Below the pieces are notes generated by a model. The model saw only the letters and a program-made list of their open reading frames with translations, did no database searches and was not told the DNA's origin. From positions 1 to 48,179 of the IMG/VR virus record IMGVR_UViG_3300045120_000249: a DNA stretch of 48,179 nt, one strand, 5' to 3'. Every line of letters begins with the position of its first letter. Positions within the stretch are counted from its first letter, which is position 1. The translations under genes were made by a program, and so were the position numbers. Below are positions 1 through 48,179 of this stretch, piece after piece. The DNA comes from a virus.

Positions 1-199
1 CGACTGGGTTTCGGCGAAGATCGCCCTCGGCGGCGAAGCGACGCAAGTCATGTTCAGGGGGCCTGACAGCCCTATCTCCTGGCCGGAGGTCTTGGTCCTG
101 CAGGCCCTCCACGGCGAGGCCAATGTCTTCGACGCTGACTTTGTCAGGTCGGAGCCCTCGAACATCCAGGAAGAAAAGAACCGGTTGCTGGGCATCTAT
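1..199. repeat. Left copy of the window-end similarity
   Basis: Positions 1-199 align without gaps to 47981-48179. I count 27 mismatches in 199 positions, about 86% identity, many of them silent third-position changes. An exact terminal repeat would be identical, so this is either two diverged copies of one gene or a circular/permuted genome assembled from mixed strains. Gene order across the junction (capsid, 142-residue protein, this gene, adaptor) makes circular continuity the simplest reading. Confidence 0.85.
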
Positions 200-373
200 G
201 GCAAGGAGATCATCGATCGGTGCTATCCCGGCTCGAGGCCGGCCATGGAACTCCAGTGGCCCGGGCAGCGCGGCGAGGAAGCAGCCGTCCAGAAGCGCCC
301 AGAGCGTCGCCCGCTGCCGACCGCCGCCGACGAGGCGGAGATCGACATGACGAGAGTGCAGAGGAGCGCCTGA
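2..373 (+). CDS. Conserved phage protein of the head-connector region, 5' end missing
   Basis: The frame is open from the window edge to the TGA at 371-373. Only the start codon is missing, because the gene beginning at 47979 matches it from codon 2 on (60 of 66 shared residues identical). The restored protein is about 124 residues, soluble-looking, with an Arg/Glu/Pro-rich C-terminus. I do not recognise a family. It stops one base before the adaptor gene, and on a circular map lies between the major capsid protein and the adaptor, a place where head-completion proteins are common. That role is only inferred. Confidence 0.7.
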   Translation, partial: DWVSAKIALGGEATQVMFRGPDSPISWPEVLVLQALHGEANVFDADFVRSEPSNIQEEKNRLLGIYGKEIIDRCYPGSRPAMELQWPGQRGEEAAVQKRPERRPLPTAADEAEIDMTRVQRSA

Positions 374-374
374 C

Positions 375-1100
375 GTGTCGCTCGGCGTTCCTCTCAGCGA
401 ATTAAGATACGCATTGCGAGCGGAGATCTACTCTTCGCTCTTGCCGGCGCACGGGCTGAGCTCCGTCGACATGCAGAACATCATCCTCGACCGGACCCAG
501 CACGAGCTTTGGAACCTCTACCAGTGGCCCCACCTGGACTACCGGATCGACTTCACTGCCCCGGCTAACGGCGAATATATCCAGTACGACGCCACCATGC
601 CGTTCAAAAACGTGCTCGGGCTTTGGTACAACGACAACCCAAGCTCGATGCAGCCCTGGGCGCCGCTCAGGTACGGGTTCGAGGACTGGATCAACGAGAC
701 GCTGCACTCCTACCCGCCGCAGCGCTGGCGTCACGTCGCCATCGTCAACCCCTCGACGGGGATCACCGACCCATTGGGCCGGGCGCAGTTGTGGCCTATC
801 CCGAGCCGAACCGTCCATATGCGCTGGCATGGGCAAGCGCCGCCGACAGAGCTCAAGGTCGACACCGACCTCTGCACCATCGACTCGGAGGCGATCGTGC
901 TCACCGCCGCCGCCGAGCTCCTAGGCGCGCAGAAGAGCGAGACGGCGACCCTGAAGGGCCAGAAGGCCCAGGCCTATATTCGGAGGCTGCTGTCACGCCA
1001 AGGGGCCAACAAGCGCGACATCAGCGCGTTAGGGCAGGGGCGCAGGATGCAGCCGACCTATAACCAGACGGCGACGCCCTGGATCGACTGGATCCCCTGA
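375..1100 (+). CDS. Head-to-tail adaptor protein (P22 gp4-like)
   Basis: A 241-residue protein starting at a GTG one base after the previous stop. Its opening (LSELRYALRAEI), an all-helical first half with DRTQHELWNLYQWPHLDY, and the later LTAAAELLGAQKSETATLKGQ helix resemble podophage adaptor proteins that form the ring below the portal. The length suits a tail accessory factor. The next gene follows after one base and looks like a tail nozzle protein, consistent with a connector role. The family call rests on general resemblance and position, not on a search. Confidence 0.6.
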   Translation: MSLGVPLSELRYALRAEIYSSLLPAHGLSSVDMQNIILDRTQHELWNLYQWPHLDYRIDFTAPANGEYIQYDATMPFKNVLGLWYNDNPSSMQPWAPLRYGFEDWINETLHSYPPQRWRHVAIVNPSTGITDPLGRAQLWPIPSRTVHMRWHGQAPPTELKVDTDLCTIDSEAIVLTAAAELLGAQKSETATLKGQKAQAYIRRLLSRQGANKRDISALGQGRRMQPTYNQTATPWIDWIP

Positions 1101-1101
1101 A

Positions 1102-2517
1102 ATGCCCGCCTTCGTGATCCAGGACTTCAAGTCGGGCCTCGATTTAAGAAAAAGTTACGTCACGGCCCCCGCCGGTTCGCTGCGGGTGATGCGCAATTGC
1201 GTCATCACGGCCGGCGCGGAGATCGAGAAGCGCACGGTCTTTTTTCCATGGGGGACCTTCCCCGCCGGCAGCCTCGGCGTCATGTCCCGCAACGGCCTGA
1301 TCTACACGGTGGTCAACGGCGCGTCCGGGATCACGGGTCAGACGGGGCCGCCCAATATCCCCGGCATCATCTCGATACCGTTCCCGAGCAGCATTACGAT
1401 CGACCGGGTGGCGGACTGGGACCTGTTCAACGGGCAGTTCTATATCGTCCTGCACGGGACGAACGGCCTTTATTATCACTACTACAACCAGGTGCGCGTA
1501 ACCGACGCCATGGCGACGAGCTCGGCGGTTCGCACCTACGGGTCGAAGATGTACGGGGTCGACGGCCGACTGCTCCGGTTCTCAAAAATTAACGACCCAA
1601 CGATATGGACGCCGCCGACCGCGCCCGCGACCAACGACGGCTCAGGCTACATCGACCTCTCGGCGCAGGACTCAGACTCGACCAACCTGGTCGGGCTCGA
1701 GGTCTATTACAGCCAAGTGGCCATTTTCTCGACGCTTTCGACCCAGTTCTGGAAGCTCGACCCCGACCCGGCCCAAAACCAATTCCAGCAGCTCTTGCGC
1801 TCGACCGGGTTGATCGCCGCCAATTCGACCACCCAGTACGGCAATGGCGACGTCATGTACCTGTCCTCGCATGGCATCAGGTCCTTGCGGATCCAGAACA
1901 TCTCGCTGACTGCGGGCACCACCGACTTGGGCACCCCGATCGACGAGGAGTTCCGGAACCTGATCATCCAGAACGGGACGGCATGGTTCGCCAAGGCCCG
2001 CTGCTTGATCCAGCCGCGCAGCGGCCGCCTGTTCGTGATCCTGCCCGACCGCATCTATGTCTTGAGCACGTTCCAGGAGCCAGCCATCACCGCCTGGTCG
2101 AAATTCGATGCGCCGTTCCAGTTCGTCGAGTCCTGCGTCGCCGACCCCTACGTGGTCCTGCGCGGCGACGACAATGTCGTTTACCTCTACGGCAGTGAGG
2201 TCGCATCGACCTTCGACTCGACCGAGGTCGAGGTGATCACCCCCGCGCTGGCCTGCGAGAGCCCCAGCAAGACCAAGCTGTTCCATTCCTTCGATGTCGG
2301 CTGCGAGGGGACCTGGACGATGTCGGCGGGATGCGACCCGGCCAATGAGGCTACGGAAGAGGACGTGGCGACCTTCACCGGACCCACCTATGCGATGACC
2401 ACCATGACCATGCCGGAGCAGAGCACGCATATTAGCTTACGCTTCCGCTCGACTGACCCGACACGGGCCAGGCTCGGGCATATCGTGATCCAGTTCGACG
2501 ACGGTGAGCAGAGTTGA
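1102..2517 (+). CDS. Tail nozzle/stabilisation structural protein (P22 gp10 or T7 gp12 type)
   Basis: A 471-residue beta-rich protein with no signal peptide. The N-terminal pattern (DFKSGLDLRKS, then LRVMRNCVITAGAEIEKRT) is the arrangement seen at the start of podophage nozzle or DNA-stabilisation proteins, which close the tail channel below the adaptor. Several repeated strand segments (YGSKMYGVDGRLLRFSKIN, YGNGDVMYLSSHGIRSL, GRLFVILPDRIYVL) suggest a beta-propeller. Its stop overlaps the TTG start of the next gene. The exact subfamily is uncertain. Confidence 0.55.
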   Translation: MPAFVIQDFKSGLDLRKSYVTAPAGSLRVMRNCVITAGAEIEKRTVFFPWGTFPAGSLGVMSRNGLIYTVVNGASGITGQTGPPNIPGIISIPFPSSITIDRVADWDLFNGQFYIVLHGTNGLYYHYYNQVRVTDAMATSSAVRTYGSKMYGVDGRLLRFSKINDPTIWTPPTAPATNDGSGYIDLSAQDSDSTNLVGLEVYYSQVAIFSTLSTQFWKLDPDPAQNQFQQLLRSTGLIAANSTTQYGNGDVMYLSSHGIRSLRIQNISLTAGTTDLGTPIDEEFRNLIIQNGTAWFAKARCLIQPRSGRLFVILPDRIYVLSTFQEPAITAWSKFDAPFQFVESCVADPYVVLRGDDNVVYLYGSEVASTFDSTEVEVITPALACESPSKTKLFHSFDVGCEGTWTMSAGCDPANEATEEDVATFTGPTYAMTTMTMPEQSTHISLRFRSTDPTRARLGHIVIQFDDGEQS

Positions 2518-2996
2518 TCCAGGGTCTGACGCCGATCGGCCTCGAGTATGTGGTGGGCAATTTGCGCCCTTGCGACGCCGACGAGATCAGGGCCACCGTC
2601 TGGCAAGGCTCGGCCGCGTCGACGGCGCATCTGATCCTGACCATCCCCGGCCCGAAATGGGAAGCTCGCACGGATGAGGGCGAGCCGGCGGCGATCGGCG
2701 GCTTCGTGCCGATCTGGCCCGGCCTCGGGTCCGGGTGGATATGGGGCACCGACCGCTGGGACGAGGTGGTGATGGAAGTGACGAAGGCCCTGCGGCGGTC
2801 TATACTGCCTTCGCTTGACCGTCGCGGGCTGCACCGCCTCGAGGCCCGGCCCATGGCGGCCAATGTCGCCACCATCCGCTGGCTTGGGCTGGTGGGGTTC
2901 CGTATGGAGGCCGTCACTCCCCGATTCGGCCGCGGGGGCGAGGACTTCGCCCTATGTGCGCGGATTACGCCGGATGACCAAGCCCGACTACACTGA
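2514..2996 (+). CDS. GNAT-like virion protein (T7 gp13/DUF2833-like)
   Basis: A 160-residue protein from a TTG overlapping the previous stop (TTGA). The middle and C-terminal part (RRGLHRLEARPMAANVATIRWLG, then GFRMEAVTPRFG) follows the last half of the acetyltransferase fold, where Asn-x-x-Thr/Ala-Ile-x-x-Leu-x-x-x-Gly-Phe is typical. The acetyl-CoA loop motif is not clear. Phage proteins of this kind (T7 gp13 group) sit just after the tail tube genes and have usually lost catalysis. It overlaps the next, better conserved GNAT gene by 23 bases. Confidence 0.55.
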   Translation: MIQGLTPIGLEYVVGNLRPCDADEIRATVWQGSAASTAHLILTIPGPKWEARTDEGEPAAIGGFVPIWPGLGSGWIWGTDRWDEVVMEVTKALRRSILPSLDRRGLHRLEARPMAANVATIRWLGLVGFRMEAVTPRFGRGGEDFALCARITPDDQARLH

Positions 2997-3462
2997 TGAC
3001 GGCAAGCTAAAGCTCCGCACCGGCAAGCCCGATGACGTGGCGGGGTTGATCGCCAGGTACGGCGAGGACCATTTCCATGAGGGCGGCTTCGACGCCTTCG
3101 CGACCATCGACCTCGAGCGCGCCACCCGCGAAATGACGCGGCTGGTGGGGCAGGACGATACGCCACTGATCATCGCCGAGGTCGCAGGGGAGCCGGTCGG
3201 GTGGGTCTCCTGGACGATGATGCATGTGTTTAGCGTGCAGCCGATCGCGGTCCTGTGGACGATCTACGTCGCCCCCGAGCATCGCAATAGCGCCGTTGGC
3301 CGAATGCTGGTGTGGTCCGCGATGGATATCGCCAAGCACGAAGGCGCGTGCGCTTTCTTCGCCACCGTCGCTCCGACCTCGCTTGGCGCAATGGCCCTCT
3401 GTCATCTCTTCCGCGCGTTTGGCTTTGAGCCGATGGGCGGCGCATTCTCGAAAGCGCTCTAA
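2974..3462 (+). CDS. GNAT family acetyltransferase
   Basis: A 162-residue protein. I take the ATG at 2974 (MTKPDYTDDG) because residues upstream in the frame are the shadow of the previous gene. It shows the GNAT core: a strand ending in LWTIYVAPEHRNSAVGRMLV, where Arg-x-x-x-x-Gly-x is the acetyl-CoA phosphate loop, then a helix and a terminal HLFRAFGFEPMGG. The substrate cannot be told. It is the second GNAT-fold protein in a row, in the place where podophages encode virion-associated acetyltransferase-like proteins. It ends overlapping the next ATG (TAATG). Confidence 0.75.
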   Translation: MTKPDYTDDGKLKLRTGKPDDVAGLIARYGEDHFHEGGFDAFATIDLERATREMTRLVGQDDTPLIIAEVAGEPVGWVSWTMMHVFSVQPIAVLWTIYVAPEHRNSAVGRMLVWSAMDIAKHEGACAFFATVAPTSLGAMALCHLFRAFGFEPMGGAFSKAL

Positions 3463-4550
3463 TGGCAGGGTCAGCCCCCACCAATAGCCAGGCCGTGGAC
3501 TTCGAGAAAGAACAGGCGGCGGAGGCGAAGCAGAAGGAAGCCGAACGGCAAGCGCGCCTGCAGCAGGGCCAGGCGGCGATCGACAAGATCTTCGACTTCT
3601 CGGCGGCGACGCCCGCGAGCACGGCGGCCTATGACTGGTCGAAATTCAAGCCCGAGGGGGATGCCGCTGCTTGGGGCGCTGACCCTCTCAGCGGAATTTC
3701 CAGCACGGCGACGATGGATACGGGCGTGCCCACCGGTTACACGATGGTGCAGGTTGCTCCGAAGGGTACGGGTGCGGGCGGCGCGGCAGTCCCGTACGAT
3801 GATGCAGGCTTCGGCCCCCCCGCAGGGCAACCGACGAACAATGGCCTCGGCGGGAGCTATGTCCAGAGTACTGGCGGCTTCGGCCCGGCGGCGACTTTTG
3901 TCCCTGACAAAAAGGGAAGTGGTGGAGGCGCAGACGGAGGCTTGGTGTGGGCGCTCCAGGACGCCAACGGCAAGCTCTATTACCAGGGAGATCCGCTCTC
4001 CATCGACACCCCGGCCAAGGCCGAGGGCGGTTTCGGGCCGAGCTTCTACAACAAGTACAACCAGAAGATCCTCGACTACTATAACCCGCAGGAAACGAAG
4101 CAATATTCTGAGGCGGGGCGGGACCTGACCTATAACCTGGCGCGGGCCGGCTCCCTCAATTCGTCCGTCTCCGCCGACAAGCAAGGCGAGCTCGCCTACC
4201 AGGACGCGCTGGCGAAGGCGACGATCGTCAACAACGCCAACAAGCAGACAGGGGACCTGCAGACCCAGATCCAGTCCAACAAGGAGTCGCTGATCAACCA
4301 GCTCTATGCGACGGAGGACCCGACCCTGACCGCGAACCTCGCCCAGTCGAGCGCCAACGCCTCGCAGTTGAAGGATCCGACCCTGACGCCGCTGGCGGCC
4401 TTTATTACGCCGGCCGCCACCGCGGTCGGGTCGGCCATCCAGACCGCCACCAGTCCTTATGGGCTGTATCCCGGCGGGCAAGGCCAGCAGGGCAGCGTGC
4501 CGGCCCCGGCGGGCGGCGCGGCCGGTTCCTTCAAGCTCATTACTGGATAG
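3462..4550 (+). CDS. Virion-region protein of unknown function
   Basis: A 362-residue protein with a charged N-terminal helix (DFEKEQAAEAKQKEAERQARLQQ), a long Gly/Ala/Pro-rich central segment and an alpha-helical region with NYNLARAGSLNSSVSADKQ-like Asn/Ser/Gln-rich sequence. No membrane segment or catalytic motif is visible. It overlaps the preceding stop (TAATG) and precedes a T7 gp14-like gene, so an internal virion or structural role is likely. I do not recognise the family. Confidence 0.6.
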   Translation: MAGSAPTNSQAVDFEKEQAAEAKQKEAERQARLQQGQAAIDKIFDFSAATPASTAAYDWSKFKPEGDAAAWGADPLSGISSTATMDTGVPTGYTMVQVAPKGTGAGGAAVPYDDAGFGPPAGQPTNNGLGGSYVQSTGGFGPAATFVPDKKGSGGGADGGLVWALQDANGKLYYQGDPLSIDTPAKAEGGFGPSFYNKYNQKILDYYNPQETKQYSEAGRDLTYNLARAGSLNSSVSADKQGELAYQDALAKATIVNNANKQTGDLQTQIQSNKESLINQLYATEDPTLTANLAQSSANASQLKDPTLTPLAAFITPAATAVGSAIQTATSPYGLYPGGQGQQGSVPAPAGGAAGSFKLITG

Positions 4551-4554
4551 AGCA

Positions 4555-5217
4555 ATGTGTGACCCAATTTCAGCCATCGCTCTTGCCGGCAGCGCCATCT
4601 CCGCCGGCGTCAGCTACATGGGCCAGCAGGAAACGCTGTCGGCGCAGCAGCAGGCGAACGACGAGTGGGTGGCTGGGCAGAGGCAGGCCGCTCAGGAGGC
4701 GGCTGCCAAGGACGAGGCCAACCGGCAGAAGGCGAGCGCGGCCGAGCAAGCGACGCTGGCCAAGGTCAGCCCCGAGGCGCAGCAGGCCACCCAGCAGAAG
4801 GCGCAGACCGACCTCAACACGCAAATGCTGCAGGGCTCGCCGGCCGCCCAGGACTCCAACATCGCCCTGCTCGGCGGTGACGCGGGAGCGGACGCCGGGG
4901 TGCAGCAGGACATGGCGCAGCGGGTCACGGCTGCAGCGCGGGCGGCGCAGGGGCGCATCGCGGCGCTGGCGGGGATCAGTTCTTACGGCGGCGGCTACGG
5001 CGACATGGGCAGTATCGCCAACCAGAACATCGCCACCGGCAATGAAGCCATCAAGCTGGCAAGCGACATGCGCCAGGGCGACACCTCGACCCTCGCCGTC
5101 TCCCAGCGCATCCAGCCAGTGCAGTACGCGCAGGGCAGCAACTTGGCGGGAAGCCTTGCGGGCTCATTGGCAGGGATCGCAGGTAATGCCTTTGGCTCCA
5201 AGTTGAAGACGGGATAA
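4555..5217 (+). CDS. Internal virion protein (T7 gp14-like)
   Basis: A 220-residue protein. I choose the ATG at 4555 (MCDPISAIALAGSAISAG), four bases after the previous stop. It has one hydrophobic segment near residues 4-20 followed by a very long Gln/Ala-rich helix (residues about 20-90), the plan of podophage ejection proteins that enter the outer membrane during infection. MCDP followed by a hydrophobic stretch is a common opening of such proteins. The rest is Ala/Gln/Gly-rich and low in complexity. Confidence 0.6.
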   Translation: MCDPISAIALAGSAISAGVSYMGQQETLSAQQQANDEWVAGQRQAAQEAAAKDEANRQKASAAEQATLAKVSPEAQQATQQKAQTDLNTQMLQGSPAAQDSNIALLGGDAGADAGVQQDMAQRVTAAARAAQGRIAALAGISSYGGGYGDMGSIANQNIATGNEAIKLASDMRQGDTSTLAVSQRIQPVQYAQGSNLAGSLAGSLAGIAGNAFGSKLKTG

Positions 5218-5222
5218 GTACA

Positions 5223-6488
5223 GTGCCAGGCCTATACATCAACGACGGCGGGGAGACGGCGAGCGCCCTCGGCAAGGTCCTTGGCGGCATCGCGTCCAAC
5301 TACGACCCGAAAACGATCGCTGAGGCGCAAGCCCTGCGCTACCGCACCGAAGGCGAGGACATCGCCAACCAGAAGGCGGCCGAGGCTCTGCAGGCGCTGC
5401 AGAATGCGACCAACCAGGGGCCGGCGGCGCTCGGGCAGGCGGGTGGCCTACCCGGGGCGGGAGGCGTGGCGGACACGGCAGCTTCCCTGGCAGTCCCTCC
5501 GCTGGTTGGGGCCTACCGTCACCCCGCAGGGACGGCTCTGACGAACAACCCCTTCGGCGCCCAGGTGCAGAACTGGATCCAGTCCGGTCAGGCGACGCCG
5601 GAGGCCTGGAAGGGCAGCATCCTGCCGGTAGGGCAGACGATGACCACTGGGCCGGGGACCGACTACAACACCCAGACTGAGATCGCCAAAGAGCGCCAGC
5701 TCCCAGTCACCATCACCGCCGGTCAAACGCGGATCCAGAACCCAGCAGCCGCTGCAGGCGGCTCGGGCGTGCTCCAGGGACCGTCGACCTACACCCAGAC
5801 GGGCGAGCAAGCCGGCGCTGGCGCTGATGACGCCTTGGCGTCCAAGGATCTCGAGATAGGCGCAGCGGCCAAAACCGACCTTGGCCGAGCGGAGCTGATT
5901 GACCAGCTCTACAGCCGATTGGATGAACTCGGCGCAAACAACCCGGGGGCGGTTGCAAAGGACCTTGGCGTACAGGCGCTGTCGCAAAAACTTGGCGTCG
6001 ATCTAAGCCGCTTCACCGATGCGGCAGGCGGCGTCGATATCGCAGCGATGAAGAATGAGATTCGCACCTTGGGCCTGGGGCTGACGGGGAGCTTGCGGAC
6101 CACCCAAGGCGACCCGATGCCGAGGGGCTCGCTCGAGGCCATTCAGGCCATGGCGGCAGATCCAAACACGCCTCCGGCCCAGTTTCACCGCATGATCAGC
6201 GTCATCAAAAGCATCGCGCAGGGGCAGGCCGACAACTTCGACGCAGCGCTCGAGTTCAGGAAGAACCGTCCGAAGCTCGGAGAGCAAGCCGCGATCGACT
6301 ACCATACCAAGCGGGGCCAGAACGCCGCCACGCAAGGCAACGCGATCGGCAAGCTAGGGCCATCGGATGATGGGGGAGGAGGCGGTAAACCAGTCTTTGT
6401 CCAAGTTCCTGATCAGGCGCACGGCGAGGCCCTTGGACCGAATACGTATTTCCAATTGCCTGACGGCAGCCGACACAAGAACCAATAA
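5223..6488 (+). CDS. Probable internal virion/ejection protein
   Basis: A 421-residue protein from a GTG five bases after the previous stop. It is predicted soluble, with an Ala/Gln-rich helical N-terminus and a helical stretch near residues 220-300 (ELIDQLYSRLDELGANN, DLGVQALSQKLGVDLSRF) like a structural or DNA-channel protein. No enzyme motif is seen. Its neighbours are a gp14-like protein upstream and a 661-residue protein downstream, matching the ejection protein block of podophages. The specific family is not recognised. Confidence 0.55.
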   Translation: MPGLYINDGGETASALGKVLGGIASNYDPKTIAEAQALRYRTEGEDIANQKAAEALQALQNATNQGPAALGQAGGLPGAGGVADTAASLAVPPLVGAYRHPAGTALTNNPFGAQVQNWIQSGQATPEAWKGSILPVGQTMTTGPGTDYNTQTEIAKERQLPVTITAGQTRIQNPAAAAGGSGVLQGPSTYTQTGEQAGAGADDALASKDLEIGAAAKTDLGRAELIDQLYSRLDELGANNPGAVAKDLGVQALSQKLGVDLSRFTDAAGGVDIAAMKNEIRTLGLGLTGSLRTTQGDPMPRGSLEAIQAMAADPNTPPAQFHRMISVIKSIAQGQADNFDAALEFRKNRPKLGEQAAIDYHTKRGQNAATQGNAIGKLGPSDDGGGGGKPVFVQVPDQAHGEALGPNTYFQLPDGSRHKNQ

Positions 6489-6491
6489 GTC

Positions 6492-8477
6492 ATGGCCTCC
6501 ATCCCTGTTGACGAGAACGGAAACCCGATCCAAGCGCCGGCCGTGGGCACGGGAGGCAAGTCGATCCCAGTTGACGAGAACGGCAAGCCGATCGCGGCGG
6601 GGCAGGGCTGGGGAGACTGGGCCTTGAGCAATGCGGAGGCTGGCGGCAAGCTTCTCGGACGCACCGGGGTGCGATTGGCGACGGGGCTTCCGAACCTGCT
6701 GGTCGGCGGCTCGTCTGCGATCGGCGCGGGGGCGGAAAAGCTCGGCGTTCCTTTAGTGCAGACGCCGGAGCTGGGGCCGCTCGACACTTTGTTGAACAAG
6801 CTCGGCATACCGGAGAATGCTGGCAATCTCTACGACAACGGTCAGCAACTCACAGGGCCCGGCGCTCCTGTCCGACCGCTGCCCAGCGAAGGGATCATCA
6901 ATGCGGCCGGATTGCAGATAGACCCGCACGCTGGGACAGCGATGAAGGTAGCGGATTTCGCCCTGCCGTTTGTCGCTTCAGGAGGCCGCAGTGCGCTCGG
7001 CCGGATAGGCGAAGCGGAAGGCATTGCTAACAAGACGGCTGAAGGCGTCGGCTATCTTACCGGCGCGGGTCTTGACGCCGCAGGAACCTATGCGGGCTCC
7101 GAACTTGGCAACTACATTGGCGGCCCCTTTGGCGCATTCCTCGGCTCGCTAGTCGGCGGCGGCGTCCGCCCCGCGGTTCAGCGCGGCTTTGGCTACACCG
7201 GACGCAAGACGATCGGTTCGCCTGAAGGCGGCGACGTCTTCGATGCAATGACGAACCAGCAAGGGCCGAACACTCTGCCGACAATGGGACAGGTGTCCGG
7301 CGACACGGGCAAGCGACTCGAGAAGGGCGTCGGCTCCGTTCCGATATTCAATTGGGGCGTCAACGCCGCGCGTGACGCGGCTGAAGGGGGTATGGCCAGA
7401 TCAGTCGCCGCCGGCATTGGCGAGGTTGGCGATCGACCGCCATCGTTTGCCCCAGTAAACCCTGATGTCACCGGCGCCCGCATCATCAATGCGGCGCAAG
7501 AGACAAACGCCAACTTGCAGGCGGCAAACGCCGCTCGGCAGGATGCGCTTCAGTCAGCGATCGAAGGCGGTGGTGGAGGAACGCCGAACGTCTCGCCGCT
7601 GGTGGCGGAAGTGAGCAAGCTGATCAATACGACGGCGTCTCCGATTGCGCGAACGCTACAACCCCGCCTCAATGACATCTATGCGGACATCAACAAGACC
7701 AGCCCAGTATCGCCAGATGGGACGCAGCCCTACCCGCCCACGCTCCCCTATGGGTTTGTGAAGGATCTGCGGTCGGATCTCGACGTGAGGAGCCAGGCTG
7801 CGGATCCGGTTCCTGGCCACTACATGGACGTCGCACGGCAACCCTACACCGACATCATGCGGACATCGGCTGAGACGGCTGGTCAGGGCGCTGAATTCGA
7901 CGCCGCCAATGCCGCTTACGCCAAGCTCAAGCAGATCCAACAACCGTGGCTGGAGAAGCAGGGCGGCAACATCTCGGGCGAAGCGCCCGCAGCGCCAGCC
8001 CCGAGCACTATCGTCAGCCGCGCCGCCGGCATCACTGGACCAGCCCCTGGTTATCTGGCTGACATCAACACGCATCTGGGCGCGCCGGTAGCGCGCAACA
8101 CCTTGGCGGATGTCTTGAGCCGAGAGGGCTTGAAGAGCGGTCGGTTTTCGCCGAGCGAGTGGGGCGCGGACTACGCGAATGTCAATGCGCCGACAAAGGC
8201 TTTCATCGCAGAACATGCGCCAGAGGCGACGCCCTATCTTGAGAACGCTGCGACTGGAGGCCGCGCCTTCGACATCCAGCCGGAGCGCCCAGGACTGAGC
8301 AAGTCGATCGGCTGGCTTGGCGCCCTTGCTGAAGCCGCATCCAAGGCTCCGCGCTCGCTTATGGCCCTTGGGGGCGGCTTGGAGACGCCATCAGTTATTA
8401 GGGCCTTGGCTGGACGCACCGACATCCCGGCGCTGATAGCGCAATATGCTCTAAGGCAGGGGGCGGCGCAGCGATGA
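6492..8477 (+). CDS. Large internal virion/ejection protein
   Basis: A 661-residue protein, the largest of this block. It opens with two copies of a short SIPVDENG(N/K)PI element (residues 3-13 and 24-34), then a Gly/Ala-rich moderately hydrophobic region (residues about 45-240, GRTGVRLATGLPNLLVGG and LGNYIGGPFGAFLGSLVGGG) that could contact membranes. A long helical remainder follows. The position after the gp14-like gene suggests the role of T7 gp15/gp16 in DNA delivery. No transglycosylase motif is visible; a separate lysin is encoded at 9574. It converges with the - strand gene ending at 8495. Confidence 0.55.
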   Translation: MASIPVDENGNPIQAPAVGTGGKSIPVDENGKPIAAGQGWGDWALSNAEAGGKLLGRTGVRLATGLPNLLVGGSSAIGAGAEKLGVPLVQTPELGPLDTLLNKLGIPENAGNLYDNGQQLTGPGAPVRPLPSEGIINAAGLQIDPHAGTAMKVADFALPFVASGGRSALGRIGEAEGIANKTAEGVGYLTGAGLDAAGTYAGSELGNYIGGPFGAFLGSLVGGGVRPAVQRGFGYTGRKTIGSPEGGDVFDAMTNQQGPNTLPTMGQVSGDTGKRLEKGVGSVPIFNWGVNAARDAAEGGMARSVAAGIGEVGDRPPSFAPVNPDVTGARIINAAQETNANLQAANAARQDALQSAIEGGGGGTPNVSPLVAEVSKLINTTASPIARTLQPRLNDIYADINKTSPVSPDGTQPYPPTLPYGFVKDLRSDLDVRSQAADPVPGHYMDVARQPYTDIMRTSAETAGQGAEFDAANAAYAKLKQIQQPWLEKQGGNISGEAPAAPAPSTIVSRAAGITGPAPGYLADINTHLGAPVARNTLADVLSREGLKSGRFSPSEWGADYANVNAPTKAFIAEHAPEATPYLENAATGGRAFDIQPERPGLSKSIGWLGALAEAASKAPRSLMALGGGLETPSVIRALAGRTDIPALIAQYALRQGAAQR

Positions 8478-8494
8478 GATCAGGGGCAATGACC

Positions 8495-9031
8495 TCAATG
8501 CCTGAGTTCGCTTTGAGGGCCATAGGGGTTGAAGCCAGCCGCACGAAGTTGCCATGGCGCATTGCCGTACTTTTCCTCGATCGCGCGCATCCTCGCCCGG
8601 TCTTCCATGGTCCTGTGGGGGTTGGCGCTCAGCGTGGCGAGCTCCGCGTCATCAGCCTCTCTCTCAGCCACCTTCTGACGGTAAAGCTTTGTTCCTTCGG
8701 CCTCTTCCAACGCCTTGAACGCGCGTTCGGTTTTATACGATTCCTCAGCCGCCTTTCGCACACGCCCGGCCTGCGTGTGAGGATAAATCAGGCCAATATA
8801 AACCCACATGACTGCGGCGAAGGCATAGCCTCCTCCGATGACCCAAGCGCCGGCATAGACCAACTGCGCTTCGCTAAAGGTGCTTGCCCAGTAAACCACG
8901 CCCCCGACAACGCCGAGCCAAATTGCGATATAGGCCAGCCCTGCGAGAAGCTCGCCGAGCGCCTTCCAGACGGTTCTTGGTATGCAGACAAGCAGGGCGC
9001 ACAGGATCAAGAACAAAAGCAAATAGGTCAC
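8495..9031 (-). CDS. Three-span membrane protein in a reverse-strand island
   Basis: A 178-residue protein from a GTG at 9031, with a good ribosome site (TGGAG, eight bases upstream). Hydrophobic segments lie at residues about 3-20, 28-48 and 60-83, followed by a charged coiled-coil-like C-terminal half (KAAEESYKTERAFKALEEAEGT). It is alone on the - strand inside the + strand virion block and carries its own promoter-like element at 9072-9105. This is the usual arrangement of a moron gene expressed from the prophage. The function is unknown; superinfection exclusion is only a guess. Confidence 0.65.
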   Translation of the reverse strand: MTYLLLFLILCALLVCIPRTVWKALGELLAGLAYIAIWLGVVGGVVYWASTFSEAQLVYAGAWVIGGGYAFAAVMWVYIGLIYPHTQAGRVRKAAEESYKTERAFKALEEAEGTKLYRQKVAEREADDAELATLSANPHRTMEDRARMRAIEEKYGNAPWQLRAAGFNPYGPQSELRH

Positions 9032-9038
9032 GTCAAGG

Positions 9039-9057
9039 CTCCAGGAAAAATTGCGGC
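9039..9057. repeat. 19-bp repeat GCTCCAG(G/A)AAAAATTGCGG, copy 1
   Basis: Differs at one base from the copy at 12144-12162. This copy lies across the ribosome-binding region of the 8495-9031 gene (TTTTTCCTGGAG on the - strand). The other copy lies beyond the last - strand gene of the second island. Both copies thus mark edges of reverse-strand islands inside virion genes. Confidence 0.6.
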
Positions 9058-9071
9058 ATGGTTTAAGTGCG

Positions 9072-9105
9072 CCAACTCAGTTGGAATTACCCCAACATAT
9101 ACGTC
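9072..9105 (-). promoter_or_regulatory. Promoter-like element with CCAAC-N3-GTTGG dyad, copy 1
   Basis: Read on the - strand this is GAC-N-TATATGTT-N9-CCAAC-TGA-GTTGG. It aligns without gaps to 12536-12569, with 26 of 34 positions equal. TATATGTT could serve as a -10 box; the perfect 5-bp dyad lies downstream of it and ahead of the GTG at 9031, where a repressor could block transcription. That both copies drive small membrane-protein genes on the - strand is seen; the regulatory role is inferred. Confidence 0.55.
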
Positions 9106-9106
9106 T

Positions 9107-9500
9107 ATAAGACCCCTTCCGCAAGACCCGGAGAGGCTGGGAGCCCGTCCATGCGGCGTGGGGTCCGCTCGGCAATGTGCGCCCAAGCGGTGCGTTACGT
9201 CAGACCGTATCCCTGCGCTGCCCGTTTCTCCGGTGGGCCAGTCCGTCCGTCGAACCTCTTGGTGGGTTCCTTATGTCTCTCCGTACAAGGCGCAGTTCTG
9301 GACGCCTCACGGCGCTCGGCTCGAAAGGGGTGAAGAAGCCCAGTCGTTTACACGCGGGAAGCGCCGCGTTTCGCTCTCAGGCAGTCACCACGCTCGATCA
9401 GCCATCAGGGGCTGGGCTGCCATCTTGCTCCTGTCAAAGAGAGGGCTTATTTCTCTGGACAGTGGTTCGACCGATGGCCTCGCATTGGTTGGTCGAATCC
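9107..9500. other. Non-coding stretch, possible structured RNA or leader
   Basis: About 400 bases with no convincing gene; the short frames here have no credible ribosome site or protein-like sequence. Near its end TTCGACC (about 9467) can pair with GGTCGAA (about 9491), just before a strong terminator hairpin at 9501. A + strand transcript starting near the divergent promoter and ending there would be a non-coding RNA or an attenuated leader of the lysin gene at 9574. This is an inference from layout. Confidence 0.35.
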
Positions 9501-9540
9501 GGCCGCGTCGTCCGAGAAGCGACGCGGCCACCTTTTGTTC
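9501..9540 (+). terminator. Intrinsic terminator upstream of the lysin gene
   Basis: A perfect 10-bp stem, GGCCGCGTCG (9501-9510) with CGACGCGGCC (9520-9529), has a 9-base loop and is followed by a T-rich tract (ACCTTTTGTT). It stands 34 bases before the lysin ATG on the same strand. It ends whatever is transcribed through 9107-9500, or it may regulate readthrough into 9574. Confidence 0.75.
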
Positions 9541-9573
9541 CCCATTTCGAATCATCGCGCAAGGGGGTGGGTG

Positions 9574-11154
9574 ATGCCCCTCAATCCGATTTCGCGCGAC
9601 CTGGCCATCCGCACCCTCCTGGGCGAGGCCGGCAATGAGCCGCCGGAGGGGCAGTTGGCGGTGGCCAACGTGATGAAGAACCGCACCCTGAGCGGGGCCT
9701 GGGGCGACCCTTACAGCGGCCATGGCCTGGCTGACGTCATCAAGGCGCCGAAACAATTCAGCCTATGGAACGAGGGCAACGCCGCCGGAGCGTTTGCAAG
9801 GTCCGTCTCGACCAGCGATCCGCGCTATCAGCGCGCCGGACAGATCATTGATGCGGTGTTCGACAACAAGGTCGGCGACAACACCAGCGGGGCGACGCAC
9901 TATTACAACCCCTCGGCCGCCAATCCCGACTGGGGGGCCAACGGGACCAACGTGCGCCAGATCGGCGCGCATAGGTTCATGACCCTGCCCCTGAACGCCT
10001 CAAGCACGGCCGGCACGGTCGACATCCATGGAGCTCCGCCAGGCGCGGCTCCTGCGGGCGGGGGCGACGACTCGAAGGCCTTCCTGGCCAGCATCAGCTC
10101 TCATACTGACCGGGCAGGCGACACCGCCAACCTCAACCCGCAATTCGCGACCCGACTCGCCGCCGCCATCAAGCAGGCGCAGGCCGCGGGCCTCAACGTC
10201 AGCCTCGAGTCAGCGTTTCGAGAGCCGGGGCAATTGACCGGACAAGGCGATACGAGCTCGGCGGCGGGCTACGACGCGGGCGGCAATTCGTCGCACTCTT
10301 ACGGCCTGGCGGTCGACATTCATGGCCTCGACGGCCCGAACGGCCCGATCACCCAACGGTGGGCGCAGATCGCCCAGGCCAACGGGCTCAACAACCCTTA
10401 CGGCGTCGGCAACGCTAAGGAATTCAACCATTGGCAACTGCCCTCGGCCCCGCTCGAGCGCACGCCGCAGCTCCTGGCGTCGCTCAAGGCCGCCAAGGCG
10501 ACCGGGGACTTCACCAACGTCTGGAACGCCTATTCCGGCGCTTCGCCGGAGAGCCAGGTTGCGACCCGGCAGAGCTACCCTCCAGTGGCCTCTGCAGGGG
10601 CGGCCCCCGCCCCAGCCCCAACGTCGCCCGCTGACGTGCCTGCGGCTGGGGCGCAGCCTGTGTCAGCCAAAGGGCCTGCAGGCACGTCAGCGGCCCTCCC
10701 TGGGGCTTCTGACGCCAATGCGAGGTATCAGGTCCTGCAGGGCATGACGGCGGGGGGAGGAGGCCAGGGGGGCAAGAACCCCTTCCTCTACACCGCGCTG
10801 AACCTCGCCCCCGGCGCTGGGTCGCCCCCTGCGGCTCCCGCGGCTCCCCAGGCGGCGCGGCCGGACTTGGCGCAGCGGGTGGCGCTCGATCAGACGCCGC
10901 AGCCTCCGACGCGGCCTGCGGATCTCGGAGTTCAGACGGCGGAGGGGGGATCCCCAGCGCCTGCAGTTCCACCGCCTCGGCCGATCGACTCCGACTTTAC
11001 CCAGCCAAACAATGCCGCCGGCGGACTGAGCCCGGATACGGTGGACTTCCGTTTCGGGACCCCCGTGGTGCAGAACCAACCCCCAGCGTATGGCGCTCCG
11101 CCGAACGTGCTGGCGAGCATGCAGCGTCTTCTGCAGGGCCTGTTCCCAACCTAG
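9574..11154 (+). CDS. Two-domain peptidoglycan hydrolase: SleB-type plus M15-type peptidase
   Basis: A 526-residue protein. The ATG at 9574 follows a GGGGGTGG ribosome site. Residues about 5-145 match the SleB/cell-wall hydrolase fold: LAIRTLLGEAGNEPPEG with the expected catalytic Glu18, NVMKNR, and THYYNP (108-113). Residues about 165-310 match M15/VanY-like zinc peptidases: SSHSYGLAVDIHG gives His241 and Asp248, and EFNHW gives His286. The last 200 residues are Pro/Ala/Gly-rich. It has no signal peptide and sits among ejection and virion genes. It is therefore more likely a virion-associated lysin than the lysis endolysin, which is at 34628. Confidence 0.8.
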   Translation: MPLNPISRDLAIRTLLGEAGNEPPEGQLAVANVMKNRTLSGAWGDPYSGHGLADVIKAPKQFSLWNEGNAAGAFARSVSTSDPRYQRAGQIIDAVFDNKVGDNTSGATHYYNPSAANPDWGANGTNVRQIGAHRFMTLPLNASSTAGTVDIHGAPPGAAPAGGGDDSKAFLASISSHTDRAGDTANLNPQFATRLAAAIKQAQAAGLNVSLESAFREPGQLTGQGDTSSAAGYDAGGNSSHSYGLAVDIHGLDGPNGPITQRWAQIAQANGLNNPYGVGNAKEFNHWQLPSAPLERTPQLLASLKAAKATGDFTNVWNAYSGASPESQVATRQSYPPVASAGAAPAPAPTSPADVPAAGAQPVSAKGPAGTSAALPGASDANARYQVLQGMTAGGGGQGGKNPFLYTALNLAPGAGSPPAAPAAPQAARPDLAQRVALDQTPQPPTRPADLGVQTAEGGSPAPAVPPPRPIDSDFTQPNNAAGGLSPDTVDFRFGTPVVQNQPPAYGAPPNVLASMQRLLQGLFPT

Positions 11155-11167
11155 AAGGATATGAGAG

Positions 11168-11983
11168 ATGGCACTTGGTGGTGGACGAGGCGCAGCGCCG
11201 GCTACGGTCGGCGGGGGCGTGAAAACCCCGGCACAACAAAGCAAGATCGCCGGCAGGGGCAATGGTGGAGGATCCCCCTTTGCCAGCAGCGGCTCTTTGT
11301 CTTCCGGTGGCGGACAGCAAGGAAGCGATCGGCTGCAAGATGCGGGCTCGAGCCCGCTTGCCAGTCAGTTGGCGAGCACGGCCGTGCCGCCGGCCGCGGG
11401 GCCGGCTCCCAATATGCAGCAGGCCGCGCAGCAAGTCGCGCAGCGGTTCGCGCTGCCGACGATGACGCCGAATGGGGCAGACACTTCCGGGGGAACTTGG
11501 CAGGGCTTCCTGCCCCCAGGGCCAGGACGGGCGCAGGCGCAGCAGAATGCTCTGAACGAGCAAATGGCCAGTCCCATGCGTCAGCTCGCGCGGCAGGGGC
11601 AGGTGGTCCAGGCGCCAGCGCAAGGCTGGCAGCGACCCATCAACCAGGGGTTCAACTCCCTCTTTACGGCCGCGGCGGACGACCCGGTCGAACTCGCGCG
11701 GTTGCGGCAGCAGAAAAGCCAGGAGATGGAGCAGATTCAGACGCAGAAAAAGGTGGCGATGCTGCAGCAGCAAGCGGCGGGACAGACAGGGTACACGCCC
11801 GATGGGTCAGCCCCTCCCGCCGCTAACCCCTTTGCTGCTTGGAAAGACCCGATCCAGCAGCAGTTTCTTCAGGAAAGGCAGGCGTCGAGCACGCCGGGGA
11901 TAGGAATAACAGACCCGGCGAGGTTGGCGCAGGCGCGGCAAGTTCGTCAAGGCGCGATAAGTCAGGCGAAACCGTGGGGATAG
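11168..11983 (+). CDS. Low-complexity virion-region protein
   Basis: A 271-residue protein. The ATG at 11168 is preferred to the out-of-frame ATG at 11161; an AGAAGGA ribosome site lies upstream. It is rich in Gly, Ala, Gln and Pro, with one helical stretch (VELARLRQQKSQEMEQIQTQKK, about residues 177-198). No recognisable domain. It follows the lysin gene by 13 bases, so it is probably co-transcribed and structural. Unknown family. Confidence 0.55.
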   Translation: MALGGGRGAAPATVGGGVKTPAQQSKIAGRGNGGGSPFASSGSLSSGGGQQGSDRLQDAGSSPLASQLASTAVPPAAGPAPNMQQAAQQVAQRFALPTMTPNGADTSGGTWQGFLPPGPGRAQAQQNALNEQMASPMRQLARQGQVVQAPAQGWQRPINQGFNSLFTAAADDPVELARLRQQKSQEMEQIQTQKKVAMLQQQAAGQTGYTPDGSAPPAANPFAAWKDPIQQQFLQERQASSTPGIGITDPARLAQARQVRQGAISQAKPWG

Positions 11984-11992
11984 GATACTGAC

Positions 11993-12130
11993 GTGGCCCC
12001 TCCGTATCGCCCGCAACCACCCCCGAGCCGAGGCTTCATGGACGAGCTTCCCGGTCAGCCCGCTCGAAGTGGCCGGCGGGCTCTATGGTGGCAGCAGTTG
12101 CAAGGGCAGCGTTTCGCCCAGGCAGGTTAG
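11993..12130 (+). CDS. Small proline/arginine-rich protein
   Basis: A 45-codon frame from a GTG at 11993, nine bases after the previous stop, with GGGGATAGGA upstream as a possible ribosome site; stop TAG at 12128-12130. The product is basic, Pro- and Gln-rich with two adjacent Trp residues. It closes the + strand virion run before the reverse-strand island. It could be a real small virion protein or chance; only spacing and codon style support it. Confidence 0.35.
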   Translation: MAPPYRPQPPPSRGFMDELPGQPARSGRRALWWQQLQGQRFAQAG

Positions 12131-12143
12131 GGCCTCGTCAAAC

Positions 12144-12162
12144 GCTCCAGAAAAAATTGCGG
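12144..12162. repeat. 19-bp repeat GCTCCAG(G/A)AAAAATTGCGG, copy 2
   Basis: Matches 9039-9057 with one difference. It lies in the short gap between the + strand gene ending at 12130 and the - strand gene ending at 12194, at the edge of the second reverse-strand island. Confidence 0.6.
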
Positions 12163-12193
12163 GGGTTCTTAATCTTTTCCCACAGCGATATTG

Positions 12194-12292
12194 TTATTTG
12201 ATGAAGTGCGCGACGGTCAGGATGAGCGCGGCCTGGACTGCTGTCATGCCGAGCAAGATGGCGAGCGCCTTCAGCGTCTCGACATGGATCAC
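12194..12292 (-). CDS. 32-residue single-span membrane peptide
   Basis: A 33-codon frame whose GTG start overlaps the stop of the preceding gene (GTGA at 12292-12289), a typical coupled start. The product is almost entirely one hydrophobic helix (ALAILLGMTAVQAALILTV) ending in a basic tail. It forms a two-gene unit with the 79-residue protein upstream. Function unknown; a helper of its partner or a small inner-membrane effector are possibilities. Confidence 0.5.
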   Translation of the reverse strand: MIHVETLKALAILLGMTAVQAALILTVAHFIK

Positions 12293-12528
12293 CCGAGCGC
12301 TCCAACTTTGTCAGCCACGCGCAGAAGCATCCACAGGGCCGGCGCGCCGATGAGAATCAGCACGCCATAGATGCCCCCGACCATCCAGGTGAGGAGAACG
12401 AGTCGCGTCTCGATTTGCGCGAGCCGACTATCGTAGCCAGCGAGCTCCTCAGATGCCTTATCGGCCTTCTCTGACGAAGCGCCTGCTTCGATCAGTGCTT
12501 CGCGAAGTGCACCCAATTGCAGTGCCAT
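12289..12528 (-). CDS. Coiled-coil membrane protein, DUF1640-like
   Basis: A 79-residue protein; the ATG at 12528 is chosen over a TTG two codons earlier. The first half is a helix (LREALIEAGASSEKADKASEEL, then YDSRLAQIETRL) and the second half has one or two hydrophobic segments (LTWMVGGIYGVLILIGAPALWMLL). This plan resembles short phage and genomic DUF1640-type proteins. It heads the second reverse-strand island, and its ATG lies 8 bases from the dyad element at 12536. A moron role is inferred. Confidence 0.6.
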   Translation of the reverse strand: MALQLGALREALIEAGASSEKADKASEELAGYDSRLAQIETRLVLLTWMVGGIYGVLILIGAPALWMLLRVADKVGALG

Positions 12529-12535
12529 TTTCAAC

Positions 12536-12569
12536 CCAACTCCGTTGGCCGTTTCCTAACATATAGGTC
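12536..12569 (-). promoter_or_regulatory. Promoter-like element with CCAAC-N3-GTTGG dyad, copy 2
   Basis: Second copy of the element at 9072-9105: on the - strand GAC-N-TATATGTT-N9-CCAAC-GGA-GTTGG. The TATATGTT box and dyad keep exactly the same spacing. The dyad ends only a few bases before the ATG at 12528, so a bound protein would cover the start of the transcript. Confidence 0.55.
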
Positions 12570-12667
12570 ACAGCGCGGGCGTGTTCAAACCTTGATTTCA
12601 GGGGAACAGCGGAGCGCGCGTCCGTTGTTCTCTGGAGGCCAGTTTCTGACTGGAACGTAACAAGAAC

Positions 12668-12687
12668 GTGTAAAACAAGTGTAAACA
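12668..12687. promoter_or_regulatory. Left integrase arm-type sites (candidate)
   Basis: Two direct copies of a TGTAAAA-like element, GTGTAAAAC (12668-12676) and GTGTAAACA (12679-12687), one helical turn apart. They lie about 50 bases to the left of the tRNA-derived attP core. Similar elements lie on the other side at 12823 and 12871. Spaced repeats flanking a core are what arm-binding integrases use. Confidence 0.45.
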
Positions 12688-12733
12688 CCCGGTTCGTCTA
12701 TGTTGATCTTCTTACCTAAATGTTTGATTTCGT

Positions 12734-12785
12734 TGGCTGGGGGAGCTGGATTCGAACCAACATCAGCGGAGTCAGAGTCCGCTGT
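12734..12785 (-). other. attP core: 3' part of a tRNA-Gln(CUG) gene
   Basis: On the - strand this segment reads as the last ~50 bases of a bacterial tRNA-Gln. It has an anticodon arm with stem GCGGA/TCCGC and loop CTCTGAC (anticodon CUG), a T-arm GTTGG-TTCGAAT-CCAGC, then acceptor strand, discriminator G and CCA. The D-arm and 5' acceptor strand are missing, so it is not a working tRNA. Phages that integrate into tRNA genes carry just this piece to restore the gene on integration. The integrase is encoded 0.85 kb away. Confidence 0.85.
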
Positions 12786-12822
12786 TCGAGTCAACAAAAT
12801 CAAAGACTTAGCTAAATTTGAG

Positions 12823-12879
12823 CTGTAAAACGTCGATTTGTGACCTCAATGAAGTCAATAGGTTGCGAGGCTTTTACAA
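12823..12879. promoter_or_regulatory. Right integrase arm-type sites (candidate)
   Basis: CTGTAAAAC at 12823-12831 and, inverted, TTGTAAAAG at 12871-12879. Together with the two copies at 12668-12687 they give four TGTAAAA elements flanking the tRNA-derived core. The interval between them is otherwise non-coding. Confidence 0.4.
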
Positions 12880-12895
12880 TCGGCCTTTTGCTTCG

Positions 12896-13390
12896 TTAGG
12901 CTGCCAATTTTTGGCCGATCCGCACGACGCGGTTAAAGAGCGGTCGCTCGGCGAGAATTGCGGCGGCCTCTGCATCTTCCGCAGCCTCGCGCGTCGGATA
13001 GTGATCCACGGTGATTACTGCGACTTCATCGACCCATGTCGACCGCTTGTTATGTTCGAGCCACCGGGTAGGCGTCGACCTCGTCACCCCCACGTACAGC
13101 AACTTTCCGTCAAAGCCATAGTGTCGATAAAGGTGCGTCAGGTCTGGATTTTTGGCCCGGTCTAACTGCAAACGATTGCCGACCTTGGGCGCTCCCGGTG
13201 GCGCTTTGTGCTCCGCCCGGTGAGATTTGGGCGTTGCTTTGGCGTGCGCCAGTTCCTGGTCGAATTCAGGCGTGCCAAATGCGGCCCGAATGCGTGGGCC
13301 GCCACGCCAGGCATAATAATAGACTTTGCCGTGCATCCTGACTTCGTGGACGCCCTTCGGTCTTTTAAATTGTTGCCGTTCACAGGTCAT
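12896..13390 (-). CDS. GIY-YIG nuclease with an integrase-like N-terminal domain
   Basis: A 164-residue protein; its ATG overlaps the end of the preceding gene. Residues about 85-160 form a GIY-YIG fold: LYRHYGFDGKLLYVGVT carries the two tyrosines and the glycine, the Arg is in TRWLEHN, and the metal-binding Glu fits EAAAILAERPLFN. Residues about 12-50 (KGVHEVRMHGKVYYYAWRGG, PRI, GTPEFDQEL) match the N-terminus of the integrase at 14734 (GVH, YAYAWRGGPRV, GTAAFDAEV). It lies between integrase and attP. The shared domain probably binds DNA; the role of the nuclease is unknown. Confidence 0.8.
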   Translation of the reverse strand: MTCERQQFKRPKGVHEVRMHGKVYYYAWRGGPRIRAAFGTPEFDQELAHAKATPKSHRAEHKAPPGAPKVGNRLQLDRAKNPDLTHLYRHYGFDGKLLYVGVTRSTPTRWLEHNKRSTWVDEVAVITVDHYPTREAAEDAEAAAILAERPLFNRVVRIGQKLAA

Positions 13391-13631
13391 CGGCGAGCAT
13401 TTCGACGTGGCGGGCGTACTGGGTTACTTCGCCGGCCACCCAGCCGCTGGTGAACATGTTGCCGTTCATCCAATCAGCATGTAGGCGCATCAGCTTGGCG
13501 AGGGCTCTGAACTGCGCCTTGGTGGTCTTGGCGTTCTGGTACTTGGCGATCAACACCTTGCGCTTGGCGTCGTGAGCGGCGAACGACGCTTTGGCCTTAA
13601 CCTTGATCTCGTCCATCGGGTCTTCGGTCAT
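13380..13631 (-). CDS. Small protein of the integrase operon
   Basis: An 83-residue protein whose ATG overlaps the integrase stop (ATGA) and whose end overlaps the GIY-YIG start. It is helical and charged (KVKAKASFAAHDAKRKVLIAKY, then RALAKLMRLHADWMNG). No known motif. Tight overlap on both sides makes it part of the integration module; an accessory DNA-binding or recombination-directionality role is possible but unsupported. Confidence 0.6.
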   Translation of the reverse strand: MTEDPMDEIKVKAKASFAAHDAKRKVLIAKYQNAKTTKAQFRALAKLMRLHADWMNGNMFTSGWVAGEVTQYARHVEMLADDL

Positions 13632-14734
13632 TTCATTCTCCTTACAGGCAGGGTGACCACCTTTTCGACGTGCTTTTCGCCTGTCTCGAACGCTTCAAAC
13701 TTGGCGATCGCCGAGCGCGCGACGCTCAAGTCGCGGAGCACGTAACCGTCGAGCGACGAGCGCGCCGTGCCGCTCTCCAAACCATGCCCGGTGATGCTGG
13801 CGATTTCGATCGTGGTGCAGCCGGCGCGGCCCATGCGTGAGGCTCCGGTGCCGCGCAGGTCGTGGAAGGTGACCCCTCCACTGCGAGAATTCGCGACGCC
13901 GGCCTTGTGGCAAGTCTTCGCCCACATGACCCGGAAGCCGTCCTCCGACCACGGGATGCCAGACTGGTTGACGAGCATAATTGGGCTCTTGCGCGGCGTC
14001 GCGTCGAGCCGCTCTTTAAGCGGCCCCGCCACTGGCACCGTGACCTGGGCTCCGGTCTTGTTCTGGGTGAGCTTGATGACGTCACCGTCGTAGGCGCTCC
14101 AGGGAAGCTCCAGGAGGTCACCCTGACGCTGCAGGGTCCAGAACCCCAGCTCGAGCGCGAGGCCAATCTCGGGGCTCGCGTGGGCGCGGAAAGCGGCCAT
14201 CTGGGCGTCGGTCCAAACCTTGTCGCGGCGGTCGGTGGTGTAGAGCTTCTCGACGCCCTGATCGCGGCAAGGATTGGCCGGCAGCTTGCCGCGCTTCTTG
14301 CCCCAGTTCAGGACGATGTTGAAGAACACATAGGCATAGTCAGCCTGCCGCTTCGAGCGCTTGGCGAGGCCGTCGCGCCAGTCGAGGATCTCACCCCGGA
14401 CTTGGTCGGGCGTGTCCGCGAGCGCCGCGCCGGGGAGGTCGCCAAATGTCTCGACGACAACCTTGGCAAGCTTTCGGTAGTCCTCCTGCGTGCGGGGAGC
14501 CCGTCGCAGGAAGTCTTCGCTGTCGAGGTATTTGTCGACCGTCTCGCCGATCGTGGCAAAGCGCGAAGCAGCCGCCTGGGGCGCGTGGGCGGCGGGGGTG
14601 CGGACCTCCCGGAGCCGTTTGACCTCGGCGTCGAACGCCGCCGTCCCTTGCGGGGCGTTGACGCGGGGGCCGCCCCGCCAAGCGTAGGCATATTTTCCGA
14701 CGTAGTGGACGCCATCTCTATTTCGACTTCTCAC
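13628..14734 (-). CDS. int: Tyrosine site-specific integrase
   Basis: A 368-residue protein. I choose the GTG at 14734 because a GGAAGG ribosome site precedes it and residues further upstream are a shadow of the 75-residue gene. Domains: an N-terminal arm-type region (1-45), a SAM-like core-binding domain (about 60-155) and the catalytic domain. Catalytic residues are visible as Arg203 (LQRQGDLLEL), His291 and Arg294 (HDLRGTG), His317 (TGHGLE) and Tyr331 (DGYVLRD). It integrates the phage at a host tRNA-Gln gene, as judged from the attP at 12734. Confidence 0.92.
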   Translation of the reverse strand: MRSRNRDGVHYVGKYAYAWRGGPRVNAPQGTAAFDAEVKRLREVRTPAAHAPQAAASRFATIGETVDKYLDSEDFLRRAPRTQEDYRKLAKVVVETFGDLPGAALADTPDQVRGEILDWRDGLAKRSKRQADYAYVFFNIVLNWGKKRGKLPANPCRDQGVEKLYTTDRRDKVWTDAQMAAFRAHASPEIGLALELGFWTLQRQGDLLELPWSAYDGDVIKLTQNKTGAQVTVPVAGPLKERLDATPRKSPIMLVNQSGIPWSEDGFRVMWAKTCHKAGVANSRSGGVTFHDLRGTGASRMGRAGCTTIEIASITGHGLESGTARSSLDGYVLRDLSVARSAIAKFEAFETGEKHVEKVVTLPVRRMK

Positions 14735-14945
14735 GCTGTTTCGCCTTCCAAATCTCGTAGTCCGACGGCCCGGGGGGAACAGCGGACTTTTCCGTAAGAG
14801 TTGGAATATGGCCAACGGAGTTGGTTATTACAATGCTCCCTTCGGCATTAATTTCGACCTGGGAAACCTCGAGCCCGGCGGCCCTGGCGGCCCGCAGGGC
14901 GCGGGTCACATCGACCTGGCGGAACCTGGCAGGGCGAGGGCTCAT
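14718..14945 (-). CDS. Small integrase-linked DNA-binding-like protein (possible excisionase)
   Basis: A 75-residue basic protein (RFRQVDVTRALRAARAAGLE, then VEINAEGSIVI) of a type often found next to alphaproteobacterial prophage integrases: a helix followed by two strands. Its last 17 bases overlap the integrase start, so the two are translated together. Excisionase is a possible role, but the classical winged-helix signature is not evident. It starts one base from the stop of the previous membrane gene. Confidence 0.55.
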   Translation of the reverse strand: MSPRPARFRQVDVTRALRAARAAGLEVSQVEINAEGSIVITNSVGHIPTLTEKSAVPPGPSDYEIWKAKQREKSK

Positions 14946-15106
14946 CAGTCATCCAGAAAAAACATTTTCCCCGTGCCGCCGATCACCAGAAGTGAGCCGA
15001 GCCAGCCGCTGATCCAAGGGACAAGGATGGGCGCGTCATCGTTGCGGGTGGCGAGCGACACGGCCAGGAGCGCCATGCCGATGGCGATGACGACGACGCT
15101 GGTCAT
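14945..15106 (-). CDS. 53-residue membrane protein
   Basis: ATG at 15106, overlapping the previous stop (ATGA). Two hydrophobic segments (VVVIAIGMALLAVSLAT and PWISGWLGSLLVIGG) make a small hairpin membrane protein. Longer versions of the frame cross the upstream gene and are not used. It is one of several tiny membrane proteins in this operon. Function unknown. Confidence 0.55.
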   Translation of the reverse strand: MTSVVVIAIGMALLAVSLATRNDDAPILVPWISGWLGSLLVIGGTGKMFFLDD

Positions 15107-15384
15107 GCCTCCACCTCGCCCTGCGTTGGCGGGGGTGGAGGGGCGCAATTGCACTCTGGCCACAAGCAATGAGGGTCGGTCGGGTGACACGTCATATTGT
15201 GGGTATTCGATACCCTCTTCGGCGCATGTTCCAAGGATTTGAGCCGAAGGATTTCCTCCACCGGATCGTCAGTTGTATCCTGATAGCCCAAAGCCCCAAG
15301 AATGCGATCTAGGAGGGCGATGTCATCCCGGACTTCCCTCGGTAGCGCGGGGAAGTATGATCGGTCATAGGGTTCGTCGCTCAT
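15103..15384 (-). CDS. Hypothetical protein with Cys/His-rich tail
   Basis: A 93-residue protein from an ATG overlapping the previous stop. The N-terminal half is acidic and helical (REVRDDIALLDRILGALGYQ). The C-terminal part has CHPTDPHCLWPECNC, a possible metal-binding knot, then a run of prolines. Not recognised as a known family. Strict start/stop overlap with both neighbours supports it as real. Confidence 0.55.
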   Translation of the reverse strand: MSDEPYDRSYFPALPREVRDDIALLDRILGALGYQDTTDDPVEEILRLKSLEHAPKRVSNTHNMTCHPTDPHCLWPECNCAPPPPPTQGEVEA

Positions 15385-15635
15385 GGCTTGTCCTTGAGGG
15401 CGGCGCGAGCGCGGTCAACAAGGTCCATGGCGTTGTCGAAGTCTATCTGTTGCGCTGGATGGATCGTCCCGTCGTTCAACTCGTATCTATGCCTGAATTC
15501 GGCCTCCAGATCGTCGGCGCATTCCTTCAGCAACTCTCCCCGCTCGCGCCACGAGGCGACCACAGCATTGATCTCCACAAGCGTCAGCGGAAGACCCTCT
15601 TTGTGCCTTGCGATAATGTCCTCAAGCGGGAGCAT
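15381..15635 (-). CDS. Hypothetical acidic protein
   Basis: An 84-residue protein when started at the ATG at 15635, which has a CAGGGG ribosome site and overlaps the HNH gene by 14 bases. An ATG at 15695 in the same frame would overlap further and is less likely. Sequence is helical (EINAVVASWRERGELLKECA, then DFDNAMDLVDRARAAL). It resembles short accessory proteins of phage early operons, without a known role. Confidence 0.5.
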   Translation of the reverse strand: MLPLEDIIARHKEGLPLTLVEINAVVASWRERGELLKECADDLEAEFRHRYELNDGTIHPAQQIDFDNAMDLVDRARAALKDKP

Positions 15636-16245
15636 GTGCGCCCCTGTCTTTCCAATGCACATCTGCGTGGCATGAATGGCAAAGCCATCTGACATCTAGC
15701 GGGCGCGTGTAGTCGTCGTGATGGCCCTGAATTGCCCTTGCGCCATGTCTGGGGCGGACGCCGGAACTGCCGCATTGCGAACAAAACTGTGGGACGGCAA
15801 TTTCGCCGCGAACTATCGCGTCCCTAATGAGGCGCTTTGCCTTAGCCTTCTCAGGATATTTGGCAGCGTAATTGGCGGCGGCGCGTCTCACTCTGGCGGC
15901 CTCGGCCGGAGAGGCCGAAGACACCTTCCTCCGCGCCGACTTACGTTTCCGGTAGTCGTCTTGGGTGGCTCGGAAGTATGTTAGGCGACATTCCTTGCAT
16001 TGCGGAGATGTTCCAAACGTCCCCGCAGCCTGACGGTAGAACGCGGTGAGAGGTTTCGGTACACCGCATCCAGCGCATTGCTTATTCGTCGCACCCTTGC
16101 TCAATCTACCCTGACGTGCGTCGCAAGCCAGATCGAAGATGCGTCGGCATGGACCGCACCTTGCGGGCCTTCGCTTCGGCTCAAAGAGCACCCCGCAATC
16201 TACGCACGGCTTCATAGAGTTTTCCTCGACGCTCGGCTCGGTCAT
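15622..16245 (-). CDS. HNH endonuclease with zinc-finger N-terminus
   Basis: A 207-residue protein. The N-terminus has several CxxC pairs (CVDCGVLF, CGPCRRIF, CAGCG, CKECR), suggesting two treble-clef zinc sites. The C-terminal region has CSQCG, then HHDDYTRPLDVRWLCHSCHADVH, the His-His and CxxCH core of phage HNH nucleases. Such proteins may be homing nucleases or DNA-processing enzymes. It is the second HNH protein of this operon (the other at 19077) and overlaps both neighbours. Confidence 0.75.
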   Translation of the reverse strand: MTEPSVEENSMKPCVDCGVLFEPKRRPARCGPCRRIFDLACDARQGRLSKGATNKQCAGCGVPKPLTAFYRQAAGTFGTSPQCKECRLTYFRATQDDYRKRKSARRKVSSASPAEAARVRRAAANYAAKYPEKAKAKRLIRDAIVRGEIAVPQFCSQCGSSGVRPRHGARAIQGHHDDYTRPLDVRWLCHSCHADVHWKDRGAHAPA

Positions 16246-16481
16246 GGGCGGCTATCCCTTAGATAGGGAAACCGTTCCTCTAGAATCTGCTCGGCTGGAC
16301 GCTCCGGCGCGTCGATTTGCGCGCTTTGCTCGCCCATCCCAAGAGCATCGCGAAGAACATAAGCGCATTGGTGGCAAGGGCCGTTCCACAGGGCGCGGCC
16401 TTTCTCCAAATGCTGCAATGCCGTCGCCATTTGCGTCTCCAGTTCAGTCACGCGGGCGCGGAGCACAGCCTCAAGGTCCAT
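16242..16481 (-). CDS. Hypothetical coiled-coil protein
   Basis: A 79-residue protein with a leucine-rich helix (LEAVLRARVTELETQMATAL) and a CHQC pair. ATG at 16481; its stop overlaps the HNH start (ATGA). Not recognised. It belongs to the same leftward run of short accessory genes. Confidence 0.5.
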   Translation of the reverse strand: MDLEAVLRARVTELETQMATALQHLEKGRALWNGPCHQCAYVLRDALGMGEQSAQIDAPERPAEQILEERFPYLRDSRP

Positions 16482-16513
16482 CTGATCGGCCCTCCTCAGA
16501 TCCTCCAGCGTGA

Positions 16514-16639
16514 TCAGGGTGGGTCACCGCTCCAGTAGGACGGCGGCATCGGGCCGTCATCGACAGTCATGAGCGCCACGACGCCGAACAGAAGAACCAC
16601 GACGACGCCCAGGATCGCCCCGCAAACTGTCGCGGTCAT
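16514..16639 (-). CDS. 41-residue single-span membrane protein
   Basis: ATG at 16639 overlapping the stop of the 32-residue gene before it (ATGA). One hydrophobic helix (CGAILGVVVVLLFGVVALM), then an acidic, Pro-rich tail. Together with 16636-16734 it forms a pair of overlapping tiny membrane proteins. Function unknown. Confidence 0.5.
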   Translation of the reverse strand: MTATVCGAILGVVVVLLFGVVALMTVDDGPMPPSYWSGDPP

Positions 16640-16734
16640 GGATGCATCATCACCACAACAACCGCCGTGATCATAAGCGCGGCGAGGAAGCTGGTGATCG
16701 TCGCCAGCACATAACCAACCGGGTCGTGGTCCAT
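16636..16734 (-). CDS. 32-residue single-span membrane peptide
   Basis: A 33-codon frame from ATG 16734 to TGA, overlapping the start of the next gene. After a polar start (MDHDPVGY) it is one hydrophobic helix (VLATITSFLAALMITAVVVV). It follows the hairpin behind the second PEP-CTERM gene. Short length makes it uncertain on its own; the exact overlap with the next gene supports it. Confidence 0.45.
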   Translation of the reverse strand: MDHDPVGYVLATITSFLAALMITAVVVVMMHP

Positions 16735-16751
16735 CGTGGCCTTTCGGGGCA

Positions 16752-16792
16752 GGGGAGGGAGCGGGGCTATGCGGTAGTCTCATTCCCTCCCC
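16752..16792 (-). terminator. Hairpin behind the PEP-CTERM gene ending at 16815
   Basis: GGGGAGGGA (16752-16760) pairs with TCCCTCCCC (16784-16792), a 9-bp stem. There is no T-run after it on the - strand, so it may be a partial terminator or an RNA-stabilising 3' structure. Nearly the same arms (GGGGAGGGC/GCCCTCCCC) follow the other PEP-CTERM gene at 17664-17698. Confidence 0.5.
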
Positions 16793-16814
16793 CTATTCGC
16801 CGTCGAGGAGACGC

Positions 16815-17634
16815 TCAGACGGCGAAACGCGGTACGCGACGCTTACGCCAACCAAGGACGCCGATGAGGCTGAAGCCAGCCAACATCATCGCCCAAGTCG
16901 AGGGCTCGGGAACCGCTGGCGAGTTGAACGGCGTGACCAGAAAGCGACGAGGATTGCGCCGTCGAGACCAGTTCCAGCGAGGTGGTGTGGCCGTGGGTCA
17001 CCTGTTCGACCATGAACGCGGTGATGATCGAGCCCGCACCGACGCCAGCGAAGCTATTCGCGCCAACCATGAAGTTGCCGCCACTGAGGGTGAACGAATT
17101 GTCTAGCACGGTGGTCTGACCGGCCTGCGTGCCCGTGGTGATGTTGCCGACCCTGACCAGATACACGCTGTAGTCGAGCCCATCGAAGGTCGGATCTTCC
17201 AGCAACGTCGCGCCTGAGTAGGCTGAGAACGGATTGGGCGGCGATGCGCTTAAGCCGCCGAGGGCCGCCTTGACGTTCGCCTGTGCGACCAGGTCAGTGC
17301 CGGAAGCAAAGAAGCCTTCGGGAATGAGACTGCCGATGCCGGCGATCGGGTTACCGTTGAGGGTTCCCGAGAGCGTCGGCAGGACGGTTTCGTTCTCGTT
17401 GTCGGGGACGAGGAGCGCGAACCACAGCGTCCCGGTTTGGGGGGCCGGCGAGGACGAGACGCCAAAGCCGGAAAGGCCGCTACCGCCCACCGTCCCGATG
17501 GTCACTCCGCCGAATGAACTGCACCCGGTCGAGTAGCACATGTGTAGCGGGTCAAGCAGCGGATCGGTGGCCACTTGTGCATAGGCGGGGGCGGCAAGCG
17601 CACATAACGACGCCGCCAAGAGAAGCCTTTTCAT
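16815..17634 (-). pseudogene. Secreted PEP-CTERM-type protein with a frameshifted sorting tail
   Basis: ATG at 17634 with an AAAGGAA ribosome site. The N-terminus is a clear signal peptide (MKRLLLAASLCALAAPAYAQ, cut after AYA), followed by a beta-rich secreted domain. In the uninterrupted frame the protein runs to 16843 and ends in an unrelated tail. In the frame one base over, starting near 16940, the DNA encodes TPFNSPAVPEPSTWAMM, a hydrophobic helix, WRKRR and PRFAV, with stop at 16815. That is a PEP-CTERM sorting signal. One extra base near 16940-16960 would explain it. It may be a mutation, a sequence error or a translational shift. Confidence 0.7.
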
Positions 17635-17663
17635 TTTTATTGTTCCTTTGTTGTGAAATGTCG

Positions 17664-17698
17664 GGGGAGGGCACGCGACAGTCGTTCCGGCCCTCCCC
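17664..17698 (-). terminator. Hairpin between the two PEP-CTERM genes
   Basis: GGGGAGGGC (17664-17672) pairs with GCCCTCCCC (17690-17698), a perfect 9-bp stem with a 17-base loop. It lies between the stop at 17724 and the start at 17634. No T-run follows on the - strand. It matches the hairpin at 16752-16792, which suggests that gene plus hairpin was duplicated as a unit. Confidence 0.5.
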
Positions 17699-17723
17699 TT
17701 TCATTCGCTATCTTCGAGGGGTC

Positions 17724-18437
17724 TCAGACAGCGAACCTCGGGGTCTTGATACGCTTACGCAGACCCAAGAGGCCTAAAAGAGCGAACCCGCCGCCCATCA
17801 TCACCCACGTCGACGGCTCTGGAACCGCATTGACCGCGTTCATCGAGATACTTTGCACACCGACAAACGCATGCGGCTGGAGGGTCAGTTGCAGGCCTTC
17901 AGCCATCCCGTAGAGGCCGGTCACGGAGAACGGCACGTCCGGGCTATTAGCCGAGAAACTAAACGGCCCAGTCAGCAGCCCGCTGTCGAACGTCCCGCCG
18001 ATCTGGGTGCCGATCACCGGACCCGTGTTCACGCCGTTCAGCGCGTTGGTCGTGGACACGAAGAACTGCCCGGTCAGCTCTGCCTGTCCCGTGCCGATGA
18101 GGATCGTCGCCGACGCATTGAAGAAATTGTCGGGGCCGAGGAACCCGTTCGTCCCAGCAAGAATGTCCAGAGTCTGAACCGTCCCGGTGGTGTTGGTTAT
18201 GAACAGGTTGCTCTCGGTCATGCTGGGACCGGGCACGGTGTCCCGCGAAACGCCGCTGGTCGAGATTGTAATTCCGCCAAGGCTCGATCCGGAAATGACT
18301 GCCGAACCGGTGCCAGTGGCGGTCACTGCGCCGCCGGGGTTGGCGTTGTTCCATAGCGTTAGCGCCGAGTCGGCGGCCATCGCTGGGCTCATCCCGACAG
18401 CCCCCAGCAAAGCCGTTGTCAAAAGAAGTCTTCTCAT
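17724..18437 (-). CDS. Secreted PEP-CTERM surface protein
   Basis: A 237-residue protein. The ATG at 18437 is chosen because AAAGGGTGA precedes it and a signal peptide follows at once (MRRLLLTTALLGAVGMSPAMA). The middle is a beta-rich, Thr/Asn/Ser/Gly-rich domain. The last 33 residues are a PEP-CTERM signal: VPEPSTW, a hydrophobic helix (VMMGGGFALLGLLGL), then RKR. In bacteria this tail is processed by exosortase, placing the protein in the envelope or the exopolysaccharide. No exosortase gene is in the window, so the host would have to supply it. Probably a lysogenic conversion protein. Confidence 0.8.
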   Translation of the reverse strand: MRRLLLTTALLGAVGMSPAMAADSALTLWNNANPGGAVTATGTGSAVISGSSLGGITISTSGVSRDTVPGPSMTESNLFITNTTGTVQTLDILAGTNGFLGPDNFFNASATILIGTGQAELTGQFFVSTTNALNGVNTGPVIGTQIGGTFDSGLLTGPFSFSANSPDVPFSVTGLYGMAEGLQLTLQPHAFVGVQSISMNAVNAVPEPSTWVMMGGGFALLGLLGLRKRIKTPRFAV

Positions 18438-18478
18438 TTGCGTCACCCTTTCGTTCATGGCCGATGGAGTCGGCTCGC

Positions 18479-18805
18479 TCATTGGAAGCTGGCATCGCTG
18501 TCGGACCCGCCGTCAGGCCCAGCCATGCCACGCAGCAATTCGTAGACTTGGCGGGTAATCGTCGCGTCGGAGCGACTGCAGACGCGGCGGCCAAGCCGCA
18601 TGCGGTGGCGCGAGACAGTTTCGATCGCGTCCGCCAGCGCCCCATCGAGCAACCGCTGGCGCTCTTCCTCGGTCGGCTCAAGGCGCTTGAGCTGCGGCGC
18701 GGCGAGCGCAGCGGCGACCGCCTGGAGGCCCATCTCCTCGACCTCCTCCAGCGCCTCGATATTGGCGTTGCGCATCGCCTCGCGCAGGCTCGGCCTCTCG
18801 TTCAT
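18479..18805 (-). CDS. Hypothetical helical protein
   Basis: A 108-residue protein from the ATG at 18805, which overlaps the stop of the preceding gene; the frame continues upstream but only as shadow. It is helical and Arg/Glu/Ala-rich (SLREAMRNANIEALEEVEEM, then TEEERQRLLDGALADAIETV). Not recognised. The acidic Asp/Ser end is followed by a 41-base gap before the PEP-CTERM gene. Confidence 0.5.
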   Translation of the reverse strand: MNERPSLREAMRNANIEALEEVEEMGLQAVAAALAAPQLKRLEPTEEERQRLLDGALADAIETVSRHRMRLGRRVCSRSDATITRQVYELLRGMAGPDGGSDSDASFQ

Positions 18806-19080
18806 CGGTTGTCTCCCAGCATCGCCTTGAGCGTCTTGATCGCCTTTGCCCGCTCGGCGTCCTCGTCGATTGACGCAGGCGGCGCAGGGCGGCCTTCCTT
18901 GGGCGCGGGGGCTACTTCCGCCCGCAACTGCATCGATGGCCGTAGGCGGGCTTCCTGGGCCAGCCTGCTGGCGCATTTGGGCTGCGGCCACGGGTATGCC
19001 CAATGGCTGAACCGATGACATGCCTGCGCCGGGCCGGCGCCTAGGGCCATGAGCAGCGCGGCGGTGACCAGTGTCCTCAT
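18802..19080 (-). CDS. Small secreted protein
   Basis: A 92-residue protein with a strong signal peptide (MRTLVTAALLMALGAGPAQA). The mature part starts CHRFSHWAYPWPQPKC; a lipoprotein is not indicated because the residues before Cys do not form a lipobox. The remainder is basic and Pro-rich, with a helical C-terminus. ATG at 19080 overlaps the HNH stop. Function unknown; it adds to the secreted proteins carried by this operon. Confidence 0.6.
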   Translation of the reverse strand: MRTLVTAALLMALGAGPAQACHRFSHWAYPWPQPKCASRLAQEARLRPSMQLRAEVAPAPKEGRPAPPASIDEDAERAKAIKTLKAMLGDNR

Positions 19081-19466
19081 CGGAACCGCCTCATTATTTC
19101 CGGCATGCCCGCAGCGACCCGCAGCTGCGGTTTCTCTTTCTTCTTCGGCCCTGCGATCTCCGCCTTGCCGGGACGCTCGAGGCCAGCATGCCTGGCTGCG
19201 ACGCTCCGCACTTTGGCGCGCACTGAAGCTTCGTCGGATGTCTTGGCCCTATGCTCGTCGCTGAGGATCCACTGCAGATTGACTTCCGCATGCATTCCGC
19301 CATCGGCGATCGGAATCTTATGATCGAGATGCTTCTCGTTGCCGGGCACGAACTTGTGGCCGGTAATGGCGCACCGGCCGCCCTGCTTCTGGAGGATGCG
19401 CAGTTGAACCTGCAACGGGATTTTTGCGTCGTCGGTCGTGCCGACCCAGGGCGGGATCTTTCTCAT
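19077..19466 (-). CDS. HNH endonuclease
   Basis: A 129-residue protein with the HNH core GRCAITGHKF, then HLDHKIPIADGG and NLQWILSDEHRAKT, giving the Asp-His pair, the Asn and the final His. One CxxC of the common structural zinc site is absent. Its start overlaps the TGT-like gene (ATGA) and its stop overlaps the secreted-protein gene. Phage HNH enzymes of this size act in packaging or homing. TerL is far away, so a homing or early role is more likely. Confidence 0.75.
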   Translation of the reverse strand: MRKIPPWVGTTDDAKIPLQVQLRILQKQGGRCAITGHKFVPGNEKHLDHKIPIADGGMHAEVNLQWILSDEHRAKTSDEASVRAKVRSVAARHAGLERPGKAEIAGPKKKEKPQLRVAAGMPEIMRRFR

Positions 19467-20062
19467 GCCGCCTCCGGCAGCATTGGCGCGCGGTCTAAAT
19501 CATCCAACCATGCCAACAGCCTTGGTGTATTTGTGTTCGGGCCAAATCTCAGAAACGTCCCGTCTGCGGTATCGCAGCCGATCGCCGTAGCGGCGCGCAA
19601 CCTATCCAGCGAATTGACCCGCCCCATGTGGACGCTCTTTCCGCGCCTCTTGGCCGCATGGGCAGCCTCTCGACCGGCGCGGAACTTGAAGGCGGTCGAG
19701 CCTCCAATAAAAAGCACATCCAGCTCATCCCAAGGGGTCGACTGATCCTCCCATCCATCCTGGGCACAGAAGGCGGCCCGATAGCCCGCGTCACGAATGC
19801 GCCGCAGCATTGGGCCTGACCGCTTAATCGTCGCCACATGATTCCCAACGATGTCAGGAGCGGGGGCGAACAAAGCTGCGCGAGGGAGGCCGTCGAGAAA
19901 CCGCAAATAGTGGTCGTCCGAATACCCTCTCGGATTGCTGAAGCAACCATTGTCGGCCGCGAACGCGCACCCCTCCGGGGCGGCCTGACGAAGGTCCGGG
20001 GTAATCAAGAAGCCGAGCCGCGGATGCCGCATCGCGCCGATATGACCGCTGAGATAGATCAT
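19463..20062 (-). CDS. TGT-superfamily transglycosylase (DpdA-like), candidate 7-deazaguanine DNA modification enzyme
   Basis: A 199-residue protein with the signature order of tRNA-guanine transglycosylases in short form. AADNGCFS (Asp37) corresponds to the DSGGF active-site motif; LFIGGS (118-122) to the IGG loop; VHMGRVNSLDRLRAA (144-158) with IGCDTADGT (161-169) to the MGVG...GxDMFD motif, putting Asp167 at the nucleophile position. The bacterial TGT zinc cysteines are absent, as in phage DpdA-type proteins. The gene overlaps a VUT/YhhQ transporter for 7-deazaguanine precursors. Base exchange in phage DNA is the likely reaction; tRNA as a substrate cannot be excluded. Confidence 0.7.
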   Translation of the reverse strand: MIYLSGHIGAMRHPRLGFLITPDLRQAAPEGCAFAADNGCFSNPRGYSDDHYLRFLDGLPRAALFAPAPDIVGNHVATIKRSGPMLRRIRDAGYRAAFCAQDGWEDQSTPWDELDVLFIGGSTAFKFRAGREAAHAAKRRGKSVHMGRVNSLDRLRAATAIGCDTADGTFLRFGPNTNTPRLLAWLDDLDRAPMLPEAA

Positions 20063-20526
20063 GCGGTCACCCGCCGCGCCGAGAGGCCGCCCCAGACGAC
20101 GAGCGCCGCAACGAGCTTGCTGGCGATTTGGGCGCCTAGCGCCAGCGGCGAAAGCGCCCCGATGATGGAAAGGAAAACGACGCTATCTGCAGGCGCGCTC
20201 AAACCGCAACTCAGCAGTACCCGATCCGCCAATGGGCGCTTGGTGACAGTGAACACAAGCCAATCGACGCTTTCGGACACAGCAAACGCCGCGGCGCTTG
20301 CCAGTGCGACAAACGGCGACGCAAGTAGGTAGGAAAGCGCAAGGCCGACCGCCATCGGAACGACGACCCAATGGCCAATTGCGCGCTGACAGAAGTCTCG
20401 GGTGACGAAGATTGATCCGACCGCGATCGACCATAGCCAATTCAAGTCTGGTCGCCATGCAAAAGCGACATTGATGGCGAGGACGGAGAGGACATAAATG
20501 AGTGGCCAGAATAGTTTTTGCTTCAT
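20059..20526 (-). CDS. VUT/YhhQ-family transporter (queuosine precursor type)
   Basis: A 155-residue membrane protein, ATG at 20526 overlapping the NinB stop. About five hydrophobic spans. It carries the VUT_1 signatures: FVTRDFCQRAIGHW (40-53), then SESVDWLVFTVTKRPLADR (84-102) and SAPADSVVF (110-118). Bacterial YhhQ imports preQ0/preQ1. The phage copy is shorter than host YhhQ (about 220 residues), as VUT proteins of phages often are. Its stop overlaps the TGT-like start, so both are made together. Import of a deazaguanine base for the next gene's enzyme is the natural reading. Confidence 0.8.
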   Translation of the reverse strand: MKQKLFWPLIYVLSVLAINVAFAWRPDLNWLWSIAVGSIFVTRDFCQRAIGHWVVVPMAVGLALSYLLASPFVALASAAAFAVSESVDWLVFTVTKRPLADRVLLSCGLSAPADSVVFLSIIGALSPLALGAQIASKLVAALVVWGGLSARRVTA

Positions 20527-20915
20527 GCGGCCGCCTCGCTGTCCCGGAATGTGACGCCGTGCTCGGCCGCGAAGGCCGCGATCAGATCCAGCAGCAGGCC
20601 CATTTCCTCCTTCGACATGTCGGAGGTCCGCATGCCGAGAGGGACGTAGGTCCCCGGGTCTATCCCTGGCACGACGCGCGCCTTGCGCAGCGACGCGCTG
20701 AAGACATCTTTCCAATCCTCGGCGCTGAGCTTCTGCCCGTACCAGTCGACCTGCTGGGCGATTTCCGTCAGTCGCGCCCAGAGCAGGGAATTCTGGTCGA
20801 GGGTTCTGCGCGGGGCCTTGAACTCAATGCGGGTTCCTGCCGGGGCGGAGGCGACCCAGTTGACCGCCTTTGCGCGATCAGCATCGCGACGAAGGACCAG
20901 GAGGGCGCGGGTCAT
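20523..20915 (-). CDS. ninB: NinB-family recombination protein
   Basis: A 130-residue protein from the ATG at 20915. It shows the lambda NinB (Orf) pattern: RTLDQNSLLWARLTEIAQQV, WYGQKLSAEDWKDVF, LGMRTSDMSKEEMGLLLDLI. NinB proteins bind single-stranded DNA and assist recombination mediators. It sits in one operon with ERF and YqaJ genes, so the phage has its own recombination set. Both ends overlap neighbours by four bases. Confidence 0.8.
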   Translation of the reverse strand: MTRALLVLRRDADRAKAVNWVASAPAGTRIEFKAPRRTLDQNSLLWARLTEIAQQVDWYGQKLSAEDWKDVFSASLRKARVVPGIDPGTYVPLGMRTSDMSKEEMGLLLDLIAAFAAEHGVTFRDSEAAA

Positions 20916-21280
20916 GCGACGAACTCCGCCGGTGGCCGCGGGATTTCCCGACCGTCGTTCGGCCTCCACAAGTGCAGGCAATATGAGTGGATGCTGATGT
21001 GGTCTTTGGGCGGCAAATGCAATTGCATCGCCGTCTCATCGTCACGAAAAAACGTTCGCTTGACCAACTCCATTTCGCGCCAGTTGGGAGTGCGGTTGGG
21101 AAGGCTGATCGACACATGGTCCCAACCGCCGTCAGACGAGGCTATGCACTTGAGCGTCACGCCGGTCGCTGGCGATGGCGTCTCAAACACGCCGCAAGTT
21201 TCATCGCCAAACGAGCCGTAAAGCGCAAAGACATCGTCGGTGCGGACTCGGTAGCCATTCAGCGCGTCGAGGTTCTTCAC
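20912..21280 (-). CDS. DUF7694-type phage protein
   Basis: A 122-residue protein. The GTG at 21280 with GGAGG ahead is chosen over longer shadow starts. The segment WDHVSISLPNRTPNWREMELVK followed by FFRDDETAMQLHLPP and YCLHLWRP is a conserved pattern of small phage proteins found in recombination and replication regions. No catalytic motif is known. It overlaps both NinB and YqaJ genes. Confidence 0.6.
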   Translation of the reverse strand: MKNLDALNGYRVRTDDVFALYGSFGDETCGVFETPSPATGVTLKCIASSDGGWDHVSISLPNRTPNWREMELVKRTFFRDDETAMQLHLPPKDHISIHSYCLHLWRPNDGREIPRPPAEFVA

Positions 21281-21915
21281 GCCGCCTCCACCGGATAGCG
21301 CGCGTCGAGGGCCTTCAGCTTGTCCTCGAGTTCGGCGAGAAAGGCGCGGGCTTCGTCTTCCATGCTGGCGATGATGGCCTCGTCGCGCGTCACCCGTTTG
21401 ACGAAGAACTGCAGGCGGGGTTCGCGAAACCGTGGATCGACGCTGCAGAAATCCCACCACGCGCGCCCTGTGCACGCCATCGACCAATGGATTTGTGGCA
21501 GATGCTCCTCGGGGACGGCATCGTTGAGCAGCGTCTTCAAATGCGTTGCGCTGGTGGGTGCCTTGATCTCGACGCCGCCGTCATCGCCTACCAGCGCATC
21601 TGGCGACGCGTGAGCGTTAGGAATCGTCGGGTGCGGAACGAGGCCGACCTCGACCACCGGAAGATTGGTGAGGAAGCCATAGGTCGTCCGCGCCTCGGCT
21701 TCGTGATCGACGCCCCACTGCCTGGCGTTGACCTGCCTCGCAGGGATGCCGGTGAGCCTCTCAGCTGCGATCTCGTACATGAGATCCTCGGCGATCTTGG
21801 CCCGCTCGCCCTTCTTGAGGCGGGAGATAGCGTCGCGGATCTTTGACGCCCCGAGCGAGCCAGCCCGTCTAAGCAGCCATTCCGGGGAGCGCTGGACAAG
21901 CTCGGCGTCGTTCAT
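21277..21915 (-). CDS. YqaJ-type (lambda-exonuclease family) recombination nuclease
   Basis: A 212-residue protein. QRSPEWLLRRAGSLGAS near the start is the conserved first motif. ASPDALVGDDGGVEIKAP (about 102-119) has the Asp and Glu-x-Lys metal site of the PD-(D/E)XK fold, and HLPQIHWSMACTG gives the usual Gln helix. It digests the 5' strand at double-strand ends to make substrate for the annealing protein encoded just upstream. The length suits phage YqaJ proteins. Confidence 0.87.
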   Translation of the reverse strand: MNDAELVQRSPEWLLRRAGSLGASKIRDAISRLKKGERAKIAEDLMYEIAAERLTGIPARQVNARQWGVDHEAEARTTYGFLTNLPVVEVGLVPHPTIPNAHASPDALVGDDGGVEIKAPTSATHLKTLLNDAVPEEHLPQIHWSMACTGRAWWDFCSVDPRFREPRLQFFVKRVTRDEAIIASMEDEARAFLAELEDKLKALDARYPVEAA

Positions 21916-22637
21916 GGCGGCGCTATCCCCATGCGGCGCTTCTTCTCGTTGAGCAGGACGAGAGCCCGCTGATAGTGCTTGACGCTCATGTCGCTGAAGG
22001 TGCTCACGCCCAGCGTGTCGAAGAAGATTTCGAGATTGCTCTTGGTTTCGGTGAGGAGTTCCTGGACCTGGGCGAGCTGGCGGGTGTCGATCGGGATGTC
22101 GTCTTCGTCGTCCTCCTTGCCTTTGCCGGAAGCCGCGTTGCCGTCGTCGTCGTCATTTTCGCCAGCGATGCCGGTCAGCGCGAACAACGTGTAGCGGCGA
22201 GCGTAGGTGAGGGCCGAGCCGATCACCTGGGGTGGAGAAGGAAGCTTAACCACTGGCCATTCAGAGCCGATCCACTGCCCGGAGGCATGGGCGAGCGCAG
22301 TGCGAAGCATCAGCACATCAGCCTCCATGCGGGTCGTTTGCACGATGGCGATGGCGTTGGCGCTCAATGCCGTACGGACGGCCTTCAGCCCGGCGGACAA
22401 GTCCGCGTACGACGATTTGAAATGAGGATTGGTCGCCGTCTTGCCAGGGTTCGCCATCTGCCCTTGCGCCTTGGCGAGCGCGGCGCTGATGGCGTCGATC
22501 CTGTCGGAGCATTGCTCAAAGCCCCGCGGCGGATCGGTCGCCCCGGCGGACGACAATTGCGGCAGTCCATCCGCCGGGACTAGCGGGGCCGGATCGGGGG
22601 AAACGGCCGTCGCGTCTGAATAATGGGGGTCAGTCAT
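21912..22637 (-). CDS. ERF-family single-strand annealing protein
   Basis: A 241-residue protein from the ATG at 22637. Residues about 45-95 (AALAKAQGQMANPGKTATNP, FKSSYADLSAGLKAVR) are the ERF signature, followed by SEWPVVKLPSPPQVIGSALTYARRY. An acidic linker (about 165-185) separates a helical C-terminal part. ERF proteins anneal complementary strands, partnering the YqaJ nuclease encoded next. Starts four bases inside the zinc protein gene. Confidence 0.88.
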   Translation of the reverse strand: MTDPHYSDATAVSPDPAPLVPADGLPQLSSAGATDPPRGFEQCSDRIDAISAALAKAQGQMANPGKTATNPHFKSSYADLSAGLKAVRTALSANAIAIVQTTRMEADVLMLRTALAHASGQWIGSEWPVVKLPSPPQVIGSALTYARRYTLFALTGIAGENDDDDGNAASGKGKEDDEDDIPIDTRQLAQVQELLTETKSNLEIFFDTLGVSTFSDMSVKHYQRALVLLNEKKRRMGIAPP

Positions 22638-22858
22638 TGAAGCGCCTCCAGGCAGTCGGCGCAGACAGGGCCGCCCATAGGGGTGAGGCTTTCGGCGTGC
22701 TCGCATCCGCAGATCTGGCAGTTGAGGCCTTCTCCGTCGCAGATCTCGCACTTGCCGAGGAAGATGAGCGCCTGGCGGTCGCGGCGCATGAGGACCGCGT
22801 CCCCATCGACGCAAAAATGGCTCAGGATCTCAGCGGTGGGGGGCGGGCGGCCGGTCAC
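22634..22858 (-). CDS. Small zinc-ribbon protein
   Basis: A 74-residue protein with cysteine pairs CEICDGEG, CQICGCEH and CADC, a plan like the DnaJ zinc-finger or two small zinc knuckles. It probably binds zinc; partner unknown. It lies between a 69-residue protein and ERF with four-base overlaps. Confidence 0.6.
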   Translation of the reverse strand: MTGRPPPTAEILSHFCVDGDAVLMRRDRQALIFLGKCEICDGEGLNCQICGCEHAESLTPMGGPVCADCLEALQ

Positions 22859-23064
22859 TGGGCCGCCTCGTCGGCGGCGGGGGCGGGGACGACCGCATGA
22901 GCCTCGAGCAGGTCGCCGACGGCTTCGGGCTCAACCTCGGCCTCGAACCAGTCGCGCGCCGCCTCGAAGCTGGGCCGCGGCAGGCCGCGCCGCGTCATCA
23001 CGGCGTCCAGCGCCTCCCAAAAGAGGCGGAAGCGGGTTAGGCGGGAGCGAGGTTCTTGCTTCAT
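22855..23064 (-). CDS. Hypothetical protein of the leftward early operon
   Basis: A 69-residue protein with a basic helical N-terminus (RSRLTRFRLFWEALDAVM) and an acidic/Ala-rich C-terminus. Second gene of the leftward operon; overlaps the regulator upstream and the zinc protein downstream by four bases. Not recognised. Confidence 0.5.
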   Translation of the reverse strand: MKQEPRSRLTRFRLFWEALDAVMTRRGLPRPSFEAARDWFEAEVEPEAVGDLLEAHAVVPAPAADEAAQ

Positions 23065-23423
23065 GATGAAGCCTCAGCGGACTGCCAACGGAAGGCGCGG
23101 TCGGACATGTCGTCGGCAATAGTCGACGCCACTTTGGCCGCCGCTGCGGGCGTCAGATGGCCGCTCCACTCGAAGCGAACGAGACTTGGGCGGGACACCC
23201 TCTGTGGGGGAGCGCCGAGACGCTCTAGCGCGGTGGGGCCGGTATCAACCCCTAAGGACCGCCCAATTTCGCAAACCCTTTGTTCGTTGGCGTGGCTCGG
23301 CAAATTCTTGCCATTGAGCCATTTGGAGAGCACCGGCTGCGATGCGCCAATTTCAGCGGCAAGCCTTTTTTGCGTCCAACTGGTGCGGTCGAGGATCGCC
23401 TGAATTTGATTTGCGAATGTCAT
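23061..23423 (-). CDS. XRE-family regulator heading the leftward operon
   Basis: A 120-residue protein with an N-terminal helix-turn-helix (SWTQKRLAAEIGASQPVLSK, then WLNGKNLPS). The C-terminal half has no clear domain. It is the first gene of the long leftward operon, and two TCAC-N5-GTGA dyads lie directly upstream (23432-23480), so it likely regulates its own operon. Cro-like or secondary repressor roles are both possible. Confidence 0.75.
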   Translation of the reverse strand: MTFANQIQAILDRTSWTQKRLAAEIGASQPVLSKWLNGKNLPSHANEQRVCEIGRSLGVDTGPTALERLGAPPQRVSRPSLVRFEWSGHLTPAAAAKVASTIADDMSDRAFRWQSAEASS

Positions 23424-23431
23424 GACGTAAC

Positions 23432-23480
23432 TTCACCATAAGTGAAATTACAATGCAAGCAGAAAAATCACTGAACGTGA
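23432..23480. promoter_or_regulatory. Two operator-like dyads upstream of the leftward operon
   Basis: TTCAC-CATAA-GTGAA (23432-23446) and TCAC-TGAAC-GTGA (23468-23480) share half-site TCAC and a five-base spacer. They are 36 bases apart, in the 84-base gap between two - strand regulator genes. The same half-sites recur at 23884-23910. This is the pattern of repressor operators around an early promoter. Confidence 0.6.
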
Positions 23481-23507
23481 GATTTTTTCCACTACCGCGT
23501 CGTGGGG

Positions 23508-23828
23508 CTAGCCGTCCGTGCCGGTTTTGGTGATCGTCTTCGCAATTTCAACGATTTGCTTTTTCTGGCCGGGCTTTGCCTGATCCCAAAGGGACCATAT
23601 AGCTTCGCCGTCCTTGGGATTGCGGATCAACAAAGACGCCGCGTCGGTCTGGAGCGCCTCAGCAATTCGCTCCAGCGTCTCCTGCGTATAACCGCGCAAT
23701 CCACGCTCCAACATGGATAGGTTGCTCGGGGCCATATCATCAAGGCGCGACGAGAGCTGCTCCAATGTCAGGTCTCGGTGTTTTCGCCATTGGCGGATGA
23801 AGGTCACTCGGTGCTGTTTTTCGCCCAT
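23508..23828 (-). CDS. CI-like XRE repressor (candidate)
   Basis: A 106-residue protein from the ATG at 23828 (MGEKQHRVTFIRQWRKHRDL); a frame extending to 23924 would cover the operators and is not used. Helix-turn-helix LTLEQLSSRLDDMAPSNLSM is followed by LERGLRGYTQETLERIAEAL. The short C-terminal part (DGEAIWSLWDQAKPGQKKQI) is common in alphaproteobacterial phage repressors without a protease domain. It is divergent from the rightward early genes, the expected place of the lysogeny repressor. Confidence 0.65.
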   Translation of the reverse strand: MGEKQHRVTFIRQWRKHRDLTLEQLSSRLDDMAPSNLSMLERGLRGYTQETLERIAEALQTDAASLLIRNPKDGEAIWSLWDQAKPGQKKQIVEIAKTITKTGTDG

Positions 23829-23873
23829 GCTTGGAATTCTTTCGCACCGGCGAAGAGCATTCCATGAGCCTTG

Positions 23874-23910
23874 AGTGAAGAAATCACTTGCGGTGACTTT
23901 CACTTTGTGA
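23874..23910. promoter_or_regulatory. Operator cluster in the divergent early promoter region
   Basis: AGTGA-AGAAA-TCACT (23874-23888), TCAC-TTGCG-GTGA (23884-23896) and TCAC-TTT-GTGA (23900-23910) follow each other between divergent regulator genes (23828 on -, 23923 on +). Overlapping half-sites of the same sequence suggest a multi-site switch like phage OR. Not tested for affinity. Confidence 0.6.
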
Positions 23911-23922
23911 GAAATTTGAGAC

Positions 23923-24132
23923 ATGACCGACGTTCATCCGCTTCGGACGTGGAGAAAAGGCCACTCGATGAGCCAAGCCACTTTGGCGAAAGAGATCGGG
24001 GTCGTTCCCACCCACATTTGCCAAATAGAACGCCGCACGCGGCTTCCGTCGCTTGCTTTGGGTGCGCGACTAGCCTCGCGCACAGGGATTCCGCTCGTCG
24101 ATTTCCTGCCTCCTGCCGATGTCGCCGCGTGA
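23923..24132 (+). CDS. XRE-family regulator, Cro-like
   Basis: A 69-residue protein, essentially only a helix-turn-helix: HPLRTWRKGHSMSQATLAKE, then IGVVPTHICQIERRTRLPS. It is the first rightward early gene, transcribed divergently from the repressor across the operator cluster, the expected place of a Cro protein. Ribosome site weak (TTTGAGAC). Confidence 0.7.
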   Translation: MTDVHPLRTWRKGHSMSQATLAKEIGVVPTHICQIERRTRLPSLALGARLASRTGIPLVDFLPPADVAA

Positions 24133-24171
24133 CCTCCTGAAGCCAAGTGCAATTCGCACATTAGGCGTCCA

Positions 24172-24363
24172 ATGGAACCTTACACCGAAGATGTCAAGTT
24201 AATTCGGAAGTCGTTGAACATGACGCAGGCTGAACTGTCCGAACGCCTTGGCATCGACAGGTCAAGCTTGGCTCACATGGAGAATGGTCGGAAGGTTCCT
24301 CGACCCGTTGAGCTCCTTCTCGCCGCGCTTGTGAACAGCCAACGTAAAGAGGTGGCCGCGTGA
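24172..24363 (+). CDS. Small XRE-family regulator
   Basis: A 63-residue helix-turn-helix protein (VKLIRKSLNMTQAELSERLG, then IDRSSLAHMENGRKVPR). Its stop overlaps the ATG... start region of the next regulator by four bases (GTGA). Second of three consecutive small XRE proteins on the + strand. Target unknown. Confidence 0.7.
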   Translation: MEPYTEDVKLIRKSLNMTQAELSERLGIDRSSLAHMENGRKVPRPVELLLAALVNSQRKEVAA

Positions 24364-24614
24364 CCCCGCGCGAGAACCTCATCGCTGCCCGCACGGAGGC
24401 GGGCCTGTCCAGGATCGCTCTTGCCCGACTGCTTGGCGTCAACCGCACCCACGTCCACCATGTCGAGGTGGGCCGCCGCAATCCCTCGGTCGCCCTCATG
24501 CGGCGCTGGGCGGTGGCTCTCCAGCCCAGTGCGCCGATCTGGTCCGCAGAGGACATCGAGCGCGTTAGCCTGCAGCTCAAGCCCGTCGCCACCAAGACGA
24601 GGCGCGCGGCATGA
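24360..24614 (+). CDS. Small XRE-family regulator
   Basis: An 84-residue protein, GTG start, with helix-turn-helix LSRIALARLLGVNRTHVHHV, then EVGRRNPSVALMRRW. C-terminal tail of about 30 residues is unstructured-looking. It overlaps the MT-A70 gene start (ATGA), so the two are coupled; it may regulate the methyltransferase or the replication genes that follow. Confidence 0.7.
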   Translation: MTPRENLIAARTEAGLSRIALARLLGVNRTHVHHVEVGRRNPSVALMRRWAVALQPSAPIWSAEDIERVSLQLKPVATKTRRAA

Positions 24615-25204
24615 GTGTCTTCGCCGACCTGCCACAAAAGCATTTTGGCGCGATCCTCGCCGACCCGCCGTGGCAGTTCAACTGCTGGGCCGATTCCGAT
24701 AAGGCGCACGGGACTGCTAACTCCCATTATTTAACTATGAACACGAATGAAATAGCCAAATTAGCGGTAGTGGAATTAGCCGCTCCCGATTGCGCGCTGT
24801 TCCTATGGGTTTGTTGGCCAAACCTCCTCGAAAGCCTGCGTGTAATCGAACATTGGGGCTTTCAATACAAGACCTGCGCGTTCTGTTGGACAAAGGGAAA
24901 CGCTCAACAACTTGAGATGTTTCAAGACCATCACGATACCTATATGGGGTTAGGTTACTGGACGCGCGCTAATTCCGAAGTTTGTCTCCTCGCCACTAGA
25001 GGTAAGCCGAAGCGGCTCAATGCCGATGTACGACAGGCCATTATTGCGCCGCGTCGGGAGCACAGCCGTAAGCCTGATGGCGTCCACAAACGCATTGAGC
25101 GCCTTGTCGTTGGCCCATACCTAGAACTTTTCGCCCGTCAGTCCCGTCCCGGCTGGGCCTCGTGGGGCAACGAGGCGACCAAGTTTGACGGAGCGGCGGC
25201 ATGA
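24611..25204 (+). CDS. MT-A70 family DNA adenine methyltransferase
   Basis: A 197-residue protein. DPPW (residues 16-19, in FGAILADPPWQF) is the MT-A70 catalytic motif; VELAAPDCALFLWVCWPNLL and CFWTKG-like FCWTKGN continue the fold, and EVCLLATRG is the usual later motif. It transfers a methyl group to adenine N6 in DNA. No cognate nuclease is adjacent as a restriction pair, so protection of phage DNA or regulation is likely. Its middle (24720-25130) is visibly less GC-rich than the neighbours. Confidence 0.87.
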   Translation: MSVFADLPQKHFGAILADPPWQFNCWADSDKAHGTANSHYLTMNTNEIAKLAVVELAAPDCALFLWVCWPNLLESLRVIEHWGFQYKTCAFCWTKGNAQQLEMFQDHHDTYMGLGYWTRANSEVCLLATRGKPKRLNADVRQAIIAPRREHSRKPDGVHKRIERLVVGPYLELFARQSRPGWASWGNEATKFDGAAA

Positions 25205-25602
25205 GCCAGCCGGCGCTGCAACTTCCCCCGGTCGAGCGCCGGCGTGACGGCAATGCTGAGGCGCGGCGGCAAGCGGCGATCGTCGAATATGTCCGCTGGG
25301 TTGCGCCGCACATCATCATCTGGGCGGTCCCGAACGGCGGCTTGCGGACCAAGAGCGAGGCGGCGCGGCTCAAGTGGACCGGGGTGCTCGCCGGCGTGCC
25401 CGATTTGACGCTGGTACTGCCGAACTGGCGATGCGCGTTCTGGGAAACCAAGACGCTGCGGGGGCGGCTCTCCAGCGACCAGCTCGCCATCCGGGCCAAG
25501 CTCGAGCGGCTCGGCCACTGTTGGGCGGTGGTGCGCGACATCGATGACGCGCGGCGCGGGCTTGCCGAACTCGGGGTCGCAACATGCGAGGCATTTGCTT
25601 GA
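25201..25602 (+). CDS. VRR-NUC domain nuclease
   Basis: A 133-residue protein. The fold is a single VRR-NUC/PD-(D/E)XK unit: WAVPNGGLRTKSEAARLKWT, GVLAGVPDLTLVLPN with the catalytic Asp, then AFWETKTLRGRLSSDQ with the Glu-x-Lys pair and the following Gln. Stand-alone VRR-NUC proteins in phages are Holliday-junction or structure-specific nucleases. Starts four bases inside the methyltransferase gene. Confidence 0.87.
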   Translation: MSQPALQLPPVERRRDGNAEARRQAAIVEYVRWVAPHIIIWAVPNGGLRTKSEAARLKWTGVLAGVPDLTLVLPNWRCAFWETKTLRGRLSSDQLAIRAKLERLGHCWAVVRDIDDARRGLAELGVATCEAFA

Positions 25603-25604
25603 CG

Positions 25605-25892
25605 ATGCAAGACCCTATCACCGCCCTGATGGAGAGCGAGGGCCTGACCTTTCCCGAGGCGGTCGAGCGGCTGGCGCGTGCGGGAGGCCTTCGCATGAAG
25701 GCGCCAAGAGACAGAAGTCCACGCGCCCGAGAGGTGAGCCGCTTGACAGAGGCGGACCTCAGGATTGTCGAGGTTCAACGTAAGGCCATCGACGAAAGAC
25801 GCCAGCGACTTGAGGCGGATTTGCGCGCCATCGAGGTGGCCGCGTTTGGGCATGCTTCCCGAATTATGGACTTTGAAATCGATCCGATCTGA
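25605..25892 (+). CDS. DnaG-like fragment fused to a helical tail
   Basis: A 95-residue protein from the ATG at 25605, two bases after the previous stop. Residues about 3-30 (ITALMESEGLTFPEAVERLA, then RAGGLRMKAP) closely follow the segment of bacterial DnaG that comes after the CHC2 zinc finger (phage-type consensus FVMxxEGLxFPEAVERLA). The zinc finger and TOPRIM domain are absent. The rest is a charged helix (RIVEVQRKAIDERRQRLEAD). It may be a relic or a small helicase/primase-interacting protein. It overlaps the replication initiator start. Confidence 0.6.
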   Translation: MQDPITALMESEGLTFPEAVERLARAGGLRMKAPRDRSPRAREVSRLTEADLRIVEVQRKAIDERRQRLEADLRAIEVAAFGHASRIMDFEIDPI

Positions 25893-26605
25893 TGAGCCTC
25901 GTGGCCGCCATACGCGACATGCTCGCCAAGGGCTTGTCCCTTGAACAGGCGCTAGCGACGGCTGAGCTCATTGAGGACCGCGAGGAAGCGCGCTTGGCTC
26001 GGAAAAAGGCCAAGGCGGCGGCGGAAGCTGAGAAAGAAAAGGTCCGCAAGCGCGACATGAACGCCGCGCGCCAAGCTCGCTATCGAGAGCGCCACCCCGA
26101 CCTTGTGGCTCAGCGTAACGCCGCGAGACGCCGCGAGACGAACGTAATCGTTACTCGCGTTACTCCCCTCAAGCAAAAAGAACCCTCTCCCCCCACACCC
26201 CCCTTACTAGAAAAACTCAACTCCCTTCCAGACTCAGCTAAAGCTGAGTCTAGTCCTCGCGCTGCAAAACAAAATGATTTCAATGAGTTGCTAGACTGGT
26301 TCGAAGCCCAGTGGAACGGCATGGCTGCGGCCTGCGGGCTCCCCAAGATCCAAGCGATGACCGACACTCGGATCAGCCACATCCGCCGCCGCGCCGACGA
26401 CCTGGTCAAGGCGCTGCGCTTCCCTGATCCGCAAAGCGGTTTCACCGAAACCTTCAACCGCATCCGCGGATCGCCGTGGCTGCGTGGGGCCAACGGACGG
26501 GCGTGGAAGGCCGACGTCGATTGGATGCTCACCGAAAGCAATTTCCTGCAAATCCACGAAGGCAAATATGCGCGGGACCAAAGACCAGAACACAACCGCC
26601 GCTAG
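25892..26605 (+). CDS. Phage replication initiator/replisome organiser
   Basis: A 237-residue protein. The N-terminal half is a strongly basic coiled region (EAEKEKVRKRDMNAARQARY) that can bind DNA, followed by a linker. The C-terminal part (SPWLRGANGRAWKADVDWML, TESNFLQIHEGKYA) is the characteristic end of lambda-O/replisome-organiser-type phage proteins. The linker DNA (26114-26250) contains an origin-like repeat cluster, as in lambda O. It overlaps 25892 upstream and the next gene downstream. Confidence 0.75.
   Translation: MSLVAAIRDMLAKGLSLEQALATAELIEDREEARLARKKAKAAAEAEKEKVRKRDMNAARQARYRERHPDLVAQRNAARRRETNVIVTRVTPLKQKEPSPPTPPLLEKLNSLPDSAKAESSPRAAKQNDFNELLDWFEAQWNGMAAACGLPKIQAMTDTRISHIRRRADDLVKALRFPDPQSGFTETFNRIRGSPWLRGANGRAWKADVDWMLTESNFLQIHEGKYARDQRPEHNRR
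26114..26250. other. Candidate replication origin inside the initiator gene
   Basis: Within the gene are AGCGTAACG (26112-26120), tandem CCGCGAGACG (26121-26130, 26131-26140), GTAA-TCG-TTAC and two direct CGTTACTC (26149-26156, 26158-26165). An A-rich and C-rich stretch then leads to a perfect inverted repeat GACTCAGCT/AGCTGAGTC (26231-26239, 26242-26250). The region between is the least GC-rich part of the gene. Iterons plus an easily opened stretch in the linker of an initiator gene is the lambda-type arrangement. Confidence 0.45.
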
Positions 26606-27182
26606 CGTCATCCCAATTGGCGCGCACGCCAGCGTTGCGCCAGCTAGCTACTACGAACTCGCCAAGCAGCACCTGCGGGCCAATGGCGGGAAGGGCGTCG
26701 TGGTGAAGGAGCGCGAGGCGCCGGAGCAATGGCGCGCCTGGTTAGCCTATTTCGCCTACCTCGACGGGCAAACCGTCCCGCGCGGCAAGAAGGCCGTGAC
26801 GTTCCAATCGCTGACCAACGGGGCGACCGTTCCGTCCGAATGGCCGCTTGAGTTCGACCTGAGCGCGCCGCCAGCCCCAGTCCGAGCGCCGCCCTCGCCG
26901 CCCATCTCGTCCGAGCGCCGCAAGCAGCTCGCCGACATGTTGCGCGGGATTGTCGCCGACATCCAACTGCGGGAGGGCCGAGCGCCAACGTGGCGCAACA
27001 TGACGGCGGCGCAGGCCGAGGGCCGGCTTGAGAAGCTCGCGGACGAGTACACTCGCATCCCGCCCACGGTCAGCACGCAGGTCATGGAAAAATACCTCAC
27101 CGACGCGCGCGGGGAGCCTATCGAGTTTGACGAAACCGCGCGTCTTGACAATTGTGTTGACGAGAAGCCGCTAATCTTCTAA
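26568..27182 (+). CDS. Hypothetical protein downstream of the initiator
   Basis: A 204-residue protein. I choose the ATG at 26568, inside the end of the initiator gene (38-base overlap). Segments QHLRANGGKGVVVKEREAPE, WRAWLAYFAYLDGQ and SERRKQLADMLRGIVADIQL suggest a soluble helical protein with a Pro-rich linker (about 105-125). No Walker motif, so it is not a DnaC/DnaB loader of the usual type. Probably a replication accessory by position. Confidence 0.55.
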   Translation: MRGTKDQNTTAASVIPIGAHASVAPASYYELAKQHLRANGGKGVVVKEREAPEQWRAWLAYFAYLDGQTVPRGKKAVTFQSLTNGATVPSEWPLEFDLSAPPAPVRAPPSPPISSERRKQLADMLRGIVADIQLREGRAPTWRNMTAAQAEGRLEKLADEYTRIPPTVSTQVMEKYLTDARGEPIEFDETARLDNCVDEKPLIF

Positions 27183-27210
27183 CTTAGGCGAGAGACATAA
27201 GGGCCTCAAA

Positions 27211-27456
27211 ATGCCGCGCATTGTTCGCATGAAGCCGTTTCACCCGCGCTACGATTTCAACACCCTCAAGCATGGCGATGCGATTGAGGTTGCGTCGAAG
27301 GCCAGCGCGCGCGAGATGTTCCGGCGATGGCGTCGCAAAACCGGCAGTTGCGCGCGGCTCGTGTCCGCCATTGAATCTCCCAACCGGCTCTATTTCCTGG
27401 ACAAAGGCCCCATTATCCACAGGGGCAGCGAGCCCCTTCGACGCGATGTCGCCTGA
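27211..27456 (+). CDS. Hypothetical basic protein
   Basis: An 81-residue protein, ATG after AAGGG. Contains FNTLKHGDAIEVASKASARE followed by MFRRWRRKTG, resembling small phage proteins that bind nucleic acid, and a C-terminal strand region (NRLYFLDKGPIIHRG). No family recognised. Its stop overlaps the next ATG. Confidence 0.5.
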   Translation: MPRIVRMKPFHPRYDFNTLKHGDAIEVASKASAREMFRRWRRKTGSCARLVSAIESPNRLYFLDKGPIIHRGSEPLRRDVA

Positions 27457-27929
27457 TGGCCGACAACCTCGAATGCTTCACCCGCGCGACCTGGAGAGCA
27501 GGAAAGCGTCACCCATGGTGCAAGCGCACGAAGCCTTACGGCGGCCGCATGCAAGCTCCCGCGGCCCTCCTGGAGGCCAGCAAGGCCACCAGGTTTGGGA
27601 CAGGCATCCATAGGATCTGCTCCGCAACCACAAGGGCAGGCCACCCTTGCGGCAACATCGCCCTCAGCGGCATGAAAGCCTGCGGATATCATGGAGGCTA
27701 CGGCCAATGGGCCAGACAGGGAAAGCTCATCCAAACGGGAAAAGCAAAGGCAAACAAAGCCGCAAAAGCCCTCAACCCAAAACCCCACATCACAAACCCA
27801 GAACTCATAGCTATCCATCAATACCAACAAGCTTCACCATGGGACCGGATCCGGCTCGCCAAAGCTTGGCAAACCCCAGCCTGGCCACACCTCATCCAAA
27901 CCCTGAAACAGCGCGCTACCGTGGCTTGA
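27456..27929 (+). CDS. HGGxSTG-type zinc protein
   Basis: A 157-residue protein. The core RICSATTRAGHPCGNIALSG, then KACGYHGGYG, matches the small phage zinc-knuckle family with a Cys-x-Ala-x-Thr-x-x-Gly-x-Pro-Cys pattern and HGG motif, often found beside small terminase genes. The C-terminal half is an Ala/Lys-rich then Trp-containing helix. The DNA of this gene's second half is strikingly A/C-rich on the + strand. It overlaps the next gene by 91 bases. Confidence 0.6.
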   Translation: MADNLECFTRATWRAGKRHPWCKRTKPYGGRMQAPAALLEASKATRFGTGIHRICSATTRAGHPCGNIALSGMKACGYHGGYGQWARQGKLIQTGKAKANKAAKALNPKPHITNPELIAIHQYQQASPWDRIRLAKAWQTPAWPHLIQTLKQRATVA

Positions 27930-28147
27930 GACTGAAGGCAGAGACCGCGTTAGAACAACTACTTAGCGAGGTTTCCGTACCTTCTAATGTAAGAGCAGCG
28001 GCCGCCCGCACCCTGCTCGAGCTGGTAGGCGCGATCGGCGCTAAGGCCCCAAAACATGAGGCGGAACAAGGGCTTGACGATAACGGCCTCGAGCCTGAGA
28101 GCCTGAGCCTGGCGGACATAGACCGGGAACTGAGGCGGCTCAGCTAG
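27839..28147 (+). CDS. Possible small terminase subunit
   Basis: A 102-residue protein from the ATG at 27839. Helical core LKAETALEQLLSEVSVPSNVRAAA, then RTLLELVGAIGA, with an acidic C-terminus (PESLSLADIDRELRRLS), like short TerS proteins that end in an acidic TerL-binding tail. A helix-turn-helix is not clear. The repeats right behind it (28147-28169) might be its binding site. TerL lies 12.7 kb away, so this is tentative. Confidence 0.45.
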   Translation: MGPDPARQSLANPSLATPHPNPETARYRGLRLKAETALEQLLSEVSVPSNVRAAAARTLLELVGAIGAKAPKHEAEQGLDDNGLEPESLSLADIDRELRRLS

Positions 28148-28169
28148 TTGGTACATCCGTTGGTACATC
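28147..28169. repeat. Direct repeat GTTGGTACATC x2
   Basis: Two exact 11-bp copies at 28147-28157 and 28159-28169 start at the stop codon of the possible TerS gene. The next 50 bases are non-coding. Candidate pac/cos or regulator site. Confidence 0.5.
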
Positions 28170-28221
28170 TCGGGCCATCGATGATGCAGAGCCTGCAATA
28201 TCAATAGCTTATCACCTCAAT

Positions 28222-28620
28222 GTGAGTGCTGCCCAGGGCACCTCATCGCTGGCTGACGGGCTCAATTACCCCTCCGGCCCCTCCGCCTGGGGCGCTCCAG
28301 CCAGTGCCATGCCCCCACCCAAAAATTTTGCCCTGCGTGGGGAATTGACGTCTGCGAAGACTTACGCTCTAACGTTAGTAAGACATGGAGAGACTAACGT
28401 GGCATTTTGCGGGGAATGCGGGCGTTTTCATATGCCCATGGAGGTTTGTGGGAAGGATACGTTGGAGGGACTGTCGCATACGTTGCGGCAGGTGAGGGAT
28501 CGGCTGAAGGGGGGTGAGGTTGGGGCGACGAAGGCTTCTGGCTTTGATCGGGTAGCGTACCAGAGGGCGTACATGCGGGGTTGGCGGGAGCGTCGGAAGG
28601 GGTTGAAGGGGAAGGTCTGA
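28222..28620 (+). CDS. Hypothetical protein with CxxC...C knuckle
   Basis: A 132-residue frame. The GTG at 28222 has no good ribosome site, and an in-frame ATG at 28309 is an alternative. The conserved-looking part is C-terminal: CGECGRFHMPMEVCGKDTLE, then a basic segment (YQRAYMRGWRERRKGLKG). The DNA is strongly G/T-rich from about 28390. Function unknown. Confidence 0.5.
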   Translation: MSAAQGTSSLADGLNYPSGPSAWGAPASAMPPPKNFALRGELTSAKTYALTLVRHGETNVAFCGECGRFHMPMEVCGKDTLEGLSHTLRQVRDRLKGGEVGATKASGFDRVAYQRAYMRGWRERRKGLKGKV

Positions 28621-28820
28621 TGGGTGACGGGGATAAGGTTGGGTTAGGACTTGATCCTCGGGAGTATGTAGCGCCTGAGCCGCCTGTTCCGGCTGGGCCG
28701 CGGCGGGTAGGTTGGCGGGCTAAGATTGGGGCGGTGCGGCCTTGGGAGGCTGAGGGGGTATCGCGTGGGGAGTGGTATCGGCGTCGGGGTTTGTTGAAGT
28801 CTTCTTCGAAAGCCTCTTAA
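28620..28820 (+). CDS. Small basic protein
   Basis: A 66-residue protein; the ATG at 28620 overlaps the previous stop (TGATG). Pro/Gly/Arg-rich with EGVSRGEWYRRRGLLKSSSK, which resembles a short AT-hook-free DNA-binding tail seen in homing or primase-associated proteins. Not recognised. Same G/T-rich composition as 28222-28620. Confidence 0.45.
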   Translation: MGDGDKVGLGLDPREYVAPEPPVPAGPRRVGWRAKIGAVRPWEAEGVSRGEWYRRRGLLKSSSKAS

Positions 28821-28905
28821 CCTTGAAGGGGTGGGGGAAAGGCGGTAGGCTGGTTGACTTGCCGTAGGCCGCCTCGGCAGCGGGTTGAGCTGGGTATAGC
28901 TCCCC

Positions 28906-31275
28906 ATGGGCTCCTTTCAGCGGCCGGTTCGGGTTTACGACTTCACATCGTTTTCGCGTTCGCGTCCTTCCCAGCAACTTCCTGGCGATCGGTTGGATGC
29001 GCAATTTGCGGCGCATGCGGATGCTATTCAGGAGTTGCAGGGGGCATTGGGGCGGCCGGTTGGGGTGGAGAGGTTGGATCCGCAGGTGATGGCGGGCCTG
29101 TCGGCGGAGCTGGTTTCGAGGTTTCAGGCGAGGTTTGAGGAGTTTGCGTTAGCGGCAGCGACGGCTGCTGAGGCTGCGCGAGCGGCTCAGGATGCGGCGG
29201 AGGCCGCCAGGGTTGCGAGCTTACGGGCGGTGTCGGAGGTGGCGGCGCGGTTGCCGCTGGTCGAGGGGGCGGGGAAGGAGCTTAAGGAGCGGGTTGAGGA
29301 GAGGCTAGGGGAACTCGAGGCTGCGGCGCGCGATGCGGCGCAGGGGGGGGATTTAGAGGCGCAGACGCCGGCTTTGTATGTTGGGGCTGGCGGGCCGTAT
29401 GCGACCGATGTCGCGGGAGCGACGGCGACCTCGGCCGACTATGCCCAGGTCAGCATTGACTGGGCGGAGTTCATGGACGGGAATGCGACCATCCCGCCGA
29501 ACATTCTCGCCATCAATGCCATCTCCGGGGATCATTGGTCGAGCCGGTGGTGGGCGAATCGTTCGGCGAATGCTTTTGGCATGCTGGCGTGGTGGTACAT
29601 GGGCGCTTGGCCCGGGATGCCGCCGTCGACGCCCCTGTCGCCCACGGGGCAGCCGATCCCGGCGGGAGCGATGTTTTTCAACACCACCACCGGGACCATG
29701 ATGGTGTGGAACGGTTCGACGTGGGTGAATGCGTCCGCGCCGCAGAAGGGGGTCACGGCCTCTTTATATTATGCGGCGACCGGGGGGCAGACGGCTTTCC
29801 CGTTGAGTGTGGTTGATAGGCACGGGAACACTTTCGCTTTCTCGGCCACGGTCCCGGAGGGGGTCGAGGTTTTCATCGATGGGGCGGGGAGGCTCGAGCC
29901 GCAATTCGACTACACGGTCAGTTATCCCTCCTCGACCGTGACCTTGGTTGCGGGAGCCCCGGCGGGCGCGATCGTCACCATCGACGTTCTGGTCCCTGCC
30001 TTGGCGCTCACGCCTTCGGGGAGCGCCAACACCCTCATCCTGAATGCGATCGTCCCTGACGGGACCACGACGGTTTTCTCCGGCCTGACCATTGCCGCCA
30101 CCGGCGCGCTGGTGAGCGCCGCGAAGTCGGAGGAACTGTTTGTTTCTGTCGATGGGGTCCCGCAGCAGCCTGGGGCCGCCTATACCGCGTCGGGTTCGAG
30201 CATTACCTTTGCGGAGGCCCCGGGGGCGAAGGCCAATGTCTATATGGTCTGGTACGGGCCGCCGGTCCTGGCGGGTTCCGGCGGCGGTGGGATCCCCGAA
30301 GCTCCCAACGACGGGCAATATTACACCAGGCACAGTCTGGCGTGGGCGGTCGGTCCTGGCGGCCTGACGGACGCGACGGTCGACGGCACGCTTTACGGGC
30401 GCAAGAGCGGCTCCTGGCAGCACGTCACCCACAATGACCTCACCGACTGGGCGGCGACGATCGCCCCTTACGCCTTGCTGGCGAGCCCCGTCTTCACGGG
30501 TGCGCCGGTTGCGCCCACCGCCACCGCCGGCACGAATACCACCCAGGTCGCGACCACGGCCTTCGTCGCGACCGCGGTGGCGGGCGTGTCGGGAGGGGGA
30601 GGGGGCATCGCCGAGGCTCCCAACGACGGCGTCGCTTACGCCCGAAAGAGCTTGAATTGGTCGACCCTGACCCATACCGACATCGCTGACTGGGGAACCG
30701 CTATTGGGGGGTATCTCCCGCTCACAGGCGGGACCGCGACCGGTCCCCTGGCGGCCCCTGCTCATAACCTGAACACCTCCGGGACCACGCTCGGGTCGTT
30801 CTATTGGGATGGGGCGGATAATTCGCTCCATATCCTGCACTCGGCGTCCGGCGGGACGGTCAAGCTCGCCTCGGACGGCAGTTGCTCGATCAGTGGGGTC
30901 TTGAGCGCCGCCGGCGGGGTCCTCGGAGGCCCTCTCACGGTCCAGGGGCCTGCGGATCTCAAGGTGCAGAACGTCACGGCCGCGGCCTCGACCTCCATCA
31001 ATAGGAGCCTGGGCGAGAATGTCTCCCTCACCTTGGGGGTGGCGATCACCGCGCTCACCATCACCGCATGGCCGGCGTCGGGGGTGACGGGCAAGGTGCG
31101 GTTGCTGATCTCAAATACCGGAGGCAATTCCATTGCCTGGCCCGCTGGGACCAAGTGGCCGGGCGGGACCGCCCCGACCCTCTCGGCCTCCGGCAAGACC
31201 GATATCGTGCTCCTGATGTCCGACAATGCCGGCACCACCATCTACGGCTCGGTGGTGGGGCAAGACTACCGATGA
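28906..31275 (+). CDS. Tail fiber protein
   Basis: A 789-residue protein. The N-terminus (FQRPVRVYDFTSFSRSRPSQ, then QLPGDRLDAQF) is the virion-attachment type found in podophage fibers. A coiled coil follows (about 70-150, Ala/Glu-rich). After it come beta-rich repeats: two (GG)GIxEAPNDG(Q/V)xYxR modules (near 464 and 566), FTGAPVAPTAT-like segments and a C-terminal region with SINRSLGENVSLTLGVAITA. It recognises the host surface or links to the next proteins. Its stop begins a short translational relay into the adhesin gene. Confidence 0.75.
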   Translation: MGSFQRPVRVYDFTSFSRSRPSQQLPGDRLDAQFAAHADAIQELQGALGRPVGVERLDPQVMAGLSAELVSRFQARFEEFALAAATAAEAARAAQDAAEAARVASLRAVSEVAARLPLVEGAGKELKERVEERLGELEAAARDAAQGGDLEAQTPALYVGAGGPYATDVAGATATSADYAQVSIDWAEFMDGNATIPPNILAINAISGDHWSSRWWANRSANAFGMLAWWYMGAWPGMPPSTPLSPTGQPIPAGAMFFNTTTGTMMVWNGSTWVNASAPQKGVTASLYYAATGGQTAFPLSVVDRHGNTFAFSATVPEGVEVFIDGAGRLEPQFDYTVSYPSSTVTLVAGAPAGAIVTIDVLVPALALTPSGSANTLILNAIVPDGTTTVFSGLTIAATGALVSAAKSEELFVSVDGVPQQPGAAYTASGSSITFAEAPGAKANVYMVWYGPPVLAGSGGGGIPEAPNDGQYYTRHSLAWAVGPGGLTDATVDGTLYGRKSGSWQHVTHNDLTDWAATIAPYALLASPVFTGAPVAPTATAGTNTTQVATTAFVATAVAGVSGGGGGIAEAPNDGVAYARKSLNWSTLTHTDIADWGTAIGGYLPLTGGTATGPLAAPAHNLNTSGTTLGSFYWDGADNSLHILHSASGGTVKLASDGSCSISGVLSAAGGVLGGPLTVQGPADLKVQNVTAAASTSINRSLGENVSLTLGVAITALTITAWPASGVTGKVRLLISNTGGNSIAWPAGTKWPGGTAPTLSASGKTDIVLLMSDNAGTTIYGSVVGQDYR

Positions 31276-31288
31276 CAAGAGCCTACCG

Positions 31289-32320
31289 ATGACAAGAGGG
31301 CTATCGCTGATGGCGGCGTGGATCATCACGGTTAGCGGCTCGGCGATGGTCCCGAACGACTTCGGGCCGGTCAACCGGGTGCATGCGATCGGCGGCGGGG
31401 GAGGCGGCACCAGCGCCCAGCCGGCGGCTCCGAACAAAAGCGGCAACGGGGGAGGGGCAGGGGCTTACGCGACGGTGTCGAATATCGTGCTGACCCCGGG
31501 CGCCACGGTTCCGGTCACCATCGGCGCGGCCGGGGTGGGGGGAATTTTTGCCGGCAATGGCACATACGGAACCGCAGGTTCCGACACCAATTTCAATTCC
31601 GGTCAAGTCATCGCCAAGGGCGGCGCTGGCGGCGCATTGGCGAGCAGCACGCCATCTCCGGGGGGGCAAGCCAGCGCTTGCACGCCGACAACGGGCGCCT
31701 TCAGCGGCGGCTCCGGCGCGAACTGGAACGGGGCGGGCTCAATTACCAGCGGTCATAGCGGCGGCGGCGCAGGAGGCGTCAACGGCGCTGGCGCGGCTGG
31801 CCTAATCTCGAATGGGGGGACGAACTTTGGCGCAAGCTCGGGCGGTGGCGCGGCCGGCGGCGGCGGGCAAGGGACCGCCCCCAGTGGAACCCAGGTCGGT
31901 GGTGTCGGCGGCACGGCCTTCGATGCTACCGCGGGAGGAGCAGGCGGGCTGGCCGGCGGCGGGACCGGCGGGACAGGATCGCATGGTTCGGGCGGTGGCG
32001 GTGGCGGCGGCAACGGCAGCGCCAATAATGCCCCGGGCGGTTATGGCGGGACTGGCGGCCCAGGGGTCGAGTGGCTCACGGCCGGTTCCGGAGGCGGAGG
32101 GGGCGGAGGGGGCGGCACCAACGGCATCGGGACCAACTCCCCGGGAAGCAATGGCGGGAATGGCGGCCTATATGGCGGCGGCGGTGGTGGAGGCGGAGCG
32201 AGCGGGGGGCAGTCACCTCGCGGCAATGGCGGCAATGGCGCCCCCGGCGTGGTCGTCGTTATCTATACTCCGCTCGTAGCGACGGCGAAAACTGCCTCGG
32301 CCCTGATGATGGGAGTTTAG
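31289..32320 (+). CDS. Glycine-rich tail adhesin
   Basis: A 343-residue protein. I choose the ATG at 31289 because it overlaps the stop of a six-codon frame that itself overlaps the fiber stop. After an N-terminal beta region (MAAWIITVSGSAMVPND) it is more than one-third glycine, with many GGxGG runs (residues about 35-320), as in phage adhesins that fold into polyglycine-II sandwiches (for example phage S16 gp38). It ends in VVVIYTPL. It likely forms the fiber tip that contacts the host. Confidence 0.65.
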   Translation: MTRGLSLMAAWIITVSGSAMVPNDFGPVNRVHAIGGGGGGTSAQPAAPNKSGNGGGAGAYATVSNIVLTPGATVPVTIGAAGVGGIFAGNGTYGTAGSDTNFNSGQVIAKGGAGGALASSTPSPGGQASACTPTTGAFSGGSGANWNGAGSITSGHSGGGAGGVNGAGAAGLISNGGTNFGASSGGGAAGGGGQGTAPSGTQVGGVGGTAFDATAGGAGGLAGGGTGGTGSHGSGGGGGGGNGSANNAPGGYGGTGGPGVEWLTAGSGGGGGGGGGTNGIGTNSPGSNGGNGGLYGGGGGGGGASGGQSPRGNGGNGAPGVVVVIYTPLVATAKTASALMMGV

Positions 32321-32325
32321 AGAAA

Positions 32326-34455
32326 GTGGCCATCCAGACCCGGATCCAGTCGCTGCAATTGCCGACCGCGGGCCTTCGGCCGGCAGTGGGCGCGAGGCTG
32401 TCAGGAACCTTATACGTCAACCTGCCCGACTTCCAGTTCGGGGTCGTCGACCCGGTCAAGACCCCGATCGATCTCCTGGCAGTGCGGTTCTTTTCCTCCC
32501 TCGGGCACTACGTCATCGGCCAATATGTGTGGAACGGCGGCTTCCTCTACCGTTGCGTTCAGGCCGTCGCCCCAGGGCCGTTCCTCCCCTCGCAATGGGC
32601 GCAGGTGTTCACTGCGACCGATGTCGTCGGCGTCTACATGCCCATTTCGGGCGGGACGTTTACCGGGGCCATCCACGCTCCGAGCGGGTCCACGATCGTC
32701 GGCTACATGCCGACCACAGGCGGGGCGTTCACGGGGCCGGTCACCCTCCCGCCAGGCTCGAGCGTCGCGGGCTACATGCCGGTGACCGGAGGGGTCTTCA
32801 CCGGGCCGATCGTCACTACCGGCGGCTCCACCATCACCGGTTACATGCCTGTCACGGGGGGAACCTTCACCGGCCCCATCAACACCCCTGCGGGTTCGAC
32901 TATCCCCGGCTACCTGCCTCTGTCCGGCGGGCAGATGAGCGGCATCTTGACCCTCAGTGACAACCCGAGCGGCATTATGGACGCCGCCACCAAGCAATAT
33001 GTCGACAGCTTCCTCGGCGCTGGCGGCGGCCCCCCGGGGACGGGCGAATTCGTGCCCCTGGCGGGCGGCGTCATGACCGGCCCGCTGACGATGAATGAAA
33101 GCGGGATCGGGCTCTTCGGCGCGTCCGGAAGCTCATCGCGCGCCGTCTCAGGCTTCACCGGCTCTCCCTCCGACACCACCAATAGACGCTGGGATCTGGT
33201 GGTGGGCACCAACCTCGCCGAAACCGGGGCCAACGCCGGCTCGAACTTCGGCGTCGTCGCCTACGACGACAACGGCGCTCAGTTGAGCTCGTGGAACACC
33301 AATCGCGCCTCCGGACGGTTGACCTTCAACGGCGTCAACGCTGCCCCGCACACAGTGACCGCTTACCCGCCCGACATCGGCTCAGCCACCATCGTCCTCA
33401 ACCGCCAAGGCTCGGGGCACAATTGCGGCATCGTCGCCTCCTCCGGAGGCCTGAACCGGTGGGCGCTGGCGCTCTCCGACGCCGTGCCTGAGACCGGCGG
33501 CAATTCCGGCTCGAACTTCACCATTCAGGCCGTCGCCGACGACGGGCACACCGCCCTCGCCGAGCTCGACATCAACCGCATGTCTGGCCGGATGACGCTC
33601 AACGGCGCGGGCGCGGCCCCACACACCATCGTTGCCTACCCCCCTGACGTCGGCAGCGCGACCCTGGTCCTCAACCGCACCGGCCCGGGGCACAATTGCG
33701 GCATGGTCGCTTCGTCGGGTGGCCTCAACCGTTGGAACATCGCCCTCTCCGACGTCACCCCCGAGGCCGGCGGTAACTCCGGCTCCAACTTCGACATCAC
33801 CGCCTCCGCCGACGACGGCAACACCAAGCTCGCCAACCTCAACATCAACCGCGCCAACGGGCGCGTGTCGATCAACGGCGTCGGCGCGACCCCGCGCTCG
33901 CTCACCACCTACCCGCCGCAGGTCGGCAACGCCAACCTGGTGCTGAACTCCAAGGGCACCACCAGCGACTCCATCACCGCCTCCAACAATGGCCTCAACC
34001 GCTGGCAAATGGTCATGAACGATGGCACGCCGGAGACGGGGGGCAACAACGGAGCGAATTTCAACCTCTCCTCCTTCAACGACGCCGGGGCATTCCTCAA
34101 CGTGGTGATGTCGGCCAAGCGCTCGAACGGGCAAGCGACATTCCCAGTGCCGATCGTCAACGGCTCCGACCGCAGGTCGAAGTCCGCCATCGAGCCGATC
34201 GCCCATGCCCTGGACCTGGTCATGAGGCTGACCGGCGTCACCTATGAGCGCAATGGGGAGTGCAAGCGCGAGATGGGCCTGATCGCCCAAGACGTCGCTC
34301 CCGTCGTTCCCGAGGTGGTGTACGAGGCCGGCCCAACCATCGACGACGCTGAGCCCATGCTCGGGATCGCTTATGGCAATATTGTCGCCGTCCTGATCGA
34401 AGCAATCAAGGAACTGAGCGTCAAGGTGAGCGTCCTGGAGGCCAGACCGGCATGA
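32326..34455 (+). CDS. Tail spike/fiber with S74 intramolecular chaperone
   Basis: A 709-residue protein from a GTG five bases after the adhesin stop. Residues about 100-200 carry five GY(M/L)P-x-(T/S)GG-x-F(T/S)G repeats of 22-23 residues. Residues about 285-605 hold four repeats of about 90 residues, each with NRW...ETGGNxGxNF. The last ~96 residues are a Peptidase_S74 domain: SDRRSKSAIEPI has the Ser-Lys pair, followed by GLIAQDVAPVVPEVV. The chaperone trimerises the fiber and then cuts itself off. Confidence 0.85.
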   Translation: MAIQTRIQSLQLPTAGLRPAVGARLSGTLYVNLPDFQFGVVDPVKTPIDLLAVRFFSSLGHYVIGQYVWNGGFLYRCVQAVAPGPFLPSQWAQVFTATDVVGVYMPISGGTFTGAIHAPSGSTIVGYMPTTGGAFTGPVTLPPGSSVAGYMPVTGGVFTGPIVTTGGSTITGYMPVTGGTFTGPINTPAGSTIPGYLPLSGGQMSGILTLSDNPSGIMDAATKQYVDSFLGAGGGPPGTGEFVPLAGGVMTGPLTMNESGIGLFGASGSSSRAVSGFTGSPSDTTNRRWDLVVGTNLAETGANAGSNFGVVAYDDNGAQLSSWNTNRASGRLTFNGVNAAPHTVTAYPPDIGSATIVLNRQGSGHNCGIVASSGGLNRWALALSDAVPETGGNSGSNFTIQAVADDGHTALAELDINRMSGRMTLNGAGAAPHTIVAYPPDVGSATLVLNRTGPGHNCGMVASSGGLNRWNIALSDVTPEAGGNSGSNFDITASADDGNTKLANLNINRANGRVSINGVGATPRSLTTYPPQVGNANLVLNSKGTTSDSITASNNGLNRWQMVMNDGTPETGGNNGANFNLSSFNDAGAFLNVVMSAKRSNGQATFPVPIVNGSDRRSKSAIEPIAHALDLVMRLTGVTYERNGECKREMGLIAQDVAPVVPEVVYEAGPTIDDAEPMLGIAYGNIVAVLIEAIKELSVKVSVLEARPA

Positions 34456-34631
34456 CCCAGGTCGCCAGCGAGACGATCTCGGCGCTCAAGACCAGCCCCT
34501 TGTTGCTTGTCGTCGTGGTGTTGAACGCCGGCATGATCTTCGCCCTTCTGTATGTCGCCAACGTGCAGAAGGACGAGCGGCAACTCCTGACCAGGATGCT
34601 GATCGAGAACTGCGGCAAGGCAGCGCCATGA
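34452..34631 (+). CDS. Single-span membrane protein, holin or spanin-like
   Basis: A 59-residue protein whose ATG overlaps the fiber stop and whose TGA overlaps the endolysin ATG (ATGA). One hydrophobic helix (PLLLVVVVLNAGMIFALLYV, residues about 16-35), then a charged tail (NVQKDERQLLTRMLIENCG). Small one-span proteins directly before an endolysin are often holins (class III) or pinholins. There is no second lysis membrane protein close by except 38276. Confidence 0.6.
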   Translation: MTQVASETISALKTSPLLLVVVVLNAGMIFALLYVANVQKDERQLLTRMLIENCGKAAP

Positions 34632-35209
34632 TCGACCGCCAGACCATCGACCGCAAGGCGTTCTTCGACAGCATCAGGGAAAGCCTGTTTTATGGCGTCC
34701 TCTCCCAGCGCCAGGTCGACGGCATGAATGCGGTCCTGGACTGCTGGGAGGAGCATTTCGCCGACAACGACATTCGGTTCCTCGCCTACGCGATGGCGAC
34801 CGCTCACCACGAGTCGGCTTTCGTCTGGGACGCTATAGAGGAATATGGCAAAGGCTCAGGCAAGCCCTACGGCGAGGCCGCCGGCCCCTACGACGAATGT
34901 TATTATGGCCGCGGGTTGGTCCAGCTAACGTGGCTGGAGAATTACCAGAAGGGCGAGAAGGTTCTCGAGGAGAACTACGGCATCGAATGCCCGATGGTGC
35001 AATACCCGCACCGGATGCTGGAGCTTGAGCCTGCGGCCCTGATCCTTTTCGACGGAATTATTGGGGGTTGGTTCACGGGTGTGGGCCTGCCGACCTTTTT
35101 CAATGCCTCTACCGACGATCCCTACAACGCCCGCAAGACCGTCAACGGCCTCGACCGCGCCGATATCATCGAAGGTTATCATAGGGCCTTCCTGGAGGCC
35201 CTCGCATGA
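34628..35209 (+). CDS. GH19-type endolysin
   Basis: A 193-residue protein without signal peptide. It has the GH19 (chitinase-like) plan: MATAHHESAF with the catalytic Glu62, then YYGRGLVQLTWLENY (92-106), PHRMLELEPAALILFDGI and a terminal AR-x-x-VNGLDRAD motif. GH19 endolysins cut peptidoglycan glycan strands between MurNAc and GlcNAc. It lies directly after the holin-like gene and before secreted paralogs, forming the lysis unit. Confidence 0.88.
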   Translation: MIDRQTIDRKAFFDSIRESLFYGVLSQRQVDGMNAVLDCWEEHFADNDIRFLAYAMATAHHESAFVWDAIEEYGKGSGKPYGEAAGPYDECYYGRGLVQLTWLENYQKGEKVLEENYGIECPMVQYPHRMLELEPAALILFDGIIGGWFTGVGLPTFFNASTDDPYNARKTVNGLDRADIIEGYHRAFLEALA

Positions 35210-36903
35210 TGCGCTGGCTCGCCATGGCCCTGATGCTGGTCGCCGCTGGGGCAAGCCCTGCGGCTGCGGATACGACCACCAAGTTCGCGCTCTCGAACTC
35301 AGGATGGACGGACCTCGGCCCAGGCCCCCTGCTATTGTCGTTCACCGGCATCGGCGGCGTGTTCGCCATCTCCGACACTACGCCCTCCTTCAAGAACGAG
35401 GGCTTCGGCAAGGCTCGCGGCGGATCGATCAAGATCCCCACCCCCTCCCATGTCTGGGCGACCACCAAGGACGTGTACGGCGTCATGGCCTACGTCGCTC
35501 CAATTACCGGTGGCGGCGGGGGCGCGGTTGTGTCGTCGGTGTGGAGCGCGAGCGACGCCGCCGCCACTGGGATGACGTTGAGCAACGGCGGACTGACGGT
35601 CGTGGCCAGTTCTGGTACTTATGACACTATAAGAGGAACGACCAGTCATAATTCTGGGAAATTGTATGTTGAGTTTTCAACCTCGGTTTTAGCGAACACC
35701 GGCGCGGCGTTCGGTATAGCTGATGCTGGTTTTGTCTCCACCAGTTATCTTAGCGCAAGCCCTGTTTCGATGGGGGCTTTTAATAATGGCACATCAGGGG
35801 GAACAACAGGTCTATCGTTTAATTACAATCTTCCCAATGCAAATATAAACGCTAATGATGTTATGGCCATTGCCGCCGATTTGACTGCTGGCAAATTTTG
35901 GCTTGCCATAAACAATGTTTGGTATGGCAGTGGGGTCCCGGCAACTGGGGTTAATCCTATGGCGACGATTGTCGCGCCGGCGCTTGGGGTTTCTTACTTT
36001 CCGGCAATGAGCCTGTTGGGTTCTGGCGCTGGCACATGGACTTTCAAACCCACCGCCGCGAGCCAGAAGTACGCCCCGCCAGCGGGCTTCACCGCCTGGG
36101 ACAGCGGCGGCGCGACCGGCTGCTCGCAAGCCACCGCCTACCTCGCCCGCGCCACCGGGGAGACGGCGCATGCGGCGGACCTCACGACGCTGATATGCGG
36201 GCTGGTGAGTGATGGCGTGTGGGCGAAGCTGGACGCACTGTACGTCTTCGCCCAACAGACGCAGGCGGACGCCAACCTCAATCTGATTGGGACAAGTTAC
36301 CCGATTACCGTGAGTGGCATTCCAACCTTTACCCAATATCGAGGATATAACGGTTTCTCTAGCGCCTATTATCTTGACACGGGCTTCAATGCGGCTACCG
36401 CCGTATCCCCTAATTTCACTCAAAATTCGGCTAATCTGGGGGCTTGGGTAAACGTATATGCGGCATCGAATGCGGCGATCATTGGGAATGGCGCTGTTGG
36501 GGCATCTGGTGAAAGCCATATATTTCCCAATAATTCTGGTGGCTTTTATGCCCGCGTAAATAATAGCGGCGTAAACGGAGTTACTCCCCCGGTGGCTCAA
36601 ATAGGCCTGTATGTAGGCGATAGATCAGGGGCGGCATCAACGAGTACGTACTTCAACGGCAGTTCGTTAGGAACTGATACGACTAATGCCTCGCAAGCCC
36701 CGTTTAATGGAAACTTTAAGATTGGTTTTGTGTCTACGGCCGGATCGCTCGACCAGATAGCCGAGGCCCATATTGGCGCGTCGCTCGGCAGCGCCGGCAA
36801 CCTCGCCCTCTACACCAGGCTTCGGACTTACGCGACCGCAGTAGGGCTTTCGCTGCTTAGAGAGAATCTCCCAAGCGCCAAACCAAATCCGGTGAAGCCA
36901 TGA
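35206..36903 (+). CDS. Large signal-peptide protein with SPRY-like and lectin-like domains (paralog 1)
   Basis: A 565-residue protein. Signal peptide residues 1-22 (MMRWLAMALMLVAAGASPAA). Domain A (about 23-105): KFALSN-WTDLGPGPLLL, FAISDTTPSF, SHVWATTKDV, YVAP. A SPRY-like domain (about 120-290, with GKLYVEFSTSVLANTGAAFG and FKPT). Domain C (about 305-555): CSQATAYLARATGETAHA, LDALYVFAQQTQADA, then a LamG-like region ending in HIGASLGSAGNLALYTRLRT. The latter is frequent in alphaproteobacterial phage tail proteins. Segments 35600-36020 and 36280-36740 are much more AT-rich than the neighbours. Confidence 0.7.
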   Translation: MMRWLAMALMLVAAGASPAAADTTTKFALSNSGWTDLGPGPLLLSFTGIGGVFAISDTTPSFKNEGFGKARGGSIKIPTPSHVWATTKDVYGVMAYVAPITGGGGGAVVSSVWSASDAAATGMTLSNGGLTVVASSGTYDTIRGTTSHNSGKLYVEFSTSVLANTGAAFGIADAGFVSTSYLSASPVSMGAFNNGTSGGTTGLSFNYNLPNANINANDVMAIAADLTAGKFWLAINNVWYGSGVPATGVNPMATIVAPALGVSYFPAMSLLGSGAGTWTFKPTAASQKYAPPAGFTAWDSGGATGCSQATAYLARATGETAHAADLTTLICGLVSDGVWAKLDALYVFAQQTQADANLNLIGTSYPITVSGIPTFTQYRGYNGFSSAYYLDTGFNAATAVSPNFTQNSANLGAWVNVYAASNAAIIGNGAVGASGESHIFPNNSGGFYARVNNSGVNGVTPPVAQIGLYVGDRSGAASTSTYFNGSSLGTDTTNASQAPFNGNFKIGFVSTAGSLDQIAEAHIGASLGSAGNLALYTRLRTYATAVGLSLLRENLPSAKPNPVKP

Positions 36904-37949
36904 TGCGCTGGCTCGCCCTCCTCGCCCTCTTGCTCTTCCCGAGCCTGGCGCATGCTCAGACCGTCACCACCAAGTTCAGCCTGAACAACACCGCGTGGAC
37001 CGACCTCGGCCCCGGCCCGCTGATGCTGGGGATCACCGGCGTCGGGGTCTACGCCATCGGCGATGCGGCCCCGACCATCACCCGCGAGGGGCTCAACATC
37101 GTCTCCGGCGAGGCAGGGCCAGTCTTCAGCGCCTCGCACGTGTGGGCGATGATGAAGGACGCCCCAAGCGGCATCGCCTTTGTAGCCCCGATCGTGCCGG
37201 GCGCTGGCGGCGGCGGAACGACCGGCTGCTCCCAGGCGACGGCGTACCTGGCGCGGGCGACCGGGGAGACGGCGCATGCGAGCGACCTCACCACGCTCAT
37301 ATGCGGGCTGGTGACGGACGGCGTGTGGAGCAAGCTCGACGCGCTCTACATTTTGGCGCAGCAGACGCAGGCGGATGCGAGACTGAACCTCGTCGGAACG
37401 AGCTACTCGCTGACGGGGACGGCGACTTTCACAGCGTATCAGGGGTTCTCGGCATTCCCTGGTACTGGATTAGATACTGGGTTCAATATAGCGACGGCGA
37501 CCAGTCCGCACTTTACTTCGTCTAACGCAAATATGGGGGCATGGCTATATGACGCGCCTGATGGGGGAGCAATTGAAATAGGTTCAGCTGCTGGCGGTGG
37601 AAGTGCTGTTCTAGCGGCTAAGTATACTGGAGCGTCATACTTTTGTTATATCTCTTATAGCCTAGTGCCAAATGCTATGACGCCGCCATCTGCGAATGGG
37701 TTCTATAGTTGTGATAGGCCTACTTCTGTTGGGTCCAATGTTTATTACAATGCCTCGCTTCTAGGCAATGACGCTAGTGGCACGCTGGCATTTACGTCTG
37801 CCGATATTACTATTGGAGGGTCGCCTACATATGTGCCGACGGCTAGAACTCTCTCGGAAGTGCATATCGGCGCGTCGCTCGGCAGCGCGGGCCAGCTCGC
37901 CCTCTACAATCGCCTCAGAACGTACATGACCAGTGTCGGGGTGCCATGA
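36900..37949 (+). CDS. Signal-peptide protein with lectin-like domain (paralog 2)
   Basis: A 349-residue protein overlapping both neighbours by four bases (ATGA). Signal peptide MMRWLALLALLLFPSLAHAQ. It has domain A (WTDLGPGPLMLGITGVGVYA, AIGDAAPTI, SHVWAMMKDA) and domain C (CSQATAYLARATGETAHASD, LDALYILAQQTQADA, ending HIGASLGSAGQLALYNRLRT), but lacks the SPRY-like middle of paralog 1. The stretch 37440-37850 is AT-rich and differs most. Probably a surface- or virion-exposed binding protein. Confidence 0.7.
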   Translation: MMRWLALLALLLFPSLAHAQTVTTKFSLNNTAWTDLGPGPLMLGITGVGVYAIGDAAPTITREGLNIVSGEAGPVFSASHVWAMMKDAPSGIAFVAPIVPGAGGGGTTGCSQATAYLARATGETAHASDLTTLICGLVTDGVWSKLDALYILAQQTQADARLNLVGTSYSLTGTATFTAYQGFSAFPGTGLDTGFNIATATSPHFTSSNANMGAWLYDAPDGGAIEIGSAAGGGSAVLAAKYTGASYFCYISYSLVPNAMTPPSANGFYSCDRPTSVGSNVYYNASLLGNDASGTLAFTSADITIGGSPTYVPTARTLSEVHIGASLGSAGQLALYNRLRTYMTSVGVP

Positions 37950-38266
37950 TGCCAAAAATCCTCCAATGCCTGTCCTTGGCCTTCCTTGTGGCTCTGGCGA
38001 TCATCGCGCCAGCGCTCGCCGTCGTCACCACCAGGTTCGCCCTCACCAATACCGCCTGGACCGACCTCGGGACGGGGCCAATGCTCCTGACCTTCAACGG
38101 CCTCGGCGTCTTCGCCATCAGCGACACCAGCCCCTCCATTCCGTTGACCGAGGGGTTCACCATCATTTCCGGCGAGAGCTTCGATATCTCAACGACCTCG
38201 CACGTTTGGGGCATGGCGAAGAGTTCGTCAGGCATCAACGCTTACGTCGCCCCGACAACCCAGTGA
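37946..38266 (+). CDS. Signal-peptide protein with domain A only (paralog 3)
   Basis: A 106-residue protein, ATG overlapping the previous stop. Signal-like N-terminus (PKILQCLSLAFLVALAIIAP, ALA), then just domain A: RFALTNTAWTDLGTGPMLL, VFAISDTSPSI, SGESFDISTTSHVWGMAK, YVAP. Small proteins with this domain occur alone among phage structural genes, perhaps as decoration proteins. Here it closes a series of three paralogs of falling size. Confidence 0.7.
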   Translation: MMPKILQCLSLAFLVALAIIAPALAVVTTRFALTNTAWTDLGTGPMLLTFNGLGVFAISDTSPSIPLTEGFTIISGESFDISTTSHVWGMAKSSSGINAYVAPTTQ

Positions 38267-38275
38267 GGTAGCGCC

Positions 38276-38563
38276 ATGATCGGCCTCGCGATCGAGATCC
38301 TGTGGTTTATCATCGGCGTCATCATCCTCGGCGGCGTCGTCTATATCGCCCTCTATGTCCTGCACCAGGTGTTCGCCAACCTGCCGCCGATCATCGACCG
38401 GGTGGTGTGGGGCGTGTTCGGGATCCTGTGCCTGATCTATGTGCTGATGCTGATCACCGGCCAAGCGCCTAGCTTTCGTCCAAGGCTCACAGGATCGGCC
38501 GGATCTGCCCTTGCCGCGTGGCGTGCCCGATATCTGCCCGACCTGCGGGGAGTGAAGGCGTGA
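38276..38563 (+). CDS. Two-span membrane protein
   Basis: A 95-residue protein with hydrophobic segments at about 5-30 (EILWFIIGVIILGGVVYIAL) and 44-61 (VWGVFGILCLIYVLMLI), and a basic tail. Resembles phage class II holins in plan and lies 3 kb behind the endolysin. Its stop overlaps the GTG of the next gene. A holin role is possible; 34452 is the competing candidate. Confidence 0.6.
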   Translation: MIGLAIEILWFIIGVIILGGVVYIALYVLHQVFANLPPIIDRVVWGVFGILCLIYVLMLITGQAPSFRPRLTGSAGSALAAWRARYLPDLRGVKA

Positions 38564-38730
38564 GCATCGGCCTGATCCTCCTCATCATCGTGATCATCGT
38601 CCTGCTCGGTGGCGTGGGAGGCCCCTATGTCGGTGCGCCCTATGGTTTTGGTTACGGCCATGGCGGGGTTGGCGTTGTGGGCCTTGTTGTTGTTGTACTT
38701 GTTATTTTACTGGTGATGGGCCGCATCTGA
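38560..38730 (+). CDS. DUF3309-like hydrophobic peptide
   Basis: A 56-residue protein from a GTG overlapping the previous stop (GTGA). The layout is hydrophobic start (SIGLILLIIVIIVLLGGVGG), a Gly/Tyr/His-rich linker (YGFGYGHGG), then a second hydrophobic stretch ending in GRI. That is the layout of DUF3309 proteins common in alphaproteobacteria. Their function is unknown. Probably acquired from a host genome and expressed late with the preceding membrane gene. Confidence 0.65.
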   Translation: MSIGLILLIIVIIVLLGGVGGPYVGAPYGFGYGHGGVGVVGLVVVVLVILLVMGRI

Positions 38731-38740
38731 GGAGGGTTCA

Positions 38741-39130
38741 ATGACGATCGGAGACAAGTCCGCTCAGTCCTACGGATGGGGCACGCGCCTGGAGGCGTCC
38801 GTGCCTGACGGCGGGCAGGCCGTGATCCCCACGCCCGGGATCGACCAGCGCTACACCGACACCGAGCACGCCGATATCACAGCCGCCTCGACGGGCAAGG
38901 TGTTTCGGGTCGGCAAGGGCATCGACGCCGACTTCAACATGACCGAGGGGGCCGAGGCCGTCACCTTAACCAACAACACGGGCGTCGAATGGCCCGCCGG
39001 CGACCAGGTCTACGTGTTTTGCCCGCACCTGCTGGCCGAGGGGGCCAACGAGTGGGATGTCAAAGGCCAGATATGGGACCTGCAGCAGCGCGTGGCGGCC
39101 CTTGAAGGCGGGGAGGGGAAGAAAGCCTGA
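38741..39130 (+). CDS. Hypothetical protein, possible virion decoration
   Basis: A 129-residue beta-rich protein (ATG after GAGGAGGG), with VTLTNNTGVEWPAGDQVYVF and a C-terminal helix (WDLQQRVAALEGGEGKK). The combination of a small beta domain and a short coiled tail fits phage head decoration or fiber-like proteins. Its stop overlaps the next ATG (TGATG). No family recognised. Confidence 0.5.
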   Translation: MTIGDKSAQSYGWGTRLEASVPDGGQAVIPTPGIDQRYTDTEHADITAASTGKVFRVGKGIDADFNMTEGAEAVTLTNNTGVEWPAGDQVYVFCPHLLAEGANEWDVKGQIWDLQQRVAALEGGEGKKA

Positions 39131-39846
39131 TGGCGACCTTCGTCTGGGATCCGGCCGTGCGCTGGCCCCCGCCCGCCAACATATTGCTGAACTATGACGT
39201 CGTCCCGCCTGACCCGCCGACGGTTCAAGCCCGTGACGCACCAGACGTGCTACACACGTTCTTGCCCATCCACGACGCCTTGCGCGTCTCGCTTGTGGAC
39301 CGCGACGGTTCGTCGCCAATTGAGGAGAAAACGCCAATGGCAAAAGTTGTGTTCGTCGGAGATCTCTACTCGCAGGACCCGCAGGTCGGCGGTGGCCCGA
39401 TGCCAGGCGGCGGCGGGCCGGTCGACCCCGGCTATGGCCGCCCTGGCTGGAGCCCCGTAGATCCCGGCTACGGCCGACCCGGCGGCCCGCATATCAGCAC
39501 CGGCCCGATCTATGGCGGCGGCCATCCGTCAGGCCAGCCAGTCTATCCCGGCGGCCCCACAGACCCCGGCTACGGGCGTCCCGGCTGGAGCCCGACCGAT
39601 CCCGGTTATGGTCGCCCCGGATGGTCGCCCGTCGATCCTGGCTGGGGCGTAGGCGGCGGCGGTGGTTCGACGTTGCCGGTTCTTCCCCCAATTTCTGCGC
39701 CCCCTCGGCCATGGGACCCGCCGGCCGGATCGGAGATCCCCGATCCGCCCGCAGACATCGCCGATGAGGTGGTGATCGCGGTTTGGAATCCGCAATCAGC
39801 AACCTGGTCGGTCGCCACCGCACCCGCAGCGCAACCCAAGGCCTGA
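39130..39846 (+). CDS. Repeat-rich Pro/Gly/Tyr protein
   Basis: A 238-residue protein. The middle (residues about 95-180) holds five copies of DPG(Y/W)G(R)PGWSP-like units, likely an extended rod, and the end is Pro-rich with a beta segment (VVIAVWNPQSATWSVAT). An internal ATG at 39337 (MAKVVFVGDLYSQDPQ) has a strong GAGGAG site eight bases upstream. Either a second, shorter product is made or the true repeat protein begins there. Role unknown, presumably structural. Confidence 0.5.
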   Translation: MATFVWDPAVRWPPPANILLNYDVVPPDPPTVQARDAPDVLHTFLPIHDALRVSLVDRDGSSPIEEKTPMAKVVFVGDLYSQDPQVGGGPMPGGGGPVDPGYGRPGWSPVDPGYGRPGGPHISTGPIYGGGHPSGQPVYPGGPTDPGYGRPGWSPTDPGYGRPGWSPVDPGWGVGGGGGSTLPVLPPISAPPRPWDPPAGSEIPDPPADIADEVVIAVWNPQSATWSVATAPAAQPKA

Positions 39847-39860
39847 AAGGAGACACCGTC

Positions 39861-40148
39861 ATGGCCAACAACACTCCCCCGCATGCCCCTCCTGGGAGGC
39901 CTGCGCCGCCGGCCAAGCCCGCCGCCCCGCCCCCTGCGGCGGCCAAGGCCCCTGCAGTCGAGGAAGATCGCTTCCCGCCGCAGAAGTTCAAGCGGCCTTT
40001 GGCGCAGCCCGGCGACAAGGACTACGTCACCGGAGCGCCGACCACCGACGAAGAGGCCGACAGAATTGAGAAGGAGGAGGTTGACAAGCACGCCGCCGTG
40101 CTCAAGGAGGCCAAGGACAGAGCCGCAGCAGCCGCGGCCAAGAAATAG
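39861..40148 (+). CDS. Small Pro/Ala-rich charged protein
   Basis: A 95-residue protein from the ATG at 39861 with an AAAGGAGA ribosome site. Pro/Ala-rich N-terminal half, then a charged helix (TDEEADRIEKEEVDKHAAVL, then KEAKDRAAAAAAKK). Low complexity; could be a head-associated or scaffold-like small protein. Not recognised. Confidence 0.5.
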   Translation: MANNTPPHAPPGRPAPPAKPAAPPPAAAKAPAVEEDRFPPQKFKRPLAQPGDKDYVTGAPTTDEEADRIEKEEVDKHAAVLKEAKDRAAAAAAKK

Positions 40149-40162
40149 AAGGAAGCCAAGCC

Positions 40163-40564
40163 ATGCCGGAAGTTGAGGCTCGGGCGCCGGTTGCGCCGGT
40201 CGGTTCGGCCGATCTGACTTATATCACCGGGCATACGCGCTCCACCGTCAGGGGCCAGAGGCCACGGCTGGCGATAGTGAAGCAGAACCACAAGAACGGC
40301 CTGCCGGTGTGCACCGTAGCGCCCGCTGTGACCGGCACGGTGACGGTCGGCCAGGTCCAGACCTGCACCAGCGGGACCTGGCTCAACTCGCCCGCCTACA
40401 CCTACCAGTGGCGGCGCGCTGGGGTGGCGAACATTCCGTCCGCGACGGCGGCGACCTACACCCTGGTCACCGCCGACAAGGGCTACGTCGTCGAGTGTGA
40501 GGTCACCGCCACCAACGGCGCTGGCGTGGTGGTCGCCAAGAGCAATGGGTCATTGGTCCCTTAA
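40163..40564 (+). CDS. Ig-like domain virion protein
   Basis: A 133-residue protein with one bacterial Ig-like domain in the C-terminal 85 residues: VQTCTSGTWLNSPAYTYQWR, then SATAATYTLVTADKGYVVEC and VTATNGAG. Such domains decorate capsids and tails and bind weakly to cell-surface sugars. ATG preceded by GAAGGAAG. It sits just before the terminase-portal-capsid genes, so a capsid decoration is plausible. Confidence 0.7.
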   Translation: MPEVEARAPVAPVGSADLTYITGHTRSTVRGQRPRLAIVKQNHKNGLPVCTVAPAVTGTVTVGQVQTCTSGTWLNSPAYTYQWRRAGVANIPSATAATYTLVTADKGYVVECEVTATNGAGVVVAKSNGSLVP

Positions 40565-40575
40565 AGGAGAGCAAG

Positions 40576-40857
40576 ATGAACAAAATTGATCCGCGTTCGC
40601 CGGGCAAGTCGACGGCGAATGATGACTTCTGCGACCCGCACGGCCACGGCGTCGGCAGCCCGTCGATGGGGGGCCACGTCGGCATGGGCCGCGACGATGG
40701 CGGAAGCTTCTCGAACAAGGGCTTCTCCCGCGGCGGCAGTTCCCCGGATGGCGATGAATATGTCGCCAAGTACCGCCCGAGTGGCGGTGGGGGCGGATCC
40801 TCGGACGAGATCCCCGAAGGCTCCGAGCTCAACGGGGATGGGACAGGCTACGCTTGA
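40576..40857 (+). CDS. Small Gly/Ser/Asp-rich protein
   Basis: A 93-residue low-complexity protein (AAAGGAGAG ribosome site before ATG 40576). Rich in Gly, Ser and Asp with SFSNKGFSRGGSSPDGDEYV. Its TGA overlaps the TTG start of TerL. In this position phages often encode a small terminase, but no helix-turn-helix or coiled coil can be seen. Function unknown. Confidence 0.45.
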   Translation: MNKIDPRSPGKSTANDDFCDPHGHGVGSPSMGGHVGMGRDDGGSFSNKGFSRGGSSPDGDEYVAKYRPSGGGGGSSDEIPEGSELNGDGTGYA

Positions 40858-42416
40858 ACGAGGCCGACAAGCGACGCCTGCTGCTGACGCGCAAGAAGGC
40901 GATCCTCGAATCGCGCAACGAGCTGGTCCCGTTCGCGCGCTACATGGCGCCGGACCCCGACGCCAGGGCCGACGCTGCCCGCTCGGCCTATGAGGTGGCG
41001 CGGCACCACCGCGTCATCGCCGCGGCGCTCGAGGAGGTTGAGGCGGGGCGCATCAAGCGCCTGATCATCTCCTGCCCCCCGCGGCACGGCAAGACGCGCT
41101 TGGCCTCGATGCTGTTCCCGGCGTGGTACCTCGGCCGCAATCCATCGAAGAGCGTTGTCTTCGCGACCTACAACGACAAATATGCCATCGACGTCGGCGG
41201 CACGGTCAAGACCATGCTGCAGTCGCCTCTCTACGCTCATGTCTTCCCCGACCTCAAGCTCGACTACGGCGGCGCATCGGCTGACCGGCTGCGGATCGCC
41301 GGCGGCGGCGACATGTTTTGCGTCGGGGTCGGGGGCACCCTCACCGGCCGCGGCGGCGACATCAACCTCCTCGACGACCCGATCAAGAACCGCCAAGAGG
41401 CGGACAGCCTCATCGTGCGCGACAAGCTTTGGTCCTGGTATCAGAACGTCTTCCGCACCCGCATGATGACCCAAGAGGCCAGGTTGGTGCTGATCGCCAC
41501 CCGCTGGAGCGAGGACGATCTGATCGGCCGCCATATCGACCCCTCGAACCCGCACTACAACGAGGAAGAGGCCCAGACCTGGAAGATCATCAACTTGCCC
41601 GCTCTGGCCGAGGAGGACGATCCGCTCGGGCGCGCGATCGACCAGCCGCTGTGGCCCGAGCGATTCGCCGAGCCCTTCCTGGCTGATCAGCGCCGATCGG
41701 ACCCCAGAGGCTTCACAGCCCTCTACCAGGGCAGGCCGACCCCAGCCGAGGGCTCATTCTTCAAGTCCGGCTTCCTGCGCACCTACAACAAGATGTCCGA
41801 CATGCCGCCGATGGAGGCGATGCGCTTCTACGGCGCGTCCGACTTCGCGGTGGCGACCAGGCAAGAAAACGACAAGAGCTGCCATATGGTCATCGGCGTC
41901 GACGAGAACGACAACATCTACGTCATGCCGGACATCGTCTGGTCGCGCCTGCCCGCGGATATGAGCATCAATGCGGTGATCCACCTGATGGCGAAATACA
42001 AGCCCATGTTCTGGTGGGGCGAGCGCGGCACGATCAGCAAGAGCATCGGCCCCTTCTTGCGTAAGCAAATGCAGGAGAAGCGGGTCTATTGCTCGATCGA
42101 CGAGATCACCCCGGTGGCCGACAAGTTGGCGAGGGCGCAGAGCATCAACGCCAGGATGTCCATGGGTAGGGTCTGGTTCCCCGGCTTCACCCGCTGGTGG
42201 GCGGACGCGCGCGAGCAGCTCCTCAAATTCCCGCACAGTGGTCAAGATGATCTAGTAGATGCTCTTTCCCTGGTCGGCCTCGGGCTCATGAAGCAGATCC
42301 CAGCCAAGGGCAAACCGAAGCCGAAGATGACCGAGCCGGCGATCTTTACTTACGGATGGGTGAAGGCTCAGACCAAGCGCGCCCAACGTGAAGCGCGATT
42401 AGCGGACGGATGGTGA
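40854..42416 (+). CDS. terL: Large terminase subunit
   Basis: A 520-residue protein, TTG start overlapping the previous stop. ATPase: Walker A-like CPPRHGKT (74-81), motif FATYNDKYA, Walker B-like NLLDDP (171-176), and LVLIATRWSEDDL as the coupling motif. Nuclease: FYGASDFAVA (about 322-331) and a terminal GQDDLVDALSL (about 462-472) supply the acidic residues of the RNase H-like site. It cuts concatemers and drives packaging into the procapsid at the portal. Confidence 0.92.
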   Translation: MNEADKRRLLLTRKKAILESRNELVPFARYMAPDPDARADAARSAYEVARHHRVIAAALEEVEAGRIKRLIISCPPRHGKTRLASMLFPAWYLGRNPSKSVVFATYNDKYAIDVGGTVKTMLQSPLYAHVFPDLKLDYGGASADRLRIAGGGDMFCVGVGGTLTGRGGDINLLDDPIKNRQEADSLIVRDKLWSWYQNVFRTRMMTQEARLVLIATRWSEDDLIGRHIDPSNPHYNEEEAQTWKIINLPALAEEDDPLGRAIDQPLWPERFAEPFLADQRRSDPRGFTALYQGRPTPAEGSFFKSGFLRTYNKMSDMPPMEAMRFYGASDFAVATRQENDKSCHMVIGVDENDNIYVMPDIVWSRLPADMSINAVIHLMAKYKPMFWWGERGTISKSIGPFLRKQMQEKRVYCSIDEITPVADKLARAQSINARMSMGRVWFPGFTRWWADAREQLLKFPHSGQDDLVDALSLVGLGLMKQIPAKGKPKPKMTEPAIFTYGWVKAQTKRAQREARLADGW

Positions 42417-42619
42417 TGGAATATTTTTTCCTCGGGTTCTTAGCCGGCGCATTTTTTATGTTTGTGTGGGGCTGTGTCGTTGGGGTCTTGGGGCCGCGGT
42501 CTTCGATCGTCGTCCATCATATCGATGCTGCGGAAAGCAATCGCCAGGCCTCCGCCGCCTATGCAGCAAAGCGGTGCGCGGATTATAACTACATGACGGC
42601 CGCGCTGAAGGACGACTGA
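42410..42619 (+). CDS. Small one-span membrane protein
   Basis: A 69-residue protein overlapping the TerL stop. One hydrophobic helix (YFFLGFLAGAFFMFVWGCVV, residues about 5-24), then a soluble tail (AAESNRQASAAYAAKRCADY). An unusual insert between TerL and portal. Function unknown. Confidence 0.55.
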   Translation: MVMEYFFLGFLAGAFFMFVWGCVVGVLGPRSSIVVHHIDAAESNRQASAAYAAKRCADYNYMTAALKDD

Positions 42620-42622
42620 ACC

Positions 42623-45151
42623 ATGGCCGGCCCGCAGAACCCCAACGATCCGGCCCTCGACCCGGTCGAAGCCCTGTTCGGTCAGCCCGCCGGGGTTTCG
42701 GGACCGCAGATCTTGCAGCAGGGCCTCCAAGACGCGAAGATGATCAACCGGGACAAGCCCGAGGTGACGGCGTCGCGCAAGGCCCTGGTGAATGCATGGT
42801 CGGCGGAGATCAAGCACGCCAAGAAGCACTGGCGGCCAGCGTTCGAGAGAATGCGCGAGGACCAGGACTTCGCCATCGGCAAGCAGTGGTCGAAGAACCC
42901 GAAAGACAAACGCTACGTCGCCAACATCACGCTACGCGAGATCACCCAGCGGGTCAGCTTCCTGTACGCGCGCAACCCGAAGGCGGTCGCCAAGCGCAGG
43001 GAGATGATCCTCAACACGGTCTGGGACGGGACCGAGCAGAGCCTGCAGGCTATCCAGCAGGCGGCTCAGGAAGCGATGGCCGGAGGGATGATGCCAGGGG
43101 CGATGGGAGGGCCGCAGGCCGGTCCTGCAGGGCTTCCCCCTCCCCCGGGCGCAATGCCCCCGCCAGGACCGCCCGGGCCGCCTGGCGGGCCTCCAGGGCC
43201 TCCAGGGATGCCCGCAGGACCTCCTGGAATACCTCCAGGGCCACCCGGGATGGGAGCGAGTCCAGGGCCTCCAGGCATGCCAGGAAGTCCTCCTGGTTTA
43301 GGTATGCCGCCGCCGCCACCTCAGAACCCAGCCATGGGTCAGGTGATCCAGCAGGGCATGGCGGTCATTGCGGACGCATCGCGGGTCAAGCAGCAAGTCG
43401 AGATGCTCGACAAGATCGCGAAGACCCTCGAGCTCCTCTACGCCTACAACGTCTCACAGCAACTGCACCCCTTCAAGCAGCTCCTGAAGCTGACGGTGCG
43501 GAGGGCGCTGACGGTCGGCGTGAGTTATGTGAAACTGGGCTTCGAGCGCGTGATGGAGAAGCGGCCGGACGTGGTCGCGAAACTCTCCGACATCTCCGAG
43601 CGCCTCGGCACGCTCGAGCGCCTGGCGGCCGACATCGCCGACGGGGAAGCGGACCCGAACAGCGCCGAGGCCGAGCAGCTCAAGCTCCTGGCGCAGGACC
43701 TGCAGAGCCAGAGCCAGTTCGTGGTCCGCGAAGGCCTGGCGTTCGACTACCCCTCGAGCTTCAGCATCATCCCCGACACCAAGTGCGTGCATCTGAGGGG
43801 CTTCCTGGGCTGCGACTGGGTCGCGGAGGAATACATTCTCTCCCCGAACGAGGTGAAGGAGATTTACGGCATAGACGTCGGCAAGAGCTACATTTCCTAC
43901 CGCCGGCCGGATGGCGGCCTCGACGTTTCGGCCCGCGCTGCCGGTGGCCTGATGAGCATGGGGCCGAACGATCGCGATAAAGGCACCGGCGACGACAAGC
44001 AGTGCTGCTGCATCTGGGAGATCTTCAATCGGAAGGACGGCTTGGTTTACCTGGTTTGTGACGGGTACACGGACTTCCTGCGCGAGCCCGGCGCTCCCGA
44101 GACGCCGCTCGAGCGCTTCTGGCCATGGTTCACATTGACGTTCAATGAGGTCGACCACGAAGATGAGGTTTTCCCGCCGAGCGACGTTCGGCTGATGCGG
44201 GATATGCAGGTCGACTACAACAAGGCCCGCCAGGGCCTGCGCGAGCATCGCCGAGCGGCTCGCCCCAAGACCGCGGTGAGCGCAGGCGCCCTCGACGCCG
44301 AGGACCTCGAGAAGCTCGAGAGCCATCCCGACAACGCCATCCTCGAGCTCAACGGCCTGCAGCCCGGGCAGAAAATTGATGATCTCCTGCAACCGTTCAC
44401 CGGGCCGAAGATCGATCCGGCGTTGTACGACATTGCCCCATATTTCCAGGACACCCAGCGCGTCACTGGGTTCTCGGAGGCCAACCTCGGCGGCACCGGA
44501 GACTCGACGGCGACCGAGTCGCAGATCTCCGAGGGGAGCCGCACTACGGCGAATGAATCGAACGTCGACGATCTCGATGATCTCCTGACGCACCTGGCGA
44601 AGTACGGCGGGCAGCTCCTGTTCGCGAACGTCAGCGAGGATACCGTCAAGCAAGTCGTCGGCCCCGGCGCGGTCTGGCCCTCGCTGACCGGCCAGCAGAT
44701 CGCCTCCGAGATCTGGCTCGAGGTCGAGGCTGGGTCGTCCGGAAACCCCAACCAAGCGACCGAGATCGCCAACGCCCAGAAGATCTATCCTTTGATCATG
44801 CAACTGCCGAATGTCGATCCCGAATTCCTCGCGCGGGACCTCATGAAGCGCCTCGATGACAAGCTCGATCTCACCCAGGCGTTCAAGAGCCCCTTGCCGT
44901 CGATCGTGGCGATGAACACCATGGCCCGCGGCGGACCCCAGCCTGGCATGCCCGCTGGGGTCGGGCAGATGTCGGCGCCGTCGAAGGGCGCGACCCCTCC
45001 GAGCCCGCAGATGCAGGGGCCGGCAGGAGGGCAGAACGCCGGACAGAACCCGCGGCCTGGGGGCTCGTTCCCGCCCCCGACGCCCACCCCTGGTTCAGGG
45101 CCGGCGACGCCGGTGCCGGGTATGCATAGGCTGACAGGGCCGACCCACTGA
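42623..45151 (+). CDS. Portal protein with collagen-like insertion
   Basis: An 842-residue protein, longer than the P22 portal (725). The N-terminal part (HWRPAFERMREDQDFAIGKQ, WSKNPKDKRYVANI) and later segments (LGCDWVAEEYILSPNEVKEI, EDEVFPPSDVRLMRDMQVDY, STATESQISEGSRTTANESN) follow P22-type portal proteins. Residues about 152-237 are an insertion made of Gly-Pro-Pro type triplets (PPGPPGPPGG, PPGPPGM). The C-terminal 70 residues are also Pro/Gly-rich. It forms the dodecameric vertex where TerL docks. Confidence 0.85.
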   Translation: MAGPQNPNDPALDPVEALFGQPAGVSGPQILQQGLQDAKMINRDKPEVTASRKALVNAWSAEIKHAKKHWRPAFERMREDQDFAIGKQWSKNPKDKRYVANITLREITQRVSFLYARNPKAVAKRREMILNTVWDGTEQSLQAIQQAAQEAMAGGMMPGAMGGPQAGPAGLPPPPGAMPPPGPPGPPGGPPGPPGMPAGPPGIPPGPPGMGASPGPPGMPGSPPGLGMPPPPPQNPAMGQVIQQGMAVIADASRVKQQVEMLDKIAKTLELLYAYNVSQQLHPFKQLLKLTVRRALTVGVSYVKLGFERVMEKRPDVVAKLSDISERLGTLERLAADIADGEADPNSAEAEQLKLLAQDLQSQSQFVVREGLAFDYPSSFSIIPDTKCVHLRGFLGCDWVAEEYILSPNEVKEIYGIDVGKSYISYRRPDGGLDVSARAAGGLMSMGPNDRDKGTGDDKQCCCIWEIFNRKDGLVYLVCDGYTDFLREPGAPETPLERFWPWFTLTFNEVDHEDEVFPPSDVRLMRDMQVDYNKARQGLREHRRAARPKTAVSAGALDAEDLEKLESHPDNAILELNGLQPGQKIDDLLQPFTGPKIDPALYDIAPYFQDTQRVTGFSEANLGGTGDSTATESQISEGSRTTANESNVDDLDDLLTHLAKYGGQLLFANVSEDTVKQVVGPGAVWPSLTGQQIASEIWLEVEAGSSGNPNQATEIANAQKIYPLIMQLPNVDPEFLARDLMKRLDDKLDLTQAFKSPLPSIVAMNTMARGGPQPGMPAGVGQMSAPSKGATPPSPQMQGPAGGQNAGQNPRPGGSFPPPTPTPGSGPATPVPGMHRLTGPTH

Positions 45152-45274
45152 GCCTGGTTGCGTCAGGAAAATTCATAGCCATCACAATGTGTTGTGGCAT
45201 GCCCAACAATGTTACGGTATTGCGCCCGGGGACCGTCGCGCGTAAGGATGTCGTCCATTACTTGAGGACGCCCC

Positions 45275-46321
45275 TTGGAAGACAACACGTCGTCCGGTGT
45301 TGGTTCAGAAACCCCCAGCCCCTCGACCCCGGAGCCGGCCGGTAACGAGGCCCCTAGTCCTTCCGACGTATCTACGGGGTCGTCGCCCGCACCCTCCGGC
45401 GACGAAACTACGGCTGAAAGCCGCAAGTCGCTCCTCGATGTCGTCCGTGAGGCCGCCCCCAGACGGGAGCAGCCTGGCCAGACGGCGCAGGGCGATCGGC
45501 GGGGAGCTCCGCCAGCTCCGGGCGCAGCACAACCAGGAGAAGATCTAGGCCCGCTCACCCAAGCGGAATATGACGCCTACGTACCACGCACGCAAAAGCG
45601 CATTCGCCAGTATCAAGAGCAGATCAGGAAACTCAACGACCACATAGGTCCGCTCGAGTCTCAGGCGAAGACCACGACCGAGTTACAGAATTTCTTGAGG
45701 CAATCTGATATTGCCAAAGAGGATTTCGGGCTCGTTCTCGATCTGGCTGCGGCCATGCGGCGCGGCGACTTCAAGACTTTCTTGGAGGGCGTCGGCCCCT
45801 ACGTCAAACTGGCGCAGGAGAGCCTCGGGATCCAATTGCCACCTGATCTGGCCCAGGCGGTCCAGATGGGGCATATGACCCAGGATGCGGCGCGGTACAC
45901 GGCTCAAGTGAGAGGTTCGCAGGCGTTAGCCGCGAGCCAGCTCCAGCGAGTCCAGAACGAGGCGTCACAACGCGAGTACGTCACCCAGGTCCGGAGTTTC
46001 CAGAACGAGGTGGCTGGCGCGGTTTCCCAATGGGAACAGCAGGTCAAGCGAATCGATCCCGATTATGCGCGCAAAGAGCCCGTTGTAAGGGAGCTGCTGC
46101 ACGCCGTCGTCCACGAACGCGGACCCCCGCGGTCGCCCGCCGAGGCTGTCGAAATAGCGCGACAGGCTTATGAGCGGGCGAACCAAATGGCTTCGCGCTT
46201 CGTTCCGACCCCACGGTCAACGCATCAGAACCCGAGCAGCATCAATCGGGTCAACGGAGCGCGAGCGGAGCCACGCAGCCTTAAGGAGGCGGTACACCTG
46301 GCCCTCGAACGATCGCGTTGA
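45275..46321 (+). CDS. Scaffolding protein
   Basis: A 348-residue protein from a TTG with GAGGA six bases ahead. The acidic Ser/Pro-rich N-terminus and long helical middle (AEYDAYVPRTQKRIRQYQEQ, IRKLNDHIGPLESQAK), basic C-terminus (RVNGARAEPRSLKEAVHLAL) and location between portal and capsid genes match podophage scaffolds. The 123-base gap before it contains the palindrome GGCATGCC (about 45198) and could hold a promoter. Confidence 0.75.
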   Translation: MEDNTSSGVGSETPSPSTPEPAGNEAPSPSDVSTGSSPAPSGDETTAESRKSLLDVVREAAPRREQPGQTAQGDRRGAPPAPGAAQPGEDLGPLTQAEYDAYVPRTQKRIRQYQEQIRKLNDHIGPLESQAKTTTELQNFLRQSDIAKEDFGLVLDLAAAMRRGDFKTFLEGVGPYVKLAQESLGIQLPPDLAQAVQMGHMTQDAARYTAQVRGSQALAASQLQRVQNEASQREYVTQVRSFQNEVAGAVSQWEQQVKRIDPDYARKEPVVRELLHAVVHERGPPRSPAEAVEIARQAYERANQMASRFVPTPRSTHQNPSSINRVNGARAEPRSLKEAVHLALERSR

Positions 46322-46349
46322 CGAGCCTGCGCTCGGAGCGCTTTAAGCT

Positions 46350-47459
46350 ATGGCCTTCACGGCTGGTGAAATAACCAACATCGCCAATGCGGCGTGGGAC
46401 TACTATTGGGCGAGGCCTGACGAGTTCTACCAAACCCTGCAAGACAAGCCGCTGCTCAAATGGGCGGAGTCGAACCCGAAGAAATTTCCCGGCGGCAAGG
46501 GCAATATTTCGGTCGCCCTGCATGGGCAATTCGGCGACGGCACCGCCAATAGCACGGTGGTCGGCTACACCCACAACGACACGGTCAACTTCTTCACTCC
46601 GGCCAATATCGTTCGCGGCGCCTACCCGTGGCGCGAGCATCACATTGGCCTGACGCTCACTCACACCGAGCTGAAGATGGATGGCATCTCAGTGGTCGAC
46701 ACCAACGGCGAGAACACCACCGAGCATACCGACCGCGACGAAACCGTGCTGGTCAACCTCTTCCAGGACAAGCTGTTCGAGTTGGGCGAGCAATACGCCC
46801 GCGGCATGAACGGCCTCTTGTGGGGAGACGGCACCACGGACCCGAAGGCCCTGGCGGGACTGCAGTACCTCATCAGCACCAACCCCTCGACCGGGACCGT
46901 CGCCGGCCTCGATCAGTCGCTGGCGGCCAATACCTGGTGGAGGAACCGGGCTCGCACCACGGCGTTCGGCGTCGCGGTCGGCGGCACGCCCGCCTTGGCG
47001 GCCTGGGGCGGAGACTCGATCACCACCGATCCCTCCAATGGCGGCGCGCTCTTAGGGATGCTGCAGAAAGAATATCGCCAGCTCATCCGCTACGGCGGCA
47101 AGCCGACGATGGCGCTCTGCGGCAGCGACTTCCTCGGCGCGATGGAAACCGAGGTCAGGGCGAACGGCAATTACTCGATGACGGGCTTCGCCAATTCGCG
47201 CGACGTCTCGGTCGGGGCGCTGTCGTTCCTGGGAACCGACTTCACCTATGACCCGACGCTCGACACCTTGGGCCTCTCGAAGCGGTGCTACTGGTTTGAC
47301 CCCAAGAAGATCTTCCTGGTGCAGATGACCGACGAGTGGAGGAAGGATCATACGCCAGCCAGGCCAGCAGCTCAGTTCGTTCTCTACAAGAGCATCACGT
47401 CGACTGGCCAAATGATCGCTACGCAACGCAACAGTAGCCTCGTAATAGAGGTCAAATAG
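46350..47459 (+). CDS. Major capsid protein
   Basis: A 369-residue protein. FTAGEITNIANAAWDYYWAR at the start, the central ETVLVNLFQDKLFELGEQYA helix, and FLGTDFTYDPTL to MTDEWRKDHTPAR fit HK97-fold capsid proteins of P22-like phages in length and layout. It follows the scaffold gene and ends before a strong terminator, as expected for the most abundant product. Confidence 0.85.
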   Translation: MAFTAGEITNIANAAWDYYWARPDEFYQTLQDKPLLKWAESNPKKFPGGKGNISVALHGQFGDGTANSTVVGYTHNDTVNFFTPANIVRGAYPWREHHIGLTLTHTELKMDGISVVDTNGENTTEHTDRDETVLVNLFQDKLFELGEQYARGMNGLLWGDGTTDPKALAGLQYLISTNPSTGTVAGLDQSLAANTWWRNRARTTAFGVAVGGTPALAAWGGDSITTDPSNGGALLGMLQKEYRQLIRYGGKPTMALCGSDFLGAMETEVRANGNYSMTGFANSRDVSVGALSFLGTDFTYDPTLDTLGLSKRCYWFDPKKIFLVQMTDEWRKDHTPARPAAQFVLYKSITSTGQMIATQRNSSLVIEVK

Positions 47460-47472
47460 AGGCTCTCTTTCA

Positions 47473-47531
47473 CCTCCGGTAATTTGTCTGCTACTCCTCC
47501 CAAGCGGGCGCGCATTACCGGAGGCCTTTTT
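47473..47531 (+). terminator. Terminator after the major capsid gene
   Basis: CCTCCGGTAAT (47473-47483) pairs perfectly with ATTACCGGAGG (47514-47524), an 11-bp stem followed by CCTTTTTGC. It lies 14 bases after the capsid stop. Intrinsic terminator that probably limits expression of the genes behind. Confidence 0.8.
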
Positions 47532-47550
47532 GCGCTAGGTTGGAGGCTTG

Positions 47551-47979
47551 ATGGATCCTACGGTCGCCCAGGCTCTGGCGGGTTACGCGCAGCGACCAGC
47601 GCGGCCGGTGACGCCGACGCCTGACCAGCAGATGCCGCCCGACCTGAACCTGCCGACGCCGATGTCGCAGAGTGATCTGATGGACGCTTTGTATGGATCG
47701 GGGGCGGACCCCCTGCCGTCCTGGTTGCCCCAGAACGTGCAAAGTTACATGAATAAAACACCGGCCTATGCGGAGGGCGAAAGACGAAGGATGCCGGATA
47801 TCGCCGGCGGGGAGCCGTATTCGCCTACGCCGCAGATCGATGACGTCCGGCGACTGTTCCAGAACCGCATCAACCAGAACGGCCCCAGCGGCGACTTGTC
47901 CAGCATCCGCGCCCAGCAGTTTAGAGAGTTGATGAAGCTGCCGGGGTTTTCTGGGTTCACGGGAGGAGATAACATCTAA
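47551..47979 (+). CDS. Hypothetical post-capsid protein
   Basis: A 142-residue protein; the ATG at 47551 is favoured over a TTG one codon before, with GGAGG just upstream. Pro-rich N-terminal half and a helical C-terminal part (TPQIDDVRRLFQNRINQNG, IRAQQFRELMKLPGFSGF). Possibly a head-completion or minor head protein by position. Its stop overlaps the next ATG (TAATG). Confidence 0.55.
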   Translation: MDPTVAQALAGYAQRPARPVTPTPDQQMPPDLNLPTPMSQSDLMDALYGSGADPLPSWLPQNVQSYMNKTPAYAEGERRRMPDIAGGEPYSPTPQIDDVRRLFQNRINQNGPSGDLSSIRAQQFRELMKLPGFSGFTGGDNI

Positions 47980-48179
47980 TGGACTGGGTTTCGGCAAAGA
48001 TCGCCCTCGGTGGCGATGCGACGCAAATTATGTTCCGGGGCCCTGACCGCCCCATCTCCTGGCCGGAGGTCCTGGTCCTGCAGGCCCTCCACGGCGAGGC
48101 CAACGTCTTCGACGCTGACTGGGTCCGATCCGAGCCATCGAACATCCAGGAGGAAAAAATGCGCCTCCTGGGCCTCTAC
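47979..48179 (+). CDS. Second copy of the gene at 2-373, 3' end missing
   Basis: ATG at 47979 after GGAGGAG; 67 codons are present before the window ends. 60 of the 66 residues shared with the gene at position 2 are identical, the changes being conservative or at surface-like positions (E/D, V/I, S/R, F/W, N/M, I/L). It shows what the missing start of that gene is. Either a diverged paralog or the same locus from another strain. Confidence 0.8.
   Translation, partial: MDWVSAKIALGGDATQIMFRGPDRPISWPEVLVLQALHGEANVFDADWVRSEPSNIQEEKMRLLGLY
47981..48179. repeat. Right copy of the window-end similarity
   Basis: Counterpart of positions 1-199 (172 of 199 bases equal, no gaps). Confidence 0.85.

Follow-up and report, generated by a model that had tools for sequence, protein, structure and literature searches.

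The enzyme EpsH/exosortase has been proposed to recognize and cleave the PEP-CTERM signal of its substrates on the outward-facing side of the inner membrane (Haft et al. 2006, PMC1569441). It is these substrates of Gram-negative bacteria (PMC1569441), including the NF035944 variant, that most resemble the two phage proteins considered here, as both groups combine a signal peptide, a diverse ectodomain, the PEP motif, a hydrophobic helix, and a basic cluster. In contrast to the bacterial proteins, however, those described here are encoded in operons by phages, have ectodomains missing from a set of 385 alphaproteobacterial genomes, and have no exosortase alongside. A second point of comparison is Ltp, the prophage-encoded surface exclusion lipoprotein of Streptococcus thermophilus phage TP-J34 (PMC3952083), which is likewise a small, exported surface protein of phage origin. 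Yet Ltp is a lipoprotein made in a Gram-positive host, whereas the tail found here would address a Gram-negative exosortase, and exclusion by the proteins described here is putative. As for viruses, hot-spring viral contigs carry TIGR03118 proteins with a putative exosortase-interaction C-terminus, which were listed as derived by HGT (PMC11003980), though these belong to another family and come from a paper without an analysis of sorting, context, or spread. Beyond that mention, our search of the literature on PEP-CTERM or exosortase together with phages, which took in few subscription papers, returned no study of phage-encoded exosortase substrates.

The stretch of DNA that we analyzed (hereafter, the window), 48,179 bases long, is a virus record from IMG/VR and comes without a host genome. 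As claimed by the initial annotation, two tandem leftward genes (gene 1 and gene 2) are present, both on the minus strand, and these share a leftward operon with genes for Erf, an exonuclease, NinB, an HNH-type endonuclease, and a tyrosine integrase (Table 1).

Table 1. Positions in the window of the PEP-CTERM gene pair and of the features around it.
Feature	Position	Strand	Remarks
Erf-like annealing protein	21912–22814		Leftward operon
RecE-like exonuclease	21277–21915		Leftward operon
NinB	20523–20981		Leftward operon
Gene 1, phage PEP-CTERM protein, 237 aa	17724–18437	−	Signal peptide; beta-sandwich ectodomain, residues 24–202; PEP-CTERM tail
Gene 1 PEP-CTERM tail, VPEPSTWVMMGGGFALLGLLGLRKRIKTPRFAV	17727–17825	−	PF07589, TIGR02595; VPEP.TW invariant in 21 sequences
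RNA hairpin over gene 1 stop codon, then GGGGAGGG...CCCTCCCC	17688–17741	−	11-sequence consensus fold
Gene 2 as read in the record, 263 aa	16843–17634	−	Type B ectodomain behind a signal peptide; final portion out of frame
T run, CTTTCTGG	16941–16943	−	Has one base more than the relatives; shifts the frame between gene 2 ectodomain and tail
Gene 2 PEP-CTERM tail, AVPEPSTWAMMLAGFSLIGVLGWRKRRVPRFAV	16815–16913	−	+1 frame relative to gene 2; PF07589, NF035944
3' hairpin of the same type, after gene 2 tail	16779–16832	−	Consensus fold
Tiny single-TM ORF, MDHDPVGYVLATITSFLAALMITAVVVVMMHP, 32 aa	16636–16734	−	Near-identical ORF at the same place in G001
Tiny single-TM ORF, 41 aa	16514–16639	−	Start overlaps stop of the 32-aa ORF; 40-aa counterpart in G001
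HNH-type endonuclease	15622–16245		Leftward operon
Two-TM protein, 53 aa	14945–15106	−	Conserved near PEP-CTERM genes in several related phages; no Pfam match
Tyrosine integrase	13628–14815	−	PF00589 37.8 bits; phrog_1
tRNA-like 3' part, candidate attP core	12745–12795	−	Anticodon CTG by reading (Gln); RF00005 25.9 bits, gathering score 29

The N-terminus of the gene 1 product (MRRLLLTTALLGAVGMSPAMA) was judged by inspection to be a signal peptide and is kept in the relatives. At the other end of the protein, the tail scores 26.3 bits with PF07589 (cut-off 20.7; E 7e-6 in Pfam) and 23.3 bits with TIGR02595 (cut-off 16), while falling below the cut-offs of the PEPxxWA-CTERM subtype NF035944 (28.8 vs. 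35 bits) and the FxDxF family NF038126 (22.4 vs. 50 bits). Given this E-value, the VPEP.TW motif that is invariant in 21 of 21 gene 1 relatives, and the purifying selection among these relatives (dN/dS 0.12–0.22), the match of the gene 1 tail is, at the level of sequence, beyond chance. In the AlphaFold2 model of gene 1 (mean pLDDT of 78.7), the ectodomain is a predicted beta-sandwich, and a helix spans residues 210–229. A fold search with this model gave middling best matches (Z 8.5–9.5), mostly to carbohydrate-binding or adhesive domains, and included the K2-2 tailspike (Z 9.0), SGBP-B (Z 8.9), CBM61 (Z 8.8), and the Epf adhesin (Z 8.6). Because the beta-sandwich matches mainly glycan-binding and adhesive domains, a surface-coating, glycan-binding role is the most likely one for the modeled ectodomain, though matches at Z 8–9.5 may reflect just a common beta-sandwich. 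Neither Bd1399 nor any of the other fold matches (Z ≤9.5) was accepted as a family assignment of gene 1, and searching the PDB by sequence gave no match.

Gene 2 has a signal-peptide-like start (MKRLLLAASLCALAAPAYA), and its open frame ends at position 16843 in ...SGHAVQLASGSRALDLGDDVGWLQPHRRPWLA without a PEP-CTERM tail. In fact, the in-frame product of 263 residues, as sequenced, matches no PEP-CTERM family. Taken alone, the out-of-frame tail reaches 39.6 bits with PF07589 and 42.4 bits with NF035944, the latter above the cut-off of 35 bits, and outscores the tail of gene 1. Its E-value (5e-10 in Pfam) likewise places this match beyond chance, as far as sequence can tell. The initial annotation had given PEP-CTERM tails to both proteins, which is right for gene 1, whereas for gene 2 it had unwittingly joined two frames. 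The tails themselves are nonetheless recognized by PEP-CTERM models, a check that it had proposed, with PF07589 recovering both, TIGR02595 that of gene 1, and NF035944 that of gene 2. Homologs of gene 2 in two related phages are intact, with the tail in frame with the ectodomain (L010, about 85% identity; L096, 66% identity to L010), and their alignment with the window places a single extra base in the T run at 16941–16943. Between the window and L010, the body of gene 2 has a dN/dS of 0.10, and for the tail in its native frame, pN is 0.156 against a pS of 0.434. From these values, the frameshift appears to be either a recent event or an assembly error, and only gene 1 would be sorted from this record unless the shift in gene 2 is such an error or is bypassed. 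A structure model of gene 2 was discarded as unusable (pLDDT 44).

The tails of gene 1 and gene 2 form a 78-nt direct repeat with 73% identity. Moreover, the consensus of the associated hairpins (11 copies) has both-sided changes in 2 of its 13 pairs, i.e., some are compensatory. Two tiny single-TM ORFs lie 3' of the PEP-CTERM pair, and these are of one kind in phages with a type B gene 2 and of another in those with type C or D, where analogous ORFs of 31 and 49 residues come after gene 2 (L005, L008, L092, and L095 included). Sigma-70 promoters were not found, nor was an upstream sigma-54-type site by pattern, and the number of terminator-like sites (7 observed vs. 4.5 expected) was uninformative. 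Elsewhere on the minus strand, a Vut_1/queuosine-precursor-transporter-like protein (23.4 bits, under the cut-off of 27.2) adjoins a phrog_15826 protein of unknown function (20059–20586 and 19463–20062), and these neighbors possibly take part in 7-deazaguanine chemistry. A GIY-YIG endonuclease gene (12896–13390, minus strand; PF01541 23.8 bits, cut-off 22.6) has the tRNA-like fragment on one side and the integrase on the other. The terminase of the window (40854–42416) is closest to those of Microcystis phage Mae-Yong1326-1 (51%) and Rhizobium phage RHph_N65 (43%).

Relatives of gene 1 were found on 12 further IMG/VR contigs, at 49–91% identity. While one of these phages (G003) has structural genes in common with the window, others (G001/G002, G006, and G008) overlap with it in few proteins beyond the PEP-CTERM cassette, and the gene 1 cassette is evidently transferred between unrelated phage backbones. 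G006, a phage of 65 kb, encodes a DNA polymerase whose nearest isolated counterparts are in Rhizobium phages and Pseudomonas phages KPP25 and phiR18. G008, of 78 kb, likewise encodes a polymerase and also has a baseplate. Both are without a tyrosine integrase, the type of integrase searched for, and we call them apparently lytic on the strength of this and of their polymerases. The gene pair is present in these two apparently non-temperate lineages and, in the window, sits with Erf, exonuclease, and NinB genes, which gives no support to lysogen expression, suggested by the initial annotation, as a general rule. The slot after gene 1 is filled by a type B protein in the window, G001, and L096, by type C and D proteins in L005/L008 and L006/L007/L095/L097, and by another protein in L098, and no second protein was found adjoining gene 1 in L091 and L094. 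Types C and D align with each other, and the alignment of type B with them is confined to the last 91 columns; the view that no gene 2 type is related to another was therefore abandoned.

When IMG/VR was scanned by pattern for the VPEP[ST]TW tail, 115 stretches were returned, and the 80 loci examined contained 86 tails with a helix and basic residues, some of the contigs being from isolate genomes that may include host flanks. Clustering of the ectodomains brought out a second, large family (LQIEVFDNGTLID...), whose members lie on about 64 contigs (IMG/VR loci L294–L357) and show no similarity to gene 1 detectable at the sequence level. Among 16 aligned members, mean identity is 85% for the ectodomain and 37% for the variable tails. 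Within this family, 22 loci follow a DNA helicase gene, 14 precede a major head protein gene, and 13 of 64 have an endolysin homolog detected within the examined flank. Viewed across phages, PEP-CTERM genes occupy early operons, head modules, and lysis regions, and because their position varies, so probably does the timing of their expression. Two isolate-genome contigs of 40–43 kb (L208 and L230) have the same PEP-CTERM gene near an endolysin-like gene.

At E ≤1e-6, the gene 1 ectodomain was found in 0 of 385 alphaproteobacterial genomes, in a search where held-out phage members scored 1e-61 or better, and it was also absent from 50,697 isolated-phage records. Isolated phages, in turn, gave no match for gene 1, gene 2, two related families, or the tail. 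Whole-protein searches of 296 Sphingomonadales genomes and 296 genomes of the Bradyrhizobium erythrophlei family produced only chromosomal PEP-CTERM tails or partial matches ending there, and a tail-dominated pattern scan of genome contigs likewise retrieved chromosomal PEP-CTERM tails only. Some likeness to the FxDxF PEP-CTERM family (NF038126) is seen in the second-family member L164 (38.5 bits over residues 43–206) and in type D gene 2 (31.4 bits), and this likeness, all of it under the 50-bit cut-off, hints at a bacterial origin of the phage genes.

No exosortase (PF09721) is encoded in the window or in the 12 related phage records (13 in total), and an IMG/VR search for phage-encoded exosortases, using patterns of limited sensitivity, also found none. 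On the other hand, 10 of 12 genomes picked for their chromosomal PEP-CTERM tails do have an exosortase. Any sorting would therefore depend on the enzyme of the host, in keeping with the reliance put forward by the initial annotation, and we regard processing of the phage substrate by a host exosortase as highly probable. With up to 3 mismatches, the tRNA-Gln-like attP core was not found in 147 Sphingomonadales and 150 Hyphomicrobiales genomes, and a host assignment by flanks yielded no tRNA in the relatives examined.

On balance, we lean toward regarding the gene pair as a small cassette from which the phage makes surface proteins that depend on an exosortase and coat the infected cell. Here, the signal peptide would export each protein, the C-terminal helix would hold it in the inner membrane, and the host exosortase would recognize the PEP motif and then release the protein or transfer it to the cell surface or matrix, such that the substrate would come from the phage and the sorting enzyme from the host. 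Once at the surface, the most likely role of the beta-sandwich ectodomains would be to bind or mask glycans of the envelope, which would hinder the adsorption of further phages (superinfection exclusion), in lytic infection and in lysogens alike. We put forward this adsorption-blocking role only tentatively. A search with PADLOC gave no match, and some second-family relatives lie inside head modules, an unusual spot for a superinfection-exclusion gene. The main rival has the proteins modify the exopolysaccharide matrix or aggregation of the infected cell, for instance through binding to glycans of the matrix, which would aid the spread of progeny or bring a biofilm gain to the lysogen rather than block adsorption. 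This would fit with the need for both PEP-CTERM proteins and exopolysaccharide when Zoogloea forms flocs (Gao et al. 2018, as cited in PMC12642866), the ties between PEP-CTERM and exopolysaccharide loci (PMC1569441), the CBM-like fold matches of gene 1, and the several PEP-CTERM copies near endolysin genes. However, the low share of second-family loci with an endolysin homolog (just 13 of 64) and a cassette that shows no matrix gene make it a possible but rather doubtful reading.

Alternatively, the helix may be a mere membrane anchor, and the product a periplasm-facing inner-membrane protein that acts with the tiny TM proteins, e.g., in blocking DNA entry or tuning lysis. Although the tiny TM ORFs after the pair, one with an overlapping start and stop, and the location of some copies near endolysins would agree with this, the PEPxxW motif is 97–100% identical, as against 48% (gene 1 relatives) and 37% (second family) for the helix that follows. 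As the motif would be superfluous in a plain anchor, this points to a recognized signal and renders the anchor unlikely. The tails are also consensus-like and the ectodomain types vary among phages, as might be expected of an exosortase decoy, an abundant phage substrate that competes with the PEP-CTERM proteins of the host and strips them from the surface. Yet a decoy requires the tail alone, whereas the much higher identity of the second-family ectodomains than of their tails argues that selection keeps the ectodomain, and we consider this quite improbable. That the genes are host genes or neutral passengers in viral contigs might be thought from the PEP-CTERM genes common on alphaproteobacterial chromosomes and from the isolate-derived contigs of the pattern scan, which may hold host flanks. 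Such an origin is disfavored and hardly credible, as the ectodomain is lacking in all 385 alphaproteobacterial genomes, is carried by many phage contigs that also encode portal, terminase, and DNA polymerase, and belongs to a gene under purifying selection.

The spread of these genes over unrelated soil-type phages suggests that a host sorting machine is borrowed to alter the surface of the infected cell. Conceivably, though we say so with reserve, phages of exosortase-bearing soil bacteria, both temperate and apparently lytic, exchange their own classes of exosortase substrates as cassettes, and in this way recoat the cell and exclude competitors. The function of most PEP-CTERM proteins is poorly known, and the phage versions, with their conserved ectodomains, offer small testable cases that consist of one protein, one host exosortase, and one phenotype (adsorption or aggregation). 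If true, our reading would bring a Gram-negative sorting pathway into the scope of phage surface conversion and link phages to exopolysaccharide-rich soil bacteria.

Follow-up and report, generated by a model that had tools for sequence, protein, structure and literature searches.

The closest described systems are built around DpdA enzymes. Phage DpdA1 (CAjan, 9g and Sonali gp87; PHROG 887) is a TGT-type barrel of about 300 residues that is linked to folE–queDEC, and bacterial DpdA, of 413 residues, works with DpdB and often with a restriction operon. Transporters have been seen in both settings: about 9% of dpd islands are reported to be supplied by YhhQ (PMC11888242), and the preQ0 transporter of phages CAjan and EC151 sits inside a complete preQ0–DpdA1 cluster (PMC8310023). 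Hutinet et al. (2019) found phage YhhQ to be uncorrelated with any group and left open the base used by many phages with a lone DpdA (PMC6884629). Among such DpdA-only phages, 7-11 and MED16 contain a little dADG (PMC6884629, PMC8306585), and the DNA of Orion, in M. smegmatis, is unmodified (PMC6884629).

Here we analysed a 48,179-base IMG/VR virus record over its whole length (the window). The original prediction had described two overlapping ORFs, a YhhQ-type transporter and a TGT-like protein (TGTL), as a salvage cassette for modified DNA. Both ORFs and their 4-base ATGA overlap were borne out on the sequence, in the following setting.

20526-20059, minus strand: transporter ORF, ATG start, 155 amino acids, PHROG 4899
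20062-19463, minus strand: TGTL ORF, ATG start, 199 amino acids, PHROG 15826
20059-20062, minus strand: ATGA in which the stop codon of the transporter overlaps the start codon of TGTL
20523..20981, minus strand: NinB/Orf recombination mediator, upstream neighbour (phrog_72, E 5.4e-31)
19077..19466, minus strand: HNH endonuclease, downstream neighbour (phrog_333, E 3.9e-15)
21277-21915, minus strand: RecE-like exonuclease, in the same block as the pair
21912-22814, minus strand: Erf-like annealing protein, in the same block as the pair
13628..14815, minus strand: phage integrase (phrog_1, E 2.8e-35)

The minus-strand block thus reads Erf-like protein, RecE-like exonuclease, NinB, transporter, TGTL and HNH nuclease. 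The window encodes a terminase in addition to the integrase and recombination genes, and the integrase supports the temperate label given to the phage. Four-base junctions also occur between ninB and the transporter (20523-20526) and between TGTL and the HNH gene (19463-19466). Because the genes from NinB to HNH each share 4 bases, the overlap characterizes the operon and does not single out the pair; it is present where it was described, and we dropped it as evidence of pairing because every operon junction is alike. The predicted absence of de novo synthesis genes held: phmmer detected no FolE, QueE or DpdA1 in the window, with queries that did find such genes in other loci, and QueC and QueD were likewise missing from the window, one of 31 records searched whole. 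A PHROG 887 search of 31 records matched nothing, its controls included, and the phmmer result with DpdA1 queries was used in its place. The neighbourhood of TGTL in the window showed neither DpdB nor restriction-operon genes of the dpd type. The two ends of the record (1-199 and 47981-48179) are 86% identical, each coding for the beginning of one and the same protein; the record may represent a nearly complete genome, circular or with terminal redundancy, in which variants were joined. At 17724-18482, the phage carries a protein that looks secreted, with a PEP-CTERM-type tail (VPEPSTWVMMGGGFALLGLLGLRKR).

The transporter belongs to the VUT/QPTR family. It matches PHROG 4899 (E 1.5e-26), shares 40% identity with the 'putative preQ0 transporter' of CAjan and contains 21 of the 23 columns conserved above 80% in 80 VUT/QPTR sequences, the exceptions being one gap and one Y-to-F change. 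Its match to PF02592 (E 5.7e-5, 24.0 bits) lies under the Pfam cut-off of 27.2 bits, which the homologues in ReqiPine5, StevieRay and Aoka exceed (39–48 bits). The proposed VUT/YhhQ identity stands, by the PHROG match, the conserved core residues and the relatives above the cut-off; the Pfam search pointed to the expected family, with the window protein itself below the curated threshold. A scan of IMG/VR with the window transporter as a single sequence gave no matches, because exact peptide patterns are too strict. The protein is a predicted importer of a base of the preQ0, preQ1 or queuine type. The QPTR/YhhQ protein (PF02592) annotated as a preQ0 transporter in CAjan and EC151 is of the same family, but there it supplements biosynthesis genes, whereas in the window it stands in for them.

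The TGT motifs that had been read in TGTL (ADNGCFS, IGGS, MGRVNSLDRL and CDTADGT) were all confirmed in the translated ORF. The coding status of the gene is certain because it has at least 565 relatives in IMG/VR and 58 loci in GTDB genomes. Neither the window protein nor any of the 121 distinct family members contains the CxCxxC zinc motif; the reported lack of TGT zinc cysteines extends to all of these members. TGTL had no match in Pfam or NCBIfam (none to PF01702 at E ≤ 10), and the only PHROG that it matched was 15826, of unknown function (E 7.9e-59). The known DpdA profiles, PHROG 887 and 7068, do not detect it, placing it outside DpdA1 as defined there. Sequence-based searches of the PDB, with TGTL singly and with its profile, returned nothing meaningful. 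By contrast, profile–profile alignment with hhalign paired TGTL and phage DpdA1 at E 8.2e-4, across 137 columns and with the motif order kept; DpdA1 and TGT gave E 1.2e-3 in the same test, which puts TGTL as close to DpdA1 as DpdA1 is to TGT. Against six canonical TGTs, the alignment fell short of significance (E 0.21), though the motif order was again kept. The suggested TGT/DpdA membership was thus silent at the level of PF01702 and PHROG 887/7068 and emerged in the profile–profile comparison with DpdA1.

Structure prediction pointed the same way. An AlphaFold (AF2) model built from a 58-sequence alignment (pLDDT 95.8, pTM 0.91) had as its top Foldseek match in the PDB the bacterial DpdA 7ui4, a DNA preQ0 insertase (E 3.6e-5, TMq 0.51); TGTs made up the majority of the 47 matches below E 1e-3. 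The anticipated TGT fold was recovered in this sense, with DpdA ranked first; TM-scores to DpdA and TGT are only about 0.5, and ribulose-phosphate epimerases interleave and score nearly as well. On its own, the modelled fold says TIM barrel, and the structural result alone is modest. Nine positions are invariant in the 121 distinct sequences (D37, D70, Q101, G121, H145, R148, N150, R154 and D167), three of which fall at recognizable motifs.

19952..19954, minus strand: D37 codon (ADNG), invariant in 121/121, at the position of the TGT DSGG aspartate
19628..19630, minus strand: H145 codon (VHMGRVN), invariant in 121/121, aligned with the KVHGFG histidine of phage DpdA1
19562..19564, minus strand: D167 codon (ADGT), invariant in 121/121, at the position of the TGT FDCV nucleophile aspartate

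D167 aligns near the SCDSS of DpdA1 and over the MFD of TGT. The two candidate catalytic aspartates that the original prediction expected are present and invariant; it is the alignment, rather than a structural superposition, that puts D37 and D167 at the motif positions of DpdA1 and TGT. The literature describes a DpdA histidine, H196, that DpdA2 lacks (PMC6884629); H145 is a candidate counterpart.

TGTL and DpdA1 have in common the motif order DxGxF, xDxxGD, GG, VHxxG and D, and a link to preQ0 genes. They differ in length (about 200 against about 300 residues) and in company, TGTL being mostly paired with a transporter and DpdA1 with folE–queDEC. Bacterial DpdA, the closest solved structure to the TGTL model, is about twice as long and has partners of its own. 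Canonical bacterial TGT (PF01702) shares the barrel, both aspartate positions, the Q and the GG, but TGTL lacks the zinc site and any PF01702 score and is about half as long. We predict that TGTL is a compact, zinc-less transglycosylase for 7-deazaguanine. In its logic it resembles a DpdA system, and because it matches neither the PHROG of DpdA1 nor the zinc site and Pfam family of TGT, we file it provisionally as a separate compact DpdA-like subfamily, on the comparison with DpdA1, bacterial DpdA and TGT. The DpdA3 and DpdA4 subfamilies were reportedly defined in a 2023 paper.

By tblastn against annotated phages, proteins labelled 'DpdA-like tRNA-guanine transglycosylase' by SEA-PHAGES (in cluster P mycobacteriophages, Arthrobacter Sonali gp81 and Aoka gp40) belong to the TGTL family, at 47–53% identity. 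The VUT gene is the immediate upstream neighbour in StevieRay; in Aoka it is one gene removed. 'DpdA-like' is there an annotation name only, and the neighbouring transporter was left as 'hypothetical' or 'membrane protein'. In the literature searched we found no description of the TGTL–transporter pair, and an earlier one is possible. Other homologues carry varied annotations or are split: that of Erythrobacter phage ZS04 (H21) is a 'DarB-like antirestriction protein' in GenBank, that of phiG7 (gp20/gp21; L012:13244-13836) lies in two overlapping ORFs between DNA polymerase genes, a site at which CAjan has no TGTL, and that of SHIN8 is likewise in two pieces. CAjan was rejected as a natural test of TGTL: it has none between the processivity factor and the DNA polymerase, so its unmodified dpdA mutant is uninformative on this family.

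The pairing recurs widely. We sampled 143 TGTL loci, of which the IMG/VR part comprised the best 80 of at least 565 relatives and the GTDB part 58 loci, and clustered them at 65% identity into 59 clusters. The 83 transporter matches in these loci are all on the strand of TGTL and no more than 1 kb from it, 79 of them no more than 400 nt away; the transporter is upstream in 67 loci and downstream in 15. A transporter is present in 29/59 clusters, and any preQ0 synthesis or transport gene in 34/59. When neighbours were clustered without prior choice of family, the transporter came first by a wide margin (33 clusters, with a looser net); as background, only 4/80 loci of phage DpdA1 have one within 4 kb. 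ReqiPine5, StevieRay and Aoka have the pair as well, their neighbour annotated as 'membrane' or 'hypothetical' being of the transporter family. It recurs, too, in genomes of actinobacteria and Chloroflexota and in many phages from the environment, and its phage carriers include those of unrelated bacteria. No proteins directly adjoining TGTL recur other than supply genes. DNA methyltransferases, found in 9 clusters, were judged weak as linked partners, being common in phages and at scattered distances, and an antisense 'family' beside TGTL proved to be a shadow of the transporter frame.

No 7-deazaguanine gene was nearby in 47/143 loci, including 37/58 from bacterial genomes. These are mostly on chromosomes of Streptomyces and relatives, and most of the hosts that were checked have neither VUT nor TGT. 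Examples of Streptomyces chromosomal TGTL genes with neither transporter nor Que genes are L115, L122, L123, L125–L128, L132, L138 and L150; host TGT is also absent there where checked.

Other members of the family replace the transporter by synthesis genes. In three loci (L077, L079 and L093), QueC–QueE–QueD lie directly upstream of TGTL with no transporter, and L022 carries QueE alone near TGTL. The transporter is combined with QueD or QueE in 0/59 clusters, and among the 31 records searched whole, QueC and QueD are confined to those that have these genes adjacent to TGTL. The two supply routes, transporter and QueD/QueE, exclude each other. For QueC only there is an exception, in L030–L032, which carry TGTL, QueC and the transporter together; in L030 (6001-7680) the three stand in a row without QueD or QueE, which would fit import of the QueC substrate. 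The functional pairing, which had been proposed from the overlap alone, is hence backed by recurrence, by both gene orders and by the exchange for QueC, QueE and QueD in other members. In five loci TGTL lies beside the DpdA1 pathway. One of them (L219:3-5520) lines up QueE–QueC–VUT–QueD–FolE–DpdA1–TGTL in succession, so that a single phage encodes two different transglycosylases; in such loci TGTL may serve as an additional enzyme for a different purpose, such as another base or site.

Some loci encode a small QueF-like protein beside TGTL or between the transporter and TGTL. QueF-L converts preQ0 in nucleic acid to archaeosine. Aoka gp39 and the L033 protein score above the cut-off of QueF PF14489, and the best solved match of their profile is the archaeosine synthase QueF-L 5jyx (E 1.8e-5). 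A second family, of 84 residues and with no Pfam match, has invariant C13-P14, E36, E54 and H74; its model (pLDDT 91.7) matched only QueF-L structures at E < 1e-3 (TM 0.79), and it is likely to be a miniature QueF-L absent from Pfam. Its pattern, CP...E...QE...H, was seen at L001:7743-7994 and in L019, L020, L021, L028, L067 and L073. Neither version was found in the window, and dPreQ0 is therefore the predicted product there. In two TGTL-carrying genomes, a strong QueC lies a few kilobases from a weak TGT-like protein of 440–530 residues (G002:C2:306113-309675 and G016:C60:193915-199334), possibly as part of bacterial dpd or 7-deazaguanine clusters.

The trees of the two window genes disagree. 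In its tree, the window TGTL groups with L017, L018 and L023, which have neither a transporter nor a QueF-like neighbour in the available DNA, and then with loci carrying QueF-L-like proteins or QueE. The window transporter groups with that of L002, in a clade that includes CAjan and other DpdA1-linked transporters. Because these trees differ, the pair was probably put together more than once, in line with selection for the combination.

The hosts provide a further perspective. A canonical TGT above the cut-off is missing from 16/18 host genomes with the pair and present in 14/14 control genomes; the host genomes are mostly drafts, in which absence of TGT is no proof. Where the host lacks TGT, importing the base would benefit no tRNA enzyme. 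Strong QueC occurs in 8/18 of these genomes, and in one host (G053) chromosomal VUT and TGT lie about 400 nt apart on opposite strands. The host of the window phage may synthesize preQ0 itself, so the salvage route is perhaps not closed.

We favour, at a probability of roughly 0.7, a reading in which the pair is a salvage-only cassette for 7-deazaguanine DNA modification. The VUT/QPTR protein would bring a free 7-deazaguanine, most likely preQ0 and possibly preQ1, into the infected cell, and TGTL would swap guanine for the imported base in the DNA of the phage itself; D37 and D167 are predicted to occupy the acid/base and nucleophile positions of TGT and DpdA. The product would be dPreQ0 in the window phage, and dG+ or similar in relatives with a QueF-like protein; the modified DNA would be shielded from restriction. 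The pathway logic of the pair is well supported; the DNA target, the exact base and the protection are inferred. The wider proposal, that a compact DpdA subfamily spans hundreds of phages with two mutually exclusive supplies (a phage transporter or QueC/E/D) and many hosts without the tRNA queuosine enzyme, we regard as evenly balanced.

TGTL shares chemistry and superfamily with TGT, and could instead be a stripped-down tRNA-guanine transglycosylase that inserts the imported base into host or phage tRNA and alters decoding during infection. Bacterial VUT proteins normally supply tRNA TGT, and G053 has the chromosomal VUT and TGT genes close together. This is unlikely for an enzyme of only 199 residues with no zinc site and no PF01702 match, whose best structural match is a DNA enzyme, which carries a DpdA1-type histidine and which in some phages is grouped with DpdA1 and DNA polymerase. 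Somewhat less probable again is a remodelled TGT-fold protein in which 7-deazaguanine is bound or attached to a non-nucleic-acid target, for example in anti-defence or as a sensor. There is a precedent in the TGT-family protein Cap10, repurposed in type IV CBASS (PMC11996544), and the small size of TGTL and its many chromosomal copies with no visible supply gene would suit such a role. However, every catalytic position is invariant, unlike in a binding-only protein, the QueF-L-like partner fits nucleic-acid modification and only supply genes recur right beside TGTL.

The transporter might also be an auxiliary metabolic gene that raises host queuosine or preQ0, its place beside TGTL being incidental in a packed operon. 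The 4-base overlaps throughout the operon, the nearest TGTL relatives without VUT and the conflict between the window VUT and TGTL trees are compatible with this. We consider it the most improbable of these explanations: the pair recurs in about half of the clusters, in both orders and with no transporter match elsewhere in the loci, most of its hosts have no TGT that could benefit, and the tree conflict suggests repeated assembly of the pair, which speaks for selection. The salvage cassette remains our preferred reading.

In the loci collected here, the transporter correlates strictly with a single small family of transglycosylases. Phages of M. smegmatis and Arthrobacter that carry the pair have already been isolated and sequenced, which makes the question directly testable. 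If the salvage reading is true, phage DNA modification can hinge on a nutrient that the microbial community shares, and the restriction resistance of such phages would vary with the environment. On the wider proposal, the modification, which a small QueF-L sometimes takes further to archaeosine, would depend on a micronutrient from other microbes. Some phages may thus mask their DNA with a base gathered from their surroundings rather than one they make themselves.
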